A DNA stretch of 64,000 nucleotides from Dehalogenimonas sp. W (GTDB lineage Bacteria > Chloroflexota > Dehalococcoidia > Dehalococcoidales > Dehalococcoidaceae). A program made the translations under genes and the position numbers. The stretch lies in the NCBI RefSeq assembly GCF_037094495.1, contig NZ_CP146612.1, forward strand, positions 744,001 through 808,000, read 5' to 3'. A model generated the notes under the pieces. The model saw nothing but the letters and a program-made list of their open reading frames with translations, did no database searches and was not told where the DNA came from. The stretch's first letter is position 1. Every line of letters begins with the position of its first letter. Shown in pieces: positions 1 through 64,000 of this stretch.

Positions 1-556
1 AAAGTGCCGGGTCAGGCGTCAAGGCCGTGGTAAATAATTGCTGCCAGTCATCATAGCGGTCGGGGCATGGGGCGATACCCAGGCGGGAAAAGAGTCGTCG
101 GGTATAAGCGTCAATCACAAAAAACGGCATCTCCAGCGCGTACAACAGAATGGAATCCGCGGTTTCCGGGCCGATGCCATGCACTCCCAGCAGTTCTTGT
201 CGGAGTTCATTGGGGGCGACGGATTTTAAGGCCGTCGGGTCGTCATCAAGAGTTTCCAGCCATTCTGCCAGGGCCTTGAGCTTTTTAGCCTTGGCGTTGT
301 AGTAACCTGAAGGGCGAATCAAAGCGGCCAGCTCGGCCACATCCAAATTCCGGAATGCCGCTGGAGACAATGATCCGGCTTTTTTGAGGTTGGCGACGGC
401 TTTTTCCACGTTGCTCCAGGCGGTGGATTGGGTCAGGATAGCCCCGGCCATCATTTCAAACGGTGTTTCGGCTGGCCACCAGTTCTGAGGTCCGTAACAC
501 CTGAAAAGCGTATCGTAAACGTGGTTTAAACCTGCCGCTGGTGACGGGTCGCCCAT
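1..556 (-). CDS. HhH-GPD base-excision DNA glycosylase (endonuclease III / MagIII-like), 3' end outside window
   Basis: Reading the minus strand from the ATG at 554-556 gives one open frame to the window edge (about 185 residues seen). It contains the helix-hairpin-helix LLGVHGIGPETADSILLYA and the GPD-loop aspartate in VIDAYTRR, so it should flip out and excise damaged bases. The lysine that gives endonuclease III its lyase activity is replaced by glutamate (GIGPETAD), as in the 3-methyladenine glycosylase MagIII, so a monofunctional alkyl-base glycosylase is more likely than a true Nth. The start overlaps the 3' end of the TrmO-like gene by 31 bases, which suggests translational coupling. 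The C-terminus, where an Fe-S motif could lie, is not visible. Confidence 0.82.
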   Translation of the reverse strand, partial: MGDPSPAAGLNHVYDTLFRCYGPQNWWPAETPFEMMAGAILTQSTAWSNVEKAVANLKKAGSLSPAAFRNLDVAELAALIRPSGYYNAKAKKLKALAEWLETLDDDPTALKSVAPNELRQELLGVHGIGPETADSILLYALEMPFFVIDAYTRRLFSRLGIAPCPDRYDDWQQLFTTALTPDPAL

Positions 557-1008
557 TCCGGTGCGCTGGCTCCTTCCGCAGGCGAATCATAACCGGGGAT
601 AAAGGGTTTGATATCCAGTACCGGAGTGCCGTCAATGGCGTCCAGCCCCTGAACGAGCAGAATGTTATCCCGCCGCTCCAACAGCCGCACTGTTGCCCGC
701 CCGATGGAGTTAGGGCGGTAAGGGCTGCGAGAAGCGAATACGCCTACCGGCGGCAGTTCCTTGCGGCCCCGCGGGTAAACCTTGAGCGCCATTTTCGCCG
801 GGTCGGTAGCCTGATGCATCCACCAATACACCATGATATGAGAAAAGTCGGCCAGCCCGTCCAGACCCTCGGCCAATTCAGGCCTGATGACGATTTCCGC
901 CACGATTTCCCGCCAGTTGAAGCCGTTCGCCGGCTTCTCTCTGATAGGGCTGTTAACCAGTCCTATCGGTTTAAGTTCCATTTTGAGTTCGTTATCCATT
1001 TTGCTCAA
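526..1008 (-). CDS. trmO: TrmO/TsaA-like tRNA (adenine-N6)-methyltransferase
   Basis: 160 residues spanning one TsaA/TrmO beta-barrel domain. The family hallmark is clear: SRSPYRPNSIG, with the earlier FSHIMVYWW stretch. TrmO uses S-adenosylmethionine to methylate N6 of threonylcarbamoyl-adenosine at tRNA position 37; here that is a family-based assignment. E. coli TrmO is longer because it has an extra C-terminal domain, and this protein is the short single-domain form common outside Proteobacteria. Its 3' end overlaps the following glycosylase gene. A start at the second Met (MDNEL) is also possible. Nothing gene-like is visible between 1009 and 1218. Confidence 0.85.
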   Translation of the reverse strand: MSKMDNELKMELKPIGLVNSPIREKPANGFNWREIVAEIVIRPELAEGLDGLADFSHIMVYWWMHQATDPAKMALKVYPRGRKELPPVGVFASRSPYRPNSIGRATVRLLERRDNILLVQGLDAIDGTPVLDIKPFIPGYDSPAEGASAPEWATRHQRQV

Positions 1009-1218
1009 TCCAGTTTACAGTATCCGGTTGTTAGTTGTCAGTGTTTCTACCGCAACCCGTTGCGATTGCTCCTGCCATAATACTGCCCTTTCGATTCTAC
1101 AGCCCTATGAGTCAACGCTGAATCCGGACTTTATGGCAGAGTCTGCCGTTATCAACCGTTTGAGAACATAGGCAGGGAACAAAGTACACTGTTTTTATCG
1201 CCGGTTACGAACAGGTTT

Positions 1219-1653
1219 TTAGCTGGACGGAGTTTTAACCGAGATGCTGGATTTCAATAATTTATATTGATAGTACAGCACGCAACCGAGGCAGCGCCCG
1301 CCAAGGGCAAAGGACACGACCACGGCCAGCACTCCGGCCACCACGAAACCGGCAATCGTCAAACCCAGGGTAAAGAGGATGGCCGCCAGGCTTAAAAAGA
1401 TAACCGCCAGGGTGTTGTTGAAGCGAGCCAGTTCGCGCGCTTCAGTCGGGGACCCGGCTATGAGGTTTTTAAGCAGAGGTTTGGCAATTTGGACAAATAG
1501 GTTAGCTTTGAGTCCAAATATCAGCCCTGCGAGTTCAATCAGCAGTAATGCTGTCAGGATCAAAGGGCTTTGGGTCACCACAGCCAGAACAACCAAAGCC
1601 ACTATGCCGGTCTGATTCGCTCTTAAATAGGGGACGGGAATTTCTTTCATCAT
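1219..1653 (-). CDS. DUF4395 membrane protein
   Basis: 144 residues with about four hydrophobic helices and a short cytoplasmic tail. The late motif GRCLGCVLYYQYK, with two cysteines after the last helix, is characteristic of DUF4395 proteins. The family is often found near thioredoxin-like or sulfur-transfer proteins, and the neighbours here are sulfur amino acid genes, but a direct role in sulfur metabolism is only inferred. The chosen start (MMKEIPVPYLRAN) is the first in frame. It lies just downstream, on the same strand, of the trans-sulfuration remnant and cysK. Confidence 0.72.
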   Translation of the reverse strand: MMKEIPVPYLRANQTGIVALVVLAVVTQSPLILTALLLIELAGLIFGLKANLFVQIAKPLLKNLIAGSPTEARELARFNNTLAVIFLSLAAILFTLGLTIAGFVVAGVLAVVVSFALGGRCLGCVLYYQYKLLKSSISVKTPSS

Positions 1654-1684
1654 ATATTCTTCGCTTTCATTAAATTCGTGCCGT

Positions 1685-1789
1685 TTATGTTGATTGCCGC
1701 TTACCAGCCTCTGTTGGCCGGCAGGAGTTCATCCGGCTGATTTCCTGTCCGGCGTGGACAACGATGGTTTCCAGTTTGTGAGCAGTCAT
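1685..1789 (-). pseudogene. Remnant of a trans-sulfuration (Cys/Met metabolism PLP) enzyme gene, 5' end only
   Basis: A 34-codon frame starts at the ATG at 1787-1789, after an AAGGAAAT ribosome-binding site. Its first residues, MTAHKLETIVVHAGQE, match the conserved N-terminus of cystathionine gamma-synthase/O-acetylhomoserine sulfhydrylase proteins (compare NLDTTVIHAGDR in the intact gene at 3099). After the HAGQE motif the homology stops and the frame ends at 1685. I read it as the surviving 5' tip of a deleted paralogue that once followed cysK in an operon; a new small peptide is possible but less likely. Confidence 0.6.
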
Positions 1790-1826
1790 TATCTTCTTAT
1801 TTCCTTCTCTTTTTGTTAGCGGTTAA

Positions 1827-2831
1827 CTATATTACCGGTGAATCCTGCGTCAGTCCCTGGAACAACCAGGTGCTTAAATAACGTTCCCCTGTGTCCGGCA
1901 GAACAGCTACGATAAGTTTGCCTTTGTTTTCTGGCCTTTTGGCCACCTGAATGGCCGCCCAGGCCGCGGCGCCGGAGGATATGCCGACCAAAATACCCTC
2001 TTCCCGTGCCAGTCGTCTGGCGGTATCGCCGGCATCTTCATTCGTTACCTGCACTACTTCGTCAACCAACTCTTTTTGGTAAATATCCGGCACAAAACCC
2101 GCCCCGATACCCTGAATCTTGTGGGGGCCGGGCGCCCCGCCTGAGAGAACTGGTGACAGCGTCGGTTCCACGGCTATGGTGTGAAAGCCGGGCTTGCGTT
2201 TCTTCAACACATCAGACACTCCGGTGATGGTTCCGCCGGTGCCGACACCGGCGACAAGAGTATCCACCCGGCCCTCGGTGTCCCGCCATATTTCCTCGGC
2301 CGTCGTCAACCGGTGGATCTCTGGATTGGCCAGATTTTTAAATTGTTGCGGAATAAATGAATTGGGGTTTTCAGCGGCCAGTTCCTCTGCCTTTTTAATG
2401 GCGCCTTTCATGCCCTCAGCACCTGGGGTCAACACCACCTGGGCACCGAAAATAGCCAAAAGCTGCCGTCGTTCAACCGACATGGTCTCCGGCATGGTCA
2501 GAATCAATTTATAGCCTTTGGCGGCCGCAGTGAAAGCCAGCGCAATACCGGTATTGCCGCTGGTTGGTTCTATAATCACCGTATCCTTGTTGATAAGGCC
2601 CTTTTCTTCAGCGGTTAACAACATCGCCACACCCAGACGATCCTTGACACTGTGCAGGGGGTTAAATGATTCAAGCTTGACTGCCACTTCAGCGCCGGCA
2701 TCGCCGACAATTCTATTCAATCGGACCAACGGCGTATTACCGATGGTTTCGGTAATATCCCTGGCGATGCCCCGGGTGAGGCTGGGAATCTGGATTGATT
2801 TGTAACTGAGTTTTTCAATTTTGCCGGCCAT
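1827..2831 (-). CDS. cysK: Cysteine synthase (O-acetylserine sulfhydrylase)
   Basis: 334 residues from the Met at 2831. It makes L-cysteine from O-acetylserine and sulfide, using pyridoxal phosphate. Visible signatures are the PLP-binding lysine in NPLHSVKDR (Lys63), the substrate loop [10 protein letters not shown] and the phosphate-binding GTGGTITG. An in-frame ATG exists further upstream (2880), but the start at 2831 follows a strong AGGGAG site, and the mapped promoter puts the transcript start at about 2880, which excludes the longer form. The N-terminus carries about 20 extra residues before the usual [11 protein letters not shown]. The neighbours (trans-sulfuration gene, DUF4395) suit a sulfur amino acid locus. 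Confidence 0.95.
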
Positions 2832-2886
2832 GTTATTTCTCCCTTTCGTAAAGTTGACAAAAAAGATGTGATTTAACAACAAAGAT

Positions 2887-2916
2887 ATGATAGCAGAGGT
2901 AAAAATGTATTGTCAA
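2887..2916 (-). promoter_or_regulatory. Sigma70-type promoter of cysK
   Basis: On the minus strand a perfect -35 TTGACA (2916-2911) and a -10 TATCAT (2892-2887) are separated by 18 bases. Transcription would start near 2880, giving a leader of about 50 bases before the cysK start codon. Confidence 0.72.
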
Positions 2917-2946
2917 ATCCGGTGTGGTGAGTAGAAAGGTGATGAC

Positions 2947-3102
2947 ATGGTAGTGTATTCAGACCGGGCCGGTGTTCCGGCAAGATTTGACGCCATGGGG
3001 CTGGTTCTGGATAATATTGTGATTAAACAGATGAAAAATAACAACTATACGCGGGTGCAGTTCGCTGGTAGAACTGAAAAACCGTGTGGGAGGACTCAAT
3101 GA
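2947..3102 (+). CDS. Small hypothetical protein, 51 aa, coupled to the trans-sulfuration gene
   Basis: A frame of 51 codons starts at ATG 2947 after AAAGGTGAT and ends with TGA at 3100-3102, which overlaps the ATG (3099) of the next gene as ATGA. The predicted peptide (MVVYSDRAGVPARFDAMG...) is mixed in composition, with no signal peptide and no family I recognise. The ribosome-binding site and the 4-base overlap argue that it is translated, possibly as a leader that tunes the enzyme gene by translational coupling. It could also be a remnant of an upstream gene. Confidence 0.5.
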   Translation: MVVYSDRAGVPARFDAMGLVLDNIVIKQMKNNNYTRVQFAGRTEKPCGRTQ

Positions 3103-4232
3103 ATCTGGATACCACCGTCATCCATGCCGGCGACCGGCCGGATCGTCATTACGGCGCCTTATCGGTCCCCATCTATCAGACTTCGTCCTTCGTGTTTGAG
3201 GATGTCGGCAAGACCCGCGGTTATGACTATACCCGCTCCGGCAATCCGACCCGCAAGGTGCTGGAAGACACCATCGCCCGCCTGGAAGGCGGGCATGCCG
3301 GATTTGCCTGTGCTACGGGCATGGCGGCCATCGCCACCGTGCTACATCTGCTCAAGGCCGGCGACCACGTTATCTCCGGTGACGACATTTACGGCGGGAC
3401 CTTTCGCCTGTTTGAAAGTGTCATGAGCCGCTTCGGGATTGAGGTCTCGTTTGTCTGTCTGAGGGATAAAGCAGCGCTTGAAGCCGCCGTCCGACCGAAT
3501 ACCCGGATGATCTGGCTGGAGACGCCGTCTAATCCATTACTCAATATTACAGATTTGGAGATGGTAGTAGCAGTGGCTAAGTCGCGGCATATCCTGACCG
3601 TGCTGGATAATACCTTTGCCTCACCGGTTTTCTTACAACCGGTTTCTTTCGGCATTGACCTGGTCGTCCATTCCACCACCAAGTATCTTAATGGTCATTG
3701 CGATGTGGTCGGTGGCGCTATTGTGACCACTACCCCGGAATTGTCGGAACGCGTGGGGTTCATGGTCAATGCTCTGGGGGTAGGGGAAGCGCCCTTTGAC
3801 GCCTGGCTGGTGTTGCGGGGAATTGAGACTCTGCCGCTCCGGATGGAGCGGCATCAGGAAAACAGTCTGGCCGTTGCCCGGTTTCTCAAGGAACAGCCCG
3901 TCGTTGAGCAGGTCTATTATCCGGGACTGCCGGAGCACCCCGGCCATGAAATTGCCAAAAAGCAGATGACCGGCTTCGGCGGCGTCGTATCCTTTGAGGT
4001 CAAAGGCGGTCTGGAAGCAGCCTCAAATGTCTTACGGCGCCTGCGGCTATTCGCGCTGGCGGAGTCGTTGGGCGGCGCGGCGTCGCTGGCGGAACACCCG
4101 GCGACCATGAGTCATGCCTCTATGTCCGCCGAACACCGGGAGCGTGTCGGCATCAAGGACAATTTAATCAGGTTGTCAATCGGTCTGGAACACCCTGATG
4201 ATCTGATTGCTGATTTGCAGCAAGCGTTGTAG
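3099..4232 (+). CDS. Cystathionine gamma-synthase/lyase family PLP enzyme
   Basis: 377 residues of the trans-sulfuration (Cys/Met metabolism) family. The PLP lysine lies in HSTTKYLNGHCDVVGG, and the cofactor-binding SGNPTRKVLE and C-terminal RLSIGLEHPDDL blocks are in place. Such enzymes act on O-acyl-homoserine or cystathionine to link cysteine and homocysteine; gamma-synthase, gamma-lyase and beta-lyase cannot be separated by eye. The ATG at 3099 is preferred over a GTG at 3084 because GGGAGG lies five bases before it and the small upstream frame ends in an ATGA overlap. It is divergent from cysK. Confidence 0.88.
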   Translation: MNLDTTVIHAGDRPDRHYGALSVPIYQTSSFVFEDVGKTRGYDYTRSGNPTRKVLEDTIARLEGGHAGFACATGMAAIATVLHLLKAGDHVISGDDIYGGTFRLFESVMSRFGIEVSFVCLRDKAALEAAVRPNTRMIWLETPSNPLLNITDLEMVVAVAKSRHILTVLDNTFASPVFLQPVSFGIDLVVHSTTKYLNGHCDVVGGAIVTTTPELSERVGFMVNALGVGEAPFDAWLVLRGIETLPLRMERHQENSLAVARFLKEQPVVEQVYYPGLPEHPGHEIAKKQMTGFGGVVSFEVKGGLEAASNVLRRLRLFALAESLGGAASLAEHPATMSHASMSAEHRERVGIKDNLIRLSIGLEHPDDLIADLQQAL

Positions 4233-4338
4233 CCTGTCGCAAATCAGCCGGTTACTCAGGCGTTAAGTCTGGCCGGACGACGCTCTTTGGGCGTCTCAAT
4301 GGCTACGATGTTGGTGGGCAGAACTATCAGACTGGAAA

Positions 4339-4371
4339 AAAAACGGCGGGTGCATTGCACCCGCCGTTTTT
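4339..4371. terminator. Bidirectional intrinsic terminator
   Basis: A near-perfect hairpin (arms 4339-4354 and 4356-4371) has a G/C-rich core CGGCGGGTG/CACCCGCCG flanked by A5 and T5, so it can act in both directions. It sits between the convergent trans-sulfuration and RND genes. Confidence 0.85.
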
Positions 4372-4388
4372 GGTCATTAGTGTCAGAC

Positions 4389-7352
4389 CTATTCCGCTTT
4401 AACCGGCACCCGGTTGAGCAGGCTGTAGACCACCGGTACCACATAGAGCGTTAGTGCAGTGGAACTTATCAGACCTCCAATCACCACGATGGCCAGTTCG
4501 CCGGCGATGATGGAGCCTTCACCGAATCCCAGCGCCAGCGGCAGCATGGCCAGTGCGGTGGATAGTGAGGTCATCAGAATCGGCCGCAACCGGATGTGAC
4601 CGCCCTCCAGAATAGCATTGCGCGGGTTCATACCGCTGCGGCGGAGGTGTTCTATCAGTGTTATCAGAACGATGGCGTTGGTCAATACGATACCTACCAG
4701 CATTAAAAAGCCCATCATGGCTGAGATGCCCAGCGGATTGCCGGTGACAAGCAGCCCTGCCAGGGCACCGATGCAGGCCACCGGCAGGGACAACATGATG
4801 ATGAAGGGATTGCGGAAGGAGCGGAAAGTAACGACCAGTACCAGATAGGCGATAATGATAGCTGCTCCGATGGCTAGAAACATCTGACTAAAGCCTTCGG
4901 TCATCTGCTCATAGACGCCGCCGATGGTGATTTCAACCCCGGATGGCAAGTTCAGGCCGTCCAGCTGGCTGATGATTTTGGCATTAACGGCGCCGACGTC
5001 CTTGGCGCTGATGGTGGCAGAGACGGTGGAAGCCGGCTGTTGATTGACCCGGAGCAGTTCAACCGGCTGGGGGACGAAAGAGACCGTGGCAATTTCACCC
5101 AACGGCGCGGTATGCAGCCCGCCGACCAATATTTGCTGCATCTGCTGAGGGCTTTGGACCCCGGCCAGCAGAGGTGACAGGAACAGGTCATAGTTATTAT
5201 CATTTACTGTAACCTGGCCGACAACGGCACCGCGCGCCAGCAGGAAAAGCTCACCGCTCAGTGTCTCCGGATCAATGCCGTACTGCGCCGCGGCGGCCAC
5301 ATCCAGTTTAATATGAGGCTGCGGCACTACCTGAGTGACGGCCGACTGGATGTTGATCAGTCCCGAGATACCGGAGAGCATGTCAGTGATCGTGATCACC
5401 GCCTGATCCACCTCGGCCGGGTCACTGCCCCTGACGGTCAGTTCAAAAGCGCCGGAGCCGAATCCGGAACCCTGAGCCATACCCTCAATTCCGGAGGATA
5501 CAGTGATTTCGGCATCAGGGGAGATGTTTTCGGTTAGAGTGCGCAGCATTTCGGCCTGAGTTTCCAGATCGGCATCCGGGTGCAGAACCACGGTGATGGC
5601 GGCGACATTGGAGTCACCGCCGGCGGCGGCCATACCGCCCATCATGCCGGCGGTACCGGCGGTGGTTTGGTAAGTCTGCCAGTCCAGATTGGTGTGGATT
5701 AGTTGTTCCACTTTACGGGCTGTGGCTGCGGTGGTATTCAGGTCCGTACCCAGTGGCATCTCCAGATTCACCACCAGCATTTTCTCGGAACTGGACGGCA
5801 GAAAGGTAGTGCCGATAATCGGTACCAGGCCGAAGCTGCCTACTACCAGCACGGCGGTGGTAATCATCGTAAAAGCGCGATGCCGTAGGGCCCAGTCCAG
5901 AGAAGGCCGGTAGGCCCGCTGGTACCAGGTGCCGCCCGACTCTATTTCCGCCTCCTTCTGAACCTCCTTGCGGCTGATGAAGCCCGACATGGCCGGGATT
6001 ACGGTCATGGCAATAATCAGTGAGGCCAGCAGTGCGAAGGTAACGGTCAGGGCGAAGGGCGTGAAAAGCTCACCCACCATGCCACCGACAAACATTAATG
6101 GGATGAATACCACCACGGTTGAGATTGTGGCTGAGATGATGGGTGCCGCCACTTCTTTGATGCCGTCAATAGCGGCGGTTTTGAAGTCTTTGCCGTTTTC
6201 CAGATGCCGGAAGATGACTTCCAGCACCACGATGGAGTCATCCACCACCCGGCCGACGGCTAGGGCCATGGCGGAAAGGGTCAGCATGTTGATGGTAATA
6301 CCGGCGGCATACATCATCAGGAAACCCGCTAGGACGCTCAATGGGATGGAGATGGCGGTAATCAGCGAAGCGCGCAGGACTCGCAGGAAGATAAAGATGG
6401 CTAACACCGCCAGGATGGCGCCAACGATGGCTTCCCGGTAAAGGTCGGCGATTGATTGTTCAATGAATTCAGATTGGTCAAAGATAGGCGTAATGGTAAC
6501 GCCGGGCGGCAGGTTTGTGGAAATGAGGGCTATTTCTGCCATCACAGCGTTCGCCACCTCAACGGTATTAGCCTCCGTTGCCTTGGTGATCATGACACCG
6601 ATGGAGGGACTGCCGTTGGTGGTGGTAACCGCGCTACCCGGGGCTGCGCCCAGGGAGATGAAAGCCAGGTCTCTCAGCAGCAGATCTGTCCCTAAAGGAG
6701 TGCTCAGTAACTCATCTAGTGAATTGAACTGGGAAGAGCCCAGTATGCCGGCAAGTTGTGCGGCGGAGACTCCAGCGTCTATCATGGCTTGAATGTCCGG
6801 GATTAGCACTGCCTGCTCTTCACCCCCGGTGACACTGGCGGAGAAGACACCATCAATAGAACTCAGTCGCGGGATGATATTATCTGCGGCGATATTTCTG
6901 AGTTCCGGCCCGGTCAGGTCGCCTGACAAGCTCAACATTACCACCGGCATGGCATCCAAACTGATCGGGAATAACTGAGGCGCCTGGGTTCCTGCCGGCA
7001 GGTTCAGGCCGGCCAGCTCACGGGAGATGGCTTCGGTAGCTGCCTCCATGTCAACGCCGTATTCGTAGGTGATGATCAGCATTGAAAGATTGGCGGAAGA
7101 CACCGCGTTTATCTGCTTATAGTCACCGGCGCGGGCTACGGCCTGTTCCACCGGCTTAGTGACTTCCTCTACTACCTGCTCCGGAGTCGCCCCGGGATAA
7201 ACAGTGATAACGCTGGTTACCGGCATCTCAATAGCCGGCATCAGCTCCACTTTCAGGTTTACCAGCGCCAGGACGGAAACGACGGTGATTACAGCCGCCA
7301 GGAAAAAGGTGGCCCAGCGGTTTTTTAGTGATAATCTGGTCAAAAAGCTCAT
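4389..7352 (-). CDS. RND-family multidrug efflux transporter (AcrB/SwrC-like)
   Basis: 987 residues with the RND plan: a first helix, a large periplasm-facing loop, helices 2-6, a second loop and helices 8-12. The paired aspartates of the proton relay are present in helix 4 (GRVVDDSIVVLE). The helix-10 lysine of AcrB is replaced by threonine (GIVLTNAIVL), as in the Gram-positive SwrC-type branch. No adaptor or outer-membrane factor is adjacent, which fits a cell without an AcrA/TolC envelope. It should export amphiphilic drugs or lipids by proton antiport. Its start overlaps the MarR gene by four bases (ATGA), so the two form an operon. Confidence 0.92.
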   Translation of the reverse strand: MSFLTRLSLKNRWATFFLAAVITVVSVLALVNLKVELMPAIEMPVTSVITVYPGATPEQVVEEVTKPVEQAVARAGDYKQINAVSSANLSMLIITYEYGVDMEAATEAISRELAGLNLPAGTQAPQLFPISLDAMPVVMLSLSGDLTGPELRNIAADNIIPRLSSIDGVFSASVTGGEEQAVLIPDIQAMIDAGVSAAQLAGILGSSQFNSLDELLSTPLGTDLLLRDLAFISLGAAPGSAVTTTNGSPSIGVMITKATEANTVEVANAVMAEIALISTNLPPGVTITPIFDQSEFIEQSIADLYREAIVGAILAVLAIFIFLRVLRASLITAISIPLSVLAGFLMMYAAGITINMLTLSAMALAVGRVVDDSIVVLEVIFRHLENGKDFKTAAIDGIKEVAAPIISATISTVVVFIPLMFVGGMVGELFTPFALTVTFALLASLIIAMTVIPAMSGFISRKEVQKEAEIESGGTWYQRAYRPSLDWALRHRAFTMITTAVLVVGSFGLVPIIGTTFLPSSSEKMLVVNLEMPLGTDLNTTAATARKVEQLIHTNLDWQTYQTTAGTAGMMGGMAAAGGDSNVAAITVVLHPDADLETQAEMLRTLTENISPDAEITVSSGIEGMAQGSGFGSGAFELTVRGSDPAEVDQAVITITDMLSGISGLINIQSAVTQVVPQPHIKLDVAAAAQYGIDPETLSGELFLLARGAVVGQVTVNDNNYDLFLSPLLAGVQSPQQMQQILVGGLHTAPLGEIATVSFVPQPVELLRVNQQPASTVSATISAKDVGAVNAKIISQLDGLNLPSGVEITIGGVYEQMTEGFSQMFLAIGAAIIIAYLVLVVTFRSFRNPFIIMLSLPVACIGALAGLLVTGNPLGISAMMGFLMLVGIVLTNAIVLITLIEHLRRSGMNPRNAILEGGHIRLRPILMTSLSTALAMLPLALGFGEGSIIAGELAIVVIGGLISSTALTLYVVPVVYSLLNRVPVKAE

Positions 7353-7846
7353 TTAGTCTCCGTGATTCTTTTTGTTGCGGCTGGGCGGTTCCCGCCCTCT
7401 TCAAGGTTCAGTTCTGCTGCCGCCGCCAGCAGGTCGGCAATCCCCTGTTGCATATGTTCCAACTGGCCGACATTCATCTTTTCCAGGAGTTGGGTCATTC
7501 GGGCACTACCGATTTCCCACATCTGGCCGATAACTTTCTTTCCTTTAGCTGACAGATCGCAGATAACCGCCCGCCGGTCGGCGGGGTCGGCATATCGGAC
7601 GATAAACTCGTGCTGGACAAGTCGGTCGGTGATACCGGTCATAGTGGCGGTGCTGACGCCCAGAAAGGCCGCCAGCGTGCTGACTCGTGAAGGTCCTTCA
7701 GTAGCCAGATACATGGCTGTCTTGAGCTGGGTCATCGTCAGATCCAGGTTAAGCCATTCCTGAGGCACGATCGGTCGAATGGTACGGAAAAAATGCTGGT
7801 GGGAATCCACCAACTGCTTGATGATTTCAGTCTTTTGTGACTCCAT
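7349..7846 (-). CDS. MarR-family transcriptional regulator of the efflux pump
   Basis: 165 residues with the MarR winged-helix core: a dimerisation helix, then the recognition segment LGVSTATMTGITDRLVQHEFIVR and the wing DPADRRAVICDLSAKGK. The ATG follows GGAG at nine bases. It overlaps the RND gene by four bases, so it most likely represses its own operon and is released by a pump substrate. The promoter just upstream has a CTAA/TTAG palindrome at its start point, consistent with autorepression. Confidence 0.9.
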   Translation of the reverse strand: MESQKTEIIKQLVDSHQHFFRTIRPIVPQEWLNLDLTMTQLKTAMYLATEGPSRVSTLAAFLGVSTATMTGITDRLVQHEFIVRYADPADRRAVICDLSAKGKKVIGQMWEIGSARMTQLLEKMNVGQLEHMQQGIADLLAAAAELNLEEGGNRPAATKRITETK

Positions 7847-7882
7847 GACGCATGGCTCCGTTAATAAATATTACCTGTCGTG

Positions 7883-7932
7883 CTAATAGTTAGTAAGAAG
7901 CTAATTATAAATCAGAAAACGAAAGGCGTCAA
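7883..7932 (-). promoter_or_regulatory. Promoter and likely operator of the marR-RND operon
   Basis: On the minus strand, -35 TTGACG (7932-7927) and a perfect -10 TATAAT (7909-7904) are 17 bases apart. Immediately downstream, at the expected start site, lies the dyad CTAATAGTTAG (7883-7893), with another CTAA half-site at 7901-7904. A MarR dimer there would block transcription. Confidence 0.7.
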
Positions 7933-7962
7933 CTTGTAGCGTGATGAAGCGCGGGCGAAACC

Positions 7963-8931
7963 TTAAAACGCGGCGTTGACCAGATAGGCCATATAGCCTG
8001 TGAAAACCATCACTAACAGCGCCCCTTCAACTCGGTTGACCCGTCCCGGTCTCTTGCAGTTGTAGCCGATGGCGAATAACGACAGTGTCAGTAATCCCAT
8101 GACCAGGAAATCCCGGGAAAGTACCTCAGGACCTACCGCAATCGGCTGAATCAATCCGGCGATACCCACTACTGCCAGGGTGTTGAAGAGGTTGGAGCCG
8201 ATGACATTGCCCAGAGCCAGGTCGTGCTGGCCCTTGCGGACGGCGATTATTGAAGAAGCCAGCTCCGGCAGTGAGGTCCCGACAGCCACCACCGTCAGGC
8301 CGATGACCAGGTCGCTGACGCCGAAATTCTGGGCAATCTCCACCGCGCCATAGACCAGTAAACGGGAACTGACCACCAGCAGCACCAGCCCGGTCACCAG
8401 GCGGGTCAGCGCCTGACGCAGGGTGCACTGGCGGGTTTTCAGTTCCTGAGACACATCCTTGGTCAGGGCGTCGCCGGAGCCGGCGCGCCGGCCTTCCCTG
8501 ATGGACCAGAACATCAAACCGCCGAAAACAGTAATAAGTACGATTGCGTTAAGACGGGATACCTCGTCGTCCCAGATCTGCCAGGCTGCCAGCGCGGTCA
8601 CCAGAGTCAGTACGGGCAATTCTTTGCGCAGTATTCCGGAATTGAAAGGGATTGGGCTGATCAGCGCGGTCAGTCCCAGAATTAACGCGATGTTGGCGAT
8701 GTTGGAACCGTAAGCGTTGCCGACGGCGATGCCCGGGTTCCCCTGTGCGGCCGACATGGCCGAAACCACCATCTCGGGTGCCGAGGTGCCGAAGCCGATT
8801 ACCACCATGCCGATAAGCAGAGGCGCCATGCCGAAATGACGCGCGGTGGCTGACGCCCCGTCAATAAACCGGTTGGCGCTCCAGATGAGCAGTATCAGGC
8901 CGGATATTACGGCGATTATCGGAATGATCAT
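7963..8931 (-). CDS. Calcium/cation antiporter (CaCA superfamily, YrbG-like)
   Basis: 322 residues and about ten hydrophobic helices in two inverted halves. Each half carries the alpha-repeat signature: GNAYGSNIANIALILG in the first and GNVIGSNLFNTLAVVG in the second, where the acidic and Asn residues coordinate the ion. The family exchanges Na+ or H+ for Ca2+ across the plasma membrane. No clear Shine-Dalgarno precedes the ATG. It stands alone, downstream of and on the same strand as unrelated genes. Confidence 0.9.
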   Translation of the reverse strand: MIIPIIAVISGLILLIWSANRFIDGASATARHFGMAPLLIGMVVIGFGTSAPEMVVSAMSAAQGNPGIAVGNAYGSNIANIALILGLTALISPIPFNSGILRKELPVLTLVTALAAWQIWDDEVSRLNAIVLITVFGGLMFWSIREGRRAGSGDALTKDVSQELKTRQCTLRQALTRLVTGLVLLVVSSRLLVYGAVEIAQNFGVSDLVIGLTVVAVGTSLPELASSIIAVRKGQHDLALGNVIGSNLFNTLAVVGIAGLIQPIAVGPEVLSRDFLVMGLLTLSLFAIGYNCKRPGRVNRVEGALLVMVFTGYMAYLVNAAF

Positions 8932-8976
8932 AGTGCTGAATGTGCTTTGGGCTAACTGCTGAACTCTAAGATACCG

Positions 8977-9006
8977 AAAAAGCCTCCGTCGCCACTGAGG
9001 CTTTTT
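8977..9006. terminator. Bidirectional intrinsic terminator
   Basis: The arms AAAAAGCCTC (8977-8986) and GAGGCTTTTT (8997-9006) form a 10-bp stem with a 10-base loop and have a U-run in either direction. It separates the antiporter gene from the nuclease gene and marks the edge of the accessory region. Confidence 0.8.
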
Positions 9007-9027
9007 GGATGCCTATAAAAGATTTGA

Positions 9028-9088
9028 TGGTGGAACCGGAGGGGATGATAGGTCGTACTTTTGAAGTGACCTTCAATCTAACTCAGTA
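9028..9088. repeat. Recombinase-tail-like repeat, degenerate copy 1
   Basis: This stretch (TGGTGGAACCGGAGGGGATG onward, then ATAGGTCGTACTTTTGAAG) aligns with the 30-bp repeats at 12746 and 14254, with several substitutions. All three are in the same orientation as the 3' end of the serine recombinase gene near 17335-17353. It is the first of a series that divides the accessory region into modules. Confidence 0.5.
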
Positions 9089-9116
9089 ACTTACGCTATT
9101 CTAATATTCGTTAATA

Positions 9117-9839
9117 CTACCCGAGGCTTGGCGTTGCTGCGTCCCAGGCCAAATCGTACATCGCCTTCGCAACTTCATAGGCCATAGCTCCGGGGTGATT
9201 CCAGATTTCGCTCCCACTCAATCGGAATACACGAAAACCCTGACTGACTAATGCTCTATCTCTGGCTTTGTCACGGGAGGCTTGAGCCTTCGTCTTTTCA
9301 TGAAACTCATGACCGTCACATTCTACAACAGCTCTGACTCTTGAAAAACTACTACCTGGTATTTCATGTCCCTTAAAGATTTCCCTAACATCAAAATTTG
9401 GCCACATCCCGTAGTGAGTTAGAGCAAAGTCTACTCTCATATCTGAGATTTGTGCTTGGGGGGCAACTAAAAGAGTTGGATCCGGTGTATTACTGATTCG
9501 TTCGTACTCCGCCCCTAGGTCAGGCTGAGGGGCGCCTAAATCAGGGACATAAGCAAGTGTAGTTAGCCAAAACGTGACTATAAAAACCCTTTCGATTGGT
9601 GACTCGCACTTCGCCAAGACTGTGTATAAACGTGAAAGTGCTGAATTATCAGAAAGACTCTGTATTGCAGCGCCTAATTGCGCGTGATATTCCCCTTCTT
9701 CAGGGGATATTTTCGGTAAACATGGCCAACTTGTCAGTGATTTAGTGTGCAAAACAAAATCAGCTGGTAGACCGCAATTATCAGCAAGCGCGTCAATTTG
9801 CACAAAGTCTTTTCTCAAAGCTTGAATAAGAGAATTCAA
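9117..9839 (-). CDS. DUF559-like PD-(D/E)XK endonuclease-fold protein
   Basis: 240 residues. The C-terminal half has a nuclease-fold core: an early Glu in ESPIERVF, then RVDFAL, the acidic pair in VVECDGHEFHEKT, and an Arg/Asp-rich helix leading to GFRVFRLSGSEIW. This order (D, then ExD with a basic helix) is typical of the DUF559/very-short-patch-repair-like nuclease group. The N-terminal half (about 100 residues) is not recognisable. It stands alone between a terminator and a tRNA-like remnant in a mosaic region, so a host-defence or mobile-element role is likely, but the substrate is unknown. Confidence 0.72.
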   Translation of the reverse strand: MNSLIQALRKDFVQIDALADNCGLPADFVLHTKSLTSWPCLPKISPEEGEYHAQLGAAIQSLSDNSALSRLYTVLAKCESPIERVFIVTFWLTTLAYVPDLGAPQPDLGAEYERISNTPDPTLLVAPQAQISDMRVDFALTHYGMWPNFDVREIFKGHEIPGSSFSRVRAVVECDGHEFHEKTKAQASRDKARDRALVSQGFRVFRLSGSEIWNHPGAMAYEVAKAMYDLAWDAATPSLG

Positions 9840-9977
9840 CTGGTCTCCGCTATTGATTTGATATCATCTTAATTATTGTAGGCCAAAATGTAAAATCATT
9901 ACAGAAAAGGACAATGTAAATAAAAGGTCGGTGCTACTTATTGGTACCTTAGGTCGGAAATCTTGAAGCTAAATTGA

Positions 9978-10050
9978 GCAGTGGGTATTTGACCCTCTGA
10001 CCCTTGCGATGCGAACGCAATGCTCTTCCAACTGAGCGCATGCATACCGC
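9978..10050 (-). pseudogene. tRNA-Ala(CGC)-like remnant
   Basis: On the minus strand a D-arm (GCTC AGTTGGAA GAGC) and an anticodon arm (TTGCG TTCGCAT CGCAA, anticodon CGC) are intact and correctly spaced. A T-arm is only partly recognisable, with a mismatched stem and a shifted loop, and the two sides of the acceptor stem do not pair. I read this as a decayed or recombined alanine tRNA rather than a working gene. It sits directly upstream of the PadR promoter. Nothing else is visible in 9840-9977. Confidence 0.5.
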
Positions 10051-10074
10051 TCCCAATTGCGGGAGAATTTTCGC

Positions 10075-10110
10075 TTGACAGCCCCGCTATAGAGTGATAC
10101 TATATAGCGG
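10075..10110 (+). promoter_or_regulatory. Promoter with PadR-type operator
   Basis: A perfect -35 TTGACA (10075-10080) is 17 bases from -10 TACTAT (10098-10103). An inverted repeat, CCGCTATA (10084-10091) and TATAGCGG (10103-10110), spans the spacer and the -10 box. A dimer of the downstream PadR protein bound here would block RNA polymerase. Confidence 0.75.
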
Positions 10111-10158
10111 TAGTAAGTGTCACAGCATACAAGTCTTACAATATAGCAAGGAGTCACT

Positions 10159-10485
10159 ATGGGGGAGAACCTAACGGAAATGCTCAAAGGCGTGCTTGAG
10201 GGCTGCGTCCTTGAAATTATAAGTCGCAAGGAAACCTATGGCTACGAAATCACACGACGGTTGAATGCCCTTGGCTTCACAGATGTTGTGGATGGAACGG
10301 TGTACACCATCCTGATCCGGCTTGAAAACAGCAATCTGGTAGAGGTCACCAAAAAGCCTTCCATCATGGGGCCGCCGCGCAAGTTTTTCGTGCTCAACGA
10401 CGCAGGGCGCAAGGAGCTACGGAAGTTTTGGGGAAAATGGGAGTTCGTATCATCAAAAATTAACGAGTTAAAGGAGAAAAAATAG
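10159..10485 (+). CDS. PadR-family transcriptional regulator
   Basis: 108 residues, the usual size of a subfamily-2 PadR repressor. The winged helix reads LEIISRKETYGYEITRRLNALGF followed by GTVYTILIRLENSNLVEV and a wing ending in the conserved PRKFFVLNDAGRKEL. It opens a five-gene operon (PadR, two DUF1048 proteins, ABC ATPase, ABC permease) and probably represses it until the export substrate binds. Its stop codon TAG overlaps the GTG of the next gene. Confidence 0.92.
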   Translation: MGENLTEMLKGVLEGCVLEIISRKETYGYEITRRLNALGFTDVVDGTVYTILIRLENSNLVEVTKKPSIMGPPRKFFVLNDAGRKELRKFWGKWEFVSSKINELKEKK

Positions 10486-10832
10486 TGAATTTCTGGGAAC
10501 AAGTTACAGGTAGCGACATGACTAAAGGAATGAAAACTTTTGAATCGCGAGCCAAAAAGCTACCGGTGGATTATCAAGCGGCATGGGGGAAAATAAATGC
10601 TTATCTATTGACGCGCTCAGACTTTACAGGTCGCAATCTCATGCCGATTTTTGACGGTGTACTTGGCCTGCTTGAAGAAACGGCGGCGGAAGGTAAGAAT
10701 GTCCATGAGGCTTTGGGCGACGATATCCAAGGCTTTTGTTCAGCTCTGGCCAGCGAGGAAGGAGCCAGGTCTTTTAGGGACAAATGGCGTGATCAACTTA
10801 ACAAAAATGTCGCTAAAAAATTAAACAAATAG
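10485..10832 (+). CDS. DUF1048 protein 1
   Basis: 115 residues, mostly helical and soluble. It has the DUF1048 pattern: a basic LPVDYQAAWGKINAYLL helix, a central FDGVLGLLEETAAEGKNVHEALGDD block and a C-terminal amphipathic helix. The start is GTG, overlapping the PadR stop by one base, with AAGGAG upstream. DUF1048 genes usually accompany PadR/ABC export operons in Firmicutes; their biochemical role is unknown. This operon therefore looks acquired from a Firmicute-like source. Confidence 0.85.
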   Translation: MNFWEQVTGSDMTKGMKTFESRAKKLPVDYQAAWGKINAYLLTRSDFTGRNLMPIFDGVLGLLEETAAEGKNVHEALGDDIQGFCSALASEEGARSFRDKWRDQLNKNVAKKLNK

Positions 10833-10841
10833 GAGGATAAA

Positions 10842-11183
10842 ATGAGCATACAAGATATCATCGAAGGCAAAAAAGAGTGGCGAGCGCACATGGCGCGTGT
10901 CAAAAAGCTCCCTCAAGATTATCAGATTGTTTATAAAGAGATTCTAAAATATCTCTTTAAAGTCGGCCCTGTTGAGCTAACCGGCGCGACAGGGTTGCTC
11001 TCGGGGATTGTTGATCTTTTTGAAGAAGGGGCGGCTTTGGGAAAGGGTGTGCTTGAAGTGACGGGCAGTGATGTTGCGGCTTTCTGCGACGAGCTGATAA
11101 ACGATTCAGAAACCAATGCCGACATTCTTCAAGAGACCGTTGAACAAGAAGTTATTAAGGCCATGAAAAAATCTTACGGATAA
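10842..11183 (+). CDS. DUF1048 protein 2
   Basis: 113 residues and a paralogue of the preceding protein: KKLPQDYQIVYKEILKYLF aligns with its first helix, and GIVDLFEEGAALGKGVLEVTGSD with its centre. It starts nine bases after the preceding gene behind AGGAGG. Two tandem DUF1048 genes are usual in this cassette and may form a heteromer acting with the ABC exporter. Confidence 0.85.
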   Translation: MSIQDIIEGKKEWRAHMARVKKLPQDYQIVYKEILKYLFKVGPVELTGATGLLSGIVDLFEEGAALGKGVLEVTGSDVAAFCDELINDSETNADILQETVEQEVIKAMKKSYG

Positions 11184-11207
11184 AACAAGTCAAAGGGGGA
11201 TGTCGGA

Positions 11208-11963
11208 ATGGAAATCGCAATCCAAGTAAAAGGGCTGCAAAAGTCATATAAGGAACTTCACGTACTAAAAGGGGTGGATTTTGAAGTGGAAAAGGGAAGT
11301 ATTTTTGCCCTGCTCGGCCCCAATGGCGCAGGCAAAACAACCTTGATTAATATCCTTTCGACGCTTCTTAAGCCCGACAACGGTATGGCAACCGTCTGCG
11401 GTTTTGACGTTTTACAACAGCCGGATAAAGTGCGGCAATCAATCAGCCTGACGGGGCAGTTTGCTGCCGTGGATGGTATGCTCACTGGACGGGAAAACCT
11501 TATACTGATTGCCAAACTCCGCGATATTAAAACCCCCTCGCAGACGGCCGAAAGCTTGCTTGAGCGCTTTGGATTAAGCGAAGCGGCAAACAAGCGGGTA
11601 GGTAACTACTCCGGCGGCATGGTGCGCAGGCTCGACATCGCCATGAGTCTTGTCGGGACACCCTCTGTCATCTTTCTGGATGAGCCGACAGCGGGGCTTG
11701 ACCCGGAAGGGCGGCTGGAAGTATGGAAAACCGTCAAGGAGCTTGCAGGAGGTGGAGTAACAATTCTGCTGACGACGCAGTATCTGGATGAAGCCGAACA
11801 GCTTGCCGACAGAATCGCCATCCTGCACAGTGGCAAAATCATCACCGCCGGGACCCTAGAAGAACTTAAAAAACAGTTCCCGCCCGCGAGGAAAGAATAT
11901 ATCGTAAAACAGCCTACTTTGGAGGAAATATTCCTCGCCATCGTCGGCAAAAAGGAGGAATAA
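11208..11963 (+). CDS. ABC transporter ATP-binding protein (drug exporter type)
   Basis: 251 residues. Walker A is GPNGAGKTT, the signature is NYSGGMVRRLDIAMSL and Walker B is VIFLDEPTAGLDP, followed by the switch region TTQYLDEAEQLADRIAIL. It belongs to the daunorubicin/antibiotic-exporter (DrrA-like) group and pairs with the permease that begins four bases later. ATP hydrolysis would drive export of a small hydrophobic compound from the membrane or cytoplasm. Confidence 0.95.
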   Translation: MEIAIQVKGLQKSYKELHVLKGVDFEVEKGSIFALLGPNGAGKTTLINILSTLLKPDNGMATVCGFDVLQQPDKVRQSISLTGQFAAVDGMLTGRENLILIAKLRDIKTPSQTAESLLERFGLSEAANKRVGNYSGGMVRRLDIAMSLVGTPSVIFLDEPTAGLDPEGRLEVWKTVKELAGGGVTILLTTQYLDEAEQLADRIAILHSGKIITAGTLEELKKQFPPARKEYIVKQPTLEEIFLAIVGKKEE

Positions 11964-11966
11964 TAA

Positions 11967-12722
11967 ATGATTTGTCAAACACGTATATTATTCGGACGCT
12001 TGGTGCGCCACATTCTGCGTAGCCCGGACACGATCATTACGGTTGCGCTCACTCCAATTGCTACGATGCTAATGTTTGTTTATGTGTTCGGCGGAGCGGT
12101 AAAAACGAGTTTGGGCGAAAATGTGAATTATGTGAATTACCAGTTGCCAGGCATACTACTGATCGCAATTGCCAGCGGCATAGCCTATACTGCCATGCGG
12201 CTTTTTATGGACAAGGAAAAAGGGCTTTTTGCGCGGTTTCATTCCATGCCCATCAAACGCTCGTCGGTGTTATGGAGCCATGTTCTGACCTCGCTTGTGT
12301 CCAACATGCTTACAGTCATAATAATTATACTTATCGGGTTCATTATGGGGTTCCGTTCAGGCGCAGGAATATTGGAGTGGCTCGCGGTGGCGGGGATTCT
12401 CATGCTGTTTACCCTGGCCTTAACATGGGCCGCGGTCGTTCCGGGGATTACGGGGAAATCAATGGAGGGCGCAACCGGATTTGCTTACCCGCTGATATTC
12501 CTGCCGTTTATAAGCTCGGCGTTTGTACCAACCGAGACGATGCCGTCGGCCGTTCGCGCTTTCGCCGATAATCAGCCGGTGACATCGATAGTGGAGTCTA
12601 TCCGCGCTCTACTATCCGGTCAGCCGGTGGGCAACGATATTTGGGTTGCGCTTACATGGATGGTCGGGATTTTGCTCGTTGCTTATGTCTTTGCAATGAG
12701 GGCATACAACCAGCAGGTTTAA
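11967..12722 (+). CDS. ABC-2 type transporter permease
   Basis: 251 residues with about six transmembrane helices in the ABC-2 arrangement (DrrB-like): an N-terminal amphipathic segment, RSPDTIITVALTPIATMLMF as helix 1, and a C-terminal WMVGILLVAYVFAMRAY helix. It is the membrane partner of the upstream ATPase and ends the PadR operon. The recombinase-tail-like repeat starts 24 bases after its stop codon. Confidence 0.92.
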   Translation: MICQTRILFGRLVRHILRSPDTIITVALTPIATMLMFVYVFGGAVKTSLGENVNYVNYQLPGILLIAIASGIAYTAMRLFMDKEKGLFARFHSMPIKRSSVLWSHVLTSLVSNMLTVIIIILIGFIMGFRSGAGILEWLAVAGILMLFTLALTWAAVVPGITGKSMEGATGFAYPLIFLPFISSAFVPTETMPSAVRAFADNQPVTSIVESIRALLSGQPVGNDIWVALTWMVGILLVAYVFAMRAYNQQV

Positions 12723-12745
12723 AAAGAGTAATTGCGGAAGTAGTG

Positions 12746-12775
12746 GTGGAGCCGGGGTATCAATAGGTAGAACTT
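12746..12775. repeat. 30-bp direct repeat, left copy (recombinase-tail-like)
   Basis: Exactly identical to 14254-14283 over 30 bases (GTGGAGCCGGGGTATCAATA then GGTAGAACTT), with weaker similarity continuing to about 12802. The pair brackets the MarR-SDR module. The sequence also resembles the 3' end of the serine recombinase gene around 17335-17353 in the same orientation, so it may be an attachment site. Confidence 0.8.
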
Positions 12776-12842
12776 CTGGCGACTTCAACCTGACTTTCAG
12801 CCTGAAACCGCTGTGATGGTTCGAGGATAAGCGCTACTCATG

Positions 12843-13574
12843 CTATAGGAATGACTTGTCCAGTTGATACATCGAGTAATCAATAGCGTCATAGCCGCCG
12901 TCAACAACCAGTTGTGTGCCGTTGATAAACCTGGCTTTATCCGACAGAAGGAATAGAATGGCGTCAGCAATTTCCTCTGGCTCAGCGTTTCTGCCTAGTG
13001 GTGTAATTTCAGCCGTCACCTCTGGTATGTACGGTTTGGCGCTCTCCGTATTCACCCAACCCGGCACAACCGCATTGACCCGCACGCCATATGGCCCAAA
13101 ATTTGCCGCCAAGGATTGTGTAAGATTGATTTGTGCCGCTTTCGTGAGAGTGTAGGGGATGCTTGCGTAGGCCGCGTGGCGGCCGCCGTGGCTGGATATA
13201 TTAACGATGGAGCCTCCCTTCACCAGATTTTTTCTGAGTCCGTGGCAAAGGCGTAATGGCGCGGTCAGATTTGCTTCGATTGCCTTGTCCCACTCATCGA
13301 AATTGAATTCTTCCCACGGTGAACCAAGTATCTCGGCAGCGTTGTTGATGATGCCAAACAATGGCTTATTGTTTAAACTCTTGATTGCATCTTCAACTTC
13401 ATGTTTTTTTGATAGGTCAGTATGTAGCCAATTAATGCCGCTGAATTCAGGATTGCCGGCATCTATCTTCACTTTGTCCAGCCCATATACTTCATAGCCA
13501 CTGTCACGGGCTTTTTGTGCGGTAACTTTACCAATGCCATTTGCGGCTCCGGTTATTATGATTGCCTTTGTCAT
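12843..13574 (-). CDS. Short-chain dehydrogenase/reductase (SDR)
   Basis: 243 residues, a classical SDR. The cofactor-binding TGAANGIG, the structural NNAA, the catalytic Ser in VNISSHGG and YTLTK (Tyr and Lys) are all present. It should oxidise or reduce an alcohol/carbonyl with NAD(P)(H); the substrate is unknown. The ATG follows GAGGTGAG. It lies 44 bases downstream of the marR-like gene on the same strand, with a palindrome between them. The pair sits between 30-bp direct repeats and so probably arrived as a unit. Confidence 0.93.
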   Translation of the reverse strand: MTKAIIITGAANGIGKVTAQKARDSGYEVYGLDKVKIDAGNPEFSGINWLHTDLSKKHEVEDAIKSLNNKPLFGIINNAAEILGSPWEEFNFDEWDKAIEANLTAPLRLCHGLRKNLVKGGSIVNISSHGGRHAAYASIPYTLTKAAQINLTQSLAANFGPYGVRVNAVVPGWVNTESAKPYIPEVTAEITPLGRNAEPEEIADAILFLLSDKARFINGTQLVVDGGYDAIDYSMYQLDKSFL

Positions 13575-13600
13575 GATTACTCACCTCATTTGACGCTAAT

Positions 13601-13622
13601 ATAGTTGCCCTATGGCAACTAT
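13601..13622. promoter_or_regulatory. Palindromic operator candidate before the SDR gene
   Basis: Nine-base arms ATAGTTGCC and GGCAACTAT flank a four-base centre. The palindrome overlaps the stop codon of the marR-like gene and lies 27 bases before the SDR start codon. A dimeric MarR-type repressor is the obvious ligand. It could instead be a weak hairpin in the mRNA. Confidence 0.6.
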
Positions 13623-14095
13623 ATGGTTTTAAGCGACTCATTGTCAAGTGCGGCGGTAATCTTTACAGCCGTTCGGGCAAATTGTTCTGCTTCGTTGGTG
13701 GTTAAAACATTCAACGCGAGTTTTACATTATCGTGCTGACCTTTAAAGATGTTTTGAATTATTTGTTTCGAGAGACTCGTGAGATGGATTGTATATGAAC
13801 GGTGGTCGTTTTTCGATGTGCTCGTCGAAATCAGTCCGTGGGCTTTGAGATATTTGAGGTATTTTGAGGTTGTCGGACGTGATAATCTCAATTCATCACT
13901 TATTTGCGAAGGTAAAATACTACCGTGTTCTTTGACAAGGGCCATGATATTAAAGTGGTTCCAGTTCAAACGAACCTGCTCATCACTTGCTAAGACACGT
14001 CGTGCGATAAGTACGTGCTGAAGATTGGTTAGAGCGTTTTCAAAGGCTTCTTCGTTTTTTGTATTCATGCGACTCTTAATTATAGCAATATTCAT
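13619..14095 (-). CDS. MarR-family transcriptional regulator
   Basis: 158 residues. The winged helix lies at about residues 55-105: HGSILPSQISDELRLSRPTTSKYLKYLKAHGLI, then the wing STSTSKNDHRSYTIHLT. Long helices on both sides would form the dimer interface. It is upstream of the SDR gene on the same strand and probably controls it through the palindrome between them. The first ten residues (MNIAIIKSR) may not be translated, because another Met follows at position 10. Confidence 0.88.
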   Translation of the reverse strand: MNIAIIKSRMNTKNEEAFENALTNLQHVLIARRVLASDEQVRLNWNHFNIMALVKEHGSILPSQISDELRLSRPTTSKYLKYLKAHGLISTSTSKNDHRSYTIHLTSLSKQIIQNIFKGQHDNVKLALNVLTTNEAEQFARTAVKITAALDNESLKTI

Positions 14096-14253
14096 GATTC
14101 AATGTTATTAGAATATGGGCAAATGCCTTCCGCTTTCCTCATAGGTCTTCCTACACAAGATGTTGAGGAGGAAAAGCCTTGCGCGAAGGATGGCTAGAAG
14201 CGTCGTCGGATGTAGAGATTCAGTTGAGGAAAAGTTGCACAGAGATAGTAAAA

Positions 14254-14283
14254 GTGGAGCCGGGGTATCAATAGGTAGAACTT
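14254..14283. repeat. 30-bp direct repeat, right copy (recombinase-tail-like)
   Basis: Identical to 12746-12775, and followed by a partly matching tail (TTTCAACTTTGATTTCAG). It marks the end of the MarR-SDR module. Nothing gene-like is visible in 14096-14253. Confidence 0.8.
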
Positions 14284-14342
14284 TCAACTTTGATTTCAGT
14301 TTGGCATAAAATTCGAATACGTGAAATAGATGAGAGCCAAAA

Positions 14343-14867
14343 TCAGCTTATAAATAGTTCATTTAGCATTCGAACCGTGGTATAGATGACCAGCCGAGCT
14401 TCCTCAGGGTCTATTTTCTCTCGCCGATGAACGCCAATGTCACCGTAGCCTTTTATAGACGTGGCTAGGGCATAAATCTTCGCGCCAAGAAGGCCGGAAC
14501 TTGTCGCTTCTTCCAGCATTTTTCCTAGAGGCTTGTCCTCAATACCTTTATCTATAAGCGAAAGCTGTAAAGCCCTACGACACATGGCAACGCAAGCTTT
14601 ATAGCATTGGGAATAATTCGCTCTTTCTGCTTCTTCTATGTCCTCTTTAATATCGGCAGGGACTGAAGAATTGAGAAACTTAGATTGGGTGCCCGGTAGC
14701 GCTAAATCCAAACTTTGAATAAAGCCCTTATGCATTGTAATCGGTATTTCATGTTGGCACTCGAGGCAACGAATTATGCCGTGCAATTCTACATTTGTTT
14801 TGCACTCGATGTTAATCTGGTTGGAACTCTTCTTGCCGTAGCATTCTGGGCAGACTAATTGGGCCAT
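14343..14867 (-). CDS. Zinc-ribbon/DUF4145 domain protein
   Basis: 174 residues. The N-terminus has CPEC and CLEC pairs about 28 residues apart, a zinc ribbon. From about residue 75 a helical DUF4145-type domain follows, with YSQCYKACVAMCRRALQLSL and the conserved YGDIGVHRR. DUF4145 is often found in phage- and restriction-associated proteins, including fusions with nucleases, and its function is unsettled. Here it stands alone next to an integrase fragment. Confidence 0.75.
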   Translation of the reverse strand: MAQLVCPECYGKKSSNQINIECKTNVELHGIIRCLECQHEIPITMHKGFIQSLDLALPGTQSKFLNSSVPADIKEDIEEAERANYSQCYKACVAMCRRALQLSLIDKGIEDKPLGKMLEEATSSGLLGAKIYALATSIKGYGDIGVHRREKIDPEEARLVIYTTVRMLNELFIS

Positions 14868-15029
14868 CCTTACGACCTCCTTTCGCTTGAAGAAAAAATT
14901 ATATCACATTGTTTATCTAGGTCTTCTTCGGAGAAGTCAAAGAATATTATTTGCCGCTGCTGTCGGGTCGGGCAGGAGTCCGGGTTTGGTTCTCGGTATC
15001 GTCCCTTCAAGCCCACCATTGATTTAGGT

Positions 15030-15350
15030 TCAGCCTGTTCACAAAAGTTTGTGAACAATTTACTGGAAAAGTTCATTGCCTCTCGTCCTGACGATTGTAG
15101 CCCGAGAACTATTGAGTTCTATCGGTTTACCCTTAGCAAGTATGTGGGCTATCCTCTAAGTCCCGAAGGTGTTAATGCCTATCTGAAATCTCTCACTTGT
15201 GTTAATGGCAAAGCTAGATACTACCAAGCTCTCAAAACACTCCTTTTATGGCTATATAGCAATGAGATTACTCATGAGAAGATCATCGACAAAGTACCTC
15301 CGCCTAAGATTCAAAAGAAGCTACTACCCGCAATATCCGGCCTCCGATAA
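15030..15350 (+). pseudogene. Tyrosine recombinase fragment (N-terminal core-binding domain only)
   Basis: The frame encodes a typical SAM-like DNA-binding domain: FVNNLLEKFIASR, then SPRTIEFYRFTLSKYVG and KARYYQALKTLLLWLYSNEIT. It stops just after the linker KIQKKLLPAIS, where the catalytic domain should begin. No Arg-His-Arg-Tyr domain follows, so this is a 3'-truncated integrase. No good start codon is visible; the frame runs up into the divergent DUF4145 gene. The tyrosine recombinase at 20006 has the opposite defect, lacking this domain, but the two do not join obviously. Confidence 0.7.
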
Positions 15351-15364
15351 AATGCACATATAAA

Positions 15365-15793
15365 TCATAAAGCCTGTCCAAAATTTGGACAATCTTCTTG
15401 GCATGGTTCAATTTGACAATGGGAACACATTTCCACCTTCTTAATCGATGCTTCAATCTCCTTCTGAATATCATTGAGTTTCATTATCTCTGCCTTGGTT
15501 TTTACTTTTTGGATATTCAATAATTTCATTGTATGGTCCACGATACCCTGACGGGATTCAGCAGTCGCACCATATTTCATCAGTGTCTGAATTTCTTTAA
15601 TAGGAAACCCGATGTGTCTAAGTCCTTTAATGAATTTAAGGCGATTTGCATCTTGAATGGTATACAGCCGCATACCACTGGCAGTATGCGAGGAAGGAGT
15701 AAGCAGCCCCTTCTCCTCATAAAATCCAATAGTCCGAACGCTCACTCCAACCTGTTTTGCAAGATCACCTATTTGAAGCTGTACAATAGCCAA
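15365..15793 (-). CDS. MerR-family regulator with C-terminal cysteine cluster
   Basis: About 142 residues. The MerR head reads LQIGDLAKQVGVSVRTIGFYEEKGLL with a second half-motif GMRLYTIQDANRLKFIKGLRHIGF. A long dimer helix follows, and the tail CSHCQIEPCQEDCPNFGQ has four cysteines, suited to bind a metal or an Fe-S cluster. The start is probably the TTG at 15791-15793, six bases after a perfect AGGAGG; an earlier TTG touches that site. It is divergent from the Rieske gene across a symmetrical promoter region and probably controls it in response to metal or redox change. Confidence 0.87.
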   Translation of the reverse strand: MAIVQLQIGDLAKQVGVSVRTIGFYEEKGLLTPSSHTASGMRLYTIQDANRLKFIKGLRHIGFPIKEIQTLMKYGATAESRQGIVDHTMKLLNIQKVKTKAEIMKLNDIQKEIEASIKKVEMCSHCQIEPCQEDCPNFGQAL

Positions 15794-15820
15794 AATCAAC
15801 CTCCTGCTAATTACTACCGA

Positions 15821-15908
15821 TTATAGTATTACATAATAACAATTGTCAATACCTTAGATGATATATATAACCTATGGTATTGACAACAACTATAAGTAGT
15901 GTTATAGT
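15821..15908. promoter_or_regulatory. Divergent mirror-image promoters between merR and the Rieske gene
   Basis: The 11-base inverted repeat TTGTCAATACC (15843-15853) and GGTATTGACAA (15876-15886) contains the -35 box of each of two outward-facing promoters. Rightward: TTGACA at 15880-15885, 17 bases, TATAGT at 15903-15908. Leftward: TTGACA at 15849-15844, about 17 bases, TATAAT at 15826-15821. One dimeric regulator bound between the arms could control both genes. Confidence 0.75.
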
Positions 15909-15943
15909 TAACCCCGAAACGAAAAATGAAACGGAGCAATAAC

Positions 15944-16330
15944 ATGGGTTTAATCCAGGCAATACTTGGTATCTGTGAAACACAGCCACTGAACAACGAG
16001 GTGTGGCAGGTTAAAGAAAAAAAAGCGTTAATCGACCTAGAAAAAGCAAGTGCTTTAAAGGGTAATAGTGCTGTCTATCTAAAAGGTAAAGGGTTAGCTA
16101 AGCCAATCCTTGTAATCCACACTGGTGATGAGTATCGTGCGTATACTAATCGGTGCAAACACATGGGCAGGAAAATAGACCTGGTACCCGGTGAGAACAA
16201 ACTACGATGTTGTAGTTTAGGGCATAGTGAGTATGACCTTGATGGCAAAATACTAAAAGGACCCGCCAAAGAATCTATCAACAAGTATAAAGTGCGCACG
16301 AAAGATGGGTTATTGATTATAGACCTGTAA
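15944..16330 (+). CDS. Rieske-like [2Fe-2S] protein
   Basis: About 128 residues from the ATG at 15944, which follows CGGAG; an earlier ATG at 15926 lies only about 11 bases after the predicted transcript start. The cluster-binding region has the first Rieske box NRCKHMGRKID and a second box CCSLGHSEYDLDGKIL. The usual second box is C-x2-H; here the His follows as C-S-L-G-H, so one more residue separates the ligands unless the first of the two adjacent cysteines is used. A soluble electron carrier is likely, with the flavodoxin-like protein downstream as possible partner. Confidence 0.72.
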   Translation: MGLIQAILGICETQPLNNEVWQVKEKKALIDLEKASALKGNSAVYLKGKGLAKPILVIHTGDEYRAYTNRCKHMGRKIDLVPGENKLRCCSLGHSEYDLDGKILKGPAKESINKYKVRTKDGLLIIDL

Positions 16331-16409
16331 TAAATAACCCTAGGAACTAAAAGAGTTGCCGGGGATATCCAAAACAGAACCCCAATAATAACTTAAGGAG
16401 GTTGGTAGG

Positions 16410-16454
16410 ATGGCTGAAATGCCCAGCGAAGTGCTGGAACTGGTTAAAGATTAA
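16410..16454 (+). pseudogene. Remnant of a pyridoxamine-phosphate-oxidase-like (PPOX) gene start
   Basis: Behind a strong AAGGAGG, a 14-codon frame MAEMPSEVLELVKD ends in TAA. The sequence resembles the first residues of small flavin-binding PPOX-family proteins, and no continuation is visible in any frame. It lies between the Rieske and flavodoxin genes and was probably part of that redox operon before deletion. Confidence 0.35.
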
Positions 16455-16517
16455 GAATAATGTGGTAAGGAACGATGTCGAACTATTAATCATGAGTATA
16501 TTTAAGGAGATCATAAA

Positions 16518-17033
16518 ATGAAAGTATTAGTTACATATTTTAGTCAAACTGGAAATACGGAAAAGGTCGCTAAAAGTATCTACGAAGAAATATCCCAAGC
16601 AAATGATGTGGATTTGAAAAAGCTTGATGATGTCGGAGTTGAAGATTTTGCTGGATATGATTTCGTCTTCATTGGTTCGCCCCTCCATTCAGCCAATCTG
16701 GCTGCACCGGTCAAGAAATATTTGGCTAATATTCAGGCAGGTTCGAATCAAAAAATGGCTGGTTTCATAACCCATTTTTCTGCGGCTTATCCGAACCAGG
16801 ACATGGAGGGATTTACAGAGCCTATCAAAGCAGTATGCAAGGAAAAAAAGATTGAATACAAAGGGTGTTTTGACTGCCAGGGATTTCTCGCTGAAGCCTT
16901 GCACGAACCAATAAAAACTGCTCTTAATCTATCTGACGAGGCATGGGGTGAAATGCATAAACAGATGACTGGACACCCTAACGAAGAAGACCTGATAAGC
17001 GCCAAAGCTTTTGCCAGAGAAGTTTTAAACTGA
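16518..17033 (+). CDS. Flavodoxin-family protein
   Basis: 171 residues with the FMN phosphate loop SQTGNTEKVAKSI near the N-terminus, and a second strand-loop FVFIGSPLHSANLAAPVKKYL. The fold is flavodoxin/NAD(P)H-quinone-reductase like. It should bind FMN and carry electrons or reduce a small acceptor in the cytoplasm. It starts after AAGGAG and is downstream of the Rieske gene, so the MerR-controlled group looks like a redox-stress or metal-response module. Confidence 0.85.
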   Translation: MKVLVTYFSQTGNTEKVAKSIYEEISQANDVDLKKLDDVGVEDFAGYDFVFIGSPLHSANLAAPVKKYLANIQAGSNQKMAGFITHFSAAYPNQDMEGFTEPIKAVCKEKKIEYKGCFDCQGFLAEALHEPIKTALNLSDEAWGEMHKQMTGHPNEEDLISAKAFAREVLN

Positions 17034-17103
17034 TTTCAAATCCGTATACGCTAATTGTGTGATAAGTGAAGTTGGCTACTAAAACACAAATCTATCATAA
17101 CGG

Positions 17104-17138
17104 AAAGGTGTGTGGTAAAATATCAGACACCTTTTTTT
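17104..17138 (+). terminator. Intrinsic terminator after the flavodoxin gene
   Basis: Arms AAAGGTGT (17104-17111) and ACACCTTT (17127-17134) flank a 15-base loop, and the right arm runs into T7. The rest of 17034-17238 shows nothing else. Confidence 0.65.
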
Positions 17139-17238
17139 GAAGCAAGTTTTATTACCATTGAACAAACATAGGAACGTATAGATCTAGCCATAAGCAAGGG
17201 TGATGTACCCCGTATCAATAAAGAATGTCAAGCTATCT

Positions 17239-18867
17239 TCAATTGAGATATGACACCAAGAAATGTTGGAGCACCGGGATCAATTCCTTCTTGTCGAATA
17301 AGAGTTCGGGGACAGTCCCCCACGGCCCACCAAAGGTAACCATAGGCAGAACTGATACTTCCTCCTTTCCCCCGGATACCGGGATCGGCAAATTATAATA
17401 AATCGTTGCTGTTTCCTTGCCGACCTCGATCCTTTTTATGAACGAACGCAAGAAAGCTTTGCTTTCGGCAAAATCGGCCTCATCCAGCAACGTCTTTAAC
17501 TCCTCAGCGAAAGCCTTGATTTTTACGGCATCAACATGGGTCACCCCTTGGGCAATGTCTTCAACTTCCACCACTAGTCTTCGCTTGCTCAGTTCTTCCT
17601 GCCGTTGACGCAATTCCCTGATCCGTGGAGCCAAGTCGTCAAGGCTCACTTTGCCTGTCTCCAGCGCTTCATACAGTTTGGACAGCCTGTTCTTGATCTC
17701 TTTTAATTCCACGTCAATCTGGACGAGTTGTTCTTTCAAGTTGCCGTGGTTTGAATCAAGATCTTCATTGACCAATTTCACCAGATCTTCTAACCAATCG
17801 TTGTTCAGGATTCGGCTTTTAACCTGATCGATGACTGCCTTTTCGAAGCGGTCTTTGGCTAGAGCCCGGGCGCTACAGGCTTCACTTCCCCTCTTGTTCC
17901 CTTGATTGCACATGTAATAGTAGTACTGGTGGGATTTAGCGCTCCTGCCGGTCATGGCATGACCGCAGGTGCAGAACAGAAAGCCGCTTAGAAGGTAGAA
18001 ACTCGGCACAGTGCGCGGATGGATAATGGTTGGTTTTTTGGCACTCATCCGATTTTGAAGCTCAATAAAAGCTTCCTTACTGACAATTGCCGGTATCGCA
18101 CTTTCTATTCTGACGCTATCGCTCTCTCTGCCCCGATGTCCACCCCAAACAAGGGTGCCACAATAGGCCTCGTTAGTCAGTATTTTATAGACGGTGGTTT
18201 TACCCCATAGCTGCCCGGTCGAAGTCTTTATCCCCTCACGATTCAGGGTTTTGGCAATTTCTTTGCTACCGATGTCTGTAAATGCCAGCTCAAAAATGCG
18301 GCGTATCGCACGCATGGATTGGCTTTCTTCGGCATCCGGTTCGAGCTTATACCGGGTTTTAGCTCCGTCCTGAACCGGCACTTTATGAAGGCCATAAGGC
18401 GGGTGGCTACCGTTATAGAAACCACGCTGGGTGTTTTCTTTTAAGCCCCGTTTAATGTCCTGAGCGAGGCTGGCGCTGAAAAATGAATCCATGGTTTCGA
18501 TTACGCCTTCCAGAAGCTGACCAGACGGGCTGTCATCAAGTGGCTCATTGATCGAGATGACTTTGATGCCCCTACTCTTGAGTAGCGCCTTGTAGGTGAT
18601 TGAGTCGAGTCTGTTTCGAGAAAACCTATTTAGCTTCCAAACTAGTACCACCTCAAAAGGTGGTTTGACAGATTTGGCCATGCCAATCATTCTTAAAAAT
18701 TCTGGCCGGTCGGCGGTGCGGCCGCTCTCTGCTTCATCAACAAATTCCCGGACGATTTCATGCCCCTGCCTGGCAGCATAATCCCTTAGCGCCCGAAGTT
18801 GGGCTCCTATTGATAGATCAACGTCCTGAGAATCGCTCGAAACTCGGCAATAGATAACGACTTTCAT
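17239..18867 (-). CDS. Large serine recombinase
   Basis: 542 residues. The N-terminal resolvase domain has the catalytic serine in YCRVSSDSQ (Ser10) and the conserved LDSITYKALLKSRGI and SPSGQLLEGVIETMDSFF. A recombinase domain, a zinc ribbon (CTCGHAMTG with later Cys pairs) and a long coiled coil follow. Such enzymes insert and excise islands between attachment sites. The start at 18867 follows AGGAGG; an upstream in-frame Met overlaps the preceding gene. The 3' end (GGTAAC, ATAGGCAGAACT at 17335-17353) resembles repeats found elsewhere in the window. It is probably co-transcribed with the HTH gene upstream. Confidence 0.93.
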   Translation of the reverse strand: MKVVIYCRVSSDSQDVDLSIGAQLRALRDYAARQGHEIVREFVDEAESGRTADRPEFLRMIGMAKSVKPPFEVVLVWKLNRFSRNRLDSITYKALLKSRGIKVISINEPLDDSPSGQLLEGVIETMDSFFSASLAQDIKRGLKENTQRGFYNGSHPPYGLHKVPVQDGAKTRYKLEPDAEESQSMRAIRRIFELAFTDIGSKEIAKTLNREGIKTSTGQLWGKTTVYKILTNEAYCGTLVWGGHRGRESDSVRIESAIPAIVSKEAFIELQNRMSAKKPTIIHPRTVPSFYLLSGFLFCTCGHAMTGRSAKSHQYYYYMCNQGNKRGSEACSARALAKDRFEKAVIDQVKSRILNNDWLEDLVKLVNEDLDSNHGNLKEQLVQIDVELKEIKNRLSKLYEALETGKVSLDDLAPRIRELRQRQEELSKRRLVVEVEDIAQGVTHVDAVKIKAFAEELKTLLDEADFAESKAFLRSFIKRIEVGKETATIYYNLPIPVSGGKEEVSVLPMVTFGGPWGTVPELLFDKKELIPVLQHFLVSYLN

Positions 18868-18875
18868 CTTTCCTC

Positions 18876-19688
18876 CTAAATCGGGCAATAATCACAACGC
18901 CCTGGCAAAACACGCCGTAGCGTGATCGCCCACAAATCTTCGGCCAGATTTTTCTCAACCCGCTTCAGTTCGGAATGAGCTTTTTCCAACTCCAGATATT
19001 CGGGCCATTGCCGAACGCGCTTTTGCCACTTCTTAAGCATCAACCGCATGATAGGTATTTCGGTCGAGTCCATCTCGCCCATGCGGCTAAAACCCACCCC
19101 ATAATTAACAAAACCCAGCTTGCTGGAACGTTCCTGAATCTCGTTTAAGTCCAGATCGAGTCCATGATACCCTTGAGCCCACTGCTCGGTTTGATGTTTA
19201 AAAAAGGCATCAACACCGCTCATTATCGCTGGGACTCGGTTACCGAATGGCCGCAGTTGCGGGTCAGATTTAAGTCCGGCAATTCTCTTCTCAATCCGAT
19301 CATTGATATCGTTGATAGTCTTTTGGATGCCATCGAGTTTGGATAGATTTTCCCAGATGGGCGATCGTGGCAGGTGTTTCCGGAGAGCGATTTTGATGTG
19401 CTCTTCCTTGGGAGATAGATATTTGTCTTTAACCGGGGACTGCGGATTGAGTTTTTCAGCTACGGCGCACATATCTTGATAGTGGCTCTCGACCGCATCG
19501 CGCAGAACCGAACGCCGCATTTCTTTGGCTTCGATTTCCTGCCTGGCATGTTCAAGATGGACTTCCACTGTACGCTTGTCATAGCCATCTTTGTCGGCTA
19601 TCTGTGCCGCAGATTCTCCCTGTTGGTTACGACGTAGCCAATCTTGGTCCTGTTCCGGGGTTACCGCCGGCTTTTTGATGCGTTTCAA
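18876..19688 (-). CDS. HTH protein paired with the serine recombinase
   Basis: 270 residues that I do not recognise as a named family. Near the N-terminus QDWLRRNQQGESAAQIADKD and GYDKRTVEVHLEHARQE look like a sigma/LuxR-type helix-turn-helix. The rest is helical and rich in charged residues, and the C-terminus ends GRCDYCPI with a Cys pair. Its stop codon lies inside the ribosome-binding region of the recombinase gene, so the two are coupled. A recombination directionality factor or a regulator of the recombinase is possible, but that is inferred from position only. Confidence 0.62.
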   Translation of the reverse strand: MKRIKKPAVTPEQDQDWLRRNQQGESAAQIADKDGYDKRTVEVHLEHARQEIEAKEMRRSVLRDAVESHYQDMCAVAEKLNPQSPVKDKYLSPKEEHIKIALRKHLPRSPIWENLSKLDGIQKTINDINDRIEKRIAGLKSDPQLRPFGNRVPAIMSGVDAFFKHQTEQWAQGYHGLDLDLNEIQERSSKLGFVNYGVGFSRMGEMDSTEIPIMRLMLKKWQKRVRQWPEYLELEKAHSELKRVEKNLAEDLWAITLRRVLPGRCDYCPI

Positions 19689-19848
19689 TTCGCTCCCTCC
19701 TTCGACAATTTCGCTTTACAGCTGAAACGATTCATATTGATAGGTGCAAATAAGTGCTGATTTACAAATGATAGTCTGCTTATAGGTGCTATATTGAAGG
19801 CGTCTAAATCTATCGAACATAGATTAATTGTAAATCTGGCTCAAAGAT

Positions 19849-20031
19849 ATGTCAAGAACCCAAGGGCCACAGACCCCAACCGATGCCAAGGTTATTTTGG
19901 CCAGCATCATCGCCAAGGCTATCAGGCGAGAATGGGCTGCGACAACTAGTACTGTGCCTCTGGCTCAATCTGAAAACGATCCCCTAGAAGCTACTGAAAA
20001 TCGGTGTGAAAATGACCAAAGCATATCTTGA
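19849..20031 (+). CDS. Small hypothetical protein upstream of the tyrosine recombinase
   Basis: 60 codons starting at ATG 19849 and overlapping the recombinase start by 26 bases. The peptide (MSRTQGPQTPTDAKVILASI...) has a short helical stretch, AKVILASIIAKAIRREW, and no recognisable domain. There is no convincing ribosome-binding site. The overlap suggests a leader peptide coupled to the recombinase. The intergenic region 19689-19848 before it holds two copies of ATAGGTGC (near 19740 and 19782) and the divergent promoters, not resolved further. Confidence 0.35.
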   Translation: MSRTQGPQTPTDAKVILASIIAKAIRREWAATTSTVPLAQSENDPLEATENRCENDQSIS

Positions 20032-20716
20032 ACTCGGAGAGGTCAGCCAATTGATCGAAGCCGCCACTAACCTGCGTGACCGGCTTCTACTAACGCTACT
20101 CTTTCACTTGGGCTGCCGGATCAGCGAGGCTTTGTCCATTAGCACCGATGATATCGACCTTATCAACGGGATCGTAACCATCAAGCACCTTAAGAGCCGA
20201 ATCAAATTGAAATGCCCGAAATGCCAGGCAGCACTCGGGCTGAAGTCGGTATATTGCCCAAAGTGCGGCGAAAAAATCGAATCGGCGATCAAGGATCTAA
20301 AAGACTTCCGCAAACAGCGGGTTCTGCCTGTTGATGAAGAATTACTCGCCCTCATAAGTGAATATATCACCCGGGGCGGTCCGGTTAACCGTAACGGAAA
20401 AAGAATGCTATTCGGCATCAACCGGCACCGCGCCTGGCAGATCGTTAAGACTCTTGGCGAACAAGCCGGATTACCGCACATCGTCAACACCGAAACCGGC
20501 AAGGTACATAATGTCAGCCCTCACAAGCTCCGGGATGCTTTCGCCGTACATGCCGTGAAACACAATGATTCCGGGGACGGCCTCCGCATGCTCCAGGAGC
20601 ATTTAGGCCATCAGAGCTTCAATACCACAGCCAAATACCGCAAGGTGGCCGGCGAAGAGCATCGGAAGTGGTACGACGATCTCTGGAAGAGCGATGGTAA
20701 TTCAGCTAAGACCTAA
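20006..20716 (+). CDS. Tyrosine recombinase catalytic domain with inserted zinc ribbon
   Basis: 236 residues. The catalytic set is complete: Arg in LGCRISEAL, Lys in the KDFRKQRVLP strand region, HKLR, the His in LQEHLGHQSF and the Tyr in TTAKYRKV. Between the Arg and the Lys strand a four-cysteine zinc ribbon is inserted (CPKC and CPKC about 17 residues apart). The usual N-terminal core-binding domain is missing; the protein begins at the catalytic domain, so another subunit or the zinc ribbon may supply DNA contacts. It lies near the serine recombinase in the same island, in divergent orientation. Confidence 0.88.
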   Translation: MKMTKAYLELGEVSQLIEAATNLRDRLLLTLLFHLGCRISEALSISTDDIDLINGIVTIKHLKSRIKLKCPKCQAALGLKSVYCPKCGEKIESAIKDLKDFRKQRVLPVDEELLALISEYITRGGPVNRNGKRMLFGINRHRAWQIVKTLGEQAGLPHIVNTETGKVHNVSPHKLRDAFAVHAVKHNDSGDGLRMLQEHLGHQSFNTTAKYRKVAGEEHRKWYDDLWKSDGNSAKT

Positions 20717-21200
20717 GAAGGGTGGTTTCCTCCGGCCTTTCGGCTGCGGCTGGTTCATTAGAGAGTTCCTGTTAGGAAACGCGCCTTACGGATCGCCTAC
20801 CGTCAACCCGATCGTCGGAGCTCCGCAGGCGGAGATATTCCATAGTTATAAGATCGCCATAATCAACGAAACGGCGATGGATCGGGCGGTGAGAATGGCG
20901 GAGAAAGTGGCGAAGAAACAAGACCAACGCTTTTCACCGGATCGGGTCGATGACCTGCTTAAAAAGATCACTCCAAGTATCCCCTATAAGACCACTGCCT
21001 GCCGCTATCATTCGTTTGTAGTTTACTTCTCAATGCTCAAAAGACTTGGCTGGGTAGAACCGTCAAGCCACACAGAGCGGTCGGCTTTTCAGGATAACTA
21101 CCCTCAAGGTCCGGCACGGAAATACTATCGGTTGACACGGGTAGGGCTCGGGGCTGGAGACAGCGCCTGGGCGAATCCGCAGAAAGCCGAGAGGGGCTGA
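20694..21200 (+). CDS. Winged-helix-like hypothetical protein of the island
   Basis: 168 codons, overlapping the recombinase by 23 bases. From about residue 62 the sequence is coherent: AMDRAVRMAEKVAKKQ, then helices ending in CRYHSFVVYFSMLKRLGWVEPS and a wing-like PARKYYRLTRVGL. That pattern suggests a winged-helix DNA-binding fold. The first 60 residues look less like a protein, so the true start may be the Met near 20877. I cannot name a family. Position between recombinase and sigma-like genes suggests a role in the mobile element. Confidence 0.55.
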   Translation: MVIQLRPKKGGFLRPFGCGWFIREFLLGNAPYGSPTVNPIVGAPQAEIFHSYKIAIINETAMDRAVRMAEKVAKKQDQRFSPDRVDDLLKKITPSIPYKTTACRYHSFVVYFSMLKRLGWVEPSSHTERSAFQDNYPQGPARKYYRLTRVGLGAGDSAWANPQKAERG

Positions 21201-21635
21201 GCCAGTCGTCTCCTGAAACGAACAGCATCCGGCATTAATGGAATAGGCGGCGCAGTTTAAGTAAGCACCGCCGAACTGCCCAAACGGCCGACCATCAGGC
21301 CACCAAAGGCCGAAAGAGCCCCCAAAGGCGCCAAAAAGGTATTCCGGTATCCCCGCCGTTTGATTGCACAATTCACCTGGCCAATATCGGATTGTATTGT
21401 GGCAATTGGCGGTGAAACGCACTAAAAGGCCAATTCAGGCGCCATCCGGTGAGGAAAGAGCCCGAATTGTGTGATTAAGCCTTATCCGAAGCTAACCGAT
21501 TTTTCTAATCCGCCATCGTGGATACGGGCATTGTTGTAAATAAAGGTTCATTTTGTAGCTGAACATAAGCGAAGATTGTTGGATGATGGGTGCTGGACTC
21601 TACCAGCACCTTAACAACTAAATTGCTATAAATCA
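21201..21635. other. Noncoding stretch of the island
   Basis: No convincing gene. The middle (about 21255-21330) is rich in GCC/CCR repeats and opens several overlapping frames on both strands, none with a ribosome-binding site and start. A structured RNA or a recombination site is possible; I see no known motif. Confidence 0.4.
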
Positions 21636-21654
21636 CTCACCTGAACGCTTGCCC
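21636..21654. repeat. 19-bp inverted repeat, left arm
   Basis: CTCACCTGAACGCTTGCCC is the exact reverse complement of 22356-22374. The two arms bracket the sigma-like gene. A related TGAACGCTTGAAC occurs at about 23643. Confidence 0.85.
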
Positions 21655-21670
21655 CCTCTTTGAAAGGGGG
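21652..21670 (+). promoter_or_regulatory. Hairpin that can mask the sigma-like gene's ribosome-binding site
   Basis: CCCCCT (21652-21657) pairs with AGGGGG (21665-21670), and the outer TTG/CAA can extend the stem. The right arm is the purine-rich ribosome-binding site, 11 bases before the ATG at 21682. Translation of this gene may therefore be conditional. Confidence 0.5.
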
Positions 21671-21681
21671 TAGCAAACTAC

Positions 21682-22200
21682 ATGAAAGCACCTTCAGGAT
21701 GTTCCGACGATCACAACAACCTTCCACTATCCTACAACCGCCTAACCGGAGACTGGCTTCTATATTATGCCGTCGCCAAACGCTTTGAATGGAAAATCCC
21801 GCCGCAAGACAAAGCGGACGTCCGGCACAGCATAATGATGGAGCTGGCAGACGCCCAGAACCGCAAGGGCGGCCTTCCCTTACCCGAAGCGGCAATGTAC
21901 CGTATCGCCAGTTTCGAGGTGGCTGATTATTGGCGCAAGAAGAAACGGCAACCCGACCTTATCAGCCTCGACGAAGAGACCGCCGACAATGACACCGGCC
22001 TTGCCACAGTTCTACCCGATGATTCTGCCCTCGACCTCGATGCCTGGGTGGATGCCCGGACTTTCCTTTTGTCCTGTCCCAAGCGCCTAATCCAAATAGC
22101 CTTCAAAAAAGTGAACGGCATAACCCTCGAAAACGCCGAATATAAGTACATGAGCAAGTGGCGCAAACGTGAACAAAAAAAATTAGTGTTTTGTGGGTAA
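21682..22200 (+). CDS. Sigma-70-like / HTH protein of the mobile element
   Basis: 172 residues. The centre, KADVRHSIMMELADAQNRKGG then AAMYRIASFEVADYWRKKKRQPDLISLDEE, has the shape of sigma region 2 (a helix ending in a Trp-Arg-Lys-rich DNA contact, then an ISLDEE linker). The C-terminus, CPKRLIQIAFKKVNGITLENAEYKYMSKWRKRE, could be a weak region 4. It may thus be an element-encoded sigma factor or a phage-style late activator. It sits between 19-bp inverted repeats and upstream of the clamp-like gene. Confidence 0.6.
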   Translation: MKAPSGCSDDHNNLPLSYNRLTGDWLLYYAVAKRFEWKIPPQDKADVRHSIMMELADAQNRKGGLPLPEAAMYRIASFEVADYWRKKKRQPDLISLDEETADNDTGLATVLPDDSALDLDAWVDARTFLLSCPKRLIQIAFKKVNGITLENAEYKYMSKWRKREQKKLVFCG

Positions 22201-22355
22201 GGTTTTCACCCCTTTCAGCGGTTATATAAGTAGAAGCATTTAATTAGGCCAGCGAACGGCGGCTAGTTAAGGGCTTACTACTTTGCGAAGCCGATGGAGT
22301 TGCCCACTATCGGATAGCTAAAAGGGGGGAATACTATCGAACAACTTAATATCGA

Positions 22356-22374
22356 GGGCAAGCGTTCAGGTGAG
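22356..22374. repeat. 19-bp inverted repeat, right arm
   Basis: GGGCAAGCGTTCAGGTGAG is the exact reverse complement of 21636-21654. It falls within the possible extended 5' coding region of the clamp-like gene. The gap 22201-22434 otherwise contains a purine-rich AAAGGGGGG at 22321-22329. Confidence 0.85.
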
Positions 22375-22434
22375 GGTTTTATCGCACAGCGTCAAAGCCT
22401 TATAAGCGCCCTGAATAGAGCCTTAGCCGACAAG

Positions 22435-23634
22435 GTGAGCCTTATGGGCTTCACTTTAGGCCGCAAGGGCTTCCTTAGCTATCTTAGAGCCTTGGGCGGG
22501 AGCAACATCATCAAGATTGTCCCGTCAACCAGTGACGCCAGCGAATCGCGGGTCAGTGGTAAGTGCTTAAAGGTAGTCTGCGGCGCAAATCAGGCATACC
22601 TTACCAACAACGAATGGACCGGAGACAAGACGACTTCCGGCTACTGCGAGCTTAAGGTCAATCCGAGGTACTCGATTATCCCTAACCTCGGTGCTTTGGA
22701 GATGTCCGAGGCACTGGAGCGGGTACTTACTTTCACCTCAAGCCAAAGCTCGCGGCCAGTCCTTCAAGGCGTCTGCCTTAAGGCGGCAAACGGCAAGCTC
22801 GACCTTATATCCGCCGACGGCTATCGCCTCGCCATCGCCACACTCGACTTCAACGGCGAAGGGACAGCGGTTATCCATCGGGACGAGCTACGGGGTATCG
22901 CCCAGGCGCTTAAACGTGCCAGGCGGGTGCGCCTCGCCTTTGAAACGGACGAGGCAGCCAAGCGAACTTACCTTATCCTCGAAACGGAGCTTATCCGTTA
23001 CCGATGGTCTGGAATGTCCGGCGACTATCCCGATCCTAAGCCGCTCATCCCAACCGCCTTCAAAACGTCGGTAAGCCTCGAAGCTACGGAAACGCTACGG
23101 GCTATCGCCAGTCTCAAAGTGCTGACCGATGTTAAAGGCTGTCCGGTAGACCTGTCCATCGGTGATGGTAAGGTCATTATGTCGGCAACCGACGACAAAG
23201 GCGTGACGGAGCTATCCGCCGAAACTTCCGGTGAACCAATACGGGTAAGGTTTGACGGCGGCTATTTTACCGACGCCTTGAAAGCCTGCGGCGGCATGGT
23301 GGAACTCAATATCACTGAGCCGCACTTGCCGACGCTCTTCAAGGCCGACGGCTTTCAACTTGTTGTCATGCCGATGGCGGTTGGTAAGCCGCAACCGAAG
23401 CCCGAAGCCTCGAAAGCGGTAGCGGCTAAGGCGGCGGAAGCGGTCAAGCCGGAAGCACCGAAAGAGGCGGAGACGAAGGCGCCAGAACCAGTTAAGGCAG
23501 AAACGCCGAAAGAACCGGAAGCCAAGCCGGATAAGGAAGCTGAAGCGGCTATAGCAGAGGCCAAAGCAATCACCGAGAAACCCAAGATGCCCAAGATTGC
23601 TAAAAAGATCGCCCGCGAAGCTGTCGCGGTTTAA
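22435..23634 (+). CDS. Sliding-clamp (DnaN/beta clamp)-like protein with Lys/Ala/Pro/Glu-rich tail
   Basis: 399 residues from the GTG. The middle has the beta-clamp domain pattern SRPVLQGVCLKAANGKLDLI followed by SADGYRLAIATL, then YPDPKPLIP. The C-terminal clamp domain ends with the hallmark FKADGFQLVVMPM (compare MPMR in DnaN). The first clamp domain is not recognisable. After residue 320 comes a low-complexity tail of A, K, P and E repeats with a basic end. A mobile-element clamp could recruit the host polymerase or mark the replicating element. The frame stays open upstream to a GGGGGG site at 22324, with only ATC (22336) as a possible start. Confidence 0.78.
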   Translation: MSLMGFTLGRKGFLSYLRALGGSNIIKIVPSTSDASESRVSGKCLKVVCGANQAYLTNNEWTGDKTTSGYCELKVNPRYSIIPNLGALEMSEALERVLTFTSSQSSRPVLQGVCLKAANGKLDLISADGYRLAIATLDFNGEGTAVIHRDELRGIAQALKRARRVRLAFETDEAAKRTYLILETELIRYRWSGMSGDYPDPKPLIPTAFKTSVSLEATETLRAIASLKVLTDVKGCPVDLSIGDGKVIMSATDDKGVTELSAETSGEPIRVRFDGGYFTDALKACGGMVELNITEPHLPTLFKADGFQLVVMPMAVGKPQPKPEASKAVAAKAAEAVKPEAPKEAETKAPEPVKAETPKEPEAKPDKEAEAAIAEAKAITEKPKMPKIAKKIAREAVAV

Positions 23635-23677
23635 CCCAAAACTGAACGCTTGAACTCACAAAACAACCAACGCAATT

Positions 23678-23702
23678 AGCGGGGTGTGCGCCCCGCTTTT
23701 TG
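23678..23702 (+). terminator. Intrinsic terminator of the clamp-like gene
   Basis: AGCGGGG (23678-23684) pairs with CCCCGCT (23691-23697), followed by a T-run. Confidence 0.85.
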
Positions 23703-23709
23703 CTTTTTT

Positions 23710-23757
23710 AAGGGGGTATTCGTCTCCCCATGCGTGGGAACGGATACCCCCTTTTTT
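23710..23757 (+). terminator. Second strong hairpin with T-run
   Basis: AAGGGGGTATTCG (23710-23722) pairs with CGGATACCCCCTT (23741-23753), with one mismatch, then a T6 run. With the preceding terminator it isolates the clamp-like gene from the next one. Confidence 0.8.
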
Positions 23758-23813
23758 GTCTTAACGGGGTAGTTTCACCAATCTCAAATACAATTTTGAA
23801 GGAGACAATAACG

Positions 23814-24227
23814 ATGAGGCAGGAATCATGCCAGGAACGGCTTAATTCGGAACTTCAGGATCGGCTGAAGGATATACGGACGCTTTGGCGGTTGTCTCAA
23901 AGAAATCCCGAGGTAACGCATCAGGAGTTAGGCAAGTTCGAGGAATACGGCTTAAGTTTCGACTATGTCGCCAAGGGCACTTTCCAAGACCAAAAGCGGG
24001 GGTATTTCCGCTGGCAATTATCTTGGGGCGGCCCCGCTGATGAGTTCCGCATTTACACGGATGAAAATCTCGACGCCGTTAATATCGAGTACTGGTTTCT
24101 GGATTGGAACGACGGAGCCAGTAAGAGGTTATCAGGGGGAGCCTTCAAACTACTCGATGAAATCTTCCAGTATTTCAAAGAGTTAGGCCTCGTGGAGGCC
24201 GAACGTTCCAAATCTTTAAGCTATTAG
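23814..24227 (+). CDS. Conserved hypothetical protein of the island
   Basis: 137 residues from the ATG at 23814, ten bases after a GGAG motif in GAAGGAGACAATAACG. An in-frame extension upstream to 23730 runs through the terminator and is not used. The protein is acidic and aromatic-rich, with LSFDYVAKGTFQ, KRGYFRWQLSWGGPADEFRIY and EYWFLDWNDGA. I recall similar small proteins as conserved unknowns on plasmids and islands, but no function. It has no signal peptide, membrane helix or cysteine cluster. Confidence 0.72.
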   Translation: MRQESCQERLNSELQDRLKDIRTLWRLSQRNPEVTHQELGKFEEYGLSFDYVAKGTFQDQKRGYFRWQLSWGGPADEFRIYTDENLDAVNIEYWFLDWNDGASKRLSGGAFKLLDEIFQYFKELGLVEAERSKSLSY

Positions 24228-24252
24228 CTCTCAAACTACTTTGAGGATTCTT

Positions 24253-24290
24253 AAAGGGGATTTCCCGAAATCGGGAAGTCCCCTTTTTTA
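24253..24290 (+). terminator. Intrinsic terminator
   Basis: AAAGGGGATTTCCCGA and its complement TCGGGAAGTCCCCTTT form a long stem with one mismatch, followed by T-rich sequence. Confidence 0.85.
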
Positions 24291-24348
24291 TTGTCTCCAT
24301 GCCGATGAAAAACCATCGTTTTTTAGACTCGAATGTTATAATTACATC

Positions 24349-24828
24349 ATGGTTAAATCATTACTACTTAAACGTGAAAAAGCGTTGATCCACGAATGGA
24401 TTACCAGGTTCATGGATTTCTCCGACATTATAGCCTATGCTTCGGGTTCAGATGTAGCTCCGAGTGAACAGGATCAAAACAAATACTCCGGGTTTCGTCA
24501 CTGGTTCATCCAAAATGAAGCCGCATTTCTTCCACTTTGGTGGAAGTACCTTGAGGGCAAGAACCTGGAATCTGGTGGCACCACGGGCAATGATTTCGAT
24601 TCAGATGGTGAAGAATCAGCCGCTTTTATCAATAATCCATTCGGCAATTACTACCACCCCAAAACCCTGGTGCAGACTTTCGTCCACTTAGGTTTACAAA
24701 AGCCCAACGTGAGTTGGGAGTCATGCGACGACCGGGCCGGAGACATGAGGACCGTTCTCATCGGCGTTTTGGGAATTGCTGTCGAGTTTTATCAGTGGGC
24801 GCTTGGGATGACGCGACCAGTAGACTAG
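24349..24828 (+). CDS. Hypothetical protein, probably from a leaderless mRNA
   Basis: 159 residues from the ATG at 24349. A longer frame from 24241 runs through the terminator and is rejected. A perfect TATAAT with a TG extension lies at 24337-24342, six bases before the ATG, so transcript and coding region should start together. The protein has no signal peptide. Visible features are an early basic helix (KSLLLKREKALIHEWITRF), aromatic HWFIQNEAAFLPLWWKYLEG and a C-terminal helix GVLGIAVEFYQWALGM. I do not recognise the family. Confidence 0.65.
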   Translation: MVKSLLLKREKALIHEWITRFMDFSDIIAYASGSDVAPSEQDQNKYSGFRHWFIQNEAAFLPLWWKYLEGKNLESGGTTGNDFDSDGEESAAFINNPFGNYYHPKTLVQTFVHLGLQKPNVSWESCDDRAGDMRTVLIGVLGIAVEFYQWALGMTRPVD

Positions 24829-24929
24829 TTCAATCGATAATTTCGAAGGTTGCCAGTTACACAACAACCTATCGTTAATGATCACACATAAGCAGAGAAG
24901 GTGTGATACTAGCCTGTATCGGGAAACAG

Positions 24930-25190
24930 AGGAGAGTCGGACTCTATCTAAATCGCAGGCTGGGATCTGGTCTTTTCTGGATATAACAACCGAGGGGCTT
25001 CATCAGCCCCTCGGTCAGTTTCGCAGAGAGCCACCCCAGGGTCTCCCGTGTTTCGGAGCGAGTTCGACGTCACGAGGAGGACTAAGACGGAAAGCCCTTG
25101 TTACAACCAAGGGACTTCCTCAGCCCCTCGGTAATTCTCGTAGAAACCCACTCCAGGATAAGTCGTGTTTCAGACCTAAATAAACTAGCG
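24930..25190. repeat. Dispersed intergenic repeat (family B), two units
   Basis: It contains GAGTCGGACTC (about 24933), a perfect hairpin CCGAGGGGCT/AGCCCCTCGG (24990-25014), then a second related unit with AGCCCCTCGG (about 25115) and a GTGTTTCAG end (about 25170). The same blocks recur at about 29489, 30111, 30575 and 42680. It lies before the CDGSH gene; no ORF in it looks real. Confidence 0.65.
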
Positions 25191-25256
25191 ATTTACAAAG
25201 TACTATAATTGCATAAAGGCGATATTTATTTAACAAACAAATGAGAGGAGACCAGC

Positions 25257-25939
25257 ATGGTGAAATCAACCGGTCAGAGATCCAAGAAATTTAAAATTGT
25301 GATCACCAAGGACGGCCCTTATGTGGTATCCGGAGGTGTGCCGCTTTCTGAACGTTTTACTTGCGTCGATAATGACGACCAGTGCCACGGCTGGAAAGAA
25401 GGGCAGAAATTTCCGATCCAAGAAAACTACGCACTCTGCAGATGCGGCCGATCTAGTACCAAACCCTTTTGCGACGGTACTCACGCCAAGATACATTTTA
25501 ACGGTACAGAAACGACATCGCGCAGTCCGTACCTCAATCAAGCCGAGGAAATCACTGGCCCGGATCTGAAACTGACCGACGCGCAAGGTTTTTGTGCCAG
25601 CGCCAGATTCTGCCATCGAGCAGACGGGACCTGGACATTAGTAGAAAACTCGGATGACCCAGAATCCCGGAAAACAGCTATCGAAGAAGCGTGTGACTGT
25701 CCCTCTGGAAGGCTCGTTGTATGGGACAACGGTGGAAAAGCCATTGAACCTGAATTTGAACCGTCGATAGGTTTGGTGAAGGACACTCAGGCAGGTAAAA
25801 TGGGCCCCCTTTGGGTTCGAGGGGGATTCCGATCGAGTCGGCTAATGGTCACACATACGAGGTCCGAAATCGAGTAACTCTTTGCCGATGCGGCAAAAGT
25901 TCGAACAAGCCGTTTTGTGATGGCAACCATCTGAAATAG
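25257..25939 (+). CDS. CDGSH iron-sulfur protein, interrupted by a frameshift near its 3' end
   Basis: The uninterrupted part (25257-25877) has one CDGSH motif (CRCGRSSTKPFCDGTH), a cysteine-containing middle region (FCHRADGTW, then CDCPSGRLVVWD) and then loses sense after LWVRGG. Adding one G to the run at 25821-25825 restores a coherent frame, GIPIESANGHTYEVRN then a second motif CRCGKSSNKPFCDGNH, to the TAG at 25937. The intact family has such two CDGSH motifs, each binding a [2Fe-2S] cluster. Either the gene is broken or a base was missed in a homopolymer. Start follows GAGAGGAG. Confidence 0.85.
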
Positions 25940-25954
25940 TGGTTTATTGGATAT

Positions 25955-26045
25955 CCACTCCATGAGCTCCCGTGTTTCAGGTATCATCTGACTCTCCCCC
26001 GTCTCCACCAGAAACATGACCGAGCCTTTAGGCGATGAGCCCACA
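25955..26045. repeat. Degenerate family B repeat
   Basis: It has TCCCGTGTTTCAG, CTGACTCTCCC and a GAGCCT/AGGCTC hairpin (about 26014-26053), resembling the repeat at 24930. From 26054 to 26248 nothing is visible except the probable promoter of the sigma gene. Confidence 0.4.
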
Positions 26046-26248
26046 GGCTCGTTTACTATGTGGATCTTGGATCTTCCTTAGTCGACGCGACCCATCGGTT
26101 ATTTTTACTCCCGCCCGCTCAGTTATATCCCCATTTCCAAGCAGCGTTTCTTGCCCTTAATCCGGGAACCTCGTATAGTTCAGCTACTCTCCCTTTCCTG
26201 TAACAAATACCTTTCGAGTCCGTTTATCATTATGAATATGAGTATATA

Positions 26249-26824
26249 GTGGCAAATCTGAAATCCGAAGCTCATACATCTATCGCAGATATAGACTCCG
26301 CTGTTAAAGGGGATACGGCTGCGTTTGGTCGGCTATTTGATATGTATGTCGATGACATTTATAAGCATGTATATTACAGGGTCGGGTCGGCCCAAGACGC
26401 TCAGGACATAAGTCAACAGGTTTTCATCAATGCTTTTAAGGCTATCAGTCGATTCCGAAATACCAATACACCGTTCCTCGGCTGGTTGATGAGAATCGCT
26501 CATAACTTGATCGTTGACTATTATCGGTCCAAGAAACCCCAATCTAATTTAGACCCGGAATTGGATATCCGAGATGAAGCTGAGGATCCAACAAAAATAT
26601 CCGAAAGACACGCAATTCAATCATTGCTGCAAAAAACCATTTTAAAGTTACCGGAGGCTCAACAACAAGTGATCTTATTTCACTTTATAGAAGGGTTTGA
26701 TTATCCACTTATCGCCAAGATGATTGGTAAAAGTGAAGGTGCTGTCAGAGTACTGCAGCACCGGGGATTAAGCTCACTGCGTCGTTTGCTCGGCTCGAAG
26801 GAGACTATACTATGGGAAACATAG
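26249..26824 (+). CDS. ECF-type RNA polymerase sigma factor
   Basis: 191 residues from a GTG. Region 2 is FGRLFDMYVDDIYKHVYYRV, DAQDISQQVFINAFKAISRF and PFLGWLMRIAHNLIVDYYRS; region 4 is LPEAQQQVILFHFIEGFDYPLIAKMIGKSEGAVRVLQHRGL. It directs polymerase to a stress regulon and is probably held inactive by the membrane protein encoded next, whose gene it overlaps by 13 bases. No strong Shine-Dalgarno precedes the GTG; the upstream region is AT-rich. Confidence 0.93.
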   Translation: MANLKSEAHTSIADIDSAVKGDTAAFGRLFDMYVDDIYKHVYYRVGSAQDAQDISQQVFINAFKAISRFRNTNTPFLGWLMRIAHNLIVDYYRSKKPQSNLDPELDIRDEAEDPTKISERHAIQSLLQKTILKLPEAQQQVILFHFIEGFDYPLIAKMIGKSEGAVRVLQHRGLSSLRRLLGSKETILWET

Positions 26825-28056
26825 AACATATTCTGGCTAAATGCATTACCGATATTGAGTCCGGCAGTTCTGACATTAAAACTTGCCTGAACCGATATCC
26901 ACATCACCGGCAGGAGTTGGAACATCTGCTTAAGCTCGCCGGTTCGATTCATCAGCCAGAAATCCCAATACCCTCGAATCAATGGAAGGCACTCACTAAA
27001 GCAAAAATATTTGAGGAAATTGCGCGGGAAAAACCCGTGCCTAATTTTTGGCAAAGATTTCCACCGTTACGATCAGTAGTAATGGCCGCCGTTGCTTTGA
27101 TGCTGGTCACTTCAGGAGGTACTGTATATGCAGCCCAATCTGCTTTGCCGGGTGAAACGCTCTACGGTATAAAAACCGTATGGGAACAAGTCAGAATGGG
27201 TTTGACCTTTGGAGATGAGAGTCGATTTGACTATTCTTTGGTTCTGGCTGAAAAAAGGATTGATGAAATCAGGAACCTTGGTGTAGCTTTAACTGATCAG
27301 GTATCCCCCTCCTCTTCAAGATACCAAGAACACATCAGCATGGCAACCGATATCATGAATCAGGATGAAACGGGAGTACTGAGGGAGCGTTTCTGCCTAG
27401 CCCTGCAAACCCATTTATCAACCCTAGATTCAATCATAGATTCAACCGTCGGCCATATCAGGGTGGAACTCACCACAATGAGCGAGTTCCAATTTCAACA
27501 GCAGGCCAAAGGATTGGTCGCTTTTGCCGAAATCGACCCTGTGAAGGCTACCAAGCTCAATTTAGCTGCAATGGATTATCAATTGCTACGGGCGCAAATG
27601 ATGGCTGAGCAAGGACACCAAGAAGATTCTTTAAATGCCCTCAACCGATATGGAGAACTCAAGCGGAATGGCCAGGGATTTGGTCGGGGGTCGGGACAAG
27701 AGACGATGGAGATAGATCGGCTGAACGCCGCCGCGACTAATGCCCAGCTTCAATGTCTAAGTGGTATGTATGCCAAGGCGTCAAATGAAAACATTTCCCT
27801 GATTGAGAAGGCGATGATTGGCGCCGCCGGAGATTATAAGCAAGCGGTGCAAAGTCTTAACGCTGCCGGGTATTCAGGAAAAATCCCCGATAGCCCGACC
27901 ATACCATCCCAGATACCAGCAGTGCTCCAGCAACAGATCCAAACAGCCGCTTCCGAAGAACCATCCCAAGGTGGAGCAGATAATGATGACCAGGGTGATC
28001 AAGGGACTGGTTCCGGTGGTACGGGAGGTTCTTCTGGAGGTGGTAATGGTCGATAA
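26812..28056 (+). CDS. Membrane-anchored anti-sigma-like protein with DUF5667 domain
   Basis: 414 residues. The cytoplasmic N-terminus (about 85 residues) is helical and should hold the sigma factor. One transmembrane helix follows (SVVMAAVALMLVTSGGTVYAA). The outer part begins ALPGETLYGIKTVWEQVRMGLTFG and AEKRIDEIRNLG, the DUF5667 pattern of sigma-regulator proteins. The last 40 residues are Gly/Ser/Asp-rich and probably unstructured. Overlap with the sigma gene supports a sigma/anti-sigma pair sensing an envelope signal. Confidence 0.85.
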   Translation: MGNIEHILAKCITDIESGSSDIKTCLNRYPHHRQELEHLLKLAGSIHQPEIPIPSNQWKALTKAKIFEEIAREKPVPNFWQRFPPLRSVVMAAVALMLVTSGGTVYAAQSALPGETLYGIKTVWEQVRMGLTFGDESRFDYSLVLAEKRIDEIRNLGVALTDQVSPSSSRYQEHISMATDIMNQDETGVLRERFCLALQTHLSTLDSIIDSTVGHIRVELTTMSEFQFQQQAKGLVAFAEIDPVKATKLNLAAMDYQLLRAQMMAEQGHQEDSLNALNRYGELKRNGQGFGRGSGQETMEIDRLNAAATNAQLQCLSGMYAKASNENISLIEKAMIGAAGDYKQAVQSLNAAGYSGKIPDSPTIPSQIPAVLQQQIQTAASEEPSQGGADNDDQGDQGTGSGGTGGSSGGGNGR

Positions 28057-28120
28057 TAGTGTAACAAATTAGACTTTGTCCCCGTTAAACAGGATAGAAA
28101 TATTAGAAAGGGGACAGACC

Positions 28121-28537
28121 ATGGTCAACACACTCCTGGTAACACTGGCGGGGGCCGCAGTCCTGGTATCAACATCGGTGGGGGCGGTTGTTGCTTCAGA
28201 AAGTCAATCCAACACCACAACTGAGAGGGAACAAAACAGGTTGGTTGTTTGCGAAGAACCAATCCAAACCCAAGCTCAATTACGTGAAATGGAACAACTC
28301 CGCGATCAGTTACGTTCTCAGACGCAGACTCAAGACTGTCTTGATCTTGGGGCAGCGGAACAAAACCGGTTAGGCCAGAATGCCGATGTCAATGAATTAG
28401 GCGTCGGCTATCATGGATCAAGCGAAGTAGACCCCAGTTTAGCCTACCAATTGGGTGAACCTAAAAACGGTAATTCTTACGGTGAGTCAGGTGATGGCAC
28501 TGGACCCGGCGACCAGCGTCAGTGGGGTAAATCTTAA
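28121..28537 (+). CDS. Secreted Gln-rich hypothetical protein
   Basis: 138 residues from the ATG at 28121, which follows AAAGGGGAC; the longer frame from 28076 begins just after the preceding stop and has no ribosome-binding site. It starts with a signal peptide (LLVTLAGAAVLVSTSVGAVVASE). The mature part is rich in Gln, Glu and Asn (REMEQLRDQLRSQTQTQDC) and has two cysteines. It is the third gene of the sigma operon and is probably exported. No family recognised. Confidence 0.72.
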   Translation: MVNTLLVTLAGAAVLVSTSVGAVVASESQSNTTTEREQNRLVVCEEPIQTQAQLREMEQLRDQLRSQTQTQDCLDLGAAEQNRLGQNADVNELGVGYHGSSEVDPSLAYQLGEPKNGNSYGESGDGTGPGDQRQWGKS

Positions 28538-28592
28538 TTCCTGAAGACCAAGCATTTACCTCAATCAAAATAACACCTGGTAGGAGAAAACC

Positions 28593-28754
28593 ATGAAAAC
28601 AAAGGGAGCAATCCTAGTGATCGTAGGAGTAATAATCATCTCTATCGTAGCCGCCAGCCCCGTGGCCGCATCCGGTGACAAGGTGCGGGGTGAGAACGGC
28701 CAAGGTGAAGTTAATCAGTTACAGGTTGAGAACCCGTCGCCATTCCAGCCATAA
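28593..28754 (+). CDS. Secreted small protein, 53 aa
   Basis: ATG at 28593 follows TAGGAGAAAACC. The peptide has a clear signal sequence (KGAILVIVGVIIISIVAASP with a VAA-S cleavage region) and a mature part of about 27 residues rich in Gly, Gln, Asn and Glu (GENGQGEVNQLQVENPSP). It resembles the preceding protein in composition, and both lie between the anti-sigma and DUF2202 genes. Confidence 0.65.
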   Translation: MKTKGAILVIVGVIIISIVAASPVAASGDKVRGENGQGEVNQLQVENPSPFQP

Positions 28755-28783
28755 AAACATATAAATATGAAAGGGCAACCAGT

Positions 28784-29434
28784 ATGAATAAAATGACAAG
28801 AGTTGGTCTTGGTGCAACAACTGCGTTATTGCTAATCACATCCGTTGGAGCTATTGGACTGGCCGCAGGTAATGCCGGATACGGCAGGTATGGACAAGAG
28901 GCGCTAACCCAAGCTGTTGTTTGTGATTGCGTTTCTTCATTGTCCGACACTGAGGCACATGATGTGTTGTTTATGAGAGAAGAAGAAAAGGTCGCCCGAG
29001 ATGTCTACCTGACTATGGCTAGTTTATGGACTTATCGGACCTTCAACAACATAAGCCAAAGCGAACAAAAACACATGGATGCCTTGCAAAACGTGATTGA
29101 ACAATACGGATTGATTGACCCAGTGGGGAGCAACGGAGTAGGTGTTTTCACCAATAACGAATTACAGGGACTTTATGATGCTCTGATCGTTCAAGGGAGC
29201 GTTTCAGTCATCGATGCATTGAAGGTCGGGGCTGCAATCGAAGAAATCGATATTCTCGACCTCAGAGAATGCCTTGAAAGAACTGATAACATAGATATTC
29301 AAAGAGTGTACCAGAATCTTATCAGGGGATCCGAGAACCATCTTCGGGCATTCGTCAATGCTTTGGAGGTTCGAGGCCTAGTGTATGAACCACAGTACCT
29401 GTCAATAGCTGAATACAACTTAATCATCAATTAA
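28784..29434 (+). CDS. Exported DUF2202 (ferritin-like) protein
   Basis: 216 residues. A signal peptide (TTALLLITSVGAIGLAAG) is followed by the DUF2202 pattern LFMREEEKVARDVYLTMASL, TFNNISQSEQKHMDALQNVI and a later SENHLRAFVNAL. The two ExxH-like pairs (SEQKH and SENH), with the EEEK glutamates, suggest a four-helix ferritin-like fold that could bind a di-iron site, though the family has no settled function. Last gene of the sigma operon, so possibly a stress effector outside the membrane. Confidence 0.85.
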   Translation: MNKMTRVGLGATTALLLITSVGAIGLAAGNAGYGRYGQEALTQAVVCDCVSSLSDTEAHDVLFMREEEKVARDVYLTMASLWTYRTFNNISQSEQKHMDALQNVIEQYGLIDPVGSNGVGVFTNNELQGLYDALIVQGSVSVIDALKVGAAIEEIDILDLRECLERTDNIDIQRVYQNLIRGSENHLRAFVNALEVRGLVYEPQYLSIAEYNLIIN

Positions 29435-29488
29435 TTCGAAAAACAAGTAACTCTGAGCCTTAACGTCGTTTCCAGAGAAAATATCAAT

Positions 29489-29630
29489 AACAACCGAGGG
29501 GCTGATGAAGCCTCTCGGTTGTTATTAAACCTCCTCCTCCTCGAAGCGGCGGACTCTGCTTAGAACACGACCTATCCTGGGGTGGCTCTCTGCGAAACTG
29601 ACCGAGGGGCTGATGAAGCCCGAGGTACTG
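29489..29630. repeat. Dispersed intergenic repeat (family B), with terminator hairpin
   Basis: The hairpin AACAACCGAGGGGCT/AGCCTCTCGGTTGTT (29489-29523) ends with TTATTAAA and can terminate the sigma operon. CGGACTCTGCTTAGAACACG, close to the family consensus, follows at about 29549, and a second CCGAGGGGCTGATGAAGCC at about 29602. Confidence 0.7.
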
Positions 29631-29678
29631 AATCACTCGCACGGCATGCTTTGGATCTAATGTCGTATAATTAATCTC

Positions 29679-30065
29679 ATGAAGAAATTCAACTTTCGTC
29701 TATTCGCACTGGTTTTGGCCTCATTGGTGGATGAAGCGATATTGTTCATTATTGTATTGTGGCTTCTACCACTAGTCGGCATCGAGTTGCCGGTATGGGT
29801 CATTATTCTCCTGGCGGCAGTTTTTCTAGGAATTGGTATAGCAATCTACTTCTTGTTAAGCGGTAAACCAACTCTTGGTTTCGAAAGCCAAATCGGGATG
29901 AGGGGAATTACTGAGACACGAATTGCCCGCCAGGGTACAGTAAGAATTGGCAACGAGTTATGGTCAGCGGCAACAACGGGAGAAGCAATCGAAAAAGACA
30001 CGCCGGTAGTTGTCATAAACCAAAAAGCATTAATTCTAATAGTCAGCCGCGAGTTACCATCATAA
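29679..30065 (+). CDS. NfeD-like membrane protein
   Basis: 128 residues: two transmembrane helices (about residues 8-33 and 38-60), then a C-terminal OB-fold segment with GMRGITETRIARQGTVRIGNELW and EAIEKDTPVVVINQKALILIV, as in NfeD proteins. Partners are usually stomatin-like proteins, and none is adjacent. TATAAT (29666-29671) ends seven bases before the ATG, so the mRNA is probably leaderless. Confidence 0.8.
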   Translation: MKKFNFRLFALVLASLVDEAILFIIVLWLLPLVGIELPVWVIILLAAVFLGIGIAIYFLLSGKPTLGFESQIGMRGITETRIARQGTVRIGNELWSAATTGEAIEKDTPVVVINQKALILIVSRELPS

Positions 30066-30110
30066 CGCAATCCCGTTGATATCTGTTTGAGATTATGGCT
30101 CGATAAACCG

Positions 30111-30315
30111 GTAGCAGCCGAGGGGCTGAAAAACCCCTCGGCTGCTACTAGAACCTTTGGTCTTCATCTTACTGAGAGTCGGACTCTGCCTGAAACACGC
30201 CAGACATCGGATCTCGGCTTTGATGAGGGAAAGGCTGATAAAGCCTTTCCCTCACTGTTTAGCTTCGTCCTCCTGGGAGTCGGACTTTGCCTGAACCACG
30301 GGTGTTGGAGTTTGC
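30111..30315. repeat. Dispersed intergenic repeat (family B), two units
   Basis: A perfect hairpin GTAGCAGCCGAGGGG/CCCCTCGGCTGCTAC (30111-30148), GAGTCGGACTCTGCCTGAAA (about 30174), a second hairpin TGAGGGAAAGGCT/AGCCTTTCCCTCA (30224-30254), then GAGTCGGACTTTGCCTGAAC (about 30279). Both units share the order hairpin then GAGTCGGACT core. It fills the space between the NfeD-like gene and the zinc-ribbon gene. Confidence 0.75.
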
Positions 30316-30370
30316 GGTAGCCTAATCACTGTTTTAGCCCACACCCTTTGGCGCCTTAGACGGTGTTTTT

Positions 30371-30508
30371 CTAAGTATTCCGCGCAGTTTTGTCCCAATG
30401 TGGGTTGTGGCAACTGGGGCAAATTTTAGGTATTTCGACTCTGGCAACCCAATTATGACCACAGTGCTTACAGGTTTTTTCTTTAGAAGCGGGTAGTTTT
30501 TTCGCCAT
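30371..30508 (-). CDS. Small zinc-ribbon protein, 45 aa
   Basis: On the minus strand, an ATG at 30506-30508 follows AAGGAG. The peptide has two Cys pairs, CKHCGHNW and CPSCHNPHWD, separated by 13 residues, a treble-clef/zinc-ribbon layout, behind a basic start (MAKKLPASKEKT). It may bind nucleic acid or act as a small adaptor; the target is unknown. Confidence 0.72.
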   Translation of the reverse strand: MAKKLPASKEKTCKHCGHNWVARVEIPKICPSCHNPHWDKTARNT

Positions 30509-30574
30509 GGTTACTCCTTTTATCGCTCATATATGACTGTTTGATTAACTATACCACGGCATTGCCAGATTTAT

Positions 30575-30790
30575 TTTCATACGTCGGACTCCACAGAAAA
30601 CCCCAGGCGTAGGGGAGAATAATTCGAACAGAGAGGTTTTCCCTTTGTTTCTTTACTAGTCCTCCTCGAGGAGTCGGACTCTGTCTGAAACACGACCTGG
30701 ACTCTATCTGTGCTTGAAATGGGCGGAAAAGCATTTGCCCTTTCCGCCCTTTAGTTTAGGTTTATCGCTGTCCTCCTCGGATTCTGATAA
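30575..30790. repeat. Dispersed intergenic repeat (family B)
   Basis: GTCGGACTCCACAGAAAACC (about 30583), TCCTCCTCGAGGAGTCGGACT followed by CTGTCTGAAACACG (about 30660-30693), a hairpin GGGCGGAAA/TTTCCGCCC (30721-30749), and TCCTCCTCGGA at the end. Confidence 0.72.
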
Positions 30791-30817
30791 CATTCACTAG
30801 GTTAAGAAAAGTCCGAA

Positions 30818-31687
30818 CTAGGCTTTAGGTCTCAAGTTTTCAATTACTTTAATATCCACCCACCAGATATCCTCGTTTAGTGCGAAAAAAAGATATTTCC
30901 CGTCTGGCGATATATAGGCGCCTCCAGCCATGGGGTCGAAGCTGTGCTTAGTTAGGTCTATTGCGGCCTCCCAGGTTCCATCGGCCTTTTTGAAACAAAC
31001 GAATAAATGGGTTCCTCCATCCACATCGAAGAGGATATAGCTGCCGTCTGGGGCGATACAGGGGTGAGCTTGGCTACCGAGATAAGTCGGAATGTCCAGG
31101 CGATCATATTTAATAAATTGACCTCCTTCGACCGTGACTTTTGCAAGGTGGGTTTGGCGATTAATATTCCATGATGACATGTCAGAAGTGTAAATGGTCC
31201 CGTCATGAGATGAACTCAAAAACATGCCTTGACCCGCATATTTTGGCTCAGACCATCTGTTTGGAACCCTTTCTACAAAATAATATGGCGGCAACCCAGT
31301 CTGTACTGGGGGATAAGGATGTTGCCACATAAAATACAATCTCTTGTTGTCAAAAGTCAGGTGTACTTCGCCGGCTCCATAGGCTGCGGTGGCCATTAAT
31401 GGTTCAGGCGTTGTCCACTTACCATCAATTAACTTGGTGAATAATATTTTGGATGGGGCATCACCGTATTGACGCGAAAAATAATACTCTTTGCCATCTG
31501 GAGAAAAGGAGCCGGACCATTCGAATTGATTGGGATCAGAGACGATTCCCGGGGCGAATATTTGGGGTTCTGTCCCTGGTGGTTCTTGACTTAGATAGGA
31601 AGTGCTATGAGATTCTGATTGTCCACAACTTACGATGGCAAACAGCATAAGTAGAGCTAAGATGGTGTTTACTGTAATCTTCAGCAC
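30818..31687 (-). CDS. Lipoprotein with PD40/TolB-like beta-propeller
   Basis: About 289 residues from the GTG at 31685-31687, which follows AAGGAGGATACC. A lipoprotein signal ends at the lipobox IVSC. Four or more propeller blades are visible through repeats such as GSFSPDGKEYYFSR, AHPCIAPDGSYILFDVDGG and GAYISPDGKYLFFALNEDIWWV. The in-frame upstream extension (to 31741) is the remnant of another gene. It should be lipid-anchored outside the membrane; ligand unknown. Last gene of the LAL-associated block. Confidence 0.85.
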   Translation of the reverse strand: MLKITVNTILALLMLFAIVSCGQSESHSTSYLSQEPPGTEPQIFAPGIVSDPNQFEWSGSFSPDGKEYYFSRQYGDAPSKILFTKLIDGKWTTPEPLMATAAYGAGEVHLTFDNKRLYFMWQHPYPPVQTGLPPYYFVERVPNRWSEPKYAGQGMFLSSSHDGTIYTSDMSSWNINRQTHLAKVTVEGGQFIKYDRLDIPTYLGSQAHPCIAPDGSYILFDVDGGTHLFVCFKKADGTWEAAIDLTKHSFDPMAGGAYISPDGKYLFFALNEDIWWVDIKVIENLRPKA

Positions 31688-31780
31688 GGTATCCTCCTTG
31701 TTTTGGGGCGTAGGTTTTTCCACTTCTTTCAGCTGCAGCACCTCGGGCGGGCCCTATTGGGTGTAGACGATGGCTTTCAT
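31688..31780 (-). pseudogene. Remnant of a quinone oxidoreductase (MDR) gene with a nonsense codon
   Basis: An ATG at 31778-31780 after GGAGGATTGAA begins MKAIVYTQ, then TAG, then in the same frame GPPEVLQLKEVEKPTP. This is the N-terminus of a zinc-type alcohol dehydrogenase/quinone reductase (compare MKAIVSPKYGSPDALRFLEV at 33296) with the usual Tyr codon turned into a stop and the rest deleted. The remaining frame runs into the lipoprotein gene. Confidence 0.78.
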
Positions 31781-31890
31781 TTCAATCCTCCAGTAAATAC
31801 TGGCTGGCACCTTCGGCAGTTATGGCGGATAGGTTGAAGTTACGGATGATCAGCCAGAATCCTGGGAACAATTCGTTTAGAACCATTGGG

Positions 31891-32250
31891 TTATGCCCAT
31901 TTCCACGCATACCAGACAGTGACCACATTGAACCCCAGGCTGGCCGCTAACAGGAATCTATCGTACATCGATGGGTAACTGGGTAGGCCAACCAGGTTGA
32001 ACAGGAAAAAGAAGGCGGCTACGATGATGTTCGCCCATCGACTCACAGACTGGGGCAACACCAGGGTCAGGAAAACCATCAGGATAGGAATCAACATCAA
32101 AACAGCGATCCCCAGCCACACCGACTGGCTGAAATTCATATTGGCCATCGATTTGGTAAAGTCGCCGCTGCAGATGCGCAAGACATCGTCGTAAAGGTAG
32201 ATTAATGTGACGACAACCCAGGTTCCCGATAGAATGATTTTTGTGTCCAT
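31891..32250 (-). CDS. DUF6326-like membrane protein
   Basis: 119 residues from the ATG at 32248-32250, which follows GAGGAG. Four hydrophobic helices: an N-terminal one with IILSGTWVVVTLIYLYDDVL, GIAVLMLIPILMVFLTLV, the ANIIVAAFFFLFNLVGLPSYP stretch and a C-terminal LGFNVVTVWYAWKW. The pattern matches small four-helix proteins often listed as DUF6326. Function unknown. Same strand as the LAL-headed block. Confidence 0.7.
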   Translation of the reverse strand: MDTKIILSGTWVVVTLIYLYDDVLRICSGDFTKSMANMNFSQSVWLGIAVLMLIPILMVFLTLVLPQSVSRWANIIVAAFFFLFNLVGLPSYPSMYDRFLLAASLGFNVVTVWYAWKWA

Positions 32251-32309
32251 GATTTGATTACTCCTCAGCTGCAATGGTCATAAACGTAACACCCGTCGGC
32301 GTCCCGTTT

Positions 32310-33296
32310 TCATCTGTTAGCGGGTTCCATCGTGATGACTACCTTACCCCTGGCGTGTCCTTGTCCAAAATAGCGAAACGCTTCCACAACGTCGCTCAGG
32401 GGGTAACGTCTATCGATAACGGGGGTGACTTTACCGTCCTCAAGGAGCCCCCTGATATAATCCAGGTCCTTTTGTTTTGGTCTCGATGTTAATGCCGCCA
32501 TTTTCTTACCCCCGGTCTGCGACATCCATCGTCCCAGGAGCATAGCTTGCATGATCTGAGCCAGGGCACCTCCGGCCACGACGTAAGTTCCCTTGGGACT
32601 TAACGCACGCTTGTAAGCTGAAAGCGGATGATATCCGTTAGCAGCAAAAATCAGATCATAGCGCTGGCCACTTCGGGTGAAATCTTCCTGGGTGTAGTCA
32701 ATTACGTGATCTGCGCCGAGTTCGCGGGCCTGTTCCAAATTCTTCGTGCTGCACACAGCCGTGACTTCCGCCCCGAACGACTTGGCTATCTGCACCGCAA
32801 AGGTTCCCACGCCGCCGGACGCGCCATTGATCAAGACCTTCTGCCTTGGCTGAATTTGTCCGACATCCCGAAGACCGTGCAGGGCAGTGACCGCCGCCAT
32901 AGGCACCGCTGCTGCTTGCTCGAATGTCATATTGGCCGGTTTCAACACCAGCGCGTTTTCTCGGGTGCACACGTACTCAGCAAAACCGCCGCATCCGCAC
33001 TCGCATAAGTCCCCAAACACATCATCACCAGGTTTGAACTGCTGCACGTTTCTGCCAACCGCTTCGACCGTCCCGGCTACATCCTCTCCGGGTCTCGGGT
33101 TTTTCGGTTTGAGCAGCCCCCCGCCCATCAGGCGCACCAGGAAAACGTCGGCCGTCAGCGCATGCCAGTCAAAGGCGTTTACCGAGGCGGCATGAACTTT
33201 TATCAGGACTTCATCGTCTCTGGGCACAGGTTTTGCAACCTCTAAGAACCGAAGAGCATCGGGTGATCCGTATTTGGGGCTTACAATCGCTTTCAT
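32310..33296 (-). CDS. NAD(P)H:quinone reductase-like zinc-independent MDR oxidoreductase
   Basis: 328 residues of the medium-chain dehydrogenase/reductase family. The N-terminal GroES-like domain (VPRDDEVLIKVHAASVNAFDW, GEDVAGTVEAVG) precedes a Rossmann domain (VLINGASGGVGTFAVQIAK). The catalytic zinc ligands are absent, as in quinone oxidoreductases. It would reduce a quinone or enone with NAD(P)H. The decayed relative at 31688-31780 suggests a tandem duplication. Confidence 0.9.
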   Translation of the reverse strand: MKAIVSPKYGSPDALRFLEVAKPVPRDDEVLIKVHAASVNAFDWHALTADVFLVRLMGGGLLKPKNPRPGEDVAGTVEAVGRNVQQFKPGDDVFGDLCECGCGGFAEYVCTRENALVLKPANMTFEQAAAVPMAAVTALHGLRDVGQIQPRQKVLINGASGGVGTFAVQIAKSFGAEVTAVCSTKNLEQARELGADHVIDYTQEDFTRSGQRYDLIFAANGYHPLSAYKRALSPKGTYVVAGGALAQIMQAMLLGRWMSQTGGKKMAALTSRPKQKDLDYIRGLLEDGKVTPVIDRRYPLSDVVEAFRYFGQGHARGKVVITMEPANR

Positions 33297-33336
33297 GATT
33301 TTCCCTCCTATTATGAATACGCTAACTTTTTCTCGT

Positions 33337-34044
33337 TCATTCTGCTTTCTCAGACAAGGAAGCGACCGCCGATTGATTGAAGCCTTTGGCGATCAGCCAT
33401 ACTGCCAGAACCATTTCCTGCAAGGCGAGCGGGACTGCCAGCAACACCAGCATGCCTGAAGGTGCTGAAATTCTTTCGCCCAATGCAATCGCCATAGTCA
33501 TCGAGAACAACAGCAAGAGCCCGGCCAAACCCCAGCATGATAGCCAGCGAGGGATGAGTCTCGATCGATAGAGCACGTAGTAGTACATACCCGCGCCCAG
33601 GCAGAAGGCAATCACTCCAAGCACAAAGCCCGCCCAAACACGAACCGACACAATCAACTCGCCCAGGACTTGAATGGCTGGAGCACTCTGGGCCCCTGCG
33701 CTTGCATATTCCTGACTTAGCGATAATAGAGAGAACAAGCCGAGTACGCTGACAAGGTAGAACACCCCCTCAATAAGCCTGAAACCGACTGACCCAAGAG
33801 CTAGCCCTTCACCGTGTTTCCGCAGGACGGGGTAAAGCGAAATCGCGATACCGGCACTTCCGGCAGCCGCGACAAACGCAAGAAGCGCTCCCGCCACGAT
33901 CAGGTTCTTGTTTGCAGCAATCTGAACAAGATAATCCGGAGCACCCACAATGGAGCCTGTAAGGGCATTGCCCAGTAGACCTGCCGCAGTCGCAATGATT
34001 AATAAAATTCCCGTGATGATAGCTGTCTTTTTATAGGTGTTCAT
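33337..34044 (-). CDS. DUF4386 membrane protein, copy 2
   Basis: 235 residues from the ATG at 34042-34044, which follows AAGGAGAAC; an upstream in-frame Met lacks such a site. About six transmembrane helices. MNTYKKTAIITGILLIIATA, the GSVGFRLIEGVFYLVSVLGL stretch and the C-terminal LQEMVLAVWLIAKGFN match the adjacent paralogue closely. DUF4386 proteins are integral membrane proteins of unknown role. Tandem duplication with 34077-34781. Confidence 0.8.
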   Translation of the reverse strand: MNTYKKTAIITGILLIIATAAGLLGNALTGSIVGAPDYLVQIAANKNLIVAGALLAFVAAAGSAGIAISLYPVLRKHGEGLALGSVGFRLIEGVFYLVSVLGLFSLLSLSQEYASAGAQSAPAIQVLGELIVSVRVWAGFVLGVIAFCLGAGMYYYVLYRSRLIPRWLSCWGLAGLLLLFSMTMAIALGERISAPSGMLVLLAVPLALQEMVLAVWLIAKGFNQSAVASLSEKAE

Positions 34045-34076
34045 TCTAGTTCTCCTTTTTTTACGGATAATTCCGA

Positions 34077-34781
34077 TCAAAGCTGCTTGGCAGGACCTGA
34101 AGCGATTACCGATGGATTGAATCCTTTAGCAATCAACCAAACCGCCAGGACCATTTCTTGCAAGCCGATAGGGGCATTTAATGCTGTATTGAGATTGGTG
34201 AGACCAAAACTTGAATTGAAGGTACTATAGAGGGTTACTGCCAAACACAAAGCTGCTGCCAAAACCCCCCAACCGGATAACCAGCGGGGAATGAGTCTGG
34301 ATTGATACAAAACGGCGGAATACAACAAAGTGCCAAGAGAAAAAGCGATGAGTACGATACTGCCATGCGCCCAATCCCGCAATGCCACCAGTGCGTTGCC
34401 CGACGCCTGATAAGACGATGCCGCCGAGGTCCCCGCAGAAACAAATTCCTGGCTCAATGTCAATAGAGACAACAGACCGAGAGTCCCGATTAAAACGAAA
34501 ATACCCTCGACGATCCGGAAGCCAACCGCTCCCAGCGCCAGAGCTCCGTTGTATTTCCTCAAGATGGGATAAAGACCGATAGCAATACCGGCGCAGGTAG
34601 CTGCCCAGACAAACTCAATGAGTGATCCGGCAATGATTTGGTTACTATTTGATGCCAGCGTCGTGAGATAATCCTCGCCATCCAAAATGGGGTTTGAGAT
34701 AGACATGCCCAAGATGCTGGCAACCGAGCAAGCTATGAATAGTATGCCTACTGTGATAGCGGTCTTTCTGTAGGTGTTCAT
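34077..34781 (-). CDS. DUF4386 membrane protein, copy 1
   Basis: 234 residues, about six helices. It shares with the next gene the start MNTYRKTAI, the central GAVGFRIVEGIFVLIGTLGLLSLLTLSQEF and the end LQEMVLAVWLIAKGFNPS. The ATG follows GAGGAGAA. The two copies are clearly paralogous but already diverged, so the duplication is not recent. Confidence 0.8.
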   Translation of the reverse strand: MNTYRKTAITVGILFIACSVASILGMSISNPILDGEDYLTTLASNSNQIIAGSLIEFVWAATCAGIAIGLYPILRKYNGALALGAVGFRIVEGIFVLIGTLGLLSLLTLSQEFVSAGTSAASSYQASGNALVALRDWAHGSIVLIAFSLGTLLYSAVLYQSRLIPRWLSGWGVLAAALCLAVTLYSTFNSSFGLTNLNTALNAPIGLQEMVLAVWLIAKGFNPSVIASGPAKQL

Positions 34782-34836
34782 TTTCTCCTCCTCGTTTGAC
34801 TAAATAGTTGGATTCTCCGCCTATGTTCGGCACCTT

Positions 34837-35517
34837 CTACTGTGCGTAAGCGAGGGCCGAGGGAGTCTGGCGTCCCACAATCGCCGGGGCTTCGTGAATC
34901 AATTCGTCGTTTTTGAGTGCCTCTACCATGAACAGGGCGAAATCCACGCGGCGAGTCAAATTGCTCTTCAGAATGGGATCACCGACATGCCGGCTCCATA
35001 CCGGCAAGCCCTGACTGTCCCCCTCTTCGAGATCGCTCCCGCGTACGACTGTCCAGCGGGTATTGCTGGCAAAAATCCGCCGGCAAGCTTCCACCTGGTC
35101 ATCGATATCTATGATGCGAGTCAACCCCCCGAGCAGGCGGGCCAACTTTTCCTCTCTTTTCAGGGAACTCGGGTACACATCCCGACCATCACGGGTGATA
35201 TGCCAGCCGCAAGAGAAGATGAGGCGCGCTCCCGGTTGGGCGAAATCAAGTACCGCCTGGGCCGTCCCGGATGAGTATTGGTGAGTACCCCAGGGAACCA
35301 GCACGGTGAGCACCCCGTCGCAGCCAGCGACAGCTTTTTTGATTACCTCGCGATTGTTCGTAGCACCGGGAATTAAAGTGATGCGTCCTTTGAATGCATC
35401 GAGCTTGATCGCGCTGCGCTCCCGGCAGACGCCAACTACCTCGTAGCCCCGATCAAGTGCCTGCTGCACCATGTATTTGCCGAGCTTTCCAGATGCCCCG
35501 ATAATACAAACTTTCAT
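34837..35517 (-). CDS. NAD(P)-binding atypical SDR / NmrA-like protein
   Basis: 226 residues from the ATG at 35515-35517 (after AAAGGAG). The Rossmann start MKVCIIGASGKLGKYMVQQAL binds NAD(P). The classical SDR Tyr-xxx-Lys is not evident, which places it with the NAD(P)H-binding/NmrA-like group that may sense redox state or act as epimerase-like enzyme. The upstream 21 residues of the open frame lack a ribosome-binding site. It lies in the LAL-headed block. Confidence 0.78.
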   Translation of the reverse strand: MKVCIIGASGKLGKYMVQQALDRGYEVVGVCRERSAIKLDAFKGRITLIPGATNNREVIKKAVAGCDGVLTVLVPWGTHQYSSGTAQAVLDFAQPGARLIFSCGWHITRDGRDVYPSSLKREEKLARLLGGLTRIIDIDDQVEACRRIFASNTRWTVVRGSDLEEGDSQGLPVWSRHVGDPILKSNLTRRVDFALFMVEALKNDELIHEAPAIVGRQTPSALAYAQ

Positions 35518-35592
35518 TTTATTCTCCTTTAATTGATTATTGAGAAAATTTATTGAATTGGAAAATAATTTACGTGACATATAAATCCAATT

Positions 35593-36267
35593 TTAGACAG
35601 AACCCAAGCTAAACGGGGGATATTTATCAGTCACCAGTAGGAAGGCATAGGCTTGCACCCGCAGCCACCAACGGCTAACCCCGACGTTGAAGTTAAAGAG
35701 GCCCCTCGGGTATCGACCAGTCACCAGAATGGCAAACCAAGCCATGAACAAAGCAAGGAAGGCGGCAATACTGAGGAAAAACAAAACGAAATAATGCGGG
35801 ATCGCGAGCAACCATTTGATCAGGGGATACCACCGATTGAGGTCAGTTTCTACGTTGGGGTAATCAATTTCCAGGTGGATAGACTGCTCGTCGACAGTGG
35901 ACGGGTATCGGTCTGTAAGCAAGCCCGCATAAGCACCAACCCTGGCCTCGAATCGGGTCAGCTCGCGAGAAAAATCGAACCACCACCGTGGATAAAGCCG
36001 TCGAAAAAGGATCATTAATGCCGTGGCTAAAACAAGGCCAGCCACCAGCCCACCAACCGTCTCTTGAGTTTTCCTGATAACCTCACCGGCTTGATTGATG
36101 AAAACCGTGTTGGTGACCGTCTCACCAGCCCCCGAGATTAAGCCTAGGATAACCGCAATGGGAATGATCCAAAGTATTCGGAAGAAAGTTGTCATTCGAT
36201 CTAGTTTTTGAGGATAGTCGATCTCGAGGCGCGCGGCATATCCGGCGGTTTTATTGTCAGTATTCAT
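35593..36267 (-). CDS. DUF4389 membrane protein
   Basis: 224 residues from the ATG at 36265-36267 (after GAAGGAG). Three hydrophobic regions are interleaved with the repeated DUF4389 pattern: LEIDYPQKLDRMTTFFRILW, RYPRWWFDFSRELTRFEARVGAY, LLTDRYPS and a second set LEIDYPNVETDLNRWYPLIK, GRYPRGLFNFNVGVSRW. This internal duplication is typical. Integral membrane; function unknown. Confidence 0.85.
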   Translation of the reverse strand: MNTDNKTAGYAARLEIDYPQKLDRMTTFFRILWIIPIAVILGLISGAGETVTNTVFINQAGEVIRKTQETVGGLVAGLVLATALMILFRRLYPRWWFDFSRELTRFEARVGAYAGLLTDRYPSTVDEQSIHLEIDYPNVETDLNRWYPLIKWLLAIPHYFVLFFLSIAAFLALFMAWFAILVTGRYPRGLFNFNVGVSRWWLRVQAYAFLLVTDKYPPFSLGSV

Positions 36268-36401
36268 ATATTTCTCCTTCAACAAACAAACAGTTAAGTT
36301 TCATTAAATTGGCCCTGAATATAATCGTGGTCGCCACTGGTTCGCCGGGACTTGACTTGGGTATTAGATGTTTTCCAAGGCAAACCTCCCTATTTCCATT
36401 A

Positions 36402-36674
36402 CTATTTGGCATTCGACTGATCCGACTCGCAGTGTCCGAGGGGGCATATTGAGACCAACGGCAAGCCTAAATCACGCAATTTTTTGAGTAACCCATGCAT
36501 CGCGGCCTGGTCTGTTACGGGGCCGGTTAAAAGCGTATCGCCGTTATCTCCCAGGGTAATGGTCAAGCCTTCAAACCAAACTGTCCATTGGCAGCCCAGA
36601 TGCCCTTTGATCCTAATTTGATAGATTAGGGGTTTGTCCTGAGTCGGCTTGGGTTCGAATTCGTTTGACATCAT
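36402..36674 (-). CDS. Conserved small protein associated with LAL regulators
   Basis: 90 residues from the tandem ATG ATG at 36669-36674, which follows GAGGTACAAG. The sequence IYQIRIKGHLGCQWTVWFEGLTITLGDNGD, then LLTGPVTDQAAMHGLLKKLRDLGLPLVSI, is a compact alpha/beta protein that I know as a conserved unknown often next to LuxR/MalT-type regulators, as here. It may be a target or modulator of the LAL protein. The gap 36675-36899 holds only the 3' side of the LAL gene's downstream region. Confidence 0.72.
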   Translation of the reverse strand: MMSNEFEPKPTQDKPLIYQIRIKGHLGCQWTVWFEGLTITLGDNGDTLLTGPVTDQAAMHGLLKKLRDLGLPLVSICPLGHCESDQSNAK

Positions 36675-36899
36675 CTTGTACCTCTTGTGGCTCATAACAG
36701 CCTCTGCCACTGATCTGATGTACAAGGAGTATAGAAACTACACAGTGTCAGCGTATAGACACTTAAGTGTTGGGCGGTGGTGTTGTTTTTGGTTGTCGAG
36801 GGGGAAGAAATTATGCAGAGTTAGGTTATTGCGAATCTCTGATTGGGCTTTGAACCTGTAGTTTGCCGGTGAATGAGTTTGTGTTCGACCGGCGCTAAG

Positions 36900-39614
36900 C
36901 TACAGAAGTCCAAATTCGCGGGCACGCGCTATAGCGCCGGTGCGTCTTTGAACTTGTAGTTTGTCGAAGATTTTCCTGTTGTGCCCCTTAACCGTGTCCA
37001 GGGCGAGGAAGACTCTTTCACAAATCTGCCGATTCGAGAGTCCTTGGGCCATTAGCCGTAGTATTTCTAATTCACGCTGGCTTAATGGTTCGATCAGGGG
37101 CTGGACAGATGGGCAGGGGGATAAATCAGGTTTATCACACGTCTTCTGCTTCTCAGCTTCAAATGCAGCCAGCAGTTTTCCAACATAGTCCGGCATATTC
37201 CCGTGAGCAGCCGCTTCTGAGAGTAATTTGGCCATGGGGGGACCTTCATCAACGAAGATACGGACGAAGCCGCCCGGTTCCGCCAGACTCAGAGCATCAC
37301 TCAGTGCCTGGAGGGACTTATTATCATTTGATTCAGCGAAGACCTGCGCCTGGAGTACCAGGATTTTAATAGTTTCATACACCCAGCCGGCTTTCTCGGC
37401 TGCGATGAGGAGGCGAGTAAGTAAGCTCGACGCTTGGCGCAGACTAGCGTGAGCGCCGGCTGCGGTAGGGGCATGCCTGGCGCGGGCCAACAATACGCGC
37501 GCAAGATTAATATGGTGCAGATCGTAGTGGTAGCTGAGTTCGCCATCCACGCTCAGCCCGCTGGCGTCGACCCACCGGTTAAGATCATCCATTCGGCCTT
37601 TGGCCAGTAATAACCGCACGCGGCAATCGTCCAGCCAGCAGCGGACAAACGGATCCACCGGCGATTTATTCGCCACTTCTTGAGCCTTTTCAAAGGTGTC
37701 GTAGGCGCCGATCCAATTGTTTTGAGCCAATTGGAGCCGGGACAGCGCCACATATGCATCCGCCAAAACATCCGGATGACCCAGCTGAATACACTGCTCT
37801 ATGCCTGGATGTAGCCACTGTTCGGCTCCCGCCAAATCGTTTTTTTCGCGCAGCACGTCGCCGAGCTTCACTTTAGGGAAACCGGCTATGGGTAATTGCT
37901 GGCCGCCGGCCATAGTAGCCAAAGCCAAGCCTTCATAATAGATACAAAGAGCTTCATCCAGCTTTCCCTGTTTAACTAGCTGCATGCCCACATAGCAGGA
38001 TGGGGGCACAGCCAGCAACGGGTAGTTAGGCTGCAAGGCCACGGTTCTAGCTGTCTGGAATGCTTGTAACGAGGCATTGACGTTGCCTTGACCCCAATAG
38101 GCGCCACCCAAAGCCGTGGCTGTCCACCCCCGCATATAATCGCCCTCAGGCAGTTGCTGGATGGCTGCCTCTGCCATGGCCAGAACACGGGGAATATTGC
38201 CGCTCACTAAAGCAAGGTGAGCCCGAATGGCGGCGATGTAGCCTATAAGACGGGTAGTTTCCTCTACTGGCAGGGGGGAGCCCGGCCATGTCTGCTCGGC
38301 TAGTTGCAGAAATTCCTCGATACGATCTCTCGGCCCAGTCCAATAGAATGCCAATGACTGGTAAACGCACAACCAGGGTCGGGCCCGAATGACCGACTCG
38401 GGCAGGCCAGCCAACCAACCACTCAGTTTTGTCAGGTTGGTCTGCCTGTGAACCCGGTAGGCGAAATGCTGGATCAGATCAGCCGTATGCTCCCAATCGT
38501 GGCTGGCAAAGGCGTGAGCCACGGCTTCCTCAATCAGGTTTTCGCTCTCAAACCAGGCGCTGGCCCGGTGATGCAACTTTGGCACTAAAGCCGGGCTGGA
38601 CTGCTCCAGGCGTTGGCGCAATAGTTCCGCAAAGAGATGATGATATCGGTACCAGCGCCGCTCGTTGTCCAGGGGAACGATGAACAGGTTGGCCCGTTCG
38701 AGATATTCCAGGGTTTCCTGCCCGGAAGTCGAGGAGTCGAGCGGAATAGTATCACAAAGGGGGCCGCAAAGGCGTTCGAGTATGGATGTGCGTAGCAAGA
38801 ACGTCTGGATGCTTTCAGGTTGTTGACGCAGAACTTCTTCGACCAGATAGTCCAGGATGAAATGGTGGCTGCCGGTGAAAGACTTGATGAAATTGGCATT
38901 GTCTTGATGTCCCCGCATGGAAATCGCGGCTAACTGCAGCCCGGCTATCCAGCCTTCGGTGCGGGTTTCTAGTGCGGCAATGTTTTCCGCTGAAAGGTTG
39001 AGGTCCATCACCTGATTGAGAAACTCGGCGGCTTCGGCGGGCGTAAACCGCAAATCAGAGGCGCGCAGTTCGGTTAGTTGGTCACGGGCGCGTAATCGGG
39101 CCAGGGGTAAATCTGGATCCTCACGAGTGATTATAGCCACATGCATTTGTGGCGGCAGATGTTCAAGCATTAAGGCGATGGTATCGTCAATCGGTTTGGC
39201 ATCAAGAACATGATAGTCGTCAAGTATCAGAACGAAATCGTTTTGGATGGCGGTGATTTCGTTGAGTAAGATGGTTAGAATCGACTCAATTGGTGGCGGT
39301 TGAGGGGATTGGAGCGCCCCCAAAACTCCTTCCCCAATTTTTGGGGCAATCATCTGCAAAGCTGCAACGAAGTATATAAGAAAGTTCGTGGGGTTTTTAT
39401 CTGCTTCTCCCAAAGACAACCATGCTACAGGGCGCCCACAGCCTGCCACCCATTCGCTGATCAAGGTGGTTTTACCAAAGCCTGCAGGAGCAGAGACAAG
39501 GATTAGCTTGTGATGTAGACCTTCATTTAGGCGCTCGAACAGTCTAGCCCTGAGGACAACTTTAGACCGTGGTGGGGGTATGAAAAATTTAGTAGCTAAA
39601 ATTGGTGTAGACAT
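36900..39614 (-). CDS. LAL-type (MalT/LuxR) ATP-dependent transcriptional regulator
   Basis: 904 residues. The NTPase has Walker A (VSAPAGFGKTTLISEW, near residue 40) and Walker B (FVLILDDYHVLD). A long TPR-like middle follows with repeats such as GWTATALGGAYWGQGNVNASLQAFQTAR. The C-terminal LuxR HTH is LSQRELEILRLMAQGLSNRQICERVFLALDTVKGH. Such proteins activate neighbouring genes on binding an inducer. It is the first gene of a same-strand block (36674 to 30818), which is the likely regulon. The gap 39615-39846 shows nothing. Confidence 0.93.
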   Translation of the reverse strand: MSTPILATKFFIPPPRSKVVLRARLFERLNEGLHHKLILVSAPAGFGKTTLISEWVAGCGRPVAWLSLGEADKNPTNFLIYFVAALQMIAPKIGEGVLGALQSPQPPPIESILTILLNEITAIQNDFVLILDDYHVLDAKPIDDTIALMLEHLPPQMHVAIITREDPDLPLARLRARDQLTELRASDLRFTPAEAAEFLNQVMDLNLSAENIAALETRTEGWIAGLQLAAISMRGHQDNANFIKSFTGSHHFILDYLVEEVLRQQPESIQTFLLRTSILERLCGPLCDTIPLDSSTSGQETLEYLERANLFIVPLDNERRWYRYHHLFAELLRQRLEQSSPALVPKLHHRASAWFESENLIEEAVAHAFASHDWEHTADLIQHFAYRVHRQTNLTKLSGWLAGLPESVIRARPWLCVYQSLAFYWTGPRDRIEEFLQLAEQTWPGSPLPVEETTRLIGYIAAIRAHLALVSGNIPRVLAMAEAAIQQLPEGDYMRGWTATALGGAYWGQGNVNASLQAFQTARTVALQPNYPLLAVPPSCYVGMQLVKQGKLDEALCIYYEGLALATMAGGQQLPIAGFPKVKLGDVLREKNDLAGAEQWLHPGIEQCIQLGHPDVLADAYVALSRLQLAQNNWIGAYDTFEKAQEVANKSPVDPFVRCWLDDCRVRLLLAKGRMDDLNRWVDASGLSVDGELSYHYDLHHINLARVLLARARHAPTAAGAHASLRQASSLLTRLLIAAEKAGWVYETIKILVLQAQVFAESNDNKSLQALSDALSLAEPGGFVRIFVDEGPPMAKLLSEAAAHGNMPDYVGKLLAAFEAEKQKTCDKPDLSPCPSVQPLIEPLSQRELEILRLMAQGLSNRQICERVFLALDTVKGHNRKIFDKLQVQRRTGAIARAREFGLL

Positions 39615-39846
39615 CGATCAAGAAATTCTTGTCAGCAGTCCAATGCTGAACAGGTTGTATTGTAGTTTCTTGATGGCTAGTTCGCAATATGATTAGAATT
39701 CTGTGATCAGTTGATATTTGGGGCGTGGCTGAAACCTCTTCGATTCAATGAGTCCGAGGAAACAACGTATTGAGTGAATGTTGGTTCACGCCCTCTGACG
39801 ATTTGTTAGTTTTATAGGATTTAGTTAGAACCTTAGGCGAGCCTGT

Positions 39847-41799
39847 CTATTTCTGACCGAATGGCAACACCTTCAAATCCGCCATGGTGGTGAGGTCATT
39901 CAACTGCAGCCTCGATTGGGAAACGGTGTAAAGGACATTGCCGATGAACAGGCTGCGGGTGATCTCACCCGTCCCTCCATAGAAATACTGACCGCTCTTT
40001 TGAAAAGCATCGTTCGAATCGTAGTGGGTGACCTTACCTTTGATGGTGAAGCCGCCTTTCAGCGTCAGGTTGTATACATAGGCGCCCTGGAAGACGTATT
40101 CTCCCTGCATGTTCTTGGGCTGCCCCGGTTTTAACTGGGCTACGGTAACCGGCAGAACCAGCAAACCCGATTCCTTGTCGAAAAGGAAAGCTTTATGATC
40201 GGTGGCGGCCAGGCTCTCCGAGCCTCGGTCGCCGATGACTTCCTTGTAAACCTCGATCGGATTGGCGACGTCAGTGACATCGAAGAGAGCCAGCTTGACG
40301 CCCTGGATCGCTGTATAGTAGACGGCGTTATCCGTGTGGACCAAGTTGGCATCAATGCTTGGGTCAACTTCCTTGCCGATGCCGATCAAGTGAGTCTCAT
40401 CGTAGGGTTCCAGGTAATCGCTGTAACCCGGTATCTTCAGCTTGCCCAGGATCTTCGGCGCGGCCGGTTGGGAAAGATCGATGACAAAGAGCGGATCAAC
40501 GTGCAGGAAAGTCACCATGTAAGCGCGCTTGCCCATGAACCGGACGGCGTAGATGCTTTCCCCGGGAGCGACGTCTTCGAGAGCGCCGGCGGCCTTCAGG
40601 GAGGCATCCAGGACGTAGATGTTGTTGGTGGAGGTGTCGCGGTTATTCACGTAGCCGCTGATTGTGGTGGCGATGCGGAAGTAGCCGTTGTACTCGTCCA
40701 TGGCGAACTGGTTCAGGATGTGTCCTTTGACTTTCCCGGTGGCGGTATAAGTAGCCTTGCCGCCGGACAGGGAGAACTTGGTGACAACGGTGCCTTGAGC
40801 GTTATCGGCGATGGTCATGCCGATTTCGCTGTAAGCCGGCCAGGAGGTCTGGGCGACATACAGGCTATCCATCGAGGCATAAACGTTTTCACCGCTGCCG
40901 ACGACGACGGTCTTGCCGACCTCTTTATTCGTATCAATCATCGACATAGAGGCGATGGTAAGAAAGCTGGCAGCCTGAACGGGCGGGATATAGCCTATCT
41001 GGTTATAGCTCGCGACAGGCTTGAGATCACCGGAGGATGCGGTGCCGCCAAGAATCTCCCGGTATCCGGGGATGAGATCGCCGGCGATGGGTTTAGTCTG
41101 GATGTAGCTGGGATATGAGTTGACGACGAAATAAACGTCGGTGCCTATCTTGCGTGAGGTCAGGTAAGATCCCTCGATGTCGAAGCTTTTGAGAAGCTTC
41201 GGATTGGAACGGTCTTTAATATTGTAGAGTTTTACGGATACCATGCCGGTCCGGTAGGGATATATGGAGGAGATGCCCGATTTGGCATCGGCGGGCAGGA
41301 TCGTGGGATAGCCTTGATCGCCCGAGGTGGAATAGGTGGAACCGAAGACTACCAGGCGGTCGTCGTCGATAAAAAGCTCCTGGGGGGTGAATCCGGCGAT
41401 GGAGATCTGCCCGACGATTTTGGCTGATTCACCGGGGTAGGCTTGAGCCAGGTAAATGGTGCTGCCGGAAACAACATAAATGTACTTGCCGTCGGTTTTG
41501 ACGATGTCAGCTTCATCCACGCCGGCGACCTGGACATTGGTACCGGAGTAAGAGACGCCGTTGGTTGCCTCCGCAGCGCCTGCTGCGGCCGGCGCCAGGA
41601 TTGCGCCGTCTTTGGCATAGTAATTGCCGGAATTGCCCCTCGCTTGTGCCTGGGTGAAGGCGGAAACCAAAGCCGCTTCCGAAGTAAACGTGGGCAAGCC
41701 GGAAATGGGATCTTTCACCTCACCTGTCACACAGCCGGGGAGGGACAGGATGAAGATAAAAGCCAACATCCCCAAAATACCCAATACGGTCTTTTTCAT
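39847..41799 (-). CDS. Secreted beta-propeller lipoprotein (Beta_propel family)
   Basis: 650 residues. The lipoprotein signal is MKKTVLGILGMLAFIFILSL with lipobox cysteine at residue 23 (LPGC). The mature protein has the Beta_propel signature NVQVAGVDEADIVKTDGKYI, then blades with VFGSTYS, VVNSYPSYI, YAVRFMGKRAYMVTF and GKLKIPGYSDYL. These are large extracytoplasmic beta-propellers, common in archaea and Dehalococcoidia, with unknown ligand. The gap 41800-42121 holds no visible gene, only its likely upstream region. Confidence 0.88.
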   Translation of the reverse strand: MKKTVLGILGMLAFIFILSLPGCVTGEVKDPISGLPTFTSEAALVSAFTQAQARGNSGNYYAKDGAILAPAAAGAAEATNGVSYSGTNVQVAGVDEADIVKTDGKYIYVVSGSTIYLAQAYPGESAKIVGQISIAGFTPQELFIDDDRLVVFGSTYSTSGDQGYPTILPADAKSGISSIYPYRTGMVSVKLYNIKDRSNPKLLKSFDIEGSYLTSRKIGTDVYFVVNSYPSYIQTKPIAGDLIPGYREILGGTASSGDLKPVASYNQIGYIPPVQAASFLTIASMSMIDTNKEVGKTVVVGSGENVYASMDSLYVAQTSWPAYSEIGMTIADNAQGTVVTKFSLSGGKATYTATGKVKGHILNQFAMDEYNGYFRIATTISGYVNNRDTSTNNIYVLDASLKAAGALEDVAPGESIYAVRFMGKRAYMVTFLHVDPLFVIDLSQPAAPKILGKLKIPGYSDYLEPYDETHLIGIGKEVDPSIDANLVHTDNAVYYTAIQGVKLALFDVTDVANPIEVYKEVIGDRGSESLAATDHKAFLFDKESGLLVLPVTVAQLKPGQPKNMQGEYVFQGAYVYNLTLKGGFTIKGKVTHYDSNDAFQKSGQYFYGGTGEITRSLFIGNVLYTVSQSRLQLNDLTTMADLKVLPFGQK

Positions 41800-42121
41800 G
41801 GAATATCAACCTCACGCGGAGTATCTACCTTATATAACGCAGATGGTGGCGTAAAGTTATCACTGGTTTCGCTTCCGGCAAGAAAAATGCGCGAGGGAAT
41901 ATCACAGCGATACATATTTACGGCTTGTTGCTTACCGTTATTGAACAAAACTGACTATTGTGGGATCAATACTTGCATGAGGGCTTCACTCGGGCGTCGA
42001 GGTAGGTGACGGCATTATTGTTGATCTAGGCGTACAGCCTATTATTTTAAGGACGTCTCAGGTTCGTAGTTCTCAAAGGGTCGGCGAGAGATACTGGGGT
42101 GATTGGAAACTGAATTCGGGG

Positions 42122-42571
42122 CTATTTCAAAATAATGCTGCTTAATTGAGCCTCGTTAAAGGGAGTACTACCTGTTATTGCATTAGATTGGATGAGCAAG
42201 TAACAGACTATATCAATGTGATTCTGTCGCGAAAGGCTACTTGCTGAACCAGGCGGCATCGCACTCGAGGTGTAGCCAAGCAGTAGTTGAGCATTTCCAA
42301 GATCAGATAGATGGGAGTTCGGTCCCCAAAGTGCGGGAGCCCTTACACCTTGGCCGTTATCACCGTGGCAACCGGCACATTTGGTGGTATAAAGCACCTG
42401 CCCACTTTGTGCCAGCTGTGCGAAAGTGACGGGTGCCGTAGTTGTGGTGGGTTTGGTTGTAGTCGTAGATGGTGTCGAACCACAGCCGGAAAACACTATC
42501 AGTAAAGATATTAACGGAACAACTACCAACCCCGACAAAACAAGTGATGGTTGCTTAGGTGATGTTCCCAT
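42122..42571 (-). CDS. Lipoprotein c-type cytochrome, single haem
   Basis: 149 residues. A lipobox (FSGC, Cys30) is followed by a Thr-rich linker, and a class I cytochrome c domain starts near residue 50. The haem site is CAGCH (Cys65, Cys68, His69) and MPPG supplies the axial Met (Met105). It would be an electron carrier tethered to the outer face of the membrane. Haem attachment needs a cytochrome c maturation system, not visible here. It stands alone between the propeller gene and the dehalogenase locus. Confidence 0.9.
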   Translation of the reverse strand: MGTSPKQPSLVLSGLVVVPLISLLIVFSGCGSTPSTTTTKPTTTTAPVTFAQLAQSGQVLYTTKCAGCHGDNGQGVRAPALWGPNSHLSDLGNAQLLLGYTSSAMPPGSASSLSRQNHIDIVCYLLIQSNAITGSTPFNEAQLSSIILK

Positions 42572-42679
42572 TTCCCCGCTCCTCTATTATGTGCTGCCTA
42601 ATCCACCACTTACATTATACTGAAATTATTTTCCCCGCCAAACTCAGCTTTGTATGGTCACGGCCTGATCCCAAGACTC

Positions 42680-42765
42680 GTCCTATTTAAAGAATGGAAC
42701 TCTCTCTGAAACGCGGAATATTCTGGAGGGAGTCTTAGCGAGAACAACCGAGGGATGATAAGGTC
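42680..42765. repeat. Degenerate family B repeat
   Basis: It contains GGAACTCTCTCTGAAACGCGG (split GGAACTCTCTCTG / AAACGCGG) and AACAACCGAGGGATGATAAGG, matching blocks of the repeats at 29489 and 30575. The rest of 42572-42907 shows no gene. Confidence 0.5.
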
Positions 42766-42907
42766 TTTAATCACACTTTTTGTTAAAAGTGTTCAGTGCC
42801 TGCATATACAACCCAATCCGCCAGAAGGGATGATCCAACATCAGCCCCGAGATAACTATATGTAACCCTTGACCAATCCTAAAAACCGAGCTCCGCAAAA
42901 TGGGGTA

Positions 42908-42936
42908 TTGACAATATAGTGTATACCATATATTAT
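42908..42936 (+). promoter_or_regulatory. Promoter of the XRE/dehalogenase locus
   Basis: A perfect TTGACA (42908-42913) is 17 bases from TATTAT (42931-42936) in a very AT-rich stretch with near-palindromic GTGTATACCATATA. Transcription would start close to 42943, only about 17 bases before the XRE start codon, so the leader is very short. Confidence 0.7.
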
Positions 42937-42959
42937 ATAGGATATAGGTTATATTTGTT

Positions 42960-43208
42960 ATGAGTACTAATAATTCTTTAGAACATACAATTGTAAAGAG
43001 GTTGTCGGAGTACAGACGGTTGAGTGGTATTACTCAGCAAGAACTGGCTTCTCGAATTGGTACAAAACAGCCCGTTATATCTGAGTTTGAACGTATGATG
43101 AATTCACTGACATTGGGTTTCATTGAAAGAGTAGCAAACGCTCTTGGGGTTGAAATCAAAATCAGGATACAACCTGGCCATACTGATGACATATATGGAG
43201 GTTCCTAG
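42960..43208 (+). CDS. XRE-family HTH regulator of the dehalogenase locus
   Basis: 82 residues. The HTH is IVKRLSEYRRLSGITQQELASRIG with KQPVISEFERMMNSLTLGFIERVANALG as the recognition and following helices, a lambda-Cro/XRE fold like that of HigA-type antitoxins. The end (VEIKIRIQPGH) may be a dimer strand. No ribosome-binding site precedes the ATG. It is 23 bases upstream of the first rdhA-like gene. Dehalogenase loci are usually run by MarR or two-component proteins, so an XRE protein is unusual. A toxin partner was looked for and not found. Confidence 0.85.
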   Translation: MSTNNSLEHTIVKRLSEYRRLSGITQQELASRIGTKQPVISEFERMMNSLTLGFIERVANALGVEIKIRIQPGHTDDIYGGS

Positions 43209-43231
43209 TTCTGATTAGCTAAGAGGTCAAT

Positions 43232-44650
43232 ATGGATAGATACCATTCTTCGATCAGTAACAAGGATTTCATGCAAGGTCTTTCTTTGTCCGAAAAAGGC
43301 AAGGATAGTAGTGATGAATTTCGGGACTTGGACCAGATGTTGAGTGCATCGGAGTTAAATAAACCCTGGTTTATCAAAGATATCGACGTGCCTACTGTCG
43401 AAATCGATTTAAAATTACACAACCCATATCCTCAGTCTGCGAATGTATATAATATTAATACGTTTTTCAGATATCTAAACGATCCCAAAATAGAAGCGGA
43501 GATTATTAGTAATAGTAAACTCCGCGAAACAAATGGCATTCTGCAACAATTGCCTGGGAATTCTCTACGCGATATATCTCTCGTGAAGGCACTAATATCC
43601 GATTATTATTATGACTTACCTTCTCCCGTTGGGGGATTTCGCTCAATTCCGTCTCCCAAAGATTATGGGGTGCCACGCTGGGAAGGCAAGCCGGAAGATA
43701 ATGCCAAGATGATCCGAACGGTGGCAAAAGCCATTGGGTGTTCTTATGTAGGAATTATCGATTTAAATGACCACAAATTGGGGCCTATTATAAATCTATT
43801 TTACTCAGAAATGGCTGTGAAATTTGAAGAGGGAATCGGAGACTATAAGCTTCAAGGCCTGAATACAATCTGTTACCCGAGCAATTGTAGATATTTGATC
43901 GTCCTTGTTCCACAAATGAAGAGTATCTATAAGAGATTCGGTAACTTCACTACACTGGCAACGGCTGGGCAAGATTCAACGGACAAGGTATTACATTTGG
44001 CAAAAATGATGAATTTCTTGCATGGAATTGGGTACCTGGGATTCGAAATAAGATCACCCCTTCCTCCTCTAGAAATATTAACCGGCATTGGAGAATATAA
44101 CCGAACCCACGGACCACCTATCACACCGGCTTTTGGCAACGAATGTTTGTCTGGGACGTTTAGTATTCTCACGGACTTGCCTTTAGCGCCGAGCAAACCG
44201 ATTGATATGGGGATCCTGAAATACTGTGAAAATTGCCTGAAATGCGCAGTCGCCTGCCCATCTGGCGCGATTGACAAAAACAAATTACCGAGTTGGGAAA
44301 TTAACACAGGACCTTGGAACGCATCCAATGATCACAAAGGATACAAGAATAATTCTTTTAAATGCATGGAATTCATCGTAAATAATATTGCAACCGGATT
44401 TCGGCCAAGATTGATGGGCCATTGTATGAACTGTGTTTATTCTTGTCCGTTTACAAAAGCCAAGATGCTTGATTCTCACCTTAAACCGTTACCGAGTATA
44501 GTGCCCACGTTGAGTATAGACCGAGAGAACACCAGGCATTTTTGGGAGATTGACTTGCCAGAATTTGGAATGATGTCAATCCTTAACACACCGAGAATGG
44601 GTGAAAATAACGTTCGCGATGGGGAGGTGATGAAACACATTTCACAATAG
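43232..44650 (+). CDS. RdhA-like reductive dehalogenase without a Tat signal
   Basis: 472 residues, clearly related to the next gene (PWFIKDIDVPTVEIDLKL versus PWWVKEVDIPTVEIDLKL). Both Fe-S motifs are present: C332xxC335xxC338xxxC342 (CENCLKCAVACP) and C398xxC401xxxC405 (CMNCVYSCP). The N-terminus SISNKDFMQGLSL sits where the Tat motif SRRDFMK should be, but the arginine pair and the following hydrophobic stretch are gone. It would stay in the cytoplasm, be exported with its partner, or be inactive. No rdhB follows it directly. The ATG follows AGAGGT. Confidence 0.85.
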   Translation: MDRYHSSISNKDFMQGLSLSEKGKDSSDEFRDLDQMLSASELNKPWFIKDIDVPTVEIDLKLHNPYPQSANVYNINTFFRYLNDPKIEAEIISNSKLRETNGILQQLPGNSLRDISLVKALISDYYYDLPSPVGGFRSIPSPKDYGVPRWEGKPEDNAKMIRTVAKAIGCSYVGIIDLNDHKLGPIINLFYSEMAVKFEEGIGDYKLQGLNTICYPSNCRYLIVLVPQMKSIYKRFGNFTTLATAGQDSTDKVLHLAKMMNFLHGIGYLGFEIRSPLPPLEILTGIGEYNRTHGPPITPAFGNECLSGTFSILTDLPLAPSKPIDMGILKYCENCLKCAVACPSGAIDKNKLPSWEINTGPWNASNDHKGYKNNSFKCMEFIVNNIATGFRPRLMGHCMNCVYSCPFTKAKMLDSHLKPLPSIVPTLSIDRENTRHFWEIDLPEFGMMSILNTPRMGENNVRDGEVMKHISQ

Positions 44651-44683
44651 AAATGATATAGAACAGCAATTCGCCCAAAACGG

Positions 44684-44711
44684 ACTGACGGCTCCTGGCA
44701 GAGCCGTCAGT
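44684..44711 (+). promoter_or_regulatory. Hairpin between the two rdhA genes
   Basis: ACTGACGGCTC (44684-44694) pairs perfectly with GAGCCGTCAGT (44701-44711). There is no T-run, so it is a weak terminator at best; an attenuation, processing or mRNA-stabilising role is possible. It may set different levels for the two RdhA proteins. The gap 44651-44830 contains only this. Confidence 0.65.
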
Positions 44712-44830
44712 TAAGGAAGGAAAAGTACTGCGTCTTACAACAGTGTCTTGTCGCCTCCCTGTGTTCATTCTAGTAAACAAGGGTCACAGAGTCAAGGAAC
44801 CAACAAAAATCAAAACATAAAAGAGGTAAT

Positions 44831-46294
44831 ATGAAATCGCATTCCACAATGAGTCGCCGAGATTTTATGAAATCTATAGGTTTAGGTTCTGCAGCCATAG
44901 CTAGCATGGGTGCAACCGCTCCCTTTTTCCATGATCTAGACGAAATGGCGGGCATAGGTGCTGCCGAAACTTTTAATTCCACGACATCTATGCAAAAACG
45001 TCCTTGGTGGGTTAAAGAAGTTGACATTCCAACAGTAGAAATCGACTTGAAACTACGCACGCCTTACGCCGGCCCTTCGCCATGCGAAGGAACATTAGAC
45101 TCGAAAGACTCGATATATGTTACTAAAGAAGAGATGGCTGCTATCCGGGCTTCTCAAAAGAACAATGCCATTGAAGGAGCCAAAAACAACCGGCCAGGTT
45201 TTACATTGCGTGATCAAATTGGAGCCTGGGCCTCGTTAGATAGAGGACAAACGGGATATCTGAAATATCCGCCTGAAGGTTTTCGAACAATTAAAGTCAC
45301 TCATGAAACTTTAGGTGTACCGAAGTGGGAAGGCTCCGAAACGGAAAACGCATTCATGATTCGAACTTTCCTGAGGCAATTTGGTGCAGGGGCGATTGGC
45401 TATGCTAGAGTGGATGATAACAGCGTAGGACCTCGTAAACCCCTTTTTAATACTCATGTTAGATTGGAAAACAACCCAGATTATAAGTATGACGCTAATG
45501 GAACATTTGTCATGCCTGAAAAGTGCAAGTATGCCATCGTAATTTATGATAGAAGTCCCCGAGATCCTAATAACTATCGTCGTACTGTGAATAGCCCTCA
45601 AGCCTTTGTATCAAACATGGAAAAATGTGAGTATGGTCATAAGCTTCAAAACTTCCTTTGGGGCTTAGGCTACCAGTCTTATTGGTTTGAAGACAGTACA
45701 ACTAGTAAGTTTACTGGGACCCCAACTAATGTTTGGGGCATTCTCTCAGGTGTAGGAGAGTATAATCGAATTCACAATTCTGTTTCACAACCAGAAGGCG
45801 AGAGCGGCAATTTTGCAAGTATTCTTTTTACCGATTTGCCTTTACCCACTACTAAACCTATAGACTTTGGTGCCTTGGAATTCTGTAAAACTTGTGGGAT
45901 ATGTGCCGACGTTTGCCCAGCCGGAGCAATTCCTACAGTAGAAGAGTATAGAGAGCCAACTTGGGATCGAGCAACTGGTCCCTGGAGTGCTTCCAATGAC
46001 CATAAAGGATATCCTAATAAATCCATTGAATGCGTAAAATGGTATTTTTCCTATGCAATTACAGGCTTCGCCCCTTCATCTCGCCCAGTTGGTGTGTGTC
46101 GTCGATGTTCCAGCCATTGTGTCTTTAGTAAAGATCATAAAGCTTGGATTCATGAAGTAGTTAAGGGTGTAGTGTCCACTACTCCTGTGATGAACAGCTT
46201 CTTTACTAAAATGGATACGCTATCCGGTTACAGTGACGTCATCTCAGATGAAGGCAGGGCTGAATATTGGCACCAGTACCTGCCCGCTATTTAA
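44831..46294 (+). CDS. rdhA: Reductive dehalogenase catalytic subunit RdhA
   Basis: 487 residues. The Tat motif SRRDFMK (residues 8-14) and a hydrophobic stretch export the folded enzyme to the outer face of the membrane. Two Fe-S motifs are C352xxC355xxC358xxxC362 (CKTCGICADVCP) and C423xxC426xxxC430 (CRRCSSHCVF). The middle domain should bind a corrinoid cofactor. The enzyme removes halogen from an organohalide as terminal electron acceptor, but the substrate cannot be told from sequence. rdhB follows 18 bases later. The start follows AGAGGTAAT. Confidence 0.95.
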   Translation: MKSHSTMSRRDFMKSIGLGSAAIASMGATAPFFHDLDEMAGIGAAETFNSTTSMQKRPWWVKEVDIPTVEIDLKLRTPYAGPSPCEGTLDSKDSIYVTKEEMAAIRASQKNNAIEGAKNNRPGFTLRDQIGAWASLDRGQTGYLKYPPEGFRTIKVTHETLGVPKWEGSETENAFMIRTFLRQFGAGAIGYARVDDNSVGPRKPLFNTHVRLENNPDYKYDANGTFVMPEKCKYAIVIYDRSPRDPNNYRRTVNSPQAFVSNMEKCEYGHKLQNFLWGLGYQSYWFEDSTTSKFTGTPTNVWGILSGVGEYNRIHNSVSQPEGESGNFASILFTDLPLPTTKPIDFGALEFCKTCGICADVCPAGAIPTVEEYREPTWDRATGPWSASNDHKGYPNKSIECVKWYFSYAITGFAPSSRPVGVCRRCSSHCVFSKDHKAWIHEVVKGVVSTTPVMNSFFTKMDTLSGYSDVISDEGRAEYWHQYLPAI

Positions 46295-46312
46295 AATGAG
46301 AGAGGAAAAAAC

Positions 46313-46531
46313 ATGAAATTAAATATTGACTTTAAATGGTATCAATGGCTTTTTGGAGTGATTTCTCTTATTCTGGCATTTTTCTTGACTCATGAAATAT
46401 TTGCTACCCTAGCAGAATCTCAGCCTGGCGTTGTCAAGGTACTTTCCTTGCTTATAGGAATCCCATTGATTATCTTCCTGTATCTGACCTTTGGTTTAAG
46501 GTCAGCCCTAAAAAAATCCAAATCTAACTAA
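46313..46531 (+). CDS. rdhB: RdhB membrane anchor
   Basis: 72 residues, two clear hydrophobic helices (about residues 13-33 and 42-62) with a basic C-terminus (RSALKKSKSN). Size, position directly after rdhA and helix content fit RdhB, which anchors RdhA on the outer membrane face. RdhB proteins are often about 90 residues with three helices, so this is a short form. It follows AGAGGAAAAAAC and is followed by a terminator. Confidence 0.88.
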   Translation: MKLNIDFKWYQWLFGVISLILAFFLTHEIFATLAESQPGVVKVLSLLIGIPLIIFLYLTFGLRSALKKSKSN

Positions 46532-46545
46532 TCTCCCCAAAACTC

Positions 46546-46596
46546 AAAGCGCCCGTGTACGCTTTTTTAACAAAAAGCTACACGGGCGCTTCTATT
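46546..46596 (+). terminator. Intrinsic terminator after rdhB
   Basis: AGCGCCCGTGTA (46548-46559) pairs with TACACGGGCGCT (46579-46590). Inside it GCTTTTT/AAAAAGC can form a second stem. A T-rich tail follows. Confidence 0.85.
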
Positions 46597-46600
46597 TTAT

Positions 46601-47300
46601 TGATCAAATGCGATAATAATTGGATAAGCTAGTAAATTTCCTGTCCACGAACAGGAACCAACGGTAGTAAATCTAACCTAATCGTAGGGAATGGTCTTGG
46701 CCAAGGTTAAAAACCAGCGCAGCGGTTCTGTGTATTGACTGCCAGCGCCCACCATTAAAGACTATTCCACACTCAAAGTGCAAAATGTTTCTTGAGTTAA
46801 GTTGTTGATCAAATGGGAGATGTTGTAAACATCTCCCATTTTGTTTAACCGGTCAAGAAACGACCTGCTGGAAGAAATATAGTCAAAGTCACAATTGCAG
46901 AAGTTGGGACCTTTCTACCAATCACAACCTGACCGAAGAAGACCCTCTCTTTCTATTTTGAATTTGGAGTAACTGATCCGGAAATCCCTGATAAGTTTGA
47001 TAATTGGTGGCAAGCTTTCTGCACTGGAGCCGGCCGTGGTATGAAGTATACTCAGGTTCAAGTGGCCTAGCCCGATGATAATAGTTTCGCAAGCTAAAAG
47101 GAGCGCATGGGTTTATAACCCATGCGCTCCCCTCTGATGCAAATAGGCCATGCCTTCGTAACCCGGTATGGGGTATGTATCCTATATTTTATGTTTGTTC
47201 GAGCATGTTCATTCTGTTAAAATAAATTGCCGCCCAAGACGTCCGATGCTTTGGACAACTTCCAAACGTTTTTCTAACCCCACTAGATCAGGAGCATCCA
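46601..47300. other. Intergenic region with two strong hairpins and a coding remnant
   Basis: Hairpins at 46811-46841 (AAATGGGAGATGTT and AACATCTCCCATTT) and 47100-47130 (GGAGCGCATGGGTT and AACCCATGCGCTCC) are terminator- or REP-like. Between them, 46933-47070 holds a frame with no start codon that reads coherently (FYFEFGVTDPEIPDKFDNWW, then QAFCTGAGRGMKYTQVQVA) and ends in TAG; it looks like the 3' remnant of an unknown gene. No complete gene is visible before 47301. Confidence 0.5.
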
Positions 47301-48540
47301 ATGCAGTTTTCTACCGAAGTCATTGCCGATTTCGCCATCATCATGACTGTTGGTGGACTGGCAACTTTCATTTTCCACCGACTCAAACAACCGTTGATCT
47401 TGGGTTATCTTATTGCGGGCATTCTCATAGGCCCCTATACTCCACCTTTTAGCTTCATCAATCAGCCGGAAGTCCTGGAAGCCGCAGCGGAATTGGGTGT
47501 TATTTTACTGTTATTTGGAATCGGTCTTGAGTTTCCTTTAGATAAACTGAGGAAGATCGGCATCAAAACCTATGCCGTTATCTCACTGATCGAGATAGCT
47601 TGGATGTTTGCGCTCAGTTTCGTTATCGGGCGCATGCTTGGTTGGCCTTTAATAGATGCCCTGTTCTTAGGAATCGCCTTGGCATCGAGTAGCACAGTTG
47701 TCATCGCCAAAGTTCTTACAGATATGGGGAAGCTTAAAGACACTTCCACCATGGTGATGATGGGCGTCCTGGTTGTGGAAGACCTGATTGTAGTGCTGAT
47801 ATTAGGACTTGTGACTTCGATTGTCGATGTTGGTTCGCTCAACGTAATCGATCTCTCGCTGTCGATCGGTAAAATGCTGTTATTCGTCGTCGGTTCATTG
47901 CTTCTCGGCCTGAGATTCATCCCTAAAGCCATCGATTGGGTGAATCACCCGGAAACGGGCGAGGGTCAAACCGAACATGACGAAGTAATCGTGTTTGCTG
48001 CTCTGGGATTCTGTTTCGGCCTTTCGGTGATCGCCAATATGATGGGACTCTCAATGGCCAATCGGGGCGTTCCTTATGGGTGTGATTATTGCCAGCGCCA
48101 AATCGGCCCACCGCATAATAATTCTGACTTCGCGCATTAAAGAAATGTTCGGCGCGCTGTTTTTTGTCTCGATCGGTGCTCTGATCGATATCACCCAGTT
48201 TCAAGTCTTTTTCCTTCCAGCCCTGTTGGTCATCGCGACGATGTTGTTTGGGAAAATCATTGGCTGCGGTATGGGTACAAAGCTAATGGGATATGACCTG
48301 TCGACATCCCTGAAAGTCGGCCTGGGAATGGGACAGGTTGGTGAGTTTGCCTTGATCGTAGCCAAGGCCGGTCAGGATCTTGGTGTGGTGAGCTCCTTCC
48401 TTTTTCCAATTATCGGTATGGCAGTCGGAGTCACCGCTTTCCTAACCCCGTACCTGATCAGATTTAGTTATCGGATTGATCCGGTTATGTTGTCCTCCCA
48501 CTGGAATCAGATAAAAACCAGGTTCACAGATACAAAGTAA
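47301..48540 (+). CDS. CPA2-family monovalent cation/H+ antiporter, frameshifted
   Basis: The frame 47301-48140 covers about seven helices with the CPA2 signatures LILGYLIAGILIGP and VVEDLIVVLIL, and loses sense after MGLSMA. From 48063 the next frame continues exactly where the family does (IGAFLMGVIIASAKSAHR ... EMFGALFFVSIGALIDIT ... GQVGEFALIVAKAG) to 48540. One extra A near 48060 explains the break. A complete protein would be about 412 residues without a TrkA domain. The gene is either recently inactivated or has a sequencing error. Confidence 0.82.
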
Positions 48541-48738
48541 TCCAATCGTGGTTCGTATCAGGTTTGGTTCTAGGTGATGCTACCTCGGGTTTCCCCAGGT
48601 TGGCGAAGGTCAGCCAATCTAAAGCCATAATCCCGGAAAACCGGGAAACGGTACCAACATGCAATTATAGGTTATCCTAAACACACACACACTGGAGCAG
48701 AGATAGAAAACTCAGTATCAGGGCTTGAAATCGTTATC

Positions 48739-50397
48739 GTGCTGATAGCGGCCGTGATCGGTGGCATCTTCGCCCATCGCTTGAAATTACCCGTGCTTCT
48801 CGGCTATCTATTCGCTGGCATGCTGATTAGTCCACATGGATTGGGTCTAGTGCAAGACACAGCCGCCATTGAAGATCTGGCTAACATTGGCGTTATCATG
48901 TTACTTTTCACATTGGGGCTTGAATTCTCATTCGACGAATTACGTCGTGTCGGTAAGGTGGCTTTTTTGGGCGGTACTGCCCAGGTGCTGTTAACCGGTG
49001 CCGCTGGCATCGGTCTTGGCAAGGCACTCGGTTGGGCTACCCCCGAAGCTATCTTTTTCGGTTTTCTTATTACCATGAGTTCGACGCTCGTCGTTCTTAA
49101 GCTGCTTCTTGAACGCAATGAACTCGATACGACCCACGGTCGCGTAATGATTGGTCTCCTTCTTGTAGAAGATCTTTTTGTAATTCCGTTAATGATCATC
49201 CTTCCAACACTAGGCACCTCTGGTAGCGATGTAGGTCCTGCGCTTATCGAAGCTGGCAGCAAAGCCCTGGGTTTTATGGTTGTGATGGTTGGTTTGGGCT
49301 TGTTTCTCCTACCTCGCATTCTAGATAGGATAGCTCAGGCTCGATCCAAAGAACTATTCCTTATTTCCGTAGTATCATTGACTCTAACTGCAGCCATCGC
49401 GTCGCAGTTCTTTGGCGTGTCTGCCGCGGTGGGGGCATTTATTGCAGGATTACTCATTGGCCGGTCGGTCTTCGCGAGGCAGGCGTTGGCTGATATTGTG
49501 CCCTTCCGTGACGCTTTCGGTGCCCTATTTTTCGTCTCGTTAGGCACTCTCGTCGACTTAAGGTTCCTGACCCAAAATCTCGGGCTATTGGCAGGGGTGG
49601 TAGTTTTCATAATCGCCGTTAAATTGGTTATTTATACCGCGATTCCTTGGGTATTTGGGTATAACGCCCGCACATCTCTGCTTACAGGTGCCGGTCTGGC
49701 ACAAATTGGCGAGTTCAGTTTTGTCCTCGCCAGCGTAGGCGTAGCCTCGGGCATACTTCGCGACACAACCTACGCTCTAATACTGGGCGCAGCTATCGTC
49801 ACAATGGTGCAGACCCCGTTCGCCTTGAGTATAGCGAATTTCACTTACCGTCAATTGCATCGTACGAGACTTGGGGGCCGATTGATCAATCATAGGCCGG
49901 AGACAGCCGACCAGCGGGTAATATCGCTATCTGGTCACACCGTAATTTGCGGTGGCGGCCGCGTGGCTGACATGCTTACCAACGTATTGTCACGTCGCAA
50001 TTTGTCTTACGTTGTGATCGACCTGGACCCTCAGGTCATTTATCGCCTTAAAAAAGCAGGAATACCATGCATCTACGGCGACGCTAGTAAACCGGATGTA
50101 TTGTCAGGGGCTGCACTAGAAAAGGCTAAACTCTTGGTTTGCACCTTTCCAAGTTTCCTGGACGTTGAACTTACTGTAATAAATGCCCGTGTCATTAATC
50201 CGAGGATAGACATCGTCGCCCGGGTAGAACGAGATCTTGATGCCGAAATTCTAAAAGGCATCGGAGTGAACGCGTTGGTCAAGCCACAGTTTGAGGTCAG
50301 CTTGGAAATTACCCGCCATGCTCTTCATCGATACGGGCTTACCACTATTGAGATCAACTACCTACTTAATAGTCTTAGGGAAGGTACGATGAGTTAA
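48739..50397 (+). CDS. CPA2-family cation/H+ antiporter with TrkA-N domain (KefB/KefC-like)
   Basis: 552 residues from the GTG. The membrane part has LPVLLGYLFAGMLISP, LLVEDLFVIPLM and DAFGALFFVSLGTLVDLR. The cytoplasmic C-terminus is a Rossmann RCK/TrkA-N domain starting HTVICGGGRVADMLTNVLSR, which binds NAD(H) or glutathione derivatives and gates the transporter. The coding frame is open about 36 bases further upstream and is coherent (SVSGLEIVIV), but no standard start codon is there except this GTG; an ATA at about 48703 after GGAGCAG is the alternative. Confidence 0.9.
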   Translation: MLIAAVIGGIFAHRLKLPVLLGYLFAGMLISPHGLGLVQDTAAIEDLANIGVIMLLFTLGLEFSFDELRRVGKVAFLGGTAQVLLTGAAGIGLGKALGWATPEAIFFGFLITMSSTLVVLKLLLERNELDTTHGRVMIGLLLVEDLFVIPLMIILPTLGTSGSDVGPALIEAGSKALGFMVVMVGLGLFLLPRILDRIAQARSKELFLISVVSLTLTAAIASQFFGVSAAVGAFIAGLLIGRSVFARQALADIVPFRDAFGALFFVSLGTLVDLRFLTQNLGLLAGVVVFIIAVKLVIYTAIPWVFGYNARTSLLTGAGLAQIGEFSFVLASVGVASGILRDTTYALILGAAIVTMVQTPFALSIANFTYRQLHRTRLGGRLINHRPETADQRVISLSGHTVICGGGRVADMLTNVLSRRNLSYVVIDLDPQVIYRLKKAGIPCIYGDASKPDVLSGAALEKAKLLVCTFPSFLDVELTVINARVINPRIDIVARVERDLDAEILKGIGVNALVKPQFEVSLEITRHALHRYGLTTIEINYLLNSLREGTMS

Positions 50398-50459
50398 GGG
50401 AAAGTGTGTACCAAGGATTCAGTTTATAGTCTCGCCCAGCGAAGCGCCTGTGTATGGAA

Positions 50460-50942
50460 CTAAATGATCGATGGTGGTTCCCGGTTATCGCTAATCTCGA
50501 TCGCCTTCATGAGGATCTCCGACAATAGAAGATCTCCGATCACCCGTCCCTCATCATCCACTACCGGCAGAATATCCTCACCGGACTGAATCATTCGTTG
50601 AAATGCATTCTGAAGCGTATCGTTTAGTTTCAAACCGAATGATGTCCAATCACCACGAGCAACGCTCTTGGCTTGGACATCTTCAACCATCTCGCTGACC
50701 AGAGAATCCGGCTCGTTGTTTTGCCATTTGCCGAACAGTTCGTACTCCGCCCATTTCTGAATGGCCAGGCGCGAAACCATGCCTGTGAAGCGGTTTTGTG
50801 CATCGGTGAGAAAAATACCCTTGATGCCGGGATTGGTGGCGTAAATGGAGATGACACTCTTGAGTAATGCATTCTCATCGACCGTAACCGCAGCAGTTCC
50901 GTGAATAGGGTGAACGTCTTTGACCATCAGAGTCGCGCTCAT
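50460..50942 (-). CDS. CBS-domain protein
   Basis: 160 residues, two CBS repeats. The first runs from MVKDVHPIHGTAAVTVDENALLK through FTGMVSRLAIQKWAEYELFG, the second from MVEDVQAKSVARGD through GEDILPVVDDEGRVIGDLLLSEIL. CBS pairs bind adenine nucleotides and control transporters or enzymes. It closes the five-gene operon with the K+-channel-like, DUF1538 and PII-like genes, so it probably gives them an energy or nucleotide signal. Confidence 0.85.
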   Translation of the reverse strand: MSATLMVKDVHPIHGTAAVTVDENALLKSVISIYATNPGIKGIFLTDAQNRFTGMVSRLAIQKWAEYELFGKWQNNEPDSLVSEMVEDVQAKSVARGDWTSFGLKLNDTLQNAFQRMIQSGEDILPVVDDEGRVIGDLLLSEILMKAIEISDNREPPSII

Positions 50943-51027
50943 TGTAACCTCCTCCCAAATCCGGTTGCGAGGCCTGTATCAACTGTTAGGTTGCAGCCAG
51001 TACCTCAATCATATCAAAAACCGAAGC

Positions 51028-51372
51028 TTACCTGTCTGATACGTCGTGGTGAGTGCCCAATTGGTGACATACCCCGACCACTTTTTCGATCGGAATGACA
51101 AAAGCTATGCCGGCGCCTGGATCTTCCAAGTCACATGAATCAACAATCTTGCTTAGTATTGCCTCAGTCTTGTCTGGATATGTCAGTGACAAGACGATCT
51201 CCTTCTCCGGTTCAATGGGAATACCCAGGATGCTTTGATGGGTTTCATGCACACCGACACCGCGGCCCATCAGAATGGTACCCCCTTCGGCTCCTGCCTT
51301 CATCGAACCCTCCAGCACTTTGTCGCCCCACCCCTTCCTGACAATTGTGACGATTAACGATACGTTTGCCAT
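51028..51372 (-). CDS. PII-like signalling protein
   Basis: 114 residues with a PII-like ferredoxin-like fold: MANVSLIVTIVRKGWGDKVL, AGAEGGTILMGRGVGVHE (the T-loop region is short) and PGAGIAFVIPIEKVVGVCHQ. The classical uridylylated tyrosine is not visible, so it belongs to the PII-like group that binds nucleotides and steers membrane transporters. It starts six bases after the DUF1538 gene, behind GGAGG. Confidence 0.82.
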   Translation of the reverse strand: MANVSLIVTIVRKGWGDKVLEGSMKAGAEGGTILMGRGVGVHETHQSILGIPIEPEKEIVLSLTYPDKTEAILSKIVDSCDLEDPGAGIAFVIPIEKVVGVCHQLGTHHDVSDR

Positions 51373-51377
51373 GTGGA

Positions 51378-52109
51378 TTACCTCCGATAATAAATTCTAA
51401 CACGCATTATTAACCCCAGGGTCATAACCGAAATGATCGGTGCCAGGGCAATTAACGCCACCAAACCCAGGCCGTAGATGATGGCATCCTGACTGCCGAT
51501 TGCCGCTGATAACCCGAGTCCGAGTCCCAGCAGGAAGGTGTTGGCCATTGGCCCTGTAGCTACACCTCCAGCGTCGATGGCTATGGACGTATAATCTTTC
51601 TGACTGAACCAGAGCAACACCATAACCAAAGCGTACCCCGGGATCAGAATATTGAGGAGCGGGATGGAATAGACGATACGAGCCATGCCGAGCGCCACGA
51701 ACATGGCCACACCGATACAGATGGCGTACAGGACAGCGGGTTTTCGGATGGACCCAGATGACGTTTCCTCAACCTGATCACACAGGATACGCACCGCAGG
51801 TTCTCCCAGGGTGGTCAAAAAGCCGAGGATGAAACCGAAGGGTATTATCATCCACTTATGGCTGAAATCACCCAGAGCTTCGCCAATCGCCTGACCGTAG
51901 GGCAAGAACCCCTCCTTCACCCCTTGCAGGAAAAGCACCAGTCCTACTGAGGCAATCAAGGTCCCCTTTAACAGGTTAAGGATGTAGCTCGACGGTAACC
52001 TGAGGAACAACACCTGGAACGCCAAAAGGATAGCGAGGAGCGGCAGCACCGCCTCCATCACTCCTTCGGCGGTGGTTAATAGACCGTCCAGGATGGTTAT
52101 TTCTTTCAC
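51378..52109 (-). CDS. DUF1538 membrane transporter, second subunit
   Basis: 243 residues, about seven hydrophobic helices, with LLKGTLIASVGLVLFLQGV, GFILGFLTTLGEPAVRILCDQVE and AIDAGGVATGPMANTFLLGLGLG. The Gly/Glu-Pro signature GEPAV and the late TGP motif are typical of DUF1538, thought to be cation or anion transporters. It overlaps the first DUF1538 gene by four bases (ATGA), so the two probably form a heteromer. Confidence 0.85.
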   Translation of the reverse strand: MKEITILDGLLTTAEGVMEAVLPLLAILLAFQVLFLRLPSSYILNLLKGTLIASVGLVLFLQGVKEGFLPYGQAIGEALGDFSHKWMIIPFGFILGFLTTLGEPAVRILCDQVEETSSGSIRKPAVLYAICIGVAMFVALGMARIVYSIPLLNILIPGYALVMVLLWFSQKDYTSIAIDAGGVATGPMANTFLLGLGLGLSAAIGSQDAIIYGLGLVALIALAPIISVMTLGLIMRVRIYYRR

Positions 52110-52801
52110 CCGAGAACGATTCCCATGATCATTACCGCAATGATAGGACCTATTGAGGCGAGACCGAGCAGCCCAAAGCCATCCGCAATTGCCGATTTTC
52201 CCGCTAACACTGAGCTGAAGCCAATACCCAGGGAAATGACGATGGGTGCGGTGAGCGCCCCGGTGGTTACACTGCCTGAATCGAACGCTAGCGAGACGTA
52301 CTCAGCGGGGGTAAAGAGCGACAGAATGATGATGATGAGGTAACTGGCGGTAAGAAGGTGGGTAATCCGGAACCCCAAAATGATGCGCAGCATCGCCATG
52401 ACCACGAAGAAGGCTACGCCTATACCGATAATATAGGTTAGATACCGCGCAGGGACAGCACCTTCGGTTATGATATCAGCCTGCCTGGCCAGGACAAGTA
52501 CGTCCGGCTCGGCTATGGTGGTGGCAAAGCCTATCAGGAAGGCGACCGCTACGATCAACCAAAGGGACCGCCGATGGATCAACCCGGCGCCAACGATTTT
52601 CCCCGCGGGGAGTATGCCGGCGTCAATGCCCACCAAAAAGAGAACCATGCCGCTGATTGCCATAATCGTGCCGATCAGGAACTGGATGAACACCTCCGCT
52701 GCAGCGTCCACCAGGGTAAATTGCAGGACGATGATCACACCAATCAGAGGGCCGATGGCCTTGGTGACTTCGATTATCGTATGCCAGAGAAGCTTCCGCA
52801 T
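52106..52801 (-). CDS. DUF1538 membrane transporter, first subunit
   Basis: 231 residues, seven or so helices: FLIGTIMAISGMVLFLVGIDAG, AFLIGFATTIAEPDVLVLARQ and the late AFDSGSVTTGALTAPIVISLGIG. The AEP motif matches GEP in its partner, and the two are related in sequence. Downstream of the K+-channel-like gene on the same strand and followed by the second DUF1538 gene. Confidence 0.85.
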   Translation of the reverse strand: MRKLLWHTIIEVTKAIGPLIGVIIVLQFTLVDAAAEVFIQFLIGTIMAISGMVLFLVGIDAGILPAGKIVGAGLIHRRSLWLIVAVAFLIGFATTIAEPDVLVLARQADIITEGAVPARYLTYIIGIGVAFFVVMAMLRIILGFRITHLLTASYLIIIILSLFTPAEYVSLAFDSGSVTTGALTAPIVISLGIGFSSVLAGKSAIADGFGLLGLASIGPIIAVMIMGIVLG

Positions 52802-52865
52802 CCGTGAATACTCCCGGAATACTAATAGCGGTAAGGGGCCTTGCTACAGGGGTTGCCCCCACCAA

Positions 52866-53669
52866 CTAGGCCGCCTTGGTAATGCCGAACGGGTTAGACT
52901 CCAGGACCGTAAAGAAGAGGCTGGGATAGGTCTTTTCCAGATAGCGCATATGTTCCAGCCACAGGTTAACGAGTGGTCGATACACCTTTTTCATGTCGTT
53001 GGCTATATGGTTCAAGACCGCATCGGACATATCAACTAAATTTGGACGGGTTCTAAATTCATCTTTCAAATGGAAAATGGCGCGAAGTAGACTGCTGAAT
53101 AGGGGATACTCCAAAACGTACGGGTCTTCCAAGAGCCTCAATAGAATGCGGCTGTCGAGCAGTTTATCAAGAGTATTCCAGTCGGAACGTCGCGGATCAA
53201 TATTGAAAGAATGGCGTTTTAGAGTATCAGCGAGCTTTTCAAAATCTTCCGTAGTCCATACTTTTTCCGGTTGAGCTGGATCCCGGGTGCTCAAGAGTGC
53301 TGGATCGCACTGGCAAAGGAATCCGAGCAACTTACTTCCTATTTCGTTCAAGAAAAGAGCGGTGAGAGTATGACGTTGCTGCGCTTGATTTTTCTGCTCC
53401 CGGCGTTCGAGTACTATTCGAATGCTGGTGATGATCACGCTTGCGAAAAAGATGAAGCCGGTAACCACTAACCCCATAGCCAGCACCCGACCACCCGTAG
53501 TGACCGGCACGACATCGCCGTAGCCAACTAAGGTGATAGTACTTACAGTCAGGTAAAATGACTCTAATGGGGTAAACCCTTCCAAGGCTATAAAGCCTAT
53601 CGTACCGATAGCAACGCCTATCAACAATAGGATAAAAGCTAATGAAAACCGTTTCAACGTGTCGATCAC
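52866..53669 (-). CDS. Two-helix potassium-channel-like protein
   Basis: 267 residues. Two transmembrane helices flank a pore helix and the selectivity filter TLVGYGDV (K+ channel TVGYGD type). The C-terminal 180 residues are cytoplasmic and helical (KLADTLKRHSFNIDPRRSDW, HIANDMKKVYRPLVNLWLEHM), not an RCK domain I recognise. First gene of the ion operon. The intergenic 53670-53976 shows nothing beyond a probable promoter. Confidence 0.82.
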   Translation of the reverse strand: MIDTLKRFSLAFILLLIGVAIGTIGFIALEGFTPLESFYLTVSTITLVGYGDVVPVTTGGRVLAMGLVVTGFIFFASVIITSIRIVLERREQKNQAQQRHTLTALFLNEIGSKLLGFLCQCDPALLSTRDPAQPEKVWTTEDFEKLADTLKRHSFNIDPRRSDWNTLDKLLDSRILLRLLEDPYVLEYPLFSSLLRAIFHLKDEFRTRPNLVDMSDAVLNHIANDMKKVYRPLVNLWLEHMRYLEKTYPSLFFTVLESNPFGITKAA

Positions 53670-53976
53670 TCAGGTACCCCGGTTGAGTATTTGTCTTTCT
53701 TTTATCATAAAGTATCGTATTCCCGCTTCAAAATTCGCGATCCTAGCGTACCGTGTGTATTTTTTCCGCCGAGACTTCGCATCTCTCTTCTACAGGAGTG
53801 AACCGCTCATGATCGGAGGTTAGGAGTTTAGTGCCGCTTCGATGGTTGTTTGAGGTTAGGGCATCACTGGAAGAAAACTAGAATCGACATTGAGATGTGC
53901 ATCTGAACAAGTCATAAAATGACGATTTGTGCAGGAGGGAAGACCATTTCTCAGGAAAAATGAATTTATGGAATAT

Positions 53977-54960
53977 TCAGATTGATTCAAAACCCTTTGG
54001 ACGGGCATGTGCAAAGAACCTCGGGAGACACTTTTGGGCCTCTAATCCATCGCGTTCGCTGAAAAAAGTAATATTCAAGTTTTCGATTCTGGGTGAAAGC
54101 CCAAAATTAGTAATTGAAGATACTCGTTGCCAAGCATTGTAGCATTGCAAACCATCGTCACTCGGCATTGGTAGTATCACAATATTCCCGGCGACTTTCA
54201 CCCAAAGACTTCTAAGATCTAGAGGCATATTGATTCTGGCTATCCACTGGTTGCCCCCAACCCCAATTGTTTGAGGGACGATAACGCAAGGCCCCAATTG
54301 GGCTGTTTCATCTTTAGCGATAAGCTCCCTGAGCTTCGTTCCTGCGGGTGTGAAAGCATAGGAACACCCGCTAATGATATGTGCTGCAAGGTAGGCGGAG
54401 TGGAGTAGTGCCTGCCATGCTTTTGATAAAACAAAACCATAGTTTAAAGTGACATTGAACTGCCAATCCTTGGTTTGACTATGAACTAAATCATTCAAAG
54501 CCTGAGAGTGTTTTTGCGTATCTTGAATGTTATTCGCCTTAGGTACTCCAACGACTTGAACTTTGTCCTGGGTAAAAACAATGTTAGCTCGTAAAGGCAC
54601 TAAGCTGGGGTCTTGCATTTGCATCGTGCCACGCAAGGGTTTTTCGTATTTGCCAGATTGATGCAATTGAAAAATCAAGAATGCCTTTAGATGACCTTGA
54701 AGTTCGCTTCCATAATGATTATTGCATCGTGCACAAGTTATCGTTGTCAGAGATCTTTCCCCAATGAGTCTGGCCGTTGCTCGAGGTGGTACGTGTTCGA
54801 TGGAAAGATCTTTATTCAAGGACTCGAACCCAAAAGAAGTACCGCAAAGTGGGCAAATAATCGCGTCCTTAGTTTTATCTACTACGGAGGATAATTGCTT
54901 GCTCGTTTCATAGAAGAGGCCTTGGATTTTACGATCCCTGTTATTGATGTCACCCTTCAT
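53977..54960 (-). CDS. HNH-nuclease-like protein next to the methyltransferase
   Basis: 327 residues from the ATG at 54958-54960. A much longer open frame exists upstream but overlaps the methyltransferase gene in another frame and reads as Arg/Gly/His noise, so it is rejected. Near the N-terminus a Cys/His motif, CPLCGTSFG with SIEHVPPRATARLIG and TCARCNNHYGSELQ, matches an HNH5/HNH-type metal-bound nuclease core. The rest has no known domain. It lies 14 bases downstream of the methyltransferase-nuclease gene on the same strand and may be an accessory nuclease of the same restriction unit. Confidence 0.75.
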   Translation of the reverse strand: MKGDINNRDRKIQGLFYETSKQLSSVVDKTKDAIICPLCGTSFGFESLNKDLSIEHVPPRATARLIGERSLTTITCARCNNHYGSELQGHLKAFLIFQLHQSGKYEKPLRGTMQMQDPSLVPLRANIVFTQDKVQVVGVPKANNIQDTQKHSQALNDLVHSQTKDWQFNVTLNYGFVLSKAWQALLHSAYLAAHIISGCSYAFTPAGTKLRELIAKDETAQLGPCVIVPQTIGVGGNQWIARINMPLDLRSLWVKVAGNIVILPMPSDDGLQCYNAWQRVSSITNFGLSPRIENLNITFFSERDGLEAQKCLPRFFAHARPKGFESI

Positions 54961-54974
54961 CTGAATAATATCGC

Positions 54975-56591
54975 TTAACTTAACTTTCCCTGCTCCCCTT
55001 GCTTCGTTTTCACCCGCTGCGCCTTGGCAAAAGTGGTGCTCACCTGTGCCTGCGGCGGCATCTCCACCGACTTGCCACTCATAATGTCCTCGACAGTCAA
55101 TATCTGTATCTTGGGATAATCCTTGTTCCATACCGGCGAGTGGTAATACCCCGCCGCGATGGCTTCTTCTTTCATGTTGGCCGTCGCCGGTTCGATGCAG
55201 ATGTAAACGCCGATCGCCTCGTCCGCCGCCACCGTCTGCAACTCCCGTATGTCCTTCACCCCCACGTGCCCGCCCTTGACCTGCACAATGACCCGACTCG
55301 GCTTGCCGGATGGGTCGTCGATGAACGTGATGACGCCGTCCACACCGTGATCTGCGCCCTTTTTCTTTTCGCCGTAAGGCCGCGCCCCGATGGTTCCTAA
55401 AGCCCACCATTGGAACTGGTACTTGTCGCGGCGGGCAAGGTCCCTTGCTCCGTCGAGGTCAGCGGGTTCTCCGATAACTTCAACGTCGAGGCCAGCGGTG
55501 TCCTTTAACCGCATTCGCATCAGGTTGATTGCAAGGTGTGTAACGTCAATGCCTATCCACCTGCGCTTGAGTTTCTGCGCTGCCACGATCGCCGTTCCGC
55601 AGCCGCAGAACGGATCGAGGACAATATCCCCTTCGTTCGTGGAATATTTAATAATACGTTCGAGAAGAGCTAACGGTTTTTGCGTTGGGTATCCAAGTCT
55701 TTCGGTTGCTTGAGCTCCGATGGGGCCTAGGTCGTCCCAAATATCTTGGAGCGGAGTACCCGGCATCTCGTCAAGATATCTTTTGTAGGCCGGCACCGCC
55801 CCAGGTCTGGTTTGAATAATTCGTCCCTGTTCGTAGAGTTCTTGCATCCGTTTTTGCGAGTAGCGCCAGTATCTCGTAACGCCGAGGAATTCGTATTGAG
55901 GGTTCCCTTTAGCGGCTCCGCCCGGGCCAGCTAAGTTATCAAGCCGATAGGTTCGGCCGGTTTCGGGCTCAATATGTTTATAGAAATTGCTGACATAATC
56001 CTCGTTATATTCGAGGAATTCCATGTTTGAGGTGTAATTATCAGATTTTGAATAGAAAAAGATCGTATCATGAAGCCGCCCGAGGTGTTTCGCTCCCTGG
56101 CCGGAATCGCTATGAGCGGAACTACGTTTCCAGATAATCTCATTCCGGTATTTCGTCGGCCCAAAAATCTGATCTAGCACCAGCTTGATGTAATGGCTCA
56201 TCGTCGGGTCGCAATGAAGGTATAAGGAGCCGGTAGGTTTTAACACACGGTGCAGTTCCACCAGTCGCACCGTCATCATCACTAGGTAGGCCATCACGTC
56301 ATTGTGCCCCAGCACATCGTGAAGCGCGCCAATCAGTTTGCTGACATTTATCGGGCACTTGGTGACAATCTGCTGGTAAGTGTCCTGCGCCGGTTGCGTC
56401 CAATGCCATGAATCGGTGAACGCCTCTATCTGCGCCTCGGACTCTATTCCGTGCTTGTCCTTGAACAGGATGTTGTAGTCGCGTTTACTGTTGAACGGAG
56501 GGTCCAGGTAGATCAGGTCAACGGATTCGTTGGGGATGTGCTTGCGCAGGATTTCGAGGTTGTCGCCGTAATACAGGACATTTGTGTCCAT
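54975..56591 (-). CDS. DNA adenine methyltransferase fused to a PD-(D/E)XK nuclease domain
   Basis: 538 residues. The methyltransferase part has the catalytic motif IV LDPPFNS near residue 30 and motif I DPFCGCGTAIVAAQKL near residue 345, the circular order of beta-class N6-adenine (or N4-cytosine) enzymes. From about residue 430 a nuclease-like core appears: GADHGVDGVITF, then VIVQVKGGHVGVKD, which is the D...QxK pattern of Mrr-type endonucleases. One polypeptide could thus methylate and cut DNA. No specificity subunit is adjacent, though an HNH-like gene is. Confidence 0.85.
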   Translation of the reverse strand: MDTNVLYYGDNLEILRKHIPNESVDLIYLDPPFNSKRDYNILFKDKHGIESEAQIEAFTDSWHWTQPAQDTYQQIVTKCPINVSKLIGALHDVLGHNDVMAYLVMMTVRLVELHRVLKPTGSLYLHCDPTMSHYIKLVLDQIFGPTKYRNEIIWKRSSAHSDSGQGAKHLGRLHDTIFFYSKSDNYTSNMEFLEYNEDYVSNFYKHIEPETGRTYRLDNLAGPGGAAKGNPQYEFLGVTRYWRYSQKRMQELYEQGRIIQTRPGAVPAYKRYLDEMPGTPLQDIWDDLGPIGAQATERLGYPTQKPLALLERIIKYSTNEGDIVLDPFCGCGTAIVAAQKLKRRWIGIDVTHLAINLMRMRLKDTAGLDVEVIGEPADLDGARDLARRDKYQFQWWALGTIGARPYGEKKKGADHGVDGVITFIDDPSGKPSRVIVQVKGGHVGVKDIRELQTVAADEAIGVYICIEPATANMKEEAIAAGYYHSPVWNKDYPKIQILTVEDIMSGKSVEMPPQAQVSTTFAKAQRVKTKQGEQGKLS

Positions 56592-56799
56592 GATCCCGCC
56601 TTCGTGTTAAACTGGAGCAATTATACTAGGTGCACAAAGGGCTGTCATTCAGATTCATGCACTTTCAGCCCCGATGGTGCCTCGCTAGTTGTTCGATGCC
56701 GAGAAACCGATTGGAGGGAAAATCATTGGCAAATCTTGACAGGGTGTCTTGCCGACAACGGTCTGGGACGGAAGTTCACTACCAAGTACGAGGAATGTC

Positions 56800-57567
56800 A
56801 TGATCGAAGTGAATTATGGTTTCTCAAAAGAAATTGGACAATGCATTTATTGCGGATCGACAGAAGAATTAACCGACGAACATATCATTCCCTTTTCATT
56901 AGGTGGTCGGTTTATATTGCGAAATGCAAGTTGTTTAACATGCAATAGAATAACAAATTCATTTGAAACCAAAATACTGCGAGATGGTGGGCAATTTGAT
57001 TTAATTCGCTCGGTGGGAAAACTTCCTAGCAGGGAGAAGATACTACGACCGAAAGAGCATGATTTTGCGATTGAAGGTAATAAAGTCAAGGTTCCTGTTG
57101 AAAAATGCCCAGGCTTATTTATGATGCCAATATTCCGCCCACCAAGGTATATTGTTAACTATGATTCTTCGGTGAGCTGTGTACTCGGAGCAACACTTCA
57201 TATATCAAAAGGCTCAGAAGAACTTCTCGCGGGTCTGGGTAATAAGGTCGAAGGGGAGTTAAAAAATGTGACGCGGCTTTTCCCAAGGTTGCTGGCTAAA
57301 ATCGCTTACGGTATGGTTATATCTGAGAGAGGATTAGATGCGTTAGAAACAAATTTCGTATTGCCTTGTATTCTTGGTAAGCAAGACGATGCTCGCGAAT
57401 GGGTGGGTTGCGAAAGAACTTCCGTATTGCCCAAGGATTCTTTATTCCATAATTTAGCGTGTTATGAAAAAGACGGCGTTATTGGGGTAACAATTAGATT
57501 ATTTGCGAATTTCCAGACTCCCGAGTATCTCGTAATAGTTGGTAAACTCAAGTGTACTGGCAGCTGA
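56800..57567 (+). CDS. HNH-nuclease-like protein (HNH5 type)
   Basis: 255 residues from the ATG at 56800, which follows GAGG; an earlier in-frame ATG lacks such a site. The nuclease core is CIYCGSTEELTDEHIIPFSLGG and CLTCNRITNSFETK, with metal-binding cysteines and the His of an HNH motif. The rest (about 190 residues) is unrecognised but rich in beta strands. It is divergent from the methyltransferase-nuclease gene and resembles the HNH-like gene at 53977 only in layout. A defence function is likely. The gap 57568-57732 shows nothing. Confidence 0.75.
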   Translation: MIEVNYGFSKEIGQCIYCGSTEELTDEHIIPFSLGGRFILRNASCLTCNRITNSFETKILRDGGQFDLIRSVGKLPSREKILRPKEHDFAIEGNKVKVPVEKCPGLFMMPIFRPPRYIVNYDSSVSCVLGATLHISKGSEELLAGLGNKVEGELKNVTRLFPRLLAKIAYGMVISERGLDALETNFVLPCILGKQDDAREWVGCERTSVLPKDSLFHNLACYEKDGVIGVTIRLFANFQTPEYLVIVGKLKCTGS

Positions 57568-57732
57568 AATATTAGTTACGGTGTTAATTAGAAATTCATA
57601 ATTTAGTCGTCGGAAGTTACAGTCAACTTTAAAATGATCTCGGTTATTATCCGAGCATAGATCAACCTTTGTTAGAATGTCCGATTTCCGAAGAGCATGT
57701 GTTACTCATCGATTCGGTCGGCACTTGTTATT

Positions 57733-59538
57733 TTAATCCGTAACCTGGAGCCGCGGTGGATAAGTGGGCTGATCTTGTGACCAAATTGAGATTCCGTTTG
57801 TAAGCGAATAGTGATAACCCGAAGCTACATTCGGGGTAAAAGTAATCTCAATTGTTGTGGAATTGCCGTTATATGTGAAAGTAACATCCTTGGTTAACTG
57901 ATCGGGGAACAAGCTAATGTCTCGGTATATTTGAAGCGTGTAGGCTCCGGCTGCTCCTCCGGTGACGGTAAGTTTGGCTGTAACGTTTTGCCCTACTCGG
58001 GCTGAAGTGACCTTCGCACCTGAAACATACCAGCCATCGAAAACGATTGATAAAGGACCAGATGCATTTATACTTTTAGTTGACGATTGAAAAACTCGAC
58101 CCGATACAGCGAGCGAGAAAGTGAGCGTCCTCGCTCCTGGTTGGTCGAACCTCAAATTAAAAGTAACGTTTGTACTTGAGTTTCCACCGATGGCTACCTG
58201 TTGTGTTACAGGTTGAGTATTAGGAATTGTAGATTCCACAGTAAGCACAAGATCGACCTGATGTAATTCCGTGTTTACCAAAGTCACCGTGTAAGAGTAT
58301 GTATTTCCTGCCAAGATTTGAGTTGGACCATCAACTGTACCTATTTTCACACTGGGATTCACGATAGGCGTTGCCCCTAGTGCCGGCTGCGTTTCTGACC
58401 ATACCGAAAGCCATAGCTTTATATCTCCGTAACCCACGCCTTTAAACTGCTGTCCGATACCCCAGGCATTAGTTGAATTCAACAAGCCAAGATCGTAATA
58501 GCCAACAAGCTGATCACCGGTGGGGCCCAATACCTGTTGAATATCTGAAGCGCTCACTGGAATCCCCTGGGAGTTAGCCCAAAGCGAACCGAGAGAAGCC
58601 AAAATACTGCCAAAAGGTGAGGTAGTCATGCGGCTTACAGCCATTATGCTTACCCGGACGTTTTCGCTAGCACGATCAGTATGCCAAAGTGTTTGGTTTA
58701 TCTTCTGAGTCATATAGTTCTGGAAATAGATACCTTGTTGTTGGAAGACCTCTGTATGCGGAGGGCTGACTCCGTCAGAGGTCAACACAATAAATGTTGT
58801 ACCTAGGTATGACGTCAGCAGTCCCGATTTGTTGTCGGAAAGGACTGCATACTCAAGAGTGATATTCATCGGCGGATTCGGGGTTTTGGCTATGCAGCTT
58901 GCGCCACCGGATTCACCGGTACTGTTATACGCTTTGACAATGTAGGTGTATGTCTTGCCAGGTTGAAGCCCTTTATCTGGAAAAATATTGGTATTGGTAT
59001 TTACTGTGCCGATCAAGCTGCCATCCCGATAAACTCGGAAACCCGACTCGTTACTAGAGTTGTCTGACCATTGAAGACTCACTGAGGATGAAGAAGGGGT
59101 TAAAGCAACAAGATTGGATGGTGGCGAGGGCGCCTGCATAGCCGGAACATTGAGAGTGAAAGTTGCGGCTCCCGATTCCCCACCTTCATTAAACGCCCTT
59201 ACCTGATAGGTATAGGACGTTCCAAGGGTTAGGCCGGCGTCTTGGTATGTATTAGTTTTAGCGGGTAACGTGGTAATCAGTGTTCCGTTCCGATAGACCT
59301 TAAAACCCGTTTCGTCGGTCGAATTTACCCTCCAGGAAAGAAACACGGTATTCGAGTTTAATTGTCCATTCAATTCGGAAGGAGACAACGGGGCATTGGA
59401 GGTCGAAGTGATTGGAGAGACGGTCGTTGATTGTTGGTTATTTTGTATATTTTGAGGAGGAACAACGCTCGAACAAGCCGTTGCGACGACCAAGATAGAC
59501 ACCATGAAGAGCAAGCTCGTTGTTCTCAACATCGCCAT
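57733..59538 (-). CDS. Lipoprotein with two fibronectin type III domains
   Basis: 601 residues. A lipobox (ATAC, Cys22) ends the signal. After a Ser/Thr/Gln-rich linker come two related fibronectin type III domains: LNSNTVFLSWRVNSTDETGFKVYRNG to QVRAFNEGGESG, and SSSVSLQWSDNSSNESGFRVYRDG to YIVKAYNSTGESGG. The C-terminal half has beta-sandwich repeats (NTYSYTVTLVNTELHQVDLVL and similar) of Ig-like type. It should be exposed on the cell surface and bind a polymer or another protein. Confidence 0.85.
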   Translation of the reverse strand: MAMLRTTSLLFMVSILVVATACSSVVPPQNIQNNQQSTTVSPITSTSNAPLSPSELNGQLNSNTVFLSWRVNSTDETGFKVYRNGTLITTLPAKTNTYQDAGLTLGTSYTYQVRAFNEGGESGAATFTLNVPAMQAPSPPSNLVALTPSSSSVSLQWSDNSSNESGFRVYRDGSLIGTVNTNTNIFPDKGLQPGKTYTYIVKAYNSTGESGGASCIAKTPNPPMNITLEYAVLSDNKSGLLTSYLGTTFIVLTSDGVSPPHTEVFQQQGIYFQNYMTQKINQTLWHTDRASENVRVSIMAVSRMTTSPFGSILASLGSLWANSQGIPVSASDIQQVLGPTGDQLVGYYDLGLLNSTNAWGIGQQFKGVGYGDIKLWLSVWSETQPALGATPIVNPSVKIGTVDGPTQILAGNTYSYTVTLVNTELHQVDLVLTVESTIPNTQPVTQQVAIGGNSSTNVTFNLRFDQPGARTLTFSLAVSGRVFQSSTKSINASGPLSIVFDGWYVSGAKVTSARVGQNVTAKLTVTGGAAGAYTLQIYRDISLFPDQLTKDVTFTYNGNSTTIEITFTPNVASGYHYSLTNGISIWSQDQPTYPPRLQVTD

Positions 59539-59703
59539 GCCCCTTACCGCTTGTTATTTTATAAGGTCCTTCTTTGATGAGACAAGCGCCAGTAACCGCA
59601 TCATAGCAATGCGTCTGATTGAAGTCAATATACATCAGATTCAGACCTAATAGTGCCCGCAACACCAAGATTAGATACCATCTGGGCAAAAAGGGAGCCA
59701 GAT

Positions 59704-59901
59704 ATGCCGAGGAAAAAGGTCGAAAAAGCTGACAAGGAACTCGACCGAGTGTATTTAACGTTTACTGAAGCTCAACGCTGCTTGGGTGTATCTCACGACA
59801 CAATGTATAAGCTGATGAAACAAGGGTTGCCCTCTCACAAAATCGGCCGAAAGAGAGTGTTCCTCCAAGAGGAATTGATCCAATGGATTAAAGAGCATTA
59901 A
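59704..59901 (+). CDS. Excisionase/HTH_17-like DNA-binding protein
   Basis: 65 residues from the ATG at 59704, which follows AAAGGGAGCC. The motif LTFTEAQRCLGVSHDTMYKLMKQGLPSHKIGRKRVFLQEELIQWI is the winged HTH of excisionase-like (MerR-fold) proteins. Such proteins direct excision of mobile elements or act as small regulators. No integrase is adjacent. It is divergent from the fibronectin lipoprotein gene and convergent with the gene at 59945. Confidence 0.85.
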   Translation: MPRKKVEKADKELDRVYLTFTEAQRCLGVSHDTMYKLMKQGLPSHKIGRKRVFLQEELIQWIKEH

Positions 59902-59944
59902 GCGTTGGTTAATTAAAAACCAACCATGACTGACGCCGAGTGCG

Positions 59945-60610
59945 TCATTTAGTCGGAACGTCAACTGAAAGTCCTTGGAGTAGCATCGCCCGGTTCCCCA
60001 ACATTAACTTAACCGCTCGTCTTCTTATATGCTCCCCGATTTCGAGGGCCAGCGGTGCGCTTTCGTTCAACAGTTCATCTTTCAGCCCCCGAATCAGCTG
60101 ATAGAATTCTTCCACAGCGAACAAGAAGTAGCCTTTGGCCTTAAGCGCGACTATAACATCAGCCTCAACTCTCGTCGAATCTCGGGCTATTTGCGATATT
60201 GAAATAGCTTGGAATTCAAGCGGTTCGCCTCTAGCGGAAATCATGATGACACCGGAGGGCGCCTTTCTTTCCAACATCTGACGCGAGATCCTGAGCCCGT
60301 TATTGACAGGGTTTTTAGCACCTTTCATAGAAGCCGCCATCGCCCCACCTATTAGTCCAGCCACCCCACCTACCAGATCAGCCTTGGCTCGGCTGCAGGC
60401 GGCTGATGACTCGTGGATGTTGAGGCCATGGATTTCGTCTTCAATCCTGCATCGCAAAGCATCAAGAGATGTCAGTCGGTCTCGCCGCAACGTGCCTATC
60501 TCTGTGATTTCAATGAGTCTGGCCAGGTCCCTAAGAGTTGAATTCTGGATTTTTATACTGTTGATCAGACCGTCTACCTGGCTACACTGTTGATTATTTG
60601 TGGTTGCCAT
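59945..60610 (-). CDS. Hypothetical protein paired with the HTH/coiled-coil gene
   Basis: 221 residues, no family recognised. A helical N-terminus (STLRDLARLIEITEIGTLRRD) precedes a Gly/Ala-rich hydrophobic stretch ADLVGGVAGLIGGAMAASMKG that may be a membrane-seeking helix, then an alpha/beta part with KAPSGVIMISARGEPLEF and VEADVIVALKAKGYFLFAVEEFYQ. It overlaps the upstream HTH/coiled-coil gene by 37 bases and is therefore co-expressed with it. Confidence 0.62.
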   Translation of the reverse strand: MATTNNQQCSQVDGLINSIKIQNSTLRDLARLIEITEIGTLRRDRLTSLDALRCRIEDEIHGLNIHESSAACSRAKADLVGGVAGLIGGAMAASMKGAKNPVNNGLRISRQMLERKAPSGVIMISARGEPLEFQAISISQIARDSTRVEADVIVALKAKGYFLFAVEEFYQLIRGLKDELLNESAPLALEIGEHIRRRAVKLMLGNRAMLLQGLSVDVPTK

Positions 60611-61968
60611 TGTTCCATCTCCTTCACGGCATTCTCGATAGCTACCTTTAATAGATAGGGCTGTGGACTAGAAGTGCCATGACGATTTAGCCAGTGCGCC
60701 ATGGGTTTTAAGAGCATCAAACCTATCACCCGGACTTTGCCACCATCGGCAATATCCTCGTTCTTGGCCAGTGCTAACAACTGGTGCAACCATTCGTTGG
60801 CAGACACCATCGTTTCGTATTCGCCGATTTGCTGTCCAACATTTTGAGCGCCAGCAATCATCCTGTCGACCTCTTGAAGAGCTTCACTAATGCCTGATTG
60901 CAGTTTTGAACAGAGCTTTTCACCTGCCACCTGGGCGGATTGGTTGATCGTATCGATTGCCTTTAAGATTTTGTCGCTGGCGGCAGCGATGTCTTTCAAA
61001 AGCATATTTCGTTGGGCGTGGAGTTGGTTATTCGATGTCGTTAACGCTGACGATTCGGCCGTCCGTTCTGAGATGAGATGCTCGGCAGATGCTAATTCGG
61101 CGGCCTTCTTTTGGCAGGCAGACTCTATTCCCATGAGCTTGTCCATGGCTTTCAGTTCATTAAACAGCCGGTCCTTCAAATCAGATGGTTTTATTTTATG
61201 ATGGAAAGCTACCTCCTTGACGTGCTGGGTGAAATCCCCCAATCCTTCAAGGGTGAAGCCCATGATGGCCAGCTTCTTAATGTCCTGACGGGCTTCGGTC
61301 AGTTGCAGATCCGCCAGGTGGGCCCGCTTCTCTAGCTCAGTGGTGCTTGAGATGATCTTTGCTTGATTGACATGGCTCTTTTCAATGTCTTTTTGGAGTT
61401 GATCGAAATGAATCTGTGCTTGTTGCTTACTCACGGTTAGCGTGTTTAAGGCATCTTGCGTCTGATCCAGCATCTTCTTTTTGGTTTGTAGTTCTTTCAC
61501 TAACGGTTCTAGCTTGGTAACTTCGCTCTGGAGATTCGCCACTTTAGCTTCGACCTCCGGCACTGAAAGACCGGTGCTCGCCTGCATGTCATGCAATGCC
61601 AGTGTCGCCTTGGCAAAAGCCGAGGTATCGGTTCCGGGAGCAGCCACGCCTTTGATAACCGATTGGAACTTACCGAGTTCCGACGGCTCTATGTTGAGGC
61701 TAGCCAAAGTCGATAGCAGGGATATACCTACAACGACTTTAACCGGTGTTAGCTTGGCATTCTTCAGGTCAATCGCTGCTTCCCGTAAAAGGTCGATGTC
61801 TTCGGAAAGGTTGGCAGCCTCGGGGAATAACCCGCTCTTGAGATCGGCGACAACGTTGAAAACAGTTCCCTTGCTGACATTGTTTTTGACGGCGATTTCC
61901 TCATAACTGAAGCCGGCAAAATACATCCTAAGGACAGACACTACCTTGGTGGCGGATAGCTCTTTCAT
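60574..61968 (-). CDS. HTH protein with long coiled coils
   Basis: 464 residues. The N-terminus (about residues 5-45) is a homeodomain-like HTH: KVVSVLRMYFAGFSYEEIAVKNNVSKGTVFNVV. From about residue 140 long coiled-coil segments with leucine/lysine heptads run to about residue 400 (KVANLQSEVTKLEPLVKELQ, AQIHFDQLQKDIEKSHVNQA). This is the shape of a DNA-binding scaffold, seen in partition, condensation or tethering proteins. The ATG follows AGGAGA. Directly upstream is an array of TTGAAC repeats that could be its binding site. Family not known to me. Confidence 0.72.
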   Translation of the reverse strand: MKELSATKVVSVLRMYFAGFSYEEIAVKNNVSKGTVFNVVADLKSGLFPEAANLSEDIDLLREAAIDLKNAKLTPVKVVVGISLLSTLASLNIEPSELGKFQSVIKGVAAPGTDTSAFAKATLALHDMQASTGLSVPEVEAKVANLQSEVTKLEPLVKELQTKKKMLDQTQDALNTLTVSKQQAQIHFDQLQKDIEKSHVNQAKIISSTTELEKRAHLADLQLTEARQDIKKLAIMGFTLEGLGDFTQHVKEVAFHHKIKPSDLKDRLFNELKAMDKLMGIESACQKKAAELASAEHLISERTAESSALTTSNNQLHAQRNMLLKDIAAASDKILKAIDTINQSAQVAGEKLCSKLQSGISEALQEVDRMIAGAQNVGQQIGEYETMVSANEWLHQLLALAKNEDIADGGKVRVIGLMLLKPMAHWLNRHGTSSPQPYLLKVAIENAVKEMEQWQPQIINSVAR

Positions 61969-62005
61969 TGTGGGTTCTCCTATCGTTATTTATTAGGGGG
62001 TCTAT

Positions 62006-62086
62006 TTGAACGCATTGAACAACATGAAAACATCACTTGAACGCCTGGAAAACGGTTATTGAACGCGATTTGAACAGACTATGAAC
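62006..62086. repeat. Helically phased TTGAAC(GC) array upstream of the HTH/coiled-coil gene
   Basis: Direct repeats begin at 62006 (TTGAACGC), 62015 (TTGAAC), 62037 (TTGAACGC), 62059 (TTGAACGC), 62070 (TTGAAC) and 62081 (ATGAAC). Intervals are 9, 22, 22, 11 and 11 bases, close to whole turns of the helix. The array is 38-118 bases before the start codon at 61968. It could be an operator, a partition-like site or an iteron. Confidence 0.75.
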
Positions 62087-62095
62087 AAGAACAAA

Positions 62096-62121
62096 GCCCC
62101 TGCTGAATCCTCAGCAGGGGC
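62096..62121. terminator. Perfect hairpin next to the phased array
   Basis: GCCCCTGCTGA (62096-62106) pairs with TCAGCAGGGGC (62111-62121), loop ATCC. No T-run on the + strand; on the minus strand it is followed by TTTGTT. Terminator-like, or part of the site. Confidence 0.6.
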
Positions 62122-62157
62122 CTATAACGGGCTGTTCAGGTAAGGGCGAATTCTAGA

Positions 62158-62290
62158 CTGAAAGTTCTGCCTATGGTAACCTTAGCTCCACCAAAGGGGA
62201 CGATACCTAGAACTCCCCGGGCATCTAAAACAGACTGTTCAGGGAGAGTCTTTTCGATCACTTTCCTGTGGCCTTTAGTCTAGGATTTCA
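62158..62290 (+). repeat. Recombinase-tail-like repeat, opposite orientation, copy with coding look
   Basis: TTCTGCCTATGGTAACCTTA and the rest read as KVLPMVTLAPPKGTIP, close to the end of the serine recombinase (VSVLPMVTFGGPWGTVPELL). The stretch 62199-62285 is also repeated, with changes, at 63604-63692. It lies just before the PD-(D/E)XK nuclease gene, on the strand opposite to the copies at 9028, 12746 and 14254. Confidence 0.65.
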
Positions 62291-62353
62291 TGTGAATATT
62301 GCCGCAGCAGTGTTGGCGTGTTATCCTGTTGTGCGATGATGTGGCCAGGACCG

Positions 62354-63532
62354 ATGTTTCAAACCTACTACCAGCAAATAAACCGTATTATTCGTGAAAA
62401 CATCGACAAAGAAGAATCGAAATACCTCCTCGAGGTCGATCCCGCCGAATATTTGGACTTTCTGGTTGAACAAACAAAGTGGGAAACACTCACGTGGGAT
62501 GAGTCTCGGATGACAATAGAACCATTTTCTATTAAGGCCGAAAGGCGAGACGAATTTCACAGCGGTCGCACCTATCAGTTAGAAGAACATCGATTTCGCC
62601 TGAGAATTCCCTTATCGCATCATCCGCAGAGAAAAGAGTACTTCAAGTTTGGCCCCTCCACCTTCTGGGGAGCAGAACCAGCCTGGAAATTTGAAGATGA
62701 CGTTCTTGTCCTCGAGGTTGAAATGAATGAACAAGCAGTCCAAAAAGGGGTTGAGCAAGTTCGCTTTTGGCTAGGCAATAGGAACAAGGAAATTGAAACC
62801 GGTAACAGCCAGTTAAGAGACCGAATCAAGCCAGTCTGGGAAGCCAAGAGGAAGCAGCTAGAGGAAAAGCAGAATACGACGCAGGCATTACTTCAGAACC
62901 TAAACATCCCATTACATCAGGATCTCAATGCAAGAGGAAGACCGGTAGAGATTAAGCCACGACAACTACGTACTGTCATAGAGAAGCCAAAAGCTACTAG
63001 CATACTTGAACCCACTCTGAACCGAGATGATGTCATGGCACTCGTGGACTTTATCGAACAATACACGCGTCAATTTGAGACAGCTCCGAAAAGTTACCAA
63101 AAAATGGAAGAAGAAGAACTGCGAGACCTTCTAGTAGGGATGATGAACGCCAACTACCCTAGAAGCACTACTGGGGAGACTTTCAACAAATTGGGCAAGA
63201 CAGATATCTCTCTACGAGTAGATTCGGGTCAGACTTTGGTATGCGAGTGTAAATTTTGGTCCGGTGCCAAAGCGTACAATGATGCGATAGAGCAATTATT
63301 CAACTACCTTACGTGGCGCCAGAATTATGCTGTCTTGCTCCATTTTTGCAAGCTTAAAAACATGACCACTGCAGTGGAAGAGGGTAAGAGGGCAGTGGGT
63401 GCGAACACATCTTTTACGCCCGACACGATGCAAATGCAGTCGGAGACGCGCTTCACCAGTAGGCATACTCATCCCCAAGACACGAGAAAATCGTTGGAGA
63501 TTTTTCACTTATTTGTAGATTTGAGTGTCTAG
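62354..63532 (+). CDS. PD-(D/E)XK nuclease-like protein
   Basis: 392 residues from the ATG at 62354, six bases after CCAGGACC; other in-frame Mets lie 15-18 bases upstream. The C-terminal third has the nuclease core GKTDISLRVDSGQTLVCECKFWSG (D, ExK) and then AIEQLFNYLTWRQNYAVLLHF. The middle is charged and helical (RKQLEEKQNTTQALLQNL). No methyltransferase partner is adjacent. Two copies of the recombinase-tail-like repeat bracket the gene, so it looks like a one-gene defence or toxin cassette. Confidence 0.75.
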   Translation: MFQTYYQQINRIIRENIDKEESKYLLEVDPAEYLDFLVEQTKWETLTWDESRMTIEPFSIKAERRDEFHSGRTYQLEEHRFRLRIPLSHHPQRKEYFKFGPSTFWGAEPAWKFEDDVLVLEVEMNEQAVQKGVEQVRFWLGNRNKEIETGNSQLRDRIKPVWEAKRKQLEEKQNTTQALLQNLNIPLHQDLNARGRPVEIKPRQLRTVIEKPKATSILEPTLNRDDVMALVDFIEQYTRQFETAPKSYQKMEEEELRDLLVGMMNANYPRSTTGETFNKLGKTDISLRVDSGQTLVCECKFWSGAKAYNDAIEQLFNYLTWRQNYAVLLHFCKLKNMTTAVEEGKRAVGANTSFTPDTMQMQSETRFTSRHTHPQDTRKSLEIFHLFVDLSV

Positions 63533-63603
63533 CTTAATCTCATCGCGAGGTAGTGGTCATAACCACTACTCCCCGGACACTCCCGCGTTTTCAAGACTGC
63601 CAA

Positions 63604-63692
63604 CCAAAAGGGGACGATACCGAGAACTACCCGACATTCAAAAGACCGGCCGAGCAAAGTTTTTTCAACAACCTTCCCTTGGCCTTTACAGA
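63604..63692 (+). repeat. Recombinase-tail-like repeat, right flank of the nuclease gene
   Basis: It aligns with 62199-62285: GGGGACGATACC, AGAACT, CCC and TTGGCCTTTA blocks are shared with scattered changes and small gaps. It lacks the TTCTGCCTATGG part seen at 62165. The space 63693-63818 shows nothing else. Confidence 0.6.
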
Positions 63693-63818
63693 ACTGCAAA
63701 CCCCACTAACTTTGTATGACATTCCCCCCGTAAACAGCCAAACCCTGACTTGGAGCACTCCGACATAATAAAATGGAGACGAACCCTGAAGCTAGACACA
63801 TCGGGTTAAGAAGGTTTA

Positions 63819-64000
63819 GTGTCTACTATTGCCATCCGACCTCATGCCGAAGCAAAGGAATTGATTGAGCAATAGCGTAAGGAATACAATAGCGTGAGTG
63901 AAACCTCACAACTCACGTAATTACAAGCCACCGGCACCGGAGGCTATTATTATTACTTGTGGGAACGAGTTAAAAACTGGTATCGTCGTCGGAGGCAAGT
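63819..64000 (+). pseudogene. Possible decayed gene with two in-frame stop codons, runs past window
   Basis: From GTG 63819 (after AAGAAGG) the frame reads MSTIAIRPHAEAKELIEQ, then TAG at 63873, RKEYNSVSETSQLT, then TAA at 63918, and LQATGTGGYYYYLWERVKNW to the edge. The reading stays protein-like across both stops, each of which could have come from CAG or CAA (Gln) by one C-to-T change. The family is not known to me. Confidence 0.4.

Follow-up and report, generated by a model that had tools for sequence, protein, structure and literature searches.

A mobile-element sliding clamp of Dehalococcoidia with a conserved non-ATG start codon and a covarying RNA leader

The DNA analysed here (the window) is a 64-kb stretch, positions 744001-808000, of the complete 1.77-Mb genome of Dehalogenimonas sp. 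W. It contains a compact integrative element that runs from 17239 to about 24950 and carries a gene for a sliding clamp of the DnaN family. On the reverse strand, the left part of the element encodes a large serine recombinase of 549 aa (17239..18888), the probable element integrase, which matches PF00239, PF07508, PF13408 and PHROG integrases (4.6e-114). Next to it is an HTH-containing protein of 270 aa (18876..19688), whose conservation in compact elements is seen from synteny. The remaining genes lie on the forward strand. The first encodes a Xer/integrase-like tyrosine recombinase (20006..20716; PF00589, 1.4e-21, zinc-ribbon matches and synteny), whose catalytic half contains an inserted zinc ribbon. 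It is followed by a wHTH-like protein, conserved by synteny (MVIQLRPKKGGFLRPFGCGWFIRE...; 20694..21200), and by a sigma-factor-like protein of 172 aa (21682..22200), assigned from a weak PHROG sigma match and synteny. The sigma-like gene is immediately 5' of the clamp gene in the intact copies compared. The clamp gene itself (22336..23634, forward strand) encodes 432 aa and begins with ATC, as judged from start-codon, fold and family evidence. On its 3' side are genes for a small conserved protein of unknown function (phrog_36747; 23814..24227; PHROG and synteny) and for a protein (24241..24828) that the locus comparison found only in the compact element of genome G027. Element limits were set by where similarity between copies ends; similarity to one relative (L038) stops at 24952, which we take as the right limit.

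Compact elements of about 7 kb occur also in genomes G027, G030 and G032 and on contigs L158, L160 and L162, with the order serine recombinase, HTH, zinc-ribbon tyrosine recombinase, wHTH, sigma-like, clamp and small genes. The first-pass annotation had described an integrative module with sigma-like and zinc-ribbon recombinase genes next to the clamp, and the domain matches confirm it. It had also proposed that this gene set may define a new element family. A search for the order recombinase/wHTH/sigma-like/clamp recovered it in many genomes, far beyond what chance would give, and it does define a Dehalococcoidia element family. No recognisable replication initiator or polymerase is encoded by the compact element in the window. 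PADLOC returned no match, and a defence-system reading was rejected. Flanking genes are not syntenic within the genus, so no empty site was found. To the left of the compact element, an ORF at 14859-15350 has no Pfam match; its resemblance, by eye, is to a tyrosine integrase in the N-terminal core-binding part only, and it is perhaps a remnant of another island.

Clamps of the same family are found in larger, virus-like elements of about 33 kb, exemplified by one in the same Dehalogenimonas sp. W genome, G000:C1 at about 824600-857400 (L004 16600 to L057 9312), whose relatives occupy several loci in related genomes. The zinc-ribbon tyrosine recombinase sits mid-element in both element types, each of which also has a serine recombinase. 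Beyond the serine recombinase, the 33-kb elements have genes for a Gp3-like recombination directionality factor (RDF), an AAA+ ATPase whose PHROG matches are clamp-loader-like, a DUF3854 primase-like protein and a protein with a DnaJ domain. Subtilase and ArdC-like genes are present as well, together with a series of small proteins, Met-rich membrane or beta-rich in type, of structural appearance. The claim that the sliding clamp is element-encoded is thus borne out by its mobile-element context in two recurrent architectures. Three DnaN proteins are encoded in the Dehalogenimonas sp. W genome: a standard chromosomal dnaN product of 376 aa at 135 kb, the window clamp, and a third at 827 kb that belongs to a second element. 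The window gene is therefore not the cell's only dnaN; being the only one was what the first-pass annotation had named as fatal to its proposal.

Among 156 genomes of the order, a sharp gap in identity separates full-length relatives of the window clamp (at least 47%) from chromosomal DnaN (at most 34%), and by this measure the element clamps constitute a separate family. The largest number of clamp matches per genome is about 13, in the 2.6-Mb assembly G146; this count includes fragments and one chromosomal copy, and the assembly has many contigs. By comparison, G027 holds one compact copy and the chromosomal dnaN only. Distant members occur throughout the class, and the named relatives are Dehalococcoidia and other Chloroflexota assemblies. 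At a strict cutoff, 400 genomes drawn from the phylum gave no member outside the host's family. A single-sequence search of IMG/VR found no relative, whereas an alignment search found seven contigs with relatives. In the genomes sampled here, the clamp family appears only in mobile elements of Dehalococcoidia and in related Chloroflexota assemblies.

The structure of the clamp was examined by modelling. An initial run with 26 relatives and the tail included gave a poor model (mean pLDDT 58.8), whereas a core alignment of 32 relatives, distant ones among them, gave a good AlphaFold2 model with a pLDDT of 89.3 and a pTM of 0.79. VIA-align superposes the core model, across all three domains, on a mycobacterial clamp (Z 27.7; 4.1 A over 313 residues) and matches it to the E. 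coli clamp with Z of about 27 (model residues 12-349 versus chain 0-366). Domain I spans residues ~12-118, domain II ~119-240 and domain III ~241-347; the disordered tail is at 348-432. The protein is thus modelled as a complete three-domain DnaN with an extra N-terminal strand. A non-clamp fold, which would have counted against the original proposal, did not emerge from the comparison with DnaN, and the statement that only two clamp domains are recognisable is superseded; a two-domain clamp was rejected by the alignment across all three. Sequence models alone match domains II and III only, and the ORF as first reported (22435-23634) matches a phage processivity-factor family and, in Pfam, beta_2 and beta_3. 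Domain I escaped notice through its divergence and its position partly beyond that ORF.

The motifs ADGYRLA, YPD...LIP and VVMPM are retained, as in host DnaN; the conserved residues common to both are D161, G162, R164, L165, P232, I238, P239, V343, M345, P346 and M347. These motifs form what we take, from the E. coli clamp, to be the site at which polymerase peptides bind. VVMPM is followed, as originally noted, by a Lys/Ala/Pro/Glu-rich tail (23377..23631, forward strand), but its length is 85 residues rather than about 70; it is predicted to be disordered (pLDDT <50). Tails of complete relatives span 25-89 residues, and most end in a conserved basic segment, KPKMPKIAKKIAREAVAV in the window.

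The coding region of the clamp extends further upstream than first called. From the GTG at 22435, the frame stays open for 33 more codons in the 5' direction, back to the ATC at 22336..22338. This codon is preceded by AAGGGGGG and lies 6 nt past the Shine-Dalgarno stretch AAAAGGGGGG (22320-22329). A start-codon survey of 46 distinct members found ATA in 15, ATC in 10, GTG and TTG in 7 each, ACG in 6 and CTG in 1; ATG was found in 0, and every codon used is one base away from ATG. At this position, valine is always encoded by GTG, threonine always by ACG, leucine only by TTG or CTG and isoleucine only by ATA or ATC. The invariable use of GTG and ACG is unlike a normal internal codon. Substitutions in codons 15-33 fall mostly at third positions (9674 versus 4240 and 3762 at the other two), and dN/dS for codons 2-34 is 0.04-0.14 across four compact copies, indicating strong purifying selection; the value for the clamp is 0.13-0.25. 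Residues 2-11 form a well-predicted strand in the folded-protein model. The start-codon pattern, the codon constraint and the N-terminal strand together place the start at ATC 22336. A start at GTG 22435 was rejected from the start-codon pattern, the third-position changes and the dN/dS of the upstream codons, and the ORF 22435-23634 is a truncated version of a 432-aa gene at 22336-23634.

One caveat is that in two relatives, L020 and L081, an in-frame ATG immediately follows the Shine-Dalgarno stretch, two codons ahead of the proposed start. This ATG sits too close to the Shine-Dalgarno sequence for its use to be favoured. A shorter clamp product may also be made from an internal start. In larger elements, a 63-aa ORF lies between the sigma-like gene and the clamp (G000:827964-828155, at the L004/L005 junction, and relatives); it overlaps the clamp start, is broken in compact copies, and is possibly a leader peptide. 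An overlapping leader ORF was rejected as the cause of the constrained codons because the window, L037 and L013 do not keep its frame intact. The clamp family thus has a conserved near-cognate start behind a strong Shine-Dalgarno sequence. In S. aureus, conserved AUA/AUU starts behind strong or extended Shine-Dalgarno sequences were shown to limit initiation (PMC13009471). The non-ATG start, together with the folded RNA leader described below, suggests that clamp production is tightly limited.

The 109 bases ahead of the start codon (22227..22335, forward strand) are conserved beyond what the protein can explain. They constitute a structured RNA leader with a two-part hairpin arm, a hairpin with a TTGCCC loop and the Shine-Dalgarno stretch, supported by covariation and by a covariance-model score of 99.8 bits. 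In the consensus fold of 31 distinct sequences, 95.4% of the cells are paired, and 21 of the 35 pairs have changed on both sides; these covariation counts, like those for the 15-nt motif below, refer to sequences, not independent events. None of 500 shuffles reached the observed pairing, and slid partners were 26-54% paired. A search of 22150-22520 against Rfam returned no relevant match even at E up to 10, only chance matches. Across the order, strong covariance-model matches sit with the element module or at contig ends, the exceptions being broken, clamp-less copies (L153 and L194) and weak partial matches. Of the two broken copies, L194 9800-10800 (G032 at ~442 kb) is a compact remnant that retains the sigma-like gene and the leader; a clean deletion just past the Shine-Dalgarno sequence has removed the clamp and most of the gene that follows it.

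The covariance model also detects one of the leader hairpins (CCAGC...GCGG, including a bulged A) a second time, inside the clamp ORF (22528..22561, forward strand). This copy lies ~290 bases downstream, has a short loop and is present in nearly every member. It codes for the disordered domain I loop, residues 64-76, within which residues 67-71 have low pLDDT in the core model. The TTGCCC loop of the leader can pair with GGGCAA in codons 7-9, enclosing the Shine-Dalgarno sequence and the start codon, and 99.5% of the cells are paired. These pairs are nearly invariant, which makes covariation uninformative, and we treat the pseudoknot between leader and coding region as a hypothesis.

Clamp codons 7-12 coincide with a 15-nt motif, GGGCAAGCGTTCAGG (22356..22370, forward strand). 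An inverted copy of GGGCAAGCGTTCAGG lies to the left, in the leader of the sigma-like gene (21640..21654, reverse strand); in the sense RNA, the two copies are complementary. The motif is nearly limited to these elements, and the reversed control gave 0 matches in 156 genomes. In divergent members, compensatory changes and G-U pairs preserve the complementarity of the two copies, with 301 of 315 cells paired, a level reached by 0 of 2000 shuffles. G-U pairs number 25 in the sense orientation versus 3 in the antisense orientation. An invertible cassette formed by the two copies was rejected, as the orientation is the same in all elements examined. A short direct repeat, AACAACTnAAT, lies beside the motif at both ends of the sigma segment (21590-21655 and 22336-22370). 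In L187 near 1501 (G092:C208), sequence left of the sigma-like gene appears joined directly to clamp codon 3-4 and the sigma-like segment is missing, which fits recombination between AACAAcTGAATA direct repeats. In L153 1500-3108 (G083:C52), the clamp ORF is broken exactly after GGGCAAGCGTTCAGG by foreign DNA that carries a further large serine recombinase, as though this enzyme had used the motif for insertion.

Our studies lead us to lean, by a modest degree, towards a role for the protein as an element-dedicated processivity clamp that uses the host polymerase and whose output is tightly limited at translation. From the computed fold, pocket motifs, purifying selection, occurrence in two element types, non-ATG start and covarying leader, we infer clamp loading, partner binding, a role in copy number and a function for the tail. 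After excision, the host clamp loader would place the ring on element DNA, where it would tether host Pol III or repair proteins. The element could then copy itself without competing for the few host clamps. Clamp output would be kept low at translation, the near-cognate start giving inefficient initiation, and the folded leader would set the timing through its TTGCCC loop versus the sigma-gene leader, both of which can pair with the codon 7-12 stretch. The tail would act as a flexible tether, its basic end binding DNA or a partner from the element. The primase-like, RDF-like and AAA+ clamp-loader-like genes of the 33-kb elements count in favour of a replication role. Counting against it is the compact form, whose independent replication is open to doubt from its gene content, as it has no initiator or polymerase and G027 holds a compact copy only. 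More tentatively, and with the balance somewhat against it, the leader might represent a new class of cis-regulatory RNA: a switch at a strictly non-AUG start, with two bulged-A hairpins and two competing partners for codons 7-12, that meters the clamp and element replication in Dehalococcoidia.

The same lack of replication genes in compact elements, in which a serine and a tyrosine recombinase always accompany the clamp, would suit a clamp that mainly tethers element recombinases or host repair proteins at excision or insertion instead of supporting processive replication. The disordered tail with its conserved end is also consistent with such a recombination or repair platform. However, the larger elements do have replication-like genes, and the pocket motifs are those that polymerases use, making this explanation unlikely. 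Whether the leader and the 15-nt motif act as RNA was considered separately. They could instead be DNA sites for regulator binding or recombination, given that the two motif copies are inverted repeats around the sigma-like gene and that the motif in L153 is precisely where a different serine-recombinase element lies. The compensatory hairpin changes and the sense-strand G-U bias are, however, expected of RNA and not of a site in duplex DNA, and the uniform orientation argues against an invertible cassette; we judge DNA sites to be quite unlikely.

The first-pass annotation had suggested that the clamp could hijack the host replisome or exclude competing elements. It would do so by competing with host DnaN for Pol III, mixing into dimers of the latter or occupying the loader, thereby blocking the host or rivals. 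Retained pocket motifs, several element copies per genome and weak start codons, which would suit a protein harmful to the host when abundant, are compatible with this idea. Nevertheless, there is no lost pocket, truncation, fused toxin domain or defence-family match, and copies coexist, four each in G030 and G032, which speaks against exclusion between relatives. Positive evidence for hijack or exclusion is lacking, the partner motifs fit ordinary host polymerase use equally well, and we regard the proposal as decidedly improbable. That the gene is a decaying host dnaN paralogue taken up by an island, with no element role, has next to no likelihood: breakage or deletion has affected some copies (L153, L194), but the low dN/dS already contradicts decay, frames are intact in nearly all complete copies, and the RNA leader and gene order are shared.

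If the preferred reading of an element-dedicated, translationally limited clamp is correct, integrative elements in organohalide-respiring bacteria supply a processivity clamp of their own and meter it by translation. It would offer a handle on mobile-element copying in hosts whose better-known ssrA islands appear without replication genes (PMC3146451). Family-wide avoidance of ATG, together with the covarying leader, constitutes a natural experiment on near-cognate initiation. Where annotation accepts no starts other than ATG, GTG and TTG, such clamps will tend to be called too short and their first domain to be missed.

The element clamp shares with chromosomal DnaN the three-domain fold and the motifs DG.RLA, FPxY/YPDY...IP and VVMPM. 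It differs in its 27% identity, which extends over domains II and III only, and in its extra N-terminal strand, disordered tail, non-ATG start, RNA leader and mobile-element location. DnaN proteins of phages and plasmids (PHROG 947; Thermus phages Lalka8/27; plasmid dnaN) are likewise mobile-element clamps of the same fold, but identity is below 30% in all matches listed, short of a close relationship. In IncI-alpha and IncB plasmids, the replication genes repZ/repA are controlled by a pseudoknot. Like the clamp leader, those systems place in front of a replication gene a hairpin whose loop complements a sequence farther downstream, close to the ribosome site, and a short leader ORF is shared with some clamp members. 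In the clamp, by contrast, the downstream strand is inside the coding region, at codons 7-9, instead of upstream of the ribosome site, and the leader ORF is broken in the window.

The ssrA genomic islands of Dehalococcoides and Dehalogenimonas (McMurdie 2011, PMC3146451; PMC13390414) come from the same bacterial class, are integrative and carry site-specific recombinases. Unlike them, the present element shows no ssrA insertion, as the 64-kb window contains neither a tmRNA nor a tRNA gene, and the clamp terms searched for in the two papers occur in neither. The literature searched, mostly without subscription papers, which leaves absence unproven, contained no description of the clamp family, its non-ATG start or its leader. 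The S. aureus AUA/AUU starts (PMC13009471) and infC resemble the clamp in combining a strong Shine-Dalgarno sequence with a near-cognate start that lowers initiation; they differ in that the present cases are mobile-element clamps with six near-cognate codons and a covarying leader. Clamps on phages and plasmids are already known, and it is the conserved translational control that is new.
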